Virus record (IMG/VR): IMGVR_UViG_3300030329_001142
Span: 1-30,110 of that record
Direction: 5' to 3' (one strand)
DNA: 30,110 nucleotides
Source of the DNA: a virus
Shown here: positions 1 through 30,110 of the stretch, piece after piece
Numbering within the stretch: the first letter of the stretch is position 1
How the letters are laid out: each line of letters begins with the position of its first letter
The notes under the pieces: generated by a model
Told to the model about the DNA's origin: nothing
What the model saw: only the letters and a program-made list of their open reading frames with translations
Databases searched by the model: none
Translations under genes and position numbers: made by a program

Positions 1-51
1 AGGTGACACTGGGCTTGGGGTGAGCACGGGGCAACCGTCGCTCTGTTTCAC
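1..51 (-). CDS. possible N-terminus of a further early gene, cut by the window edge
   Basis: After the stop of the initiator-like gene (TGA at 57-59) the minus strand stays open to the left edge from a GTG at 49-51, or from a TTG at 58-60 that overlaps the preceding stop. No clear ribosome binding site is seen and the visible peptide (about 17 residues, Pro and Ser rich) matches nothing I recognise. Tight packing of this operon makes a following gene likely, but the exact start is a guess. Confidence 0.2.
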   Translation of the reverse strand, partial: MKQSDGCPVLTPSPVSP

Positions 52-56
52 TGGCT

Positions 57-584
57 TCAATTAGCAGCAAGTGCAAAGCTTCGACGGTAACGGGTCTTTT
101 CATCATCACTGAGTTTTCCATAGGCTTGCCAAAAGTCAGCGCAATCAACAGGTGACATTCTCTTGGTGTATTCAATCATGGGATCTTTGCGTGGCTGCTT
201 GCCATCAACCACAGCTCTGTAAGAAGGGTTGGAGTATTTTACACTCCGGGCAATAAGAGGGGCAACAGTGTCAAACTCGTAAAAGTTATTAACTGTTTCA
301 GAGTTAAAAGCATTTAAATTAAAAGCTTTTAACTCAGGGTTTTTAATTAAATAGTTTTTTGGGGGTAATTGCTTTTGCTTAAAAGCTTTTAATGTAAAAG
401 CTTTTAAAGTGTGTAAAAGCTTTTGAGTCCCAAACACTGCGAATCGATTACCACGCTTTTCGATTTTCACAAAACCGCTATCCACAACTTCGCGCAATCC
501 ACACGATTTAGTCGTGGATAACTCTGTCAATTGACCAGTATGGACATTCCACATAATTTCAAAGGCTTCATGGCTGAGCATCAT
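57..584 (-). CDS. replication initiator-like protein with iteron-encoded linker (lambda O-like, tentative)
   Basis: The 175-residue product is not recognisable by strong homology. Residues 1-55 look like a small winged-helix domain (LTELSTTKSCGLREVVDSG followed by a basic FVKIEKRGNRFAVFG hairpin). Residues 58-95 are a low-complexity linker repeating LKAF/LNAF, encoded by the AAAAGCTTTT palindromes at 304-426. The C-terminal part (about 100-175) is polar and charged. A winged-helix N-terminus followed by a linker made of iterated DNA sites is the plan of lambda O, where the origin lies inside the initiator gene. It is the last complete gene of the cro-led operon and overlaps the DnaA-domain gene by 17 bases, and GGTGGAAA precedes the tandem ATGs (582-584, 579-581). 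The initiator role is inferred from position, fold impression and embedded sites. It could instead be another DNA-binding early protein. Confidence 0.5.
   Translation of the reverse strand: MMLSHEAFEIMWNVHTGQLTELSTTKSCGLREVVDSGFVKIEKRGNRFAVFGTQKLLHTLKAFTLKAFKQKQLPPKNYLIKNPELKAFNLNAFNSETVNNFYEFDTVAPLIARSVKYSNPSYRAVVDGKQPRKDPMIEYTKRMSPVDCADFWQAYGKLSDDEKTRYRRSFALAAN
304..426. repeat. cluster of AAAAGCTTTT palindromes (candidate origin iterons)
   Basis: Copies of the palindrome TTAAAAGCTTTTAA or close variants lie at 304-317 (one mismatch in the core, AAAAGCATTT), 319-332, 379-392, 395-407 and about 414-426. They fall in two groups separated by an AT-rich stretch of about 45 bases. Being palindromic, each copy reads the same on both strands, and each encodes LKAF or LNAF in the overlapping gene. 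The surrounding 300-430 region is markedly AT-rich. A repeated symmetric site inside an initiator-like gene is typical of replication origin iterons, but operator function is an alternative. Confidence 0.6.
478..521. promoter_or_regulatory. cluster of DnaA-box-like sites
   Basis: Three sequences close to the DnaA box TTATCCACA lie within 44 bases: CTATCCACA at 478-486 (8 of 9), CAATCCACA at 495-503 (7 of 9), and TTATCCACG read on the minus strand at 513-521 (8 of 9). They sit about 50 bases from the AT-rich palindrome cluster and in the gene next to a stand-alone DnaA domain IV gene. That arrangement resembles an origin, with boxes beside an unwinding element. Chance matches to one box are common, but three in 44 bases is less so. 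Confidence 0.5.
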
Positions 585-975
585 TTTCCACCGGGATATT
601 CAAAAATAAGCTTTCGGCACGGGCAATAATAAATGCCCTTTTTTGTTGTTCAGTCGGTGTGTCCAAGTATTCTTCTGTGTATTTGTTTGCACCGTGAATC
701 ACTGTTGAATGGTCACGGCAAAGCAATCGTCCGATCTGTGACCAAGTAAGAGCCAGTTCGTACCGGGCAATGTGAAAGAGTCTCCACTTTGGCAAAGTAA
801 ACCTGTGTGCTCTCGACGAAGACATAAATTCCTCATGGCTAAAATCTTCGATTTGCACAGTGGCTTGAATCAAGTCAGCCAGAAAATACTTACGCTTGAT
901 GGGGTAACGTTTTTCCATTTGACGACGCTCTTCTAGGAAGTTTGCGCCATCGGGTTCAATAACCAGTTTTCTCAT
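568..975 (-). CDS. stand-alone DnaA domain IV-like DNA-binding protein
   Basis: 135 residues. Residues 77-100 carry the DnaA C-terminal signature: a WSQIGRLLCRDHSTVIHGANKY segment that matches the box-recognition helix-turn-helix of bacterial DnaA, including the D-H-S/T-T-V core (residues 88-92). There is no room for the AAA+ ATPase domain, so this is only the DNA-binding module with about 60 extra N-terminal residues. The start ATG (973-975) overlaps the stop of the VRR-NUC gene as ATGA, and GAGGAG stands 7 bases upstream. In a replication operon next to DnaA-box-like sites it could recruit or exclude host DnaA at the phage origin. Recognition of the domain is firm, and the role is inference. 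Confidence 0.8.
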   Translation of the reverse strand: MRKLVIEPDGANFLEERRQMEKRYPIKRKYFLADLIQATVQIEDFSHEEFMSSSRAHRFTLPKWRLFHIARYELALTWSQIGRLLCRDHSTVIHGANKYTEEYLDTPTEQQKRAFIIARAESLFLNIPVENDAQP

Positions 976-1343
976 TTTGTACTCCTCAGTTTTATATATT
1001 TGTTTAGTGCCTCTTCTGTGTCCTCGATGCTTCGCACCACCTCAATAATGCAGCCAACGCCTCTCAGGAGCGTGTGTGCTGCCTTCTGGTTAACACTTAA
1101 GCGTCCCTTGGCTGTCTTGACCTCTAGGAATATCGGCTCCCATTCAGAGAGCTTTCGCCAGCTTGCAGGTGGAATGAACAGCTCAAGATCTGGCCATCCT
1201 GCGAACATGCCCATTGCCTTTTGGTGAACACGGTACTGAACCCGGTGACGCCCCTCGTTCGGTGAGTGATGTACGACGCTGCCTGGGGGCAAGGCGACGT
1301 TCAGCCACTGCACGATGCCCTTATGGATCTGTGCCTCATTCAC
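972..1343 (-). CDS. VRR-NUC domain nuclease
   Basis: 123 residues from a GTG start at 1341-1343. The open frame extends to 1496, but that extension overlaps the methyltransferase deeply and lacks family similarity, while GTG has a GAGG about 9 bases upstream. The protein shows the compact PD-(D/E)XK nuclease plan of VRR-NUC proteins: N-terminal helix (NEAQIHKGIVQWL), HHSPNEG, then GWPDLE (49-54) with D52, and FLEVKTAKGRLS (72-83) with catalytic E74 and K76, and Q86. Known family members are structure-specific or Holliday-junction nucleases in phages. Here it probably processes replication or recombination intermediates. The start overlaps the methyltransferase stop by 8 bases and the end overlaps the DnaA-domain gene as ATGA, so the genes are translationally coupled. 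Confidence 0.85.
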   Translation of the reverse strand: MNEAQIHKGIVQWLNVALPPGSVVHHSPNEGRHRVQYRVHQKAMGMFAGWPDLELFIPPASWRKLSEWEPIFLEVKTAKGRLSVNQKAAHTLLRGVGCIIEVVRSIEDTEEALNKYIKLRSTK

Positions 1344-1830
1344 GGTCCCAGACCTCGAATTTGCAAATATCTGAGTGAGGGCTGTCCCAGATGCTGATAG
1401 CCAAGGCTCTGTCCGGCGAACCACCCTTGCCCAGATAATCTTCACGCCATGTGAGGTTGGCGAATCGGCTAGGCCGGTGTCGGCTCCACTGTTCATGGCC
1501 TTTACCGCAAGCCCACAGTCTTTCAGCGCACACCAGGGCCATGCGCTCTACGCCAATATCAAAGGCGTGGTCAATAAACTGGCGCATTAGGCGAAACGGT
1601 GGATTTGTGACTAGTGCTGGTGCTTCGGCACGGTCCCAGGCAAAAAAATCATTTCCCGTGGCAATGTCGTGGGTGACGACCTCTGCGCCTCTAAACCGCA
1701 TGGCACCAGCAAGGCGACCATCACCAGCGCAAGGTTCCCATACAGTCGTGGAAGGCCACTCCAGGCGGCTGAGCAGCACATTGATAATGCTATAAGGCGT
1801 TGGGTAAAAGTCTCTGCTGCGCCTAGTCAT
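1336..1830 (-). CDS. phage N6-adenine DNA methyltransferase-like protein
   Basis: 164 residues. WEPCAGDGRLAG (31-42) is the SAM-binding motif I and TNPPF (75-79) is the NPPF/NPPY catalytic motif of N6-adenine (or N4-cytosine) amino-methyltransferases. FYPTPYSIINVLL near the N-terminus is the usual lead-in of small phage Dam-like enzymes. There is no separate target recognition domain, so specificity must lie in the short C-terminal half. It would methylate phage DNA in the cytoplasm, which may protect it from host restriction or mark replicated origins. It follows the Cro-like gene with an 8-base overlap and no strong ribosome binding site, suggesting translational coupling. Confidence 0.8.
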   Translation of the reverse strand: MTRRSRDFYPTPYSIINVLLSRLEWPSTTVWEPCAGDGRLAGAMRFRGAEVVTHDIATGNDFFAWDRAEAPALVTNPPFRLMRQFIDHAFDIGVERMALVCAERLWACGKGHEQWSRHRPSRFANLTWREDYLGKGGSPDRALAISIWDSPHSDICKFEVWDRE

Positions 1831-2026
1831 CTGCGGAAAACTCAGCGATTAAATCATTGGCGGTCACCTCGCCGTGCGTTATTTCTAAAATGTGTGAAGC
1901 AATCTTCCAGCTTGGCTTTTTCTTCCCGGCTGCAATCATACTTATATATGACCGTGTAACTCCTAGTTGATGAGCTATTGACCCTTGGGTCTTCCCTGAT
2001 TGTCTGATCCAGTGTGTAAAATACAT
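1823..2026 (-). CDS. Cro-like small helix-turn-helix repressor
   Basis: 67 residues. The helix-turn-helix is GKTQGSIAHQLGVTRSYISMIAAGKKKP (11-38), with the Q..IA..LGV..SYIS pattern of Cro/YdaS-type phage repressors, and the length is typical of Cro. It is the first gene of the leftward early operon and is transcribed away from the CI-like side across a 107-base operator region. No Shine-Dalgarno sequence precedes the ATG (2024-2026), whose upstream bases are TTTACCACC, so translation may be weak or use a very short leader. By position it should repress the lysogeny side and tune early transcription. The name Cro rests on size, fold and location. Confidence 0.75.
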   Translation of the reverse strand: MYFTHWIRQSGKTQGSIAHQLGVTRSYISMIAAGKKKPSWKIASHILEITHGEVTANDLIAEFSADD

Positions 2027-2154
2027 GGTGGTAAACGTAATAGTAACCCACAGTATACATCAATAAAAAAACGACATGTTATTACTGGTAGACATGCCTG
2101 TTAATGTACATTACGGTAACCCTGCTGTAAAAAATGGCTATGAGGGTATTTATA
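2027..2154. promoter_or_regulatory. divergent control region of the CI/Cro-like switch
   Basis: This gap separates the leftward Cro-like gene from the rightward lysogeny genes. It holds a perfect 12-base palindrome TAATGTACATTA (2102-2113), the overlapping TTACGGTAA (2111-2119), and AATAGTAACC (2039-2048). The last shares ATAGTAAC with the control regions at 3425 and 7859-7890. A TATACT box on the minus strand (2052-2057) is a possible -10 for the Cro-like gene, although no good -35 was found. Promoter and operator function is inferred from position and symmetry. Confidence 0.5.
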
Positions 2155-2970
2155 ATGCACGATTTTGAAAAACGGATAGTTGAAAGGGTCACCGTTAATA
2201 AATACACAAGCAATGTGGTCCCGATTTTTCAAGACGATACAAAACTGATTGATCCACTTGAAAATAAGCAGATCAAAAAATTAATTACTGATTACTTTTC
2301 CAGCGGTGTACGTCGTATTTTCCAGACCAGAGATGATGACCGCACTGTCGTGAATGACGTGTTGGAAAAACAATTTGACGTTCCTAAAGGCAAGGAACAA
2401 ATGAGCTGCGGCACTAAGACAGGCTGTTGGGCTGATAACCTGCCTAGATCAATCCGAACCGCTTACGGCCTCTATGCCCCAGCGACGAACATAAGGATGC
2501 CACGACAAACCAACAAACACGGTGCGCGAAGCCACGATGTGTATCGAAGTTATCGTGGGAGTAGATACATGCACATCCTAATAGCTGCTTGGGCGAGCGA
2601 CCTGCCACTTACTCAGGATATGTTTAAAAATCTATTAGACCCTTGGTTTCAAGATAAATTTACAAACGCGATGGCAAAATATAGAGAACTAAATGTGATG
2701 ACAGAGCTGAGGGAGGACTGGTCTGACACGCCGCTGTGGTATGGCAAATCGACCGATGGACCACATATACGGCCAACCAGACAGCAAATATATGTGTCTC
2801 TTGAAGCGATTATATTTCTCTATGATTCATTAAAAACTGTTTTTGATAGCAGTGATAACACGATGCTCGAACTTTTTGACATGAAAACGTGGGTGCACCA
2901 CAGCACACCAATGCCAAAAAGATTTTCCGAAAAATTAAGCGATAGAAAACCATTAACTGAAAGAAATTAA
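2155..2970 (+). CDS. unknown protein of the lysogeny operon
   Basis: 271 residues from ATG 2155. An in-frame ATG at 2134 exists, but GAGGG at 2142-2146 stands 8 bases before 2155 and nothing comparable precedes 2134. I do not recognise the family. Visible features are a Cys pair in GTKTGCWADNLP, a basic middle section rich in Arg, His and Tyr, and a hydrophobic helix-like segment near VSLEAIIFLYDSLK. No signal peptide or convincing membrane anchor is seen. It is the first gene on the lysogeny side, directly before a CI-like regulator with a 2-base gap, so it should be made in the prophage state. Prophage-expressed genes at this place often give immunity or superinfection exclusion, or modify the switch, but the sequence does not show which. 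The gene looks AT-richer than the recombination operon. Confidence 0.75.
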   Translation: MHDFEKRIVERVTVNKYTSNVVPIFQDDTKLIDPLENKQIKKLITDYFSSGVRRIFQTRDDDRTVVNDVLEKQFDVPKGKEQMSCGTKTGCWADNLPRSIRTAYGLYAPATNIRMPRQTNKHGARSHDVYRSYRGSRYMHILIAAWASDLPLTQDMFKNLLDPWFQDKFTNAMAKYRELNVMTELREDWSDTPLWYGKSTDGPHIRPTRQQIYVSLEAIIFLYDSLKTVFDSSDNTMLELFDMKTWVHHSTPMPKRFSEKLSDRKPLTERN

Positions 2971-2972
2971 AA

Positions 2973-3335
2973 ATGTATTTAAAAGAATTTCGTCAAGCTG
3001 CGCGTATACCAGCGCAAGAAATGGCAGACATGCTAGGCGTTACAGTACACGGTTATAGACGCTGGGAGCGTGGTGAGGTTGAACCCAAAGCAAGCCAGTT
3101 GATCCAACTGTCAAAAATCTTACAGATGTCTGTTGATACTTTGTTGATGAACAAACCAGATGATTCGGCAGCTCGCAAAATTACGATCTCTGTTAAACCT
3201 GGTGAGCTGCAAACGATTGAAATACTAGGTGAAGCAGAACCGCAAAAAGAAGAGGTATACACCCCTAGTTTCAAACTTCGAAACACCAAGCGCAAAAAGG
3301 TTTCGAGAGTTACAAAGAAAGTTGCTGCCAGCTAG
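2973..3335 (+). CDS. XRE-family regulator, probable CI-like repressor
   Basis: 120 residues. The N-terminal helix-turn-helix (about 10-55) is a clear XRE domain: IPAQEMADMLGVTVHGYRRW then ERGEVEPKASQLIQLSKIL. The C-terminal half is a short beta-like segment (KITISVKPGELQTIEILGE) ending in a very basic tail (KLRNTKRKKVSRVTKK). No LexA/CI-type autoprotease domain is present, so induction would not follow RecA-stimulated self-cleavage. Only a weak GAAAG precedes the ATG, and the gene follows the unknown 271-residue gene by 2 bases, so the two are probably cotranscribed. A terminator follows at 3375-3404. The repressor role comes from its place opposite the Cro-like gene. Control by a partner antirepressor is possible. 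Confidence 0.7.
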   Translation: MYLKEFRQAARIPAQEMADMLGVTVHGYRRWERGEVEPKASQLIQLSKILQMSVDTLLMNKPDDSAARKITISVKPGELQTIEILGEAEPQKEEVYTPSFKLRNTKRKKVSRVTKKVAAS

Positions 3336-3374
3336 CTACCCTACCGATAAAACACGTATTAAATCGGTCATTCT

Positions 3375-3404
3375 AAAAGCCCCTGTTTTATGCAGGGGTT
3401 TTTT
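3375..3404 (+). terminator. intrinsic terminator of the lysogeny operon
   Basis: CCCCTG (3380-3385), loop TTTTATG, CAGGGG (3393-3398), followed by six T (3399-3404), with four A before the stem. It closes the 2155-3335 operon and isolates it from the recombination operon starting at 3480. Confidence 0.85.
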
Positions 3405-3419
3405 ATTTGCACTATGATT

Positions 3420-3470
3420 CCCCTTATAGTAACTTAAATGTAATATTCGTTAAAAGAATGACATTAGAGG
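3420..3470 (+). promoter_or_regulatory. leader of the recombination operon with operator-like motif
   Basis: TATAGTAACT at 3425-3434 is identical to one of three tandem copies in front of integrase (7871-7880). TATAGT itself is a fair -10 box, so a bound regulator could block the promoter. AGAGG at 3466-3470 is the ribosome binding site for the exonuclease ATG at 3480. No confident -35 was found. Confidence 0.4.
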
Positions 3471-3479
3471 TTACCAATA

Positions 3480-4400
3480 ATGGCCGACGATTTTGACACA
3501 GCGCCTAGCTGGGCAAGCAAATATAACTTTAAGGGACACTCACCAAGCGGTGCAAACCGCCCAGCCTGTCTTGAGTTCTTTACGAAGGTCGTCGCCAGGC
3601 CAAACAGACTGACAGATCAATTCGGCTGCAACGCCACTGGCGGCAAGGTGGCAGAGGAATACGCCAAGAATGTAGTGATCCAAGAAATGCCGCCCGGCGA
3701 GGCAATGCACCATGCCGTCGCTCACTTTGATGAGCACGACTTTGTGGTGCATGACCCAGACGACCAGATCAAGCACGGCTTATTCCGCGATGGCATTTAT
3801 GAGCCAAAGAAGAAGAAGGACGAGCCAGCAGGACCAAGCGGCACTAATCTAGAGCTAATCTGTCAGCACACGGCTCAGGGGCTCGCAGAGGCCACACAAG
3901 GAGCCAATAAGGTCACTGAAGGGCGTTGGGTAAGCACCAAGCTTGCAAGCAATGAGCTCTACCACACAGGTGAAATAGACGTAGAAGCCTTTGGTGGTGT
4001 TGTCGAGATCAAGACCATGTGGCCTTCTCTGGCAAACAACGAGCGTGGTTTTAATGTTCGCTCGCTGCCAGCCAAGCCACGACCTGATCACGTTAGGCAA
4101 GTGGCTTTGTATTGGCACTGGCTAAAGCAATCAAACGAAAATGTCCCGGTCAAACTCGTGTACGCCAACCCTATCGGCTACCGGGTATTCGACAGTGCCG
4201 ACTGCCAGGAACTATCGGATGAAGATTTGCTTAGGGCTATTGACGATCTGGCACGAATAGCACGGGTACGCGAGAAGCTGATGAAAACAGCACAGAACAC
4301 TGACGAGCTGTTTGAGCTTATCTCGCCCGACTTTTCTCACTGGATGTGGAAGAACAAAAGCCCAGAATTTTGGGCGGCAGCGCAAAGGATCTGGCAATGA
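3480..4400 (+). CDS. PD-(D/E)XK phage exonuclease (RecB/lambda Exo-type fold)
   Basis: 306 residues. The catalytic core is visible as HTGEID (162-167) and VVEIKTMW (174-181), giving D167, E176 and K178, followed by HVRQVALYWHW (204-214), the Q-x3-Y motif of RecB-like and Cas4-like nucleases. Such phage enzymes degrade one strand of double-stranded DNA ends to feed an annealing protein, and the ERF gene downstream in the same operon is the expected partner. AGAGG stands 9 bases before the ATG, and the stop overlaps the next ATG (4397) as ATGA. The region around 105-125 carries a charged insert (EPKKKKDEPAG). Exact polarity and substrate cannot be read from sequence. Confidence 0.85.
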   Translation: MADDFDTAPSWASKYNFKGHSPSGANRPACLEFFTKVVARPNRLTDQFGCNATGGKVAEEYAKNVVIQEMPPGEAMHHAVAHFDEHDFVVHDPDDQIKHGLFRDGIYEPKKKKDEPAGPSGTNLELICQHTAQGLAEATQGANKVTEGRWVSTKLASNELYHTGEIDVEAFGGVVEIKTMWPSLANNERGFNVRSLPAKPRPDHVRQVALYWHWLKQSNENVPVKLVYANPIGYRVFDSADCQELSDEDLLRAIDDLARIARVREKLMKTAQNTDELFELISPDFSHWMWKNKSPEFWAAAQRIWQ

Positions 4401-4603
4401 CTAAAGAAGAACTCGCAATAGTCGTGAGGTGGCTACAGGACCGTCATCAATATTTGCATAAAGAAAAATTAATAATCGAATGCGGTGATGATTTCGCCAT
4501 TAGCAACGGCAAAGGTCCGCTGCTTGACCAGCTCAGTCTTGAGGCTTCGGCAATCGGCATTAGCTTACGAACAGCAAAGGAGCAATTAGATGAGGCTCAT
4601 TGA
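4397..4603 (+). CDS. small hypothetical protein of the recombination operon
   Basis: 68 residues from ATG 4397, overlapping the exonuclease stop as ATGA. An in-frame upstream extension to 4346 lies inside the exonuclease and is not needed. The product is mostly helical and charged (MTKEELAIVVRWLQDRH near the start, LRTAKEQLDEAH at the end), with no motif I recognise. Coupling to the exonuclease suggests a role in the same process. The next start (4590) lies inside its 3' end. Confidence 0.65.
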   Translation: MTKEELAIVVRWLQDRHQYLHKEKLIIECGDDFAISNGKGPLLDQLSLEASAIGISLRTAKEQLDEAH

Positions 4604-4664
4604 ATTTTGTGCGGGGTTTTTCATGTTTGCCACCTTCGTCGCAATCTGGGTGGTGCTCCCATGA
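4590..4664 (+). CDS. 24-residue single-span membrane peptide
   Basis: The frame ATG 4590 to TGA 4662-4664 encodes MRLIEFCAGFFMFATFVAIW plus VVLP. After the short MRLIE head this is a continuous hydrophobic segment long enough for one membrane helix. AAAGGAG at 4576-4582 stands 7 bases before the ATG, the best ribosome binding site in this operon. The frame overlaps the preceding gene by 14 bases and the next ATG (4661) as ATGA, so it fits the coupled chain exactly. Function is unknown. Confidence 0.6.
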   Translation: MRLIEFCAGFFMFATFVAIWVVLP

Positions 4665-4963
4665 CCTATCCATTGCAACCAGGCGCACGGGAGCGCGACA
4701 CCAGCTTCGCTGCCGCTCAAGCCATAGCTCCTAAAGCTCAGACACTGAGAGAGCTCTGCATGACCGTTTTTAATGCAGAAGACGGGCTTACCGCTGACGA
4801 AGTGGCAGACGTACTTGGTCATTCAATTCTCTCAGTGCGTCCACGGATCACTGAACTGTCGCGGTTGGACTACATCGAAGACAGCGGCGACAGACGCCCT
4901 AATCATTCTGGAAAAAACGCAATCGTATGGAGAAAAAAATGGAAACGCGATTTGTTCGCCTAG
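4661..4963 (+). CDS. winged-helix DNA-binding protein
   Basis: 100 residues from ATG 4661, which overlaps the micropeptide stop. The frame is open further up but lacks a supported start. After a polar N-terminus, residues 30-95 form a winged helix: LTADEVADVLGHSILSVRPR is the helix-turn-helix, followed by ELSRLDYIEDSGDRRPNHSG and a KNAIVWRKK wing strand. This is the layout of small phage and plasmid wHTH proteins with a MarR-like core. GGGTGG lies 7 bases upstream. It may regulate its own operon or assist recombination, and the sequence does not decide. Its end overlaps the next small gene by 25 bases. Confidence 0.7.
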   Translation: MTYPLQPGARERDTSFAAAQAIAPKAQTLRELCMTVFNAEDGLTADEVADVLGHSILSVRPRITELSRLDYIEDSGDRRPNHSGKNAIVWRKKWKRDLFA

Positions 4964-5091
4964 AGGCACAGAGGATCGACGCAGTTGACGGGCTGTTGAA
5001 AACCCTGCCGCACAAAACATGGCGTAGACAGTTTTGGACAAATGTACGCAGTGCTTTAACGCGAAGATGGAAGGGTGAGTTATATGAATAA
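4939..5091 (+). CDS. 50-residue basic hypothetical protein
   Basis: ATG 4939 to TAA 5089-5091, with GGAG at 4929-4932, 6 bases before the start. The product begins METRFVRLEAQRIDAVDGLL and is rich in Arg, Lys and Trp (KTWRRQFWTNVRS, ALTRRWKGELYE). It starts inside the winged-helix gene and ends 8 bases into the ERF gene, filling a gap that would otherwise be empty in a tightly packed operon. No family recognised. A DNA-binding accessory of the annealing protein is possible but unproven. Confidence 0.6.
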   Translation: METRFVRLEAQRIDAVDGLLKTLPHKTWRRQFWTNVRSALTRRWKGELYE

Positions 5092-5761
5092 TGTGTTGGA
5101 AATTGAGGCGTACAAGCCTGACCTAATGGCTGATTGGATTGCGGCCTTGCACGAAATGGATAATCCCGGTTTGGACGGCAAAGCAAATTACGGCACTTAC
5201 CCCACGCTGGGTCGGTGCCTTGCTGCTGCCAAGCTTGCACTAGGCAAGCATAACCTTGCCATCATGCAAATGGTCTGCGCTGCGGATGACGGTCAACCTG
5301 ATCGCCTGGTCACACGGGTTGTCCATTCGTCAGGCAGCTTTATCGAAGACGGTGGGGTGCCGCTGTACTGTGAGAACAAGAACAACCCCCAGAAAATGGG
5401 CTCAGCAATTACCTATGCACGGCGATACGGACTTTTGGCGATGATTGGTTGTGTAGGTGACGACGACGACGATGCTCAGGCAGCTACGCCGCAACGCGAA
5501 CTACCGAAGCCTAAGCCGCAGCCTGTGGCAAAGGTCGCTGACGAAATTCCACTAGATGAATCTGAGGCGCGTGAGGACTACACGGCATGGGTTGCTGACG
5601 CAATCGCTGGGTTTGCAAAGCATAAGGATATGTCGCAGCACGACGGCTGGGCCACGGTTAACAAATCGACTACCGACGCGCTTAAAGCAGTCCCAGAATT
5701 AAGACAAGAAGTTCTACAAGCATGGCTAACCAGGAAAGGTGAATTAACGAATGGCAAATGA
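5084..5761 (+). CDS. ERF-family single-strand DNA annealing protein
   Basis: 225 residues from ATG 5084. A GTG at 5075 is in frame but would overlap the AAGGGTGAG ribosome binding site (5071-5079) that serves the ATG. The ERF core spans about residues 20-135: a helical start, then NPQKMGSAITYARRYGLLAM followed by IGCVGDDDDDA, the family's most conserved block with an acidic end. The C-terminal part is a flexible linker (ELPKPKPQPVAKV) followed by a small helical domain. ERF proteins, as in P22, form rings that anneal complementary single strands in RecA-independent recombination. The PD-(D/E)XK exonuclease at the head of the operon would supply the single strands. Its stop overlaps the next gene by 11 bases. 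Confidence 0.9.
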   Translation: MNNVLEIEAYKPDLMADWIAALHEMDNPGLDGKANYGTYPTLGRCLAAAKLALGKHNLAIMQMVCAADDGQPDRLVTRVVHSSGSFIEDGGVPLYCENKNNPQKMGSAITYARRYGLLAMIGCVGDDDDDAQAATPQRELPKPKPQPVAKVADEIPLDESEAREDYTAWVADAIAGFAKHKDMSQHDGWATVNKSTTDALKAVPELRQEVLQAWLTRKGELTNGK

Positions 5762-6002
5762 TCGATTTAAAAAAATGCTCTCGCTCAACGCATACAAAAA
5801 TCAGGAGAGGTGGGAAGGTGGCAAACCCTTGCAAAAAGGTAAGCCTAATTGGAGTCGAGCGAAAGTTGTGGTGCAGCAGGAACTACCACCTGGGGTCTAC
5901 GGGGTTTCTGCCTGGCAATATGATGACGGCAATATTTCGGTGGAAGTGAGCTTAGATACCCAGCCACCTGAACCGCAAGGGGGCAATGATGATTTCCAAT
6001 GA
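5751..6002 (+). CDS. hypothetical protein downstream of ERF
   Basis: 83 residues. ATG 5751 overlaps the ERF stop, and AAAGGTGA lies upstream. The N-terminus is basic (ANDRFKKMLSLNAYKNQERW), the middle reads PNWSRAKVVVQQELPPGVYG with beta character, and the end is acidic and Pro-rich (TQPPEPQGGNDDFQ). An acidic tail ending in DDF resembles the C-terminal tip of single-stranded DNA-binding proteins, but no OB fold is evident at this length, so that is only a resemblance. It is probably a recombination accessory. Confidence 0.65.
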   Translation: MANDRFKKMLSLNAYKNQERWEGGKPLQKGKPNWSRAKVVVQQELPPGVYGVSAWQYDDGNISVEVSLDTQPPEPQGGNDDFQ

Positions 6003-6198
6003 GCACAGCTTGCTGGTTAGTGTTGGTGATGCTTGTCGTCTGTTATTTGGACAGAATACAGCGACGGACAAAGCCCGGATTTATCGCATGATCCATAGTA
6101 ACAAAATTGAAGCAAAAGTCTTTGGGGCTCGTAACTACTACATCCCCAGGGCGGAGATAGAGCGCATTGCCGGATCAGCGGACAGCTCCACCGAATGA
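5986..6198 (+). CDS. excisionase-like helix-turn-helix protein
   Basis: 70 residues. SVGDACRLLFGQNTATDKARIYRMIHSNKIEAKVFGARNY with YIPRAEIERI is the MerR-like HTH_17/excisionase pattern: a short recognition helix, then a residue-exposed strand (the KVFGARNYYIP block) and a closing helix. AAGGGGG at 5977-5983 precedes tandem ATGs (5986, 5989). It lies in the operon that runs toward integrase and attP, so a directionality factor for prophage excision is the likeliest role. Transcription with the recombination genes would make it available on induction. A plain transcription factor is the alternative. Confidence 0.65.
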   Translation: MMISNEHSLLVSVGDACRLLFGQNTATDKARIYRMIHSNKIEAKVFGARNYYIPRAEIERIAGSADSSTE

Positions 6199-6358
6199 TC
6201 CGTTTTGCGTTTGGGCGACCATTGGCGAGCTGCACATACTCGCTGATGGTCGTCACCTTTTCAAACCGTTTACGTCTGAACAGTTATTTTCTTTGTCTAA
6301 AAGAATCTTAGATGCCGGGCTTGAAACTCAAAGACACGAACAAGCCAACGATACCTAA
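6167..6358 (+). CDS. small hypothetical protein before the zinc-ribbon-like gene
   Basis: 63 residues if it starts at TTG 6167 (GGAG at 6152-6155, 11 bases upstream), overlapping the excisionase-like gene by 32 bases. The well-formed part begins near NDPFCVWATIGELHILADGR and continues HLFKPFTSEQLFSLSKRILDAG, which reads like a compact alpha/beta protein. A competing 38-residue frame from ATG 6195 lacks protein-like composition. The start is the uncertain point. No function recognised. Confidence 0.45.
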   Translation: MPDQRTAPPNDPFCVWATIGELHILADGRHLFKPFTSEQLFSLSKRILDAGLETQRHEQANDT

Positions 6359-6527
6359 AGAGCCCTGCCATTATTGTGGCAAGGCTCTTGGTCTTCACGA
6401 TTGGGTGGTGAATGGGGCAGGGGAGCTGCTACACTACCCCACCTGTTGGGAACGGCGTTCCCAAGCTTCCTCCATACCGTCAGCATCCACAATGTCGCGC
6501 TCTACATCATCGAACCAATGTGAGTAA
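6312..6527 (+). CDS. small Cys/His protein convergent with integrase
   Basis: 71 residues. EPCHYCGKALGLHDWV followed by LLHYPTCWERR contains C-x2-C, then H and H-x3-C spacing that would suit a single zinc-binding knuckle. After the hexapeptide WERRSQ the remainder is a Ser/Thr-rich tail that lies antisense to the integrase C-terminus (94-base overlap), so natural homologues may end earlier. It is the last gene of the rightward operon. Possible DNA-binding or folding accessory; function not known. Confidence 0.55.
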   Translation: MPGLKLKDTNKPTIPKEPCHYCGKALGLHDWVVNGAGELLHYPTCWERRSQASSIPSASTMSRSTSSNQCE

Positions 6528-7834
6528 ATGTCTCGCGTAGTATCGATCTTCGCATGGCCTAGCAGCTCTGCAACCTTGTTATAATTTTCACCGTAAAAGT
6601 CAAAGCAATTTGATGCATAGACGTGACGCAGTTCGTGCAGTCTCATTTCCCGGTCAGGGTATGGTTTAAAACCCACTGTCCTACACGCTGCCCTTAAAAC
6701 ATTCTGGCGAAGGTGCCAGGAGTTGGTCAACATCTTCAAACTAGGGGTAATAAACACCCGGTCTTCGTCGTCAGAACACGGTGACCGCAATTTCCATTCC
6801 TGCAACTTGGCAATCAGCGAAGAGCCAATCGGAATAACACGTTCTTTGTGATTGCGGCGTGTGTCCTTGCTGGTGTCCTTTGGCGCACCAACCACGACGC
6901 CGTGCTGATCTTTTCTTATGGCGGTACGAACTAAAATTCTTTTGTTATGAAATTCAATGGACTTCCATTTGAGTGCAGCCAGCTCGCCAAAACGTAGCCC
7001 GGTGCGGCAAAGAAAAAGAAGCGCCAGTGCAAAGCACCATGTAATATTGCCGTAACTTTGCTCTGCATCTTCAGCAGCTTTAATCACCGCAGCAATCTTG
7101 TGAGGTGGAAAGGGAGCAAGCGGTGCGTCTTCTATTTCTTGCTCAGTCTGCCCATACTTTTTTCTTTTGTTTTTGATATTTCGTGCGGGGTTTTCAAGAC
7201 ACCACTTTTCTTCTTTCGCTATATCAAGAACAGCAATCAATGTCAGCTTGTATTCGTTTTGGGTACTATCTGATCGATGTGAAAATTCTTTTAATAAATC
7301 TTTACAATCGTCTTTTGTCAGATCAGCGGTTTTTAATTGACCGACAATATTGCCGTTAACAACCCTTGGTGTGTAATTGTTGAGATATTTGCCGTGGATA
7401 TCCTTTTCATAATAGCCTTCCTTGCGGCACCGCCAGTGACGTGAATCCAGGTCTTTAAATTTGTCTTTAACAATACGCTCTTTCACATCGACAAAGGCGC
7501 GAGCTCTGGCGTCATTGTCCCGATAATGGCCCCAGACAATACAGCCCTCGTCATACTCTTCCTTTATTCTCTTTTGATAAAGATCGACGGCTGCGCGAAG
7601 GGTTCCAGATTCAAACGCTGTGCTACCGCCGGTAAACACTTCTAGGATTTGACGGGCTCTTTGGATTGCTTCTTCTTCCGTGTGCTTATATTCTGGGGCC
7701 TGACCTCGAACCCTAACCGCGAAGGGTGCGCGATTTATACGAGCCTTTGATGGGCTAAAAGTTACCTTTACTTTAAGCCGTTTATTTTGGGAATTAAACT
7801 GATTGAAACTTGCTATAACTTTTGATTTTGACAT
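6434..7834 (-). CDS. int: tyrosine-recombinase integrase
   Basis: 466 residues. The catalytic set is complete: Arg I in LLFLCRTGLRFGELAALKW (near 280-300), H400-x-x-R403 in LHELRHVYASN, H426 in ELLGHAKIDTTRD, and nucleophile Y437 in DIYSHW. The N-terminal about 230 residues contain the arm-binding and core-binding (SAM-like) domains. GGAG lies 8 bases upstream of ATG 7834. The gene faces away from attP (7948-8193), the standard int-attP arrangement. Three TATAGTNACT repeats (7859-7890) stand just upstream and may control it. Its C-terminus overlaps the convergent Cys/His gene. It would integrate the phage at a host tRNA-Pro gene. Confidence 0.95.
   Translation of the reverse strand: MSKSKVIASFNQFNSQNKRLKVKVTFSPSKARINRAPFAVRVRGQAPEYKHTEEEAIQRARQILEVFTGGSTAFESGTLRAAVDLYQKRIKEEYDEGCIVWGHYRDNDARARAFVDVKERIVKDKFKDLDSRHWRCRKEGYYEKDIHGKYLNNYTPRVVNGNIVGQLKTADLTKDDCKDLLKEFSHRSDSTQNEYKLTLIAVLDIAKEEKWCLENPARNIKNKRKKYGQTEQEIEDAPLAPFPPHKIAAVIKAAEDAEQSYGNITWCFALALLFLCRTGLRFGELAALKWKSIEFHNKRILVRTAIRKDQHGVVVGAPKDTSKDTRRNHKERVIPIGSSLIAKLQEWKLRSPCSDDEDRVFITPSLKMLTNSWHLRQNVLRAACRTVGFKPYPDREMRLHELRHVYASNCFDFYGENYNKVAELLGHAKIDTTRDIYSHWFDDVERDIVDADGMEEAWERRSQQVG
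6446..6464. repeat. perfect 8-base inverted repeat where two convergent genes overlap
   Basis: TTGGGAAC (6446-6453), loop GGC, GTTCCCAA (6457-6464). It lies in the 3' ends of both integrase and the convergent small gene. It has no T-run on either side, so it is not a standard intrinsic terminator, but it could act as a bidirectional pause or mRNA 3' structure. Confidence 0.7.
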
Positions 7835-7858
7835 TTGGTTCTCCTTTTTAAAGTACTT

Positions 7859-7890
7859 TATAGTTACTGATATAGTAACTTATAGTCACT
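7859..7890. promoter_or_regulatory. three tandem TATAGTNACT repeats before integrase
   Basis: TATAGTTACT (7859-7868), TATAGTAACT (7871-7880) and TATAGTCACT (7881-7890). The first two also form an inverted repeat AGTTACT/AGTAACT around GATAT (7862-7880). They overlap the place where the integrase promoter should lie. The same motif occurs once before the exonuclease gene (3425-3434), and its core ATAGTAAC occurs in the CI/Cro gap (2040-2047). Confidence 0.55.
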
Positions 7891-7948
7891 TTTACAAGGA
7901 GCACAACCTGCTGGGGCAAAAAAAACAGGCAACGCTTCTACCCATTTT

Positions 7949-7968
7949 GTTTCCCGTTTGTTTCCCAA
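7949..7968. repeat. left arm-type repeat (direct repeat with 8165-8184)
   Basis: TTTCCCGTTTGTTTCCCAAA, identical over 20 bases to 8165-8184. It contains two GTTTCCC units 11 bases apart (7948, 7959). Probable integrase arm-binding sites. Confidence 0.7.
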
Positions 7969-8019
7969 ATCATTTTGTCTCTTGCGAAACTGTTTGTTTT
8001 CAACTACTTAAACCCCGGT

Positions 8020-8046
8020 CGGGGTGTAGCGCAGCCTGGTAGCGCA
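8020..8046 (+). other. tRNA-Pro 5' fragment (attP core)
   Basis: The 27 bases match the 5' end of a bacterial tRNA-Pro: the C1-starting acceptor strand CGGGGTG, then TAGCGCAGCCTGGTAGCGC, the D-arm typical of tRNA-Pro. After GCA the match ends and no anticodon, T-arm or acceptor 3' strand follows, so it is not a functional tRNA. It is best read as the crossover core shared with a host tRNA-Pro. The assignment to Pro rests on the C1 start and D-arm only. Confidence 0.75.
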
Positions 8047-8096
8047 AGAGTATATCCGCGAGATATTAATTACTGGCAAACGAATAAATGACGGAA

Positions 8097-8130
8097 AACC
8101 TCACTTCTTGTAAAAGCTTGACGTGAGGTT
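8097..8130 (-). terminator. possible terminator of the late operon
   Basis: AACCTCAC (8097-8104) and GTGAGGTT (8123-8130) form an 8-base stem with an 18-base loop. On the minus strand the stem ends in four T, a weak tract. It lies about 70 bases after the last late gene and before the integrase promoter, where a terminator is expected. A protein-binding site in attP is the alternative. Confidence 0.35.
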
Positions 8131-8164
8131 AACTTAAATCGATTGACAGTGACAGGGGTTTTTA

Positions 8165-8184
8165 TTTCCCGTTTGTTTCCCAAA
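8165..8184. repeat. right arm-type repeat
   Basis: Identical to 7949-7968. The cluster has a third unit GTTTCCC at 8187-8193, giving spacing of 11 and 12 bases, about one helical turn. The repeat ends just before the stop of the metallophosphoesterase gene (8196). Confidence 0.7.
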
Positions 8185-8195
8185 CTGTTTCCCGA

Positions 8196-9236
8196 TCACT
8201 TTGATCGTTTCCAACGGAGAAATTCTGCTGCCTCTTCAAGATCGCTAAACGGTTTAACAAAGCTGGCAGGACTTTTGCTCTGAGGGTCCACCACACAACA
8301 CACCGTAGCCGCTTGTTGCTGAATAGGGTAGCCCAAGTTTTCGGCGTACTGATCTAAAAATTTATATCCCCTGGCCCGAAGTAGAGTGTAGCACGTTCCG
8401 CGATAACCGTTTTCGCCCTGGCTGATTTGCCAATCGTGCTTGTGACCAGAGGCATAGATGTGTGCCTCTTCGACCATCTCTCTGCGCTGATTAGAATGAA
8501 GTGGATTGATCCATGAATGCCCTGGGAAAGAATGGCTAGCAATAACCTTTAACTCGCGCTGGTTTTTAAACACGACTTTAAACCGTGCGGTCCAATCGAG
8601 CATGGGTATCTGCTTGACGTTCATCCGGCGAAGAATCTCCGCACCCTCTCCCCAGGCGTCGTGATTTCCGATAAGGATCGCCAAATACCGCAGACCTGTG
8701 TCGTTGATAAACCAATCAGCTAAACGACGTGCTGTCGTAATTGATTGATCGCTTTGCGCGTGTAGCTTCATCAATCGTCCAGGCCAATCGCCATCCGTGG
8801 TGTCTCCAAGGTTGACGCAATACATTCCCGGCTCAGTCATCAGCTTTACATCCCTTCGCAGCAAGGGGATGTTGCAGCCGTTACTGTCTATGTGTGGGTC
8901 GCCAATAAAACAAACGCCCATAGGCTCATTATTTTTAACGGCTATCGAATACCACTTCCGTGCCGCTGATGCTTCCTGACGTTTTTTAAAACGTCGTTCC
9001 ATTGTGTCGAGTATATCCTCAACAGGAATATCATCTTCAGGAAAAACGGGGAGAGCGACTTCTTCTATTTGCGTTTTCGGCTGTTCACCTAGTATATCTC
9101 TTGCCCGTTGATAACGACTTTCAAATGTGGAGCGTTTAAGGTCTGTATGCCTTGAAGCTTCGACAACACTGCCGTGTTGTTCAACTAAATTTAAAACGTC
9201 TTGTAGTTCTTCTTCGGTCAGACTTTTTGCAGCCAT
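8196..9236 (-). CDS. HTH plus calcineurin-like metallophosphoesterase
   Basis: 346 residues. Residues 5-50 form a helix-turn-helix resembling a resolvase or small-terminase N-terminus (HGSVVEASRHTDLKRSTFES). The phosphoesterase domain (105-320) has all metal-binding blocks: GDPHID (112-117), NLGDTTDGD (142-150), GNHDAW (190-195), H235/H240 in SHSFPGHS, and GHKHDW (264-269). Such proteins hydrolyse phosphodiesters, and relatives include SbcD/Mre11 nucleases and cyclic-nucleotide phosphodiesterases; the substrate here is unknown. It directly follows lysozyme, whose stop begins at the next base, as the last late gene beside attP. A DNA-binding domain fused to a phosphoesterase suggests a nucleic acid substrate. 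Roles in packaging-related DNA processing or in countering a nucleotide-signal defence are both speculative. Confidence 0.85.
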   Translation of the reverse strand: MAAKSLTEEELQDVLNLVEQHGSVVEASRHTDLKRSTFESRYQRARDILGEQPKTQIEEVALPVFPEDDIPVEDILDTMERRFKKRQEASAARKWYSIAVKNNEPMGVCFIGDPHIDSNGCNIPLLRRDVKLMTEPGMYCVNLGDTTDGDWPGRLMKLHAQSDQSITTARRLADWFINDTGLRYLAILIGNHDAWGEGAEILRRMNVKQIPMLDWTARFKVVFKNQRELKVIASHSFPGHSWINPLHSNQRREMVEEAHIYASGHKHDWQISQGENGYRGTCYTLLRARGYKFLDQYAENLGYPIQQQAATVCCVVDPQSKSPASFVKPFSDLEEAAEFLRWKRSK

Positions 9237-9665
9237 TCACCCTCTCAATCTGTCAGATAATCTTTTCGCCCGGTGGGGAACCTGCACTGCAAATTTACTG
9301 TCCAGTAATTCGTCGGCAGCGGTAGAATAGTTGTCAGCAGACAGAGCCGACAGCATTCGATTGAAGCCAGATAGAGCCGGGTAGCCCATTTGAAAACACA
9401 GCTCAATGAGCACTCGCTTTACCCTGTCAGGCTGACGATCAAACCAATAAAATTTGCTGCATTCTTGAACACTGCGGTCTATGTCATTGCGGAGCATCAG
9501 TTCAGCTTCGTCTTCGCTGATACCCAGACCACCGCCTTCACGGTCTATATTACGGCCAAAACCGATTGTAAGCCGTGGCGGCACAGCCGTATCGTGATAG
9601 GCGTGTGCGCGAAAACCTTCCTCGATCATTAATGATGCTGTGATCTCGTCAATTATGTCGCTCAT
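9237..9665 (-). CDS. GH24 endolysin (T4-type lysozyme)
   Basis: 142 residues with the family catalytic triad: E16 in MIEEGFRAHAYHD, D25, and T33 in PPRLTIGFGRN. The downstream SALSADN and CFQMG blocks also fit small phage lysozymes. It cleaves the glycan strands of peptidoglycan. No signal peptide or SAR anchor is present at the N-terminus, so release needs a holin, and holin-like genes lie directly upstream. The start overlaps the stop of the three-helix holin gene as ATGA. Confidence 0.9.
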   Translation of the reverse strand: MSDIIDEITASLMIEEGFRAHAYHDTAVPPRLTIGFGRNIDREGGGLGISEDEAELMLRNDIDRSVQECSKFYWFDRQPDRVKRVLIELCFQMGYPALSGFNRMLSALSADNYSTAADELLDSKFAVQVPHRAKRLSDRLRG

Positions 9666-10021
9666 TTTTTACCCATAAATTTTGTCGCGCCACGAAATCC
9701 GAAGCTGGCAGCTACGATGACGCCCAGCGTATATTGGTACCACTCAGGCATGGTCGCCAATATTTCAAACCCGCGAACTGCATAGACTTCAAGTCCAGGG
9801 ATAAAGCACATACAAAGAGGTATGCAAAAAATGATGCAGAGCAGCTCGTCTTTAAAGCTGCCCGTCGATGCTCGTGCTTGTTCTATGTCCCAGTTTATTT
9901 CGCCTTCAGCTTTGGCTATAGCGACTTTGGTTTTTCCCTTAGCCTCTGCTTTTTTTCGGTCAAGATAACTGCCGCCCAGAGAGGTCACGGCACTAATAAG
10001 TGGTCCTATAAATGGAATCAT
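9662..10021 (-). CDS. three-helix holin, GTA-type
   Basis: 119 residues. The N-terminal GPLISAVTSLGGSYLDRKK is a first hydrophobic or amphipathic segment, followed by a charged Ala/Lys/Glu-rich stretch (EAKGKTKVAIAKAEGEINWD). Then comes a strong membrane helix (LLCIIFCIPLCMCFIPG, about 60-76) and another (YTLGVIVAASFGFRGATKF, about 96-114). This order matches the holins named for gene-transfer-agent release in alphaproteobacteria. It would permeabilise the inner membrane to let lysozyme out. It is coupled by ATGA to lysozyme and to the preceding holin-like gene. Confidence 0.75.
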   Translation of the reverse strand: MIPFIGPLISAVTSLGGSYLDRKKAEAKGKTKVAIAKAEGEINWDIEQARASTGSFKDELLCIIFCIPLCMCFIPGLEVYAVRGFEILATMPEWYQYTLGVIVAASFGFRGATKFMGKK

Positions 10022-10311
10022 TTGGACACCTTATTCATCAGTGCTTCCTCTAATTTTGGAAGCAAACGGATGCCGCAGTAGCCAATTAAAAATGCCAATC
10101 CAACTGCGACTTCGGCGTTAAATTTCCAATAGGACATCGCCGCCGGGATTAAGAACTCTGCCGCAATCCATCCGACAACAATACTAAGGCCAATGTCTTT
10201 TACAGCACCCCAGCCCCAGTTGCGCTTGGTCAACACGTTGGCCGCACCCCCACAGGTACTCGCAAATATGCAGCAGAACTTCCCGCCAAAAGTTGCTAAC
10301 GCCCATTCCAT
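10018..10311 (-). CDS. multi-span membrane protein of the lysis cassette (holin-like)
   Basis: 97 residues from ATG 10309-10311. A longer frame to 10377 overlaps the preceding small gene and has a Cys/Arg-rich, non-protein-like head, whereas 10311 makes a TAATG overlap with that gene's stop. Hydrophobic segments are LATFGGKFCCIFASTCGG, IGLSIVVGWIAAEFLIPAAM and VAVGLAFLIGYCGIRLLP, giving three likely spans, and the end is basic (NKVSK). A second holin, antiholin or accessory lysis membrane protein is likely from its place between holin-type genes. Confidence 0.65.
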   Translation of the reverse strand: MEWALATFGGKFCCIFASTCGGAANVLTKRNWGWGAVKDIGLSIVVGWIAAEFLIPAAMSYWKFNAEVAVGLAFLIGYCGIRLLPKLEEALMNKVSK

Positions 10312-10472
10312 TAGAGAATTTTCTCTTTCAGCAGCACAGCACCCACGGCGCAGACACCCGCAACGGCCATGCACCATCCGGCCTGTGTCAACATCGACAG
10401 AATGACAAACCCAAGGGCTACACCGGCCCAGGTAGAGGGTTCTTTAATACGAGCAACTATCCAAGTTTCCAT
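10311..10472 (-). CDS. 53-residue membrane protein of the lysis cassette
   Basis: ATG 10470-10472 to TAA 10311-10313. The product starts METWIVARIKEPSTWAGVAL, continues with a hydrophobic stretch (GFVILSMLTQAGWCMAVAG and VCAVGAVLL), and ends KEKIL. The EPSTWAG lead into a membrane span is common in very small phage holin-type proteins. GGAG stands 7 bases upstream, and the stop overlaps the next start as TAATG. It fills what would otherwise be a 160-base gap in a fully packed operon. Confidence 0.65.
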   Translation of the reverse strand: METWIVARIKEPSTWAGVALGFVILSMLTQAGWCMAVAGVCAVGAVLLKEKIL

Positions 10473-10484
10473 GTTCTTCTCCAG

Positions 10485-10709
10485 TTAAAAAAAGGTTTTT
10501 AAAAACGTCGTTACCATTGCGACCAACAGGGTGCTTATTATTATCCAGGCAAGCTTCTCCCAGCGTTTACTGTGGTTCTCGACCTGCTGCGCTAGGCTCT
10601 TTAATTCGTATGTTGCTTCGCCCCAGCGTTGACCACATTCTTTCTCATGCTTTGCAATTAGGTTGAGTGCTTCTGTTGCTAGTTGAGTGGGAGATTTGCG
10701 AGCGGCCAT
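10485..10709 (-). CDS. small coiled-coil protein with C-terminal membrane anchor
   Basis: 74 residues. A helical, charged segment (LATEALNLIAKHEKECGQRW, then YELKSLAQQVENHSKRWEKL) leads into one membrane helix at the C-terminus (AWIIISTLLVAMVTTFLKTF). This resembles XhlA-type lysis accessory proteins, which have a coiled coil before a terminal span. It is the first of the membrane-protein genes before lysozyme. A spanin is less likely because no signal peptide or lipobox is present. Confidence 0.65.
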   Translation of the reverse strand: MAARKSPTQLATEALNLIAKHEKECGQRWGEATYELKSLAQQVENHSKRWEKLAWIIISTLLVAMVTTFLKTFF

Positions 10710-10715
10710 TTGATT

Positions 10716-11012
10716 TCAATCCCTGATTTTTTTTTTGACTATCATAAAGTTTTTGCCCTGGCCGCCCTCGCACCACAGAGGTGCGTCTGGTGGAACAAGG
10801 ACAACAGTAAAAGTCCCAGTTTCTTCGTTAGCAAAAATCTGCAACAGAAACCCCGTCGCCGTGATGCCTTGAGCAGTTAGCTCTTCCCCATGCTGTTCGA
10901 GCAAATCACTTCGCGGGTTTTTTTCAGCGCAAGCCATACCCTGCGCGTTAACAGACGGGCATAAAAAAACCGCCCAAAAGGCGGCCATCAAAAATATGCT
11001 CAATTTTTTCAA
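10716..11012 (-). CDS. secreted hypothetical protein with TTG start
   Basis: 98 residues. A clear signal peptide (KKLSIFLMAAFWAVFLCPSV, cleavage likely after NAQ) leads to a small domain with Cys residues (GMACAEKN and LWCEGGQG) and a strand-rich C-terminus (GTFTVVLVPP, NFMIVKKK). The start is TTG at 11010-11012, because its bases overlap the previous stop as TTGA and the signal peptide needs these residues. I recall similar short proteins with an LVPPD-then-C-x2-GxG layout in alphaproteobacterial phages, function unknown. It sits between the fibre-proximal gene and the lysis genes, so a periplasmic lysis or exclusion role is possible. Confidence 0.65.
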   Translation of the reverse strand: MKKLSIFLMAAFWAVFLCPSVNAQGMACAEKNPRSDLLEQHGEELTAQGITATGFLLQIFANEETGTFTVVLVPPDAPLWCEGGQGKNFMIVKKKIRD

Positions 11013-11305
11013 TTTATGCTCTCAGCTTCGACACGATCTACGAAGTTTTGCTTTACCTCGTCAGTCCAGAGGGTTGATGCAATGTCTTGAACTTTAGAAT
11101 CTTCGTTACTGATGTCTGTGTTGGTATGCGTCCAGCTACCGTCAGAGTTTTTAACAGATGAACATGGAATAATAGAATGTCTATGGGGTGTTCTTGATAT
11201 TTCAACCCCATCTTCTTTGATAATGAAATCTACTCTTACACTAATTGATCCTGTGGTTGCGTTAGAGTCGATTTTAAATAGTTCAGTTTCTTTTGTAATA
11301 GCCAT
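11009..11305 (-). CDS. hypothetical protein downstream of the tail fibre
   Basis: 98 residues beginning MAITKETELFKIDSNATTGS. The N-terminal half reads as beta strands (SISVRVDFIIKEDGVEISRT), followed by SWTHTNTDIS and a helical end (LWTDEVKQNFVDRVEAESIN). Small proteins of this type with an early beta sheet often follow fibre genes in marine phages, but I cannot name a family. Its gap to the fibre gene is 11 bases. Confidence 0.65.
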   Translation of the reverse strand: MAITKETELFKIDSNATTGSISVRVDFIIKEDGVEISRTPHRHSIIPCSSVKNSDGSWTHTNTDISNEDSKVQDIASTLWTDEVKQNFVDRVEAESIN

Positions 11306-11316
11306 ATTATTATTTC

Positions 11317-13527
11317 CTAAGTTTTATATATTCCACTAAAGTATAACCACATTGCGCCTGCTTCGTTGTGCGTAATCTCTGCCCAACTAGCTTCTGATGT
11401 GCTGGCATAAAAAGTTATATAAGAGCTTTCGAAGCTTGGCGAAATATTGCAAACGCCACTGGCGATAGTCGCGCCTGTGTGTACGCTTGCACTTCCCGAG
11501 TGTTGACTTCCCGGACTGGGAGTGAAGGGAAGTCCGGTAACTCGAATCGCACCGGCGCTTCCGGTGCTATTGACCCCACCAAAATTTGCTTGGACCCAAA
11601 CGAGATTTCCTGTTTTTGTGTAGTTGCCGGTCACCGTCACAGCCGAGCTTGGATTTGAAGTTGAACCCGTAAGGGTTGCTGTCCAAGTTCCCTCCTCATA
11701 GTCGTCGAGAAGATTAGCTGCTGTAGCTGATGTAACTCCTAAATATATACCTTTATTTGCAGTTCCAAAAAATATGTTACCACCAGTAATTTCAATATCA
11801 CTTTGACCAGTTGCCACTTCTAATACTGCGGTATCGTCATCTCGCTTCAGAGTTATGTCATTTGTCGAGCCTTGTCCTGTAATCACAATACCTTCTGTGC
11901 TCGTATATCCGATTGCCGCATTATCTCCAGCAGAAGTGTCACTAGTTGCATTGAGTGTGCCGCCAGAAATGTCCCCCGTCGTCGTAATATTCGACGAACC
12001 GTTATCAATGGCTCCAAAACCTGATGTAATCGATCCGCTATTCAATGCACCCGTAGTTACAACATTTGAACTGCCAGCCGCCGGAGCTGCGGCGATATCG
12101 CTGAGAACCTCTGATGCCGACCGTCCCTCGATAGCTGTTCCATCGACACGCAGAAAATCATTATCGGCCACACCGCTGGTGAACTTTGGAACATTGTTGT
12201 TCGATATGCCTGTGCTCAAAGTGGCAGTGTCTGTTATCGCTGTGCCGTTCAGCGTCATCGCGTCAGCTTCCAAGGTGCCGTCAATGTCTGCGTCACCGCT
12301 AACATCCAGTGACCCGGCATCCAATTCGCCTGTCAGGGTAATGTTCCTAAAAGAAGCCACATCTTTGTTAGCATCAGCAGTTACAACTTTTGATGCAACG
12401 ACAGTCCCAACTGCTGCACCTGTGTCGCTATAATTAAGTTCTGCGGTGGTCGCCGTGACACCATCAATTAAATTTAATTCTGTAGCCGTTGCCGTCACAC
12501 CATCAAGAATGTTTAGCTCAGATGCCGTTGCCGTTACACCATCAAGAATGTTCAGCTCTGCCCCTGTCGATGTTACCGCTGTTCCACCATAGTTTAAATT
12601 TCCAGCGGCAATGTTGATCTCGCCACTGCCTTTAGGTGTCAGGTCAATATCGATATTTGTGTCACCGCCTGTAGCCGACAGGGTTATTGCATTTCCTGCG
12701 GCAGCATTGGTCACAGACAATTCATTGACCGCAGATGAAGTCGTTTCCAGCTTGATAAGCTCGTTGCCATTTGCGTCAGCAATAAAGCCGCCATCCGCAA
12801 ACTTGGGTGCGGTCAAAGTCTTATTGGTTAATGTCGCCGTACCACTATCCACGTAGGCTTTAACCGATTGCTGGCTGGCAACTGCACTCGCTGAGTTGCT
12901 GTCCATGTCGTCTTCGTCTTTGTAGTCAATCAGGTCAGCCGTCCCTGAGCCCGTGTAGCGGATCATTTTGTTTGCAGCAGAGGTCAGACCACCGATAGCG
13001 GTGACTTCAGCGTCAACGTCTGGATTTGAATAGTAAGCGAAACTTGCACCGTTAGAGCTAAAGCCCAAAAGCTTTGAAGCACGGGTTGCAGCATCATCGA
13101 CCACCTCAGAGCTAGTCAGGTCAGTAACCGTCTTCGAAACCTTGAATGACCGATCCAGTTCTTCCTGCTGCTCTTGCATCTGATGGGTAAGCTTGTCCAA
13201 AGCGTCTTCATGGGAGCTGGCAGGGAACGGATCATTTTCGACGTAATCCGTACTTTGCGTTAGAGGCGTGTCACGCACCAGGATAACCTGCTGAGCGGAG
13301 GTTGGGACGTTTCCACTCGTGAAGGTGACCGTGCCTCCCCCAGTGTCGCCAATGCCGCTGACAGTATAGTGCGTGGTCACCGTTTTAAGCGTCTCTGCGC
13401 CCGTGGCTGTGGTCCGTATGTAGACCTTCAGCTCACTTGAAGCGAAAATCTTGAAAGTATAATTAAAAGCCGTAGCGGAGCCATTACCGCTGTAGCTGTT
13501 TTTTATAGTGGTCGTGGAGACGGTCAT
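11317..13527 (-). CDS. tail fibre protein with T7-like N-terminus
   Basis: 736 residues. Residues 1-140 match the particle-binding N-terminal domain of T7-type fibres (IKNSYSGNGSATAFNYTFKI, then VILVRDTPLTQSTDY and EDALDKLTHQMQEQQEELDR, a coiled-coil start). The middle is a long repetitive beta region with 13-residue ELNILDGVTATA repeats at about 323-362. The C-terminus (about 609-736, from YEEGTWTATLTG) is a beta-rich tip shared by many marine phage fibres and probably contacts the host. It is the receptor-binding part of the short tail. Its start overlaps the stop of the 1020-residue ejection protein as ATGA. Confidence 0.85.
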   Translation of the reverse strand: MTVSTTTIKNSYSGNGSATAFNYTFKIFASSELKVYIRTTATGAETLKTVTTHYTVSGIGDTGGGTVTFTSGNVPTSAQQVILVRDTPLTQSTDYVENDPFPASSHEDALDKLTHQMQEQQEELDRSFKVSKTVTDLTSSEVVDDAATRASKLLGFSSNGASFAYYSNPDVDAEVTAIGGLTSAANKMIRYTGSGTADLIDYKDEDDMDSNSASAVASQQSVKAYVDSGTATLTNKTLTAPKFADGGFIADANGNELIKLETTSSAVNELSVTNAAAGNAITLSATGGDTNIDIDLTPKGSGEINIAAGNLNYGGTAVTSTGAELNILDGVTATASELNILDGVTATATELNLIDGVTATTAELNYSDTGAAVGTVVASKVVTADANKDVASFRNITLTGELDAGSLDVSGDADIDGTLEADAMTLNGTAITDTATLSTGISNNNVPKFTSGVADNDFLRVDGTAIEGRSASEVLSDIAAAPAAGSSNVVTTGALNSGSITSGFGAIDNGSSNITTTGDISGGTLNATSDTSAGDNAAIGYTSTEGIVITGQGSTNDITLKRDDDTAVLEVATGQSDIEITGGNIFFGTANKGIYLGVTSATAANLLDDYEEGTWTATLTGSTSNPSSAVTVTGNYTKTGNLVWVQANFGGVNSTGSAGAIRVTGLPFTPSPGSQHSGSASVHTGATIASGVCNISPSFESSYITFYASTSEASWAEITHNEAGAMWLYFSGIYKT
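12441..12557. repeat. three tandem 39-base repeats in the fibre gene
   Basis: Units at 12441-12479, 12480-12518 and 12519-12557 each encode one 13-residue ELNxxDGVTAT repeat. The second and third share most bases, including CACCATCAAGAATGTT-type stretches, while the first is more diverged. The array could change copy number by slippage. Confidence 0.75.
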
Positions 13528-16500
13528 TGAATTTTTCCTTCAAGTTTCTCTGCTTCAACTCGTTTCTTTTCCATGTCTTTCTCAATCTGTTCGTTTATAC
13601 CTTCGGCATATTCAGAAGTTGTAAGCAGCTCACCTCGTGCTTGTTGTCTTGATGCCAGCAAAACAGCTTTTATAAGTTTGGCGCATTCGTCTGTTGCTAA
13701 TTTGTCACCCGCTAAACTTACTTTTTTTAACTTTGCGTATTCCTCGCTTAATTCTGGATCAAACCATTCGCTAAGTTTTTCGTTGTCTAATGCTTTATCA
13801 GAGTTAGTGACCAACGCTTCTAAATTGGCCCTAGCAAGTTCTCCCGCACGTTTGTGATACCAGTGCGTTTCTTTTTCACTTAATTCGCCATCAAGGTTTG
13901 GGACAGTGGTAGGATGCTTAGAAAGATTTACACCTATTCTTATAATCTCTTCATCAACAGCATTTGGTTTATAAGGCGTAGACCAACGAGAGCCAGTTGG
14001 TATTGGTCTGCCCCATAAATCGAGTGCTGGCTCTAAATCTTTAGAAAATCCCGGTAGTCTATTTTTATATTCGTCTGTCAGGGTGCGGCGAAACCGCTGC
14101 ATCTCATCCAAGCCTTTACGCATTTCATTGAAAGCTGCGCTACCAGGAACGATTGATTTTGCATAATTTTCAATAAACCTTGCGCCAAATCTGCCGGGAT
14201 TTCTGCTAGCGTCTAAAAAACTTTGTATGCCCGACATAAATGTTTTGTTTGTCAGGTTGTAGGCAATGGTCGCCGCAGCAGCTCCAACAATTTCAAGGCT
14301 GGTTTTGTCGTCTGTGTCAGGATGATTAACGACTTCATTAACGTCTGCCATCAAACCGATCATTGTTGAGAAAGGTTCAAGCATACCGTAGTTATAATAT
14401 TTGCCGTTTATTCGCACATGGTATGGTTTCACACCCATTCGTGCGTAAGCTCTTCTCATAGATGGGTCTGCTGACAGTCCGCCAGTAAAGTCTCCAGCTT
14501 CCCACTGTTGGTAGGCAAGAGCCATAATTCCAGTTCCCATTACCATGCGAGTGTTTGCGATTGCGGCAGCACGGCCCCCTTGTTCTTGGGCTTTTTTATA
14601 TCTCGACATACCAGCAAGTTTTGCAAATGGAGAACGCTCAGCGACCCACAAAAATGCGTTCGTTGGCGTTTTAAAGAAAGGCACAAGAAGCCGCATAAAC
14701 CGACCACCAGAAAACTTTTGCAAACCCTTTAATGCGCCTTCCATATCCGTTTGCAGTGTTATGTATTTCGCTGTATTTAGCGCAGTATCTCTCGCCTCGC
14801 GTGGAGGATTAAAAACGAACTCCGCTATAGCTTCGCTAAGCTGTTCGCCTTTTAACCCCTGCCGCCTAGCCGAAACATACGCTTGTTCATAAAGCGAGCC
14901 ACGATATGCAACTACCTTTGCAAAAGCATCTTCAGCCATAAGTGCTCGCACTGGCGCACGACCCAGTGTCAGACCGTGGCCCATAAGATCAACAAATGTT
15001 TTGTAACTATTGTTTCCAAGAGCCTCTGATGAAAACGCATCAGCTCGCTTCAACGGATTTCCGCTGCCAGAAATTAATGTCATTTTCGCACCTTGAAAGG
15101 GCTCTTCGCGCCTAATGAACGCCGTACCTCCTGCGGTAAAAGCTTCGCGCATTGACATCATTTGACCAAATATTATCGCAGCTACATCGCCAAATTCCAC
15201 CTCTCTTGCTTCACCCATCAACGGTTTTCTAAGCTGTACAGTGGCCGTTGCAGCAAGCTCTGCTATTTCCATTACGTTTGCAGCAACAACACCTGCTGTA
15301 TTTTTAACGTGCGTAAACCACCCGCTTAATAAACTGTTGAGCCACACCTCATGGACAGCATCTAAAGCTCTCTGCACCCGTGATGACTTAGTAGCAAATT
15401 GAAGCCGTTGGTTTGCATCCGGCAGGTTACGGTAACCATCAATAAAAGCGTCAATGCCGTCTGTTCCGCCCATATCATCGAGCATCTTGGCGTAATCAGC
15501 ATTTACCCGTGCCATGTCGCCATCAACTGGAATACGCATTGCCGATAATGCTCGCGCAATATCTGTCTTATGGCCCATGAAATGACGTTGTAAATTTGTG
15601 ACCAGTTCCACTTGTTGCTTAACTGCAAAACGGGCTTTGTCGCTTCCCTCTTCCGCAGCAATATCAACAAGCTCATCAAGTTTCCGTATTTCTGCAACAA
15701 GCAGATTTTTGCTTGCCACCATTCGAGCCGCAAGCTCGCCTGGATTGCTGGGGCCAATCCTGGCATAACCACCAAATATTTGGTCCTTCAGTTTTTCTGG
15801 ATTTACCCCAAGCAGATTTGCCATTTGCTCAGTTTGTTGCAACGAAATTTGCTTTAGTTCGTCAGGGCTTTTGTTCTTTAACTGACTTTTTACGACATCG
15901 CCGGAACTTTGTAAGATGTTATAGATGTGGCCTTCGTCTGGTACTTTTGTCTCCATCCCTGGTAATGGGGTCGTACCGTCTGCTGATTGGACACGAATGC
16001 CAGCAATCATGCCATCATCAATGCGGGGGTCTTTTAAAGCACCCTTTATTACGGTGTCTAGTTCTTCGTCACCAAGTGTTAGCCAGCGTGTGTAGCCATC
16101 CTTAGCATTCATTTCACCAACTAAGCCTGTAGTTTTAGTTGCTGATGAAGACGGTGGCGGTTGCACCATTTCGACAGGTGGAACGACAGTTTGACCTACT
16201 GGCGGAGGAACACTGCCATCAAATGGTTTTCGCGGGTCCATCATCGTTGCGGACTGCTTGGGCTTTAAAGCGTCAGCCGCAACCTCTAAGGGCGGTGCTC
16301 CGACCCTTGCGCGTTCTTTCTCTGCTGCATCACGCGCTATCTTTTCTTGTAAGATCGTATAAGCATCGCCAAAGGTATTAGACCCAAACGGCTTAACTGC
16401 CCGTCCAATAGCTCTGCCGACACCATTACTCAACGGCCCTGCAACTTTAATTTCATTGTCACTCATATTGGTGACAACATCGGGATCAAGCGGGACTAAA

Positions 16501-16586
16501 CGGTTTTTCGGATCGACAGGAAACAGCGCATCACCTTGGTTGTCGTCAGGACCGTAGACTAATTCGTTGGTGTCTGGTGTCAGCAT
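13524..16586 (-). CDS. giant ejection (internal virion) protein
   Basis: 1020 residues. The N-terminal third is Pro-rich and disordered (AADALKPKQSATMMDPRKPF, VPPVEMVQPPPSSS). The middle is helical with membrane-prone segments (GWFTHVKNTAGVVAANVMEI, FGQMMSMREAFTAGGTAF). Near residue 635 it has RLLVPFFKTPTNAFLWVAER, a motif I associate with large polyvalent/ejected phage proteins. The C-terminal 100 residues are charged and helical. No lysozyme or transglycosylase motif is evident. By size and place between tail and fibre genes it corresponds to T7 gp15/gp16-type proteins that enter the cell with the DNA. A weak GGAA ribosome binding site and a terminator (16599-16622) precede it. Confidence 0.75.
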   Translation of the reverse strand: MLTPDTNELVYGPDDNQGDALFPVDPKNRLVPLDPDVVTNMSDNEIKVAGPLSNGVGRAIGRAVKPFGSNTFGDAYTILQEKIARDAAEKERARVGAPPLEVAADALKPKQSATMMDPRKPFDGSVPPPVGQTVVPPVEMVQPPPSSSATKTTGLVGEMNAKDGYTRWLTLGDEELDTVIKGALKDPRIDDGMIAGIRVQSADGTTPLPGMETKVPDEGHIYNILQSSGDVVKSQLKNKSPDELKQISLQQTEQMANLLGVNPEKLKDQIFGGYARIGPSNPGELAARMVASKNLLVAEIRKLDELVDIAAEEGSDKARFAVKQQVELVTNLQRHFMGHKTDIARALSAMRIPVDGDMARVNADYAKMLDDMGGTDGIDAFIDGYRNLPDANQRLQFATKSSRVQRALDAVHEVWLNSLLSGWFTHVKNTAGVVAANVMEIAELAATATVQLRKPLMGEAREVEFGDVAAIIFGQMMSMREAFTAGGTAFIRREEPFQGAKMTLISGSGNPLKRADAFSSEALGNNSYKTFVDLMGHGLTLGRAPVRALMAEDAFAKVVAYRGSLYEQAYVSARRQGLKGEQLSEAIAEFVFNPPREARDTALNTAKYITLQTDMEGALKGLQKFSGGRFMRLLVPFFKTPTNAFLWVAERSPFAKLAGMSRYKKAQEQGGRAAAIANTRMVMGTGIMALAYQQWEAGDFTGGLSADPSMRRAYARMGVKPYHVRINGKYYNYGMLEPFSTMIGLMADVNEVVNHPDTDDKTSLEIVGAAAATIAYNLTNKTFMSGIQSFLDASRNPGRFGARFIENYAKSIVPGSAAFNEMRKGLDEMQRFRRTLTDEYKNRLPGFSKDLEPALDLWGRPIPTGSRWSTPYKPNAVDEEIIRIGVNLSKHPTTVPNLDGELSEKETHWYHKRAGELARANLEALVTNSDKALDNEKLSEWFDPELSEEYAKLKKVSLAGDKLATDECAKLIKAVLLASRQQARGELLTTSEYAEGINEQIEKDMEKKRVEAEKLEGKIQ

Positions 16587-16598
16587 ATTTTTTCCATT

Positions 16599-16622
16599 AA
16601 AAAACCCGCTATAAAGCGGGTT
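16599..16622 (-). terminator. intrinsic terminator between two ejection-protein genes
   Basis: AACCCGCT (16603-16610), loop ATAA, AGCGGGTT (16615-16622). On the minus strand the stem runs into six T (16599-16604, two of them in the stem). The TAG stop of the upstream gene (16609-16611) lies inside the stem, so ribosomes finishing that gene would melt the hairpin. It could reduce expression of the fibre and lysis genes or of the next ejection protein. Confidence 0.75.
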
Positions 16623-19593
16623 GGTTATTGTCCTTGTCTGTCCCTGCGGCTATTGCCCCAGCCCCAAACAGGGGCACTCCTTTTTTCATCACGCTATCGC
16701 GCATCTTTTTCGTAATCCGAAGGTTCCAGACTTCATCACCATCGCCTATTTTCGTGACCCCAACCTTGGCACCGAATTTCTTGCCGAACTTTTCAGCATA
16801 GTTTTTAATGATCTTGTCATAAAAACCCTTCATGCCTTCGCCGCCGACCTTTAGATCAAGGCCAGTGTACTCTGTTCCATCGGGATATTTTGGCGCGTCT
16901 TTAACAACCTTTGCTGCTAAATCTTTACCAATAACATTTGGCAGCTCTTCTTCTGTTACTGCTTTTTGAAAACTAGAATGAGTGCTGGCTCCCTTGCGTC
17001 CTGCCACAAGAAATTGACCCGCTTTTTCACCGTCGCGTATTTTTTCAACTCGTAACGCATCAATATGTTTGCTTAAATCATAACGGTCAGCTTGCAACTG
17101 GCCCGGTGTCCAGGCGATAGAGTCATAGCCTTCTTCTGAAGCCATGCGAATAACCCGTCGCATTGCCATTTCGTGCCAGTTCTTTTTAAGTGGTGCGTCT
17201 GGCACACGGACATCACGAACTAACTTTTTATCTCTAATTCTTCCTTGCGCTACAACAACAGCCTGATCAGCATTTTCGGCTGCTTCTGATCCGACATTTG
17301 TAATAAATTCGCCATTCGCATCGCGCACTTCATAGAGAATATAATTGCTAGGGGCAGCAAGACCTTCTGTTTGTTCTGTAACTTGAAAAGGTTCAGTAAA
17401 TTGAGGTCCCGGCGTTTTATAACCTTCCTTGCGGCCTTTCTGGTGCCAATCGCTCTGCACCTCTTCAACGAACAATATCTTTTCACCATTCGGCCCGGTG
17501 CGGTCATTTAAGCGCACATGGGCAAGGACGTTAGCTTCGTCAAAGTGGCCTTGCTGAAACGGTCCACCTCTAGCGTCTTGCGCTCTAATAGCTTCATTGT
17601 ACGCTTCGCGAGTTGGATAATTCTCCAAGCGCGGTCCCGTAGTTAGCAGCACCTCGCGGTAGTTCTCGCCGCCGGGGAGTGTGTATTCACTGAACAGCGT
17701 ATCGCCTTCGTCTAGTTGACCTCCAATATATCCGTAATCAAGACCGTCTGTGTAAGCTTGAATTTTTGCTTCTTCGAGTGAATATATTTCGGTGTCATTA
17801 ACTCTTGCGCCATCGCTTCGCCGGGTGATCTGATACCCTACATCATCGTTTCCATAAATGTCGTAATGGCCTGTCCCGTCCCTTACTGTAACGTAGGGAT
17901 TATCCATGTATTCGGCTTTAGCAACACCATCAATGGCATTGTTTACGTCATAACGCATTTTGTCATCAAGGTCAGAAACAGTGCCTCCCTCTTCAAAATG
18001 TTTGCGTAATTTATTGGCCCACGCACTGCCGCCATCAGGATCAATTTCTGTATATTTCTTAGGGTTATCCTTCATCAACTGCCTTATAATATCTTCAAGA
18101 AAAAAGTCATCGCCCCTTTCTAGTTCATATTCAATATCGTCTACACGGTGGCCGTAAGCCTCAAAACTGTCGTCGGCAACAGCCTCGCCCCATGTCAAAT
18201 TCTCTGGTTCTCCGGTCTGCCCGTATGAGGTTTTTTCAACCTGTTTAATCCGTACCTGGTTAGCATCCATGAACTCTCTGATCTCAGCCTTGGTCACGTT
18301 CTTACGACCTTTGAGAAATTCATCAAGCCCGGTCCACGACATTTCCTCTGGCTTGACACCTTCGCTCTTGGCAATCATTGCTCTCATCTGTGCGCTGGAC
18401 CCTTTGTCCATTGGCAGGTTGTCAATGGCACGACTGACGGATGAGAAAAAACCGATCTCGCTGACATCTGTTGCAGCAGTTTCGGCTGGCGGCACGGGAC
18501 CAATACCAGAACGCAAGACACCTGGTTGCGTCATTGTTCTTGCTAAACCAGCGGCCCTATAGGTTTCGCTTGCCGACTTAACACCCGCAACACTCAACGG
18601 CAGCGCAGCGGTTAACAATCCCCCGGCACCAAAGCCTATTCCAAACATTTGCAATGTTTGTTTCATATTGTGTTTGTAGGGTCTGCCACCAGCTTTTAGT
18701 TTTTGGTGTATGATATCGTGCATGGCTGTGTAGGTGCCGCCTTCGACACCAATAATTGATGACCCACCTGCAAGGTTTAACAATCGTTTAGTTAAAGATT
18801 TTTGTACTGCACTTTTACTTGAAAGATTTAGCAGCCCAGAAACAGCCTTAATAGAACCAGCGCCGACATAGGTTGATGGAGAGCTTAATAAACCCTCCAG
18901 CATTCTTTTTGATCCATCCCACGTCCAGTTAGGAAGACGGTCATATTCCTGCAAAATATGGGCAATAGAAATAGCAACTTCGGGTGGGTACTTTTTTAAC
19001 GCAGCACTAACTATCGCAATATCATTATAATTTAACTGTCCGCCAAACTGTAAACCGAATTGACTAACTTCAGCGGGTGTTCTTTTCCTTGCGTTATCAC
19101 GTTGCATGTTTTGTGCATGTTGACCAATCGAGTTGGGACTTGGTTTAAAATTTGCATCGTATTCATTGAGACTGTTGTGATAATCGTGCACAATTTTTGC
19201 TGCTTCGTAGAAAACACGATAGCGGTTATTTAAATCAGGCTTATTAGCGTCAAAGTCGCCTAGCTTTGATTCATCAAAAAAGGTTTGCCTATTTGGGTTA
19301 CCAGGCTCTGTCTCTCCGACTTCTGCCGCAGCGTCTTCTGATATCGGAATTGCAGCATTCATACGTTGCAAAGCAACAGCGTCATAACCCCTGTTTTCCA
19401 TAATCTTTGCAGTTTGCGAATTAGCAAAGTTTAGCTGGTCATCGTTTGCATGATGGCTAGCTACAAAATCTACTTCGTTATTTTTGCTGTCTTGGGGCGA
19501 ACCAAAACTTATTGACCAATCGTCCAAATTTGATGGGTCGCTAGTCTGGTAAGGCAGGTTATTTAAAACGCTAGTGGGAAGAATATTAACCAT
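16609..19593 (-). CDS. large polyvalent-type ejection protein
   Basis: 994 residues. An N-terminal soluble part is followed by a hydrophobic stretch (MFGIGFGAGGLLTAALPLSV, about 318-337), possibly a membrane span used during ejection. The C-terminal 640-960 region carries blocks typical of enzymatic or polyvalent phage proteins: HFDEANVLAHVRLNDR (near 683), VEEVQSDWHQKGRKEGY (near 710), WHEMAMRRVIRMASEEGYDS (near 803) and a final KVGGEGMKGFYDKIIKNYAE. These blocks are widespread in phage internal proteins, with no activity known to me. It starts as TAATG overlapping the stop of the 646-residue gene and ends in a terminator stem. Confidence 0.75.
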   Translation of the reverse strand: MVNILPTSVLNNLPYQTSDPSNLDDWSISFGSPQDSKNNEVDFVASHHANDDQLNFANSQTAKIMENRGYDAVALQRMNAAIPISEDAAAEVGETEPGNPNRQTFFDESKLGDFDANKPDLNNRYRVFYEAAKIVHDYHNSLNEYDANFKPSPNSIGQHAQNMQRDNARKRTPAEVSQFGLQFGGQLNYNDIAIVSAALKKYPPEVAISIAHILQEYDRLPNWTWDGSKRMLEGLLSSPSTYVGAGSIKAVSGLLNLSSKSAVQKSLTKRLLNLAGGSSIIGVEGGTYTAMHDIIHQKLKAGGRPYKHNMKQTLQMFGIGFGAGGLLTAALPLSVAGVKSASETYRAAGLARTMTQPGVLRSGIGPVPPAETAATDVSEIGFFSSVSRAIDNLPMDKGSSAQMRAMIAKSEGVKPEEMSWTGLDEFLKGRKNVTKAEIREFMDANQVRIKQVEKTSYGQTGEPENLTWGEAVADDSFEAYGHRVDDIEYELERGDDFFLEDIIRQLMKDNPKKYTEIDPDGGSAWANKLRKHFEEGGTVSDLDDKMRYDVNNAIDGVAKAEYMDNPYVTVRDGTGHYDIYGNDDVGYQITRRSDGARVNDTEIYSLEEAKIQAYTDGLDYGYIGGQLDEGDTLFSEYTLPGGENYREVLLTTGPRLENYPTREAYNEAIRAQDARGGPFQQGHFDEANVLAHVRLNDRTGPNGEKILFVEEVQSDWHQKGRKEGYKTPGPQFTEPFQVTEQTEGLAAPSNYILYEVRDANGEFITNVGSEAAENADQAVVVAQGRIRDKKLVRDVRVPDAPLKKNWHEMAMRRVIRMASEEGYDSIAWTPGQLQADRYDLSKHIDALRVEKIRDGEKAGQFLVAGRKGASTHSSFQKAVTEEELPNVIGKDLAAKVVKDAPKYPDGTEYTGLDLKVGGEGMKGFYDKIIKNYAEKFGKKFGAKVGVTKIGDGDEVWNLRITKKMRDSVMKKGVPLFGAGAIAAGTDKDNNQPAL

Positions 19594-21533
19594 TATTTGT
19601 TTTGCTTTCGCGCTCGTTCATTAGTCGGATCGTCTCCGACAATTGAATTATAAATTTCACTCCACCAAGACTCGTCTTTAACCTTGGGGTCGTCGTTGGC
19701 CGTGTTAACTTGTTGTTTGTTTAAATTTTTTGTTTCAACAAAAGTACGCAATACATCAAGTCTAATTTCCATGTCGTAAAGCTGCCGAATTGTTATGCGC
19801 TCTGCTTTAGACATGCGTTTTATTTGCCTATCCTTTACTTCTCCTTCGAATTGCTTTTGTCGTAATTCAGAAGGTTGTAATTGATCTTTTGGGCCTGGTT
19901 GCACATCGCCTTCGGGCAACTTTCCTTCTGCCAACTGTTGCCAGGCATTTTGTGCCGCTGCAATTCTCTCAGGTGTTAATTTCCTTACGTCGTTAGAAGT
20001 GATGTTATAAATGGAAAAAACGCCGGGTTGTCCGTCCGCCCCTGGTCGAGGCGGAAACAATAACTCCAGCATCTTAGGGTCTAACCCCCTAGCCGTTTGA
20101 AAAACTAAATCCTTTTTTTTCTTTGTGAATAAAAATAACGATTTGTAATAAGCTTCTTGCGGCCTAGTGTCGTTTGTTACTAATTGATTGTAATGTTCTA
20201 CTGCCATGGTTTCTGCTAAATTTATTACGTCGCTTTTACCTGCAGGTCTATATGTCCCAGCAGGTGATAAAGTTTGAGTAAGTAACTTTTTGTATTTTTT
20301 TTGCTCTTGGAATATAGGCTCGTTTTTTTCTGCGTTCTTAATTGTTTTTAAAATATAATCACGGGCTTTTATTCCAATTTCGTCGTCATTAAATGCTTCG
20401 ACGGTTCGTTCACGATGATAAGCTAAATCACCTAAATCGACTGAATTATAAATATCTTGTAAAATTTCATCTGTGAAAGCGGTATTATAAATTGCGTCAC
20501 GCCCCTCAAGTGCCTTCATAAGTTTTTGGTAACCCAGGGGTTTAATTTTTCTTTCGTCGAGAGCTTTTTTAAGGTTTGCTGGTGTAACGACTTTCCGTAT
20601 TGCAGGGTCCGTTCTCTGCGCTATAATTCGAGTCATTAAGCCATCAGTGACTCTTTTGCGCGTTTCTATGACTTCTGCTTTTTCTCTTTTTATTTTCTTA
20701 TCCGCTACGGCAAGTAATTTGTCAGATTGCACCCTGGCTTGCTTGAACAATTCGTTTTGAATTTTTCCGCTTTTGGCCTTGCCAATCGTTTTTTCTACCA
20801 AAGATAAAATTGGATCGTTGGCTATTAACTTTGCCAAACCGTTTGGCGTTTGTATTATTTCCGTTGAACCATTTATCAACGCCATCGCCCGGTCTTCAAA
20901 TATTCTTTCAGCAGCAACTTTTTTGGTAGTTTTAATTTTACTAGAGCCAAGCAGCATTTGGGTTTCTGGGCTATTCAAAATACCCACCCTACCTTCACCA
21001 CCAAATATATTTTGGACTGCTCTTAACGCTTGAACGGCAGGTGTTGCCGGATTACTCGCCGCAAATACATTTCCATCTACTTCAGTTGTAATCCTGTTTT
21101 CATTAAATTTTAAAATTCTGGGATCATTTTTAGTTCTAAAACTAGATAGACTTGTTCGCCACGCTGTCTCCGCAGTTGGCCTAAACAATGCTTTTGATCT
21201 TTTGCTTGTAAGGGCTTTGCCGTTTAAGTGCTTACTGTAGGCATTCTTAAACCTTTTTTCGGCTTCCTCATCTGCTTTGCCTGGATCATTGCTTTTTAAC
21301 AAATCACGAGAAATATTTGTGAGCTCGTCATTTAAAGCAGTTGCTGCGTTATGCGCTTCAGTCTTTGCTGCAAGCTCCGCTTTCTCATAAGCCCATTTTT
21401 GGACAGCATCGCCAACCTGCGCTACGGCCTGACCAGGGGCCATCCATGCAGCGGTATTTACACTTATATTGCTAACCGCCCCGGCTGGCTTCGCGGAACG
21501 CTCAATCTGGCGTTTGTATAAAGGGATTTTCAT
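19593..21533 (-). CDS. internal virion/ejection protein, helical
   Basis: 646 residues, mostly long charged helices with coiled-coil character (QKWAYEKAELAAKTEAHNAA; KQARVQSDKLLAVADKKIKR). The very start (MKIPLYKRQIERSAKPAGAV) is the usual beginning of the second core protein in podoviruses with this gene order. It sits between the small gp14-like core protein and the 994-residue protein. Likely part of the core or ejection channel, like T7 gp15. No enzymatic motif is seen. It adjoins the previous stop without a gap. Confidence 0.75.
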   Translation of the reverse strand: MKIPLYKRQIERSAKPAGAVSNISVNTAAWMAPGQAVAQVGDAVQKWAYEKAELAAKTEAHNAATALNDELTNISRDLLKSNDPGKADEEAEKRFKNAYSKHLNGKALTSKRSKALFRPTAETAWRTSLSSFRTKNDPRILKFNENRITTEVDGNVFAASNPATPAVQALRAVQNIFGGEGRVGILNSPETQMLLGSSKIKTTKKVAAERIFEDRAMALINGSTEIIQTPNGLAKLIANDPILSLVEKTIGKAKSGKIQNELFKQARVQSDKLLAVADKKIKREKAEVIETRKRVTDGLMTRIIAQRTDPAIRKVVTPANLKKALDERKIKPLGYQKLMKALEGRDAIYNTAFTDEILQDIYNSVDLGDLAYHRERTVEAFNDDEIGIKARDYILKTIKNAEKNEPIFQEQKKYKKLLTQTLSPAGTYRPAGKSDVINLAETMAVEHYNQLVTNDTRPQEAYYKSLFLFTKKKKDLVFQTARGLDPKMLELLFPPRPGADGQPGVFSIYNITSNDVRKLTPERIAAAQNAWQQLAEGKLPEGDVQPGPKDQLQPSELRQKQFEGEVKDRQIKRMSKAERITIRQLYDMEIRLDVLRTFVETKNLNKQQVNTANDDPKVKDESWWSEIYNSIVGDDPTNERARKQNK

Positions 21534-22013
21534 TTATGAATACCTTGACGCTTTTGAAAGCCCGGTAATTAACGAGCTGCCAGCTTTAAGATAAGAAGCA
21601 CTGGCTTGCATCCGGCCTTCGTAGGCCGAAAGGTTACCTTGCAGCCGCATCATCTGTGCCTTTTCATCAAGGCTTCGCTCGCCAAGCTCAGCATTATAAA
21701 ATGCCGTGGCGATATCCTCGTCAGCCCTTTGCGCATTCTCCATGAGAATACGAAGGCCCGTGCCTGTATCTGTTCGCACACCACTTTTTGACAGTGCCAT
21801 ACGGGTTGTGCCTTGTGTGGCAGAAATCTGTTCGCGAAAGCGAACAATATCTTCGCCTGTTTTGTGGTGCCTAACGAGTTTTTCTTGCTCAACAACTTTA
21901 GCATTACGCTCTTGGACTTGCTGACGATAACGCCCGGCGGCCTTTGCAGCTTTTCCGGCTTTAACCTGCCCAGCAGCAGACATGATTGACCCTGCGGCCA
22001 TTGCTGGATTCAT
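21534..22013 (-). CDS. small internal virion protein (T7 gp14-like)
   Basis: 159 residues, Ala-rich and helical. The N-terminal MNPAMAAGSIMSAAGQVKAG is membrane-prone, and the middle (REQISATQGTTRMALSKSGV and RTDTGTGLRILMENAQRADE) is the recognisable block of podoviral internal core proteins. T7 gp14 forms a pore in the outer membrane during DNA ejection, and the same role is likely here. The start overlaps the stop of the GNAT-like gene as TAATG. Confidence 0.75.
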   Translation of the reverse strand: MNPAMAAGSIMSAAGQVKAGKAAKAAGRYRQQVQERNAKVVEQEKLVRHHKTGEDIVRFREQISATQGTTRMALSKSGVRTDTGTGLRILMENAQRADEDIATAFYNAELGERSLDEKAQMMRLQGNLSAYEGRMQASASYLKAGSSLITGLSKASRYS

Positions 22014-22456
22014 TATCTCACCTTTGCATAGCGATAAAAATCTTCGCCATCCTTGCTGTATTTTTTCATTAAGCCCTCATTCTCCCAGCCCAAAAATTCA
22101 ATGAACTTTTGAGCCTCGTTCCAGTCCGCTTTGACCACGCATTGCAGACGATGGATGTTGTTATCTTCGATCATCCGATCTAGCTCACGGCGTACAGATC
22201 GAATGGCGGCAAACCTGTTGTTGTGAAGTCTCCAGCCGCCCAAAAACCAGCCCTCAAAAACCCCATCCCAGACTTTGACCAAGCCAGCCGATCCGACTAA
22301 ATGACCATTCTCAACACCGCTGAAGCCCATGCCTTTTTTGGTAAATGACCGTGCCCAATCTTTCCAGGTAGTGTCATTATATTGCGGTGCGTTTTTGTTC
22401 AGCCCGTCTGCAATCAGCTCGTCAGCATGTGCAACCTGAAATGGAATAAGTCTCAT
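22013..22456 (-). CDS. GNAT-like protein in the T7 gp13 position
   Basis: 147 residues. The pattern of an N-terminal MRLIPFQVAHADELIADGL, a central VENGHLVGSAGLVKVWDGVF strand pair and a C-terminal NEAQKFIEFLGWENEGLMKK fits the Gcn5-related acetyltransferase fold seen in gp13-family phage proteins. The acetyl-CoA P-loop (Q/R-x2-G-x-G/A) is not clear, so it may be a non-catalytic structural copy. Lying between tail tubular B and the gp14-like gene, it fits an assembly factor or minor internal protein. ATGA and TAATG overlaps couple it on both sides. Confidence 0.65.
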   Translation of the reverse strand: MRLIPFQVAHADELIADGLNKNAPQYNDTTWKDWARSFTKKGMGFSGVENGHLVGSAGLVKVWDGVFEGWFLGGWRLHNNRFAAIRSVRRELDRMIEDNNIHRLQCVVKADWNEAQKFIEFLGWENEGLMKKYSKDGEDFYRYAKVR

Positions 22457-24960
22457 TCGTCGAAGGTGATTAACCTTGGATAGATTGCCAAAACTGTCAT
22501 CGGCAAAACTTGATCTTGCTGCACGACCACAAAACCATCGGTATCAAAGGCACCATCAAATTCAACCGACTTGTCGCCCGTATATAAAGGCACAGGCTGG
22601 TTCATTTCATCGGCTGATGATCGAAATGGAATGACATCCGTTTGCGTGGTCGCACTGCCGACCTTGGCACCAACGCTACGATAGAACCTGACCGTCACAT
22701 CATGGATGCGTTTGATCTTGCCCTGTGCCGTCCCGTCCTGGGCTCCTTTTTCCACCCTCATCGTTTTCAGCGTCGATGTAAAACCAAGACCGACATGAGC
22801 GTAGGTTGTGGGGCGGTCTAATGTTATGGCAGCAGAGCTCACCGTCTTGTCAGGATGCGTTGAGCCATCGGTCATAATCTTGACCGTTTGTCCCTCAAGG
22901 TGTGTCAAACCAGACAGTGATATTGCCGCTTGTGTCACCACTGAACCACTGGTGCTGGCAAGGGCTGCTGTACCATGTGCTCCACGGGTGCACCCGGTCA
23001 ACGTATGTGTACTTTTGCCAGTGTAAGTAATGAACTCAGGTCCAATTTTTATAATACCGCTCGAAGCAAATGAACCGCCATCTACCAGGACAATGCTGGT
23101 AGCTGAGTTGCTGTGATCTTGTGCGGCAGTTGACGCGACACCCGTATAGCTCAGACCACTATCAACAAAGAAAGCATCTTGAACATTTGAACCAAAGTCC
23201 ATCAGATTTAAATATTCTATGTAGCGTTTAGTCGCACCGCCTATAGTGCGCTTAACGACAATGTATGTTTGATCTTCGTCAAGGTCGCCAGGCACTGTCG
23301 CAACATTTTCAACAATGCCATAGGCGTATGTGCCTGTCGCAAAGCTTGAATGTACGCCGGTAAACGTGCCGCCTAATTTATGACGGTGCCAGGCAACGAC
23401 CTCTTCTTCGCGGCGGTACGTCATCCCGCAAAAGGTTCCATCATCTAAGACAGCCCAGATAATATTGTCCGGCTCCTGCATTGCGGCGATTTCGTTAATA
23501 CCTGTTTCAGTTATGTGCTCTGCAAGTATCGTCAGGTCAGGTGCCTGATAACTGTCGGAATCAAAGTTGTATGTCAGCTCGCGGAGTTTCCGCTTTGCCC
23601 GTTGCACAAATAGTGTCGCGTTGCCGGATTGTATGGGCTGAATGTCGGCAGACCCATAAGAAGCCTGTCGTTTAATTTGAATATTTGTAGGGGTTAACGC
23701 CTGGTCAGACGCACCAGCGCGAACTGCAAATTCCCCGCCAGATGTGCCGACAACCAAAGAACGATTGCTGGCAAGATACCGAATGATATTCACCTGATTT
23801 GAGCCAATGGTATAGATCATCGCCTCAGCGTCATTGACCCCATCTTGAAAATTATCAAAGTCACCTGATTGGCTAAAGAACAATGTCTGTGGCTGTGTAG
23901 ACGTTGCCGCATAAACAAGCCGTTCCTCATAAAAACTGACTGTTGATGGATAGCCCGTTGTTGGCGAAAACGCCCCCAAACTCCAACTCGTACTTGCGAT
24001 TAATTTTCCTACCAGGGTAATCGTATTGCTGGCCGACTCTGCTGCTACGTCATCTGAAGGTGACAAGAGCATGGTGTCATCGGTGACAGAGACGACAAGA
24101 TAATCTTTGTTGTTTCCGCTTGTGCCAGCCCCACTCGCCGTGATCGTCATATTGTTGCTAAAGCCCTGCGTCTTGAACGCCTTGGCTGAGTCTACCAACC
24201 TGTCATTGTGTTCGAGCCCAGTACTGTCCGGGTCGCCTTCGTGAAAGCTGATCGTATTGCTGGCATACGTTGGCAGCAGCTCCGACAAACCATCTTCGCG
24301 TTCCTGCGTCAGAGCGGTCACCGTGGTCGCATTCGTATATGCGGTTATCTTTGCGTACCCCTCATGGAGTTTAATCAAACGCCCGACATCTGTAGATGCA
24401 AACAAATCAGCACTTGCCGTAACGGTAACACTGCCTGATCGTGCGCTAGCCACTAAAGTTGTGGCAGTCAGGTTAGGGTCTTGCATCGGGCCACGAGTGA
24501 ACACAACATCGGTCAATGTCCAGGCGGTGTGGCTTGTTCTTGTAATTTTACGAGGCGGGTGATCCGGGTGAACCACATACATTACGTCTGCCGATTGTGC
24601 GAACTTTAGACCACCAAGCTGCGCCGTCGTATAGGTAGTCGTCACCTCGACGGGCGAACCCCCGCTGCTGACAACGCCACCATCGCGCATAATCCTAAAA
24701 TAATTATTTCCAAACTCCAGCACGTAAGTTTGCGTGACGTTAAATTCAAAGCTAATTAACCGAACCGCAGCCGCACTCGATTTAACTTCCGCAACGAAAA
24801 TTGATCCCGGTCTGCGAGCGGCACCGCCATGCGGATGCACCAACATATTTTCAAGCGTGGCACAGCCATTAAAATATTTACTAACGTCTGTCCGACCTTC
24901 AAGCCGTGGCGACAGTTCGCCGGCAGTAAAGTTACTTAGTGCGGCGGCAGCTTTTGCCAT
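22453..24960 (-). CDS. tail tubular protein B-like / tail nozzle protein
   Basis: 835 residues. The N-terminus LSNFTAGELSPRLEGRTDVS, then KYFNGCATLENMLVHPHGGA and RRPGS, is the hallmark of the large podoviral tail tube/nozzle proteins equivalent to T7 gp12. The rest is beta-rich with insertions, including an Ig- or hub-like segment near GSFASSGIIKIGPEFITYTG. It forms the distal tube attached to the gatekeeper encoded next door (gap of 3 bases). The end overlaps the gp13-like gene as ATGA. Confidence 0.85.
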   Translation of the reverse strand: MAKAAAALSNFTAGELSPRLEGRTDVSKYFNGCATLENMLVHPHGGAARRPGSIFVAEVKSSAAAVRLISFEFNVTQTYVLEFGNNYFRIMRDGGVVSSGGSPVEVTTTYTTAQLGGLKFAQSADVMYVVHPDHPPRKITRTSHTAWTLTDVVFTRGPMQDPNLTATTLVASARSGSVTVTASADLFASTDVGRLIKLHEGYAKITAYTNATTVTALTQEREDGLSELLPTYASNTISFHEGDPDSTGLEHNDRLVDSAKAFKTQGFSNNMTITASGAGTSGNNKDYLVVSVTDDTMLLSPSDDVAAESASNTITLVGKLIASTSWSLGAFSPTTGYPSTVSFYEERLVYAATSTQPQTLFFSQSGDFDNFQDGVNDAEAMIYTIGSNQVNIIRYLASNRSLVVGTSGGEFAVRAGASDQALTPTNIQIKRQASYGSADIQPIQSGNATLFVQRAKRKLRELTYNFDSDSYQAPDLTILAEHITETGINEIAAMQEPDNIIWAVLDDGTFCGMTYRREEEVVAWHRHKLGGTFTGVHSSFATGTYAYGIVENVATVPGDLDEDQTYIVVKRTIGGATKRYIEYLNLMDFGSNVQDAFFVDSGLSYTGVASTAAQDHSNSATSIVLVDGGSFASSGIIKIGPEFITYTGKSTHTLTGCTRGAHGTAALASTSGSVVTQAAISLSGLTHLEGQTVKIMTDGSTHPDKTVSSAAITLDRPTTYAHVGLGFTSTLKTMRVEKGAQDGTAQGKIKRIHDVTVRFYRSVGAKVGSATTQTDVIPFRSSADEMNQPVPLYTGDKSVEFDGAFDTDGFVVVQQDQVLPMTVLAIYPRLITFDE

Positions 24961-24963
24961 CTA

Positions 24964-25548
24964 TCAGAACCTCGATGAAATAAAGGTGTTGGCTTCAATG
25001 CTGCCGTAGTCAGCAACCTGATCCATCGACCCCGGCATACCTTCTGTCGCGTCTACGAACCTGGCTTCTTTAAGTTTCATCTCATACATCTGAAACATAT
25101 TGGTGCTTAACGCTGATGAGGCGACCAATGGGTAGGCCATTTCAGCCGCCAGCCTCTGTGCCAGGGCATCTTCCAACAGACGGTCATATTCGTTTGGGTC
25201 TGTAATACGAGCGATATAAACAAGATTAAACGTACTATCGTTGGTCACAATCTTGCGGCCTTCGACCTTAAATATTGAGTCGAGGTACTGCTCCTGCAAA
25301 ACGCGCAAACAATCTGATGGCAGGGTGTAAGCATAAGAATATTCAAATGCCGGGGCCACAGTATCAGCGGATAGCTCCACTCGCTTGATCAGACAATTCC
25401 AGGGGTGAGCCCTGAACACTGAATCGCGGGTGGGCTCATATCGTTGGTTGCACAATCGTGCAGACTTGCTGTCCTCAGTGAGTGAAATAATATTAGACGC
25501 ACCAATCATGTTTAGTGCGGTATTGCAGATATCGACTTCTGAAGACAT
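24964..25548 (-). CDS. tail tubular protein A-like (T7 gp11 family)
   Basis: 194 residues. EVDICNTALNMIGASNIISL, RYEPTRDSVFRAHPWNCLIK and YSYAYTLPSDCLRVL are the conserved blocks of the gp11/tail adaptor family. It connects portal to the tail nozzle. AGGA lies 8 bases before the ATG. It is the first gene after the terminator at 25562-25590. Confidence 0.9.
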   Translation of the reverse strand: MSSEVDICNTALNMIGASNIISLTEDSKSARLCNQRYEPTRDSVFRAHPWNCLIKRVELSADTVAPAFEYSYAYTLPSDCLRVLQEQYLDSIFKVEGRKIVTNDSTFNLVYIARITDPNEYDRLLEDALAQRLAAEMAYPLVASSALSTNMFQMYEMKLKEARFVDATEGMPGSMDQVADYGSIEANTFISSRF

Positions 25549-25561
25549 TTAATATTCCTAT

Positions 25562-25590
25562 AAAAAGGGGGACAGCCGAAACTGCCCCCC
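25562..25590 (-). terminator. strong intrinsic terminator after the capsid/decoration genes
   Basis: On the minus strand GGGGGGCAG, loop TTTCGG, CTGTCCCCC (nine pairs with one G-T), followed by five T. It lies between the decoration-like protein stop (25598) and the tail adaptor gene, so it should make capsid transcripts more abundant than tail transcripts. Confidence 0.85.
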
Positions 25591-25597
25591 ATATCGT

Positions 25598-26077
25598 TTA
25601 AGAAACGACGTAGTGGATGATGAAGGATAGATCGCCTTCAGTCCCACCAGCGGCAGCCATCGTGATGGCTATGTAGTAATAACCTCCACCATCGCTGCTT
25701 GCGCCAGCAAGCTCCCACATTTTTTTACCAACACCATTAATGTTGGCAGCTTCGTGTCTCACGTCAGTCATCGCACCAGCGTCAGCAACGGTTGTGCCGA
25801 AGAGGTCTTCGTCCACAACAGTTCCATCAGTTTCGTAGATACCGACGTTAAACGTGTTACTCCCACCCAACGTATCTGAACCGACAAAGATGTGCGGGAC
25901 AGTTGCGTTTGATGGAATCGGAGCAAGCATCAAGATGTCATTGTCATCTGAATCACCCGCCGCAACCACGATAGTCCCTTGAGCTACACGCATCACGCCA
26001 TGTAGCAAAGCGACATCATTTGCAGCCATCGGGTCGGCTTCAAAATTGGTGACTAATGTTGAATTAGCAGTACCCAT
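25598..26077 (-). CDS. capsid decoration/head-fibre-like protein
   Basis: 159 residues, rich in Gly, Ala, Asp and Val, strand-forming and without charge clusters: GTIVVAAGDSDDNDILMLAP, IFVGSDTLGGSNTFNVGIYE, GGYYYIAITMAAAGG. This composition and the place directly after the major capsid gene fit a decoration or head-fibre protein. A strong GGGAGG stands 8 bases upstream, so it should be abundant. No specific family recognised. Confidence 0.65.
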   Translation of the reverse strand: MGTANSTLVTNFEADPMAANDVALLHGVMRVAQGTIVVAAGDSDDNDILMLAPIPSNATVPHIFVGSDTLGGSNTFNVGIYETDGTVVDEDLFGTTVADAGAMTDVRHEAANINGVGKKMWELAGASSDGGGYYYIAITMAAAGGTEGDLSFIIHYVVS

Positions 26078-26090
26078 TTTTCAATCCTCC

Positions 26091-26954
26091 CTATGCCGAT
26101 TCATCACAGGAAATTTCAACTACCTTAGCTTCTTCCATGCGACAACTGCCGAAAGTGGCTGAGTAGAAAACCTGTGTTGAGTAGGATTTATCGGAACGTT
26201 CATCAATCTTGGCGACAACATCTTTGCCGACCGCCAATTTGATTCCGTCTTCGGCCCACGCAAAACATTTACGAATGTTTGACGCAACAGAAAGACGGGT
26301 ACTTGTGATGAACTTGAATCCCATGAACGTATCAATGTCACCTTGTACAAGAGCTTTTACACTGTTGTAGTCAGATGACGTGACTTGCGTTACGCCCAAG
26401 AGAGCTTCGATCTGCGCTGGCCCGACTACGATATATCGTTTGATGCTAGGATCAACGGAACCGTTGTCGAGTATCTTCTTTGCAGACAGTAGTTTTGCCA
26501 AGGTTAGATCAGCAGAGCCGTGGGCTATTTGCTGGCCTGATCCTATGGCGGTTGAAGTTGCACCAGCCTTGCCAGTTTTGGCAGTGCCAGTAGCAGCAGT
26601 GATGATCGCGTCATCCATCGCACGACCCATTGCAGCGGCTGCTGCACGAGCGTAGGTGGAAGTCGGATCAATCAGCATTCTGACTTTATCAGCGTCGTCG
26701 ATAAGGTCAGCCCATTCGTAGGTGTCTATTGTCACCATCCGTCTGGAATGAGGAGTTTCCATAAGTGGAGTATCCCCGTGGCGGGTCGTTCTCTTCTGCG
26801 CCGCAGTTGAACCAACCTGGTCGAAAAATGCTTTTTCGCCCGTGACTGACTCTTCTGAAACACAAGACCGCAACAGACTGCCCATCTGTTGTGAAAGCAA
26901 TTGTACATTGCTAGAGAACTGGTTCACGAAAGCAGTTGAGACTTGTGTGCTCAT
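26091..26954 (-). CDS. major capsid protein
   Basis: 287 residues. Position after scaffold and before decoration, the strong GGAGG 8 bases from the start, and the sequence plan (VSTAFVNQFSSNVQLLSQQM start; VTIDTYEWADLIDDADKVRM; ARAAAAAMGRAMDDAIITAA; SIKRYIVVGPAQIEALLGV) agree with podoviral HK97-fold coat proteins of T7-like or related groups. The long leader (26955-27078) contains hairpins that may stabilise the mRNA. Confidence 0.85.
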   Translation of the reverse strand: MSTQVSTAFVNQFSSNVQLLSQQMGSLLRSCVSEESVTGEKAFFDQVGSTAAQKRTTRHGDTPLMETPHSRRMVTIDTYEWADLIDDADKVRMLIDPTSTYARAAAAAMGRAMDDAIITAATGTAKTGKAGATSTAIGSGQQIAHGSADLTLAKLLSAKKILDNGSVDPSIKRYIVVGPAQIEALLGVTQVTSSDYNSVKALVQGDIDTFMGFKFITSTRLSVASNIRKCFAWAEDGIKLAVGKDVVAKIDERSDKSYSTQVFYSATFGSCRMEEAKVVEISCDESA

Positions 26955-26967
26955 GTGCTTGTCCTCC

Positions 26968-27013
26968 GATCAAGGGTTAAAATTGATCGAAGAGCTACCC
27001 GTCAGGATGACGG
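26968..27013 (-). other. hairpins in the capsid mRNA leader
   Basis: GATCAA (26968-26973) pairs with TTGATC (26983-26988), and CCGTCA (26999-27004) pairs with TGACGG (27008-27013, 3-base loop). Neither is followed by T on the minus strand, so they are unlikely terminators. They precede the strong capsid ribosome binding site and may protect or space it. Confidence 0.5.
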
Positions 27014-27078
27014 ACTTTTCTTGCGTTTAACGTCTGCCAGGACGACGGCACTTTACCGTAAGCAGAAGGGCCTTGCGG

Positions 27079-27921
27079 TTATCCTTCTTCTTCGGGAATT
27101 AACATTTCCCCAAACTTTAATGCCTCCTGAACATACCAATCGTGCTCAGGATGGCGAACATCCCAATAGGGTGATCCTTGTTTTCTGATCTCCGCTAGTT
27201 TTTGCTGTGCCTCATCGGGTGCCATGACACCAGCACCTTTCGGGCCAGCGATTGAGTCTTCACCAATTTTTTCGCGGATGTAATCCCCGACATTTGCAAA
27301 CAGTTTTATAATGTCGGGGTGATCCCCGAACTTAACGCCATCAGCCGTTGTCAGGTCAGCCAGGTCTTCATCTGCAAAGTTCATCAAGACGCCTTTTGCG
27401 CCAGCGACTTTGTTTTCAAAAGCACGACCCCACTCACGTTTGAGTGCCAGGTCTGCTTCAGTGCGTCTGCTTTCAAGCTCAGCGTTACTCGTTTCGGCAT
27501 GGCTGCCCATGCGTTCTTCGTATTCATTAAGAAGGTTTTGAGCTTGTGAACTGTTTAACCCGATTTTATGAGCCGTTGACTTGAACCAATCAAGCGTATC
27601 CGCATCCGCAGCTTCACTAGCTTCAAGCTTGTAGTCGCCGGATGTTTCGGGACGGCCCAGCTTATTATAAACCGCCGACCAATCATCGTCCGTTGCCCAC
27701 TTCCCCGGTACGGGAATTTTATCTGATCCGATCATGCTTTCAGCATGAACAAAACCTTTAGCTAAGGAGCCAACATCTTTAATTGTTTCCAGAGATTTAT
27801 GTCCTCTGATTTCTTCTGGAAGACTGTCCTTCCATGAAGTTTCTTGCACTGCCGTTGTTTCAACAGACGGTGCTTGTCCAGCGTCTGCTGGGGCTTCCGC
27901 TACCTGCGCTTCTTCAGCCAT
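27079..27921 (-). CDS. capsid scaffolding protein
   Basis: 280 residues, acidic, Ala/Glu-rich with a disordered N-terminus (AEEAQVAEAPADAGQAP). The IPVPGKWATDDDWSAVYNKL block followed by GRPETSGDYKLE is the well-known signature of podoviral head assembly scaffolds. The C-terminal part is helical and ends with a charged tail, where coat binding usually lies. It directs procapsid assembly and leaves before or during packaging. Placed between portal-side genes and capsid as expected. GAGGACA is upstream of ATG 27921. Confidence 0.85.
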   Translation of the reverse strand: MAEEAQVAEAPADAGQAPSVETTAVQETSWKDSLPEEIRGHKSLETIKDVGSLAKGFVHAESMIGSDKIPVPGKWATDDDWSAVYNKLGRPETSGDYKLEASEAADADTLDWFKSTAHKIGLNSSQAQNLLNEYEERMGSHAETSNAELESRRTEADLALKREWGRAFENKVAGAKGVLMNFADEDLADLTTADGVKFGDHPDIIKLFANVGDYIREKIGEDSIAGPKGAGVMAPDEAQQKLAEIRKQGSPYWDVRHPEHDWYVQEALKFGEMLIPEEEG

Positions 27922-27923
27922 AA

Positions 27924-28157
27924 CTAATTGTCCTCGTCAGTTGTTTCCTGTTGTGGTGGTGGATCATCCGACAGCATGTTAATCAAAAACAACGCAGCCC
28001 ATCGCTGACCGTCCTTGAATGCCATCTCGTGTGTACTTTCACCGCTGAAGACAGGTGCAAAAAGATGACACCTTTTTTGCAAATCGTTCATCACGATCTG
28101 GCCTTCTTCTGATGAAAATACGAGCTTGTAGTTTGCCTTTAAGTCATCTGGGGTCAC
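27924..28157 (-). CDS. Bbp19-like small phage protein
   Basis: 77 residues, GTG start at 28155-28157 overlapping the portal stop as GTGA, with GAGG close upstream. The pattern VFSSEEGQIVMNDLQKRCHL, then FKDGQRWAALFLINML, matches the small Bbp19-type phage domain often found between portal and scaffold genes. Function unknown, possibly an assembly cofactor. Confidence 0.75.
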   Translation of the reverse strand: MTPDDLKANYKLVFSSEEGQIVMNDLQKRCHLFAPVFSGESTHEMAFKDGQRWAALFLINMLSDDPPPQQETTDEDN

Positions 28158-29818
28158 GCGACCTCTTCCATTTCCGCTCCAACTGGTTGTTGTTCTGCTG
28201 CCGTTTGTTGTAGACCGTCTACGGCCTTAACCGCCGGGGCAGCATTCCCGGCAGCTTCTGCCATCTGCGACATCTCTGCCATTTCCTGTTGCTGTGCTTG
28301 TTGCTCAGCTCGTTCTGTGCGTTTTTCAAAAACTTCATCTTCACCACGGACAACGGAGGCGGGGACGCCCAAGACCTTGATGAGGTATTTCACCATGCCG
28401 TCTGTGTCCATGTAGTCGAATACACCCGGATCAAGCTGACCCATCGGGCCAATAAGTTCGAACAGACGCATGACAGACTGCACGTCGCCACTGCGCTGTG
28501 CCTTCGCCAGCGGTGAAACATATTCGATATCAATGTCACCTTGCTCTTGAAGACTTTCTGGCGCTGGCATGAACGCTTGCTGTCGGGCCAAAATGTTAAA
28601 CACGCGATTGATTAGCGGCTGCAATAGTTCAGCCTGAAGGCGACCAAGCACTGGGCCAAGCAAACGCATCTTTTCTTCGGTGCGTTGCACGACTTCGGTC
28701 GCTGTCATCTGTGGGCCTTCGCCCATGATGAGCTGATCAACAAAAAATGCTGATCGAATAGCCGTGCGGCGCTGTTCTTCCATCGAAAGGCCCAACGGGT
28801 TATTTGCACCAATATTCAAAGGTTCTAGTCGATCCCGTGTGCCTGACCTGTAGAAGTTCAGCCCGCCCGGAACAGTCCTAATTGGCAGCATAAAGCCGTC
28901 ATCTGGGACCATCAGAGGAGGGTCAACTTGTTTTTGTGCTGCCCGGATTGTCGTTTCGGACATTTTATTAAGCATCTTCACGTCAGGCAGTGCCGTCATT
29001 GCAGGTGAACGACCATAGCCCAGCTCAAATGATGCTTTTAAATACCTTGGAACAGTGTAAGGAAATTCATCATATCCACTCTCAGACATGATAGTTTTTT
29101 CATCAGGGTCGATGTAGCAACTGAGAAACGGTTTATTGAGCGTATCTTCTTTGGTGATGTCGCGTTCCTCACGAGGACGCACGACATGTATTATCGTGAC
29201 TTCAGAATACGGGTCTTCAGTCAAAGCCTTGGTCATCTTCTGCGATAGGGACTTTTCGCCAAACCGCATAGCCGCAGCACGTACCGGCATTTTAAATTTA
29301 CGATAGACCGTATCAACCCGGCCCTGGTCATCCTCTGAAACGTAACACTCAGAGATGTGCCTGGTGCCGAACCTGACTTGGTTTTCTTCGTCTGCCTCGA
29401 CAAACATCACGCCTGTCCCGAAGGTAATCAGATCGTGATATAATTCGTGTACCTGTTCCTGAAAGTTTGAGCGTTGGAACGCCTGGTACATGACATCGGT
29501 TGCACCCTCCAGCCATTCCTTGGCCTCGTCCATCATCTCAGTTTCGTTATCCCGAAACCGCAGCGAAAACCAGGGTGTCGAGGCGTTGGTCAACATACCG
29601 TGCAGGGAAGCTGACAACAGCTCCGCAGAATGAATAGCGGTGCCGTCAAAGATCAATTCCTGCCGTTTATCACCTGCGCTTCGCTTTTTGGTAATGTCTG
29701 CCTTGCGTGGCACAATGTAATCGGCAACCTCTTGCCAGTGGTGCTCCCAGGTCATGCGCTGTGTTTCCAGCGTAGACAAACGGTTCAGCAACATAACGGC
29801 CATTTCTTCTGCTGGCAT
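28154..29818 (-). CDS. portal (head-to-tail connector) protein
   Basis: 554 residues, the usual length of T7 gp8-type portals. Blocks include WEHHWQEVADYIVPRKADIT, ELLSASLHGMLTNASTPWFS, RFGTRHISECYVSEDDQGRV, YGRSPAMTALPDVKMLNKMS and QMTATEVVQRTEEKMRLLGP, all characteristic of bacteriophage head-to-tail connecting proteins. The Gln-rich C-terminus (EQQAQQQEMAEMSQMAEAAG) is the flexible barrel end. It forms the dodecameric DNA gate and motor dock. A GGA stands 6 bases before ATG 29818. Confidence 0.95.
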   Translation of the reverse strand: MPAEEMAVMLLNRLSTLETQRMTWEHHWQEVADYIVPRKADITKKRSAGDKRQELIFDGTAIHSAELLSASLHGMLTNASTPWFSLRFRDNETEMMDEAKEWLEGATDVMYQAFQRSNFQEQVHELYHDLITFGTGVMFVEADEENQVRFGTRHISECYVSEDDQGRVDTVYRKFKMPVRAAAMRFGEKSLSQKMTKALTEDPYSEVTIIHVVRPREERDITKEDTLNKPFLSCYIDPDEKTIMSESGYDEFPYTVPRYLKASFELGYGRSPAMTALPDVKMLNKMSETTIRAAQKQVDPPLMVPDDGFMLPIRTVPGGLNFYRSGTRDRLEPLNIGANNPLGLSMEEQRRTAIRSAFFVDQLIMGEGPQMTATEVVQRTEEKMRLLGPVLGRLQAELLQPLINRVFNILARQQAFMPAPESLQEQGDIDIEYVSPLAKAQRSGDVQSVMRLFELIGPMGQLDPGVFDYMDTDGMVKYLIKVLGVPASVVRGEDEVFEKRTERAEQQAQQQEMAEMSQMAEAAGNAAPAVKAVDGLQQTAAEQQPVGAEMEEVA

Positions 29819-29819
29819 A

Positions 29820-30035
29820 TTAACTTCCTAATAAAGTTTTGCGGCTAACAGGTGCGCCACCAATTAATCCACCCGTCATTATTGTCCGGCTGCGTTGCCT
29901 TCCCCTGCGAGGACGCCCACGCTCTTCGTCATCCTCTTCTAAACCGACATAAGGCCGTCGCGGTGTAATTGGATTTGTCGGGCTACCCGGTGGATCAGGT
30001 GGCGGCGGCGGTTCCGGCTCTGGTCCGGTTACTGC
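29820..30035 (-). CDS. Pro-rich connector-region protein, N-terminus unresolved
   Basis: A frame ending at TAA 29820-29822 encodes a Pro-rich stretch (GPEPEPPPPPDPPGSP), then RRPYVGLEEDDEERGRPRRG and finally SRTIMTGGLIGGAPVSRKTL plus LGS. The SRTILTGG/TLLG ending is the hallmark of a small protein encoded just before the portal in many podoviruses. Upstream, the frame meets TGA at 30036-30038 without an ATG, GTG or TTG at the expected place, so either the real start is unusual, a frameshift is present, or the last 75 bases are unreliable. Confidence 0.6.
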   Translation of the reverse strand, partial: AVTGPEPEPPPPPDPPGSPTNPITPRRPYVGLEEDDEERGRPRRGRQRSRTIMTGGLIGGAPVSRKTLLGS

Positions 30036-30110
30036 TCACAAACACAACGCTCAATCAGGTGAGGGTGGACCCCTACAAATGAACAACAGCACAACAGCTG
30101 GAACAACATT
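30036..30110. other. window end without clear gene
   Basis: The last 75 bases have stops in the frame of the Pro-rich protein. A short Cys-rich frame on the minus strand (from ATG 30109 to TAA 30030-30032) is open but not convincing as a protein. It may belong to the missing N-terminus or to a contig-end artefact. Confidence 0.3.

Follow-up and report, generated by a model that had tools for sequence, protein, structure and literature searches.

The window (30,110 bp, an IMG/VR virus record whose ends are linear) probably contains the replication origin of the phage at positions 304-521, embedded in the gene of its own putative initiator, P0001. As stated in a preliminary description of this DNA, a set of palindromes and a set of DnaA-like boxes all lie inside a single open reading frame (57-584, minus strand). 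What is directly established is this anatomy (array, AT-rich stretch and boxes in one gene), selection at the level of DNA, co-variation of the palindrome arms and synteny with related phages. An origin inside an initiator-like gene, the central claim of the preliminary description, is a prediction that is partly supported and is the reading with the best support; the contrast drawn there with phage lambda was wrong, however, and relatives of a kind that speak against the claim exist.

P0001 is encoded in a minus-strand early operon with the order HTH regulator, methyltransferase-like protein, VRR-NUC nuclease, P0002, P0001 and, last, a DUF6362 gene of which only the beginning is on the contig. 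By position in the window the genes are:

1-106, minus strand: first part of the DUF6362 gene (PF19889, HTH-like), truncated at the edge of the contig; its start was placed by alignment with two related contigs, L005 and L006
57-584, minus strand: P0001, initiator-like protein of 175 aa, the gene carrying palindromes and boxes; no family match
568-975, minus strand: P0002, stand-alone DnaA domain IV (Bac_DnaA_C), 135 aa; Pfam match with E 6.9e-8
972-1496, minus strand: VRR-NUC nuclease; family match
1336-1830, minus strand: DNA methyltransferase-like protein; family match
1823-2026, minus strand: Cro-like HTH regulator, the first gene of the operon; family match

The description of P0001 as standing at the end of a replication operon is therefore a loose one, because the DUF6362 gene runs on downstream and off the contig. 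Divergent from the HTH gene, at a place possible for a repressor, is a gene for a 278-aa protein (2134-2970); a relative of 285 aa occurs in contig L008, and family searches gave nothing convincing for it. Amid the lysis and structural genes, 8196-9236 matches a DNA repair exonuclease PHROG.

Within the P0001 gene the sites are arranged as follows:

304-317: palindrome copy 5, weak; TTAAAAGCATTTAA, one mismatch, itself not palindromic; degraded in L005
319-332: palindrome copy 4; exact TTAAAAGCTTTTAA; counterpart in L006 TGCAAAGCTTTGCA
333-378: AT-rich, strand-asymmetric stretch, a possible unwinding element; minus strand CCCCCAAAAAACTATTTAATTAAAAACCC
379-392: palindrome copy 3; exact TTAAAAGCTTTTAA
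394-407: palindrome copy 2; one mismatch; exact in L005
410-418, minus strand: extra DnaA-like box, absent from the preliminary description; TTTTACACA, one mismatch; overlaps palindrome copy 1
413-426: palindrome copy 1; two mismatches; codon frame differs from that of the other copies
478-486, plus strand: DnaA-like box; CTATCCACA, one mismatch to TTATNCACA
495-503, plus strand: weak DnaA-like box; CAATCCACA, two mismatches
513-521, minus strand: DnaA-like box; TTATCCACG, one mismatch

Sites matching TTAAAAGCTTTTAA with up to two mismatches number five, all within 304-426; the rest of the 30,110 bp contains no further site at this threshold. The five copies previously described are thus present, but only two are exact, two are near matches and one is weak. 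The three DnaA-box-like sites described at 478-521 are likewise present, with one, two and one mismatches, and the AT-rich stretch said to lie beside the repeats is borne out: the 60 bp from 302 are 80% AT, among the AT-richest of the window. A stretch related to 333-378 occurs also in L006, L008, L039 and L040. The array is the densest repeat cluster in the window, as it is in a 36-kb relative, and falls in the part of the gene that codes for the poorly conserved middle of P0001.

The null models held the P0001 protein fixed and drew synonymous codons at random (2,000 draws). The P0001 gene contains six palindromes of at least 10 bp, compared to a null mean of 0.7-1.2, and this number was reached in none of the 2,000 draws; given such an excess over synonymous-codon nulls, the palindromes are well beyond chance. 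Boxes with up to one mismatch number three, where the nulls give 0.55-1.0 (P between 0.009 and 0.056 according to the null used), and taken alone the boxes of the window are only suggestive of an excess over chance.

Close relatives of P0001 are found in three IMG/VR contigs, L005, L006 and L008, with 94%, 59% and 44% identity, respectively; distant homologues were located by searching with DUF6362 and with the C-terminal domain. L006 has the sites GCAAAGCTTTGC, CAAAGCTTTG and TGCAAAGCTTTGCA at the places of window copies 1, 2 and 4, plus GCTTTGCATGCAAAGC. At the three orthologous sites both arms of the palindrome are altered together (TTAAAAGCTTTTAA to TGCAAAGCTTTGCA) and the AGCT centre is kept; the codon frame of copy 1 differs from that of copies 2 and 4 in the window and in L006 alike. 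Palindromes that stay in place while their arms change together, and that do so in two reading frames, argue that selection acts on the DNA. This is the DNA-level conservation that the preliminary description had proposed to seek in relatives. In L008, AGCT centres stand at four places aligned with window sites, with one clean palindrome only.

Between the window and L006, P0001 is 38% identical in alignment columns 1-54 and 84% identical in columns 106-175; compared to L005, which has the same palindromes, identity is 98% at the N-terminus and 90% at the C-terminus. The HTH of DUF6362 is almost identical between L005 and L006. Because this HTH is nearly constant while the N-terminus of P0001 diverges, the change in the arms tracks P0001. 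These data fit a role for the N-terminal part of P0001 as the putative palindrome reader, and divergence of the N-terminus combined with conservation of the C-terminus is as would be expected for an initiator matched to its sites. The structure model of P0001, with a mean pLDDT of 46, is poor and too uncertain to be used in a fold search; at low confidence it suggests an N-terminal helix-helix-two-strand unit, an unstructured middle coded by the palindromes and a helical, conserved C-terminus. Searches of P0001 against PHROGs, Pfam, solved structures, and phage and plasmid records returned no match, comparison with lambda O (hhalign) found no relation, and profile searches of the P0001 locus found no plasmid Rep domain, Rep_3 or other. 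Scans of bacterial genomes returned no relatives of P0001 and P0002; the whole window gave no match to phage records by megablast.

We also looked for relatives that keep the protein and have lost the palindromes, which the preliminary description had counted against an origin, and there are three. L039 and L040 (57% GC) retain the P0001 homologue and the DnaA domain-IV gene with no palindromes and no box at up to one mismatch; L038 has a P0001 homologue without palindromes and one weak box only. These genuine exceptions show that the protein can persist without an in-gene array; they do not show the array to be without function in the phages that have one. Conversely, L022, L027 and L028 have similar palindromes and no P0001 homologue, which leaves room for a different protein as the palindrome binder.

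P0002 scores 32.9 bits against Pfam Bac_DnaA_C (curated cut-off 31.5) and aligns with a solved DnaA structure; for its moderate structure model DnaA is the top match, albeit a weak one. With 135 aa it comprises domain IV only, the AAA+ domain of full-length DnaA being missing. It possesses the signature D-H-[ST]-T and an arginine: R55, D88 and H89, which we take to be equivalent to E. coli DnaA R399, D433 and H434, are invariant across four close relatives. The box-contact histidine is lost in L020 and L021 (RDSSTV), and also in L038. In profile searches, all 10 loci of the P0001 family proved to encode a domain-IV protein upstream, and no other DUF6362 locus that was scanned did so. A DnaA domain-IV-like ORF also lies near a DnaB-like helicase in L010 (5430-8351). 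The literature library searched contained no paper on stand-alone DnaA domain-IV proteins of phages, nor one on DUF6362.

Perfect boxes occur in several relatives. The position homologous to the box at 478-486 holds a perfect box in both L006 (TTATGCACA) and L008 (TTATCCACA). L020 and L021 each have three perfect boxes 12 bp apart inside the gene of the P0001 homologue, and L041 has two perfect boxes in its homologue gene; in each of these the boxes are followed by AAGCTT-centred or related repeats. The occurrence of DnaA boxes beside putative initiator sites, marginal in the window alone, is strong in L020, L021 and L041.

Palindromic sites had been thought to set this phage apart from lambda. 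The contrast fails: in lambda, too, every iteron is an inverted repeat; it is bound by a dimer of O and lies within O beside an AT-rich stretch (PMC7466680, PMC5043065), and palindromic sites are therefore no distinction. If P0001 is the initiator, both phages have an AT-rich stretch and inverted repeats, the latter mid-gene, inside the initiator gene of a Cro-led early operon. The differences are that P0001 is unrelated to O by sequence (Phage_rep_O and O-like PHROGs were not matched), that the window has DnaA boxes beside the repeats and a DnaA domain-IV gene upstream, and that downstream of P0001, where lambda has the helicase-loader gene P, lies a gene for a domain of unknown function (DUF6362), which may or may not be P-like. 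The origin most likely works like lambda ori, yet by sequence lies outside the O family.

DnaA boxes beside iterons are standard in iteron plasmids (P1, F, pSC101 and R6K; Rep_3 family); these plasmids combine sites for the initiator with DnaA boxes and AT-rich DNA (PMC5043065, PMC5703833), as the window probably does. The iterons of these plasmids, however, bind monomers, and the Rep_3 domain found there has no counterpart in the window. Iterons of iteron plasmids usually lie outside rep. In the pSK41-type (RepA_N) staphylococcal plasmid the Rep boxes lie centrally within rep, that is, the origin is inside the initiator gene, and the initiator has three parts (N-terminal binding domain, origin-coded linker and C-terminal domain), a likeness to P0001 (PMC5703833); no sequence relation was found, and DnaA boxes were not detected in staphylococcal plasmids (PMC5703833). 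In repABC plasmids, too, the origin is within the initiator gene (PMC3155836). The closest phages by portal protein, the HTVC010P-type pelagiphages, also encode a DnaA domain-IV protein that stands alone, with the annotation replication initiation; it shares with P0002 a 25-residue local match only, and HTVC034P, the one pelagiphage genome examined, has no comparable palindrome array near the DnaA-like gene. Compared to known origins, the differences would be the unrelated initiator family, the placing of DnaA boxes within that one gene, and the DnaA domain-IV and DUF6362 genes on either side.

DNA binding, opening, helicase loading and the identity of the box reader we infer as follows. Dimers of P0001 would bind the palindromes by way of the N-terminal domain, and the boxes would be bound by DnaA, that of the host and possibly also the phage protein P0002. 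P0001 and DnaA would jointly open the AT-rich stretch, taken as 333-378 or as the 60 bp that begin at 302, whereupon host DnaB helicase would be loaded; the host helicase is proposed because neither a helicase nor a primase is among the early genes typed. Early-operon transcription across the site may assist, as in lambda. GC skew, suggested previously as a check, tracks gene direction and is uninformative on origin position. Alternatively, a DnaA-like job could be divided among two or three small phage proteins, with P0002 reading the boxes, P0001 reading the palindromes of its own gene and the DUF6362 protein recruiting the helicase, and with little or no need for host DnaA; we hold this version to be unlikely, although not negligible.

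Clusters of at least four similar 12-mers are present within 1.1 kb before DUF6362 in nine of 15 loci tested, not all of which are independent; these nine are among 19 such clusters in the loci, compared to 2.6 expected under an even spread. Eight clusters, of several distinct repeat sequences, lie about 130-390 bp ahead of DUF6362, which is the position of the array in the window. The repeat sequences are phage-specific (TTAAAAGCTTTTAA, TGCAAAGCTTTGCA, TAATAAGCTTATA and ACTAGTAGCTACTAGT), and in L033 a 24-bp inverted repeat (TTGATGACAATTCGTTGTCATCAA) occurs three times, exactly or nearly so, at 520-730 ahead of DUF6362. The array of L022 lies partly in non-coding DNA. In L034 a gene of the locus matches the PHROGs 'replication initiation O-like' and 'DnaD-like helicase loader' and has two repeat families in its linker, and the L029 locus contains a primosomal-protein gene; on the basis of these genes the locus is a replication locus in relatives with a recognizable initiator. 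DUF6362 had no match in named phages and plasmids. L022, a DUF6362 phage without DnaA domain IV, encodes a GcrA-like protein in the operon (4776-5354; PF07750, E 2.7e-11); GcrA, like DnaA, is an alphaproteobacterial cell-cycle regulator.

The placement ahead of DUF6362 in eight loci would also suit operators. The palindromes might be bound by P0001, P0005 or the DUF6362 HTH protein, and a promoter inside P0001, tuned by the boxes, might drive DUF6362 and the late genes; terminase genes do come after DUF6362, and DnaA can serve as a transcription factor. We nonetheless consider this distinctly unlikely: a cluster of four to five sites within a gene, accompanied by DnaA boxes and AT-rich DNA, is more typical of an origin, no more copies lie near other promoters, and the L034 repeats are within an O-like initiator, distant from DUF6362. 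A role of the array in packaging, as a pac or cos site recognized by the small terminase subunit, is quite improbable. Genes for this subunit lie 0.8-1.8 kb downstream in L006 and L008, but DUF6362 stands between array and terminase genes (in L006 together with two opposite-strand genes), DnaA boxes have no purpose at a packaging site, and the location of the L034 repeats in an O-like initiator gene again speaks against it.

The boxes could conceivably serve the phage domain-IV protein alone, which would then counteract host DnaA by decoy or repression and play no part in phage replication, in keeping with the joint occurrence of P0002 and P0001 in 10 of 10 loci. This is very improbable, as L039 and L040 have the domain-IV protein without boxes, and the boxes of L020 and L021 are perfect although the contact histidine is lost, which is better explained by host DnaA as the box reader there. 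Least credible, and disfavored, is that the repeats are a by-product, without a role for the DNA, of a repeated peptide (LKAF or LNAF at four of five sites, with two in-frame pairs spaced 15 bp) and AT-rich codon use, given that one site is in a different frame (QKLL) in both the window and L006, that the L006 palindromes persist despite changed arms and peptide, that codon nulls rarely yield so many palindromes, and that the L022 array is in part non-coding.

If an origin within P0001 is the correct reading, then a group of uncultivated podoviruses would gain an origin that can be named and tested, together with a new family of initiators. The stand-alone DnaA domain-IV proteins of phages, recurrent and so far unexplained, would be tied to a concrete origin, and DUF6362 would acquire a likely role in phage replication.
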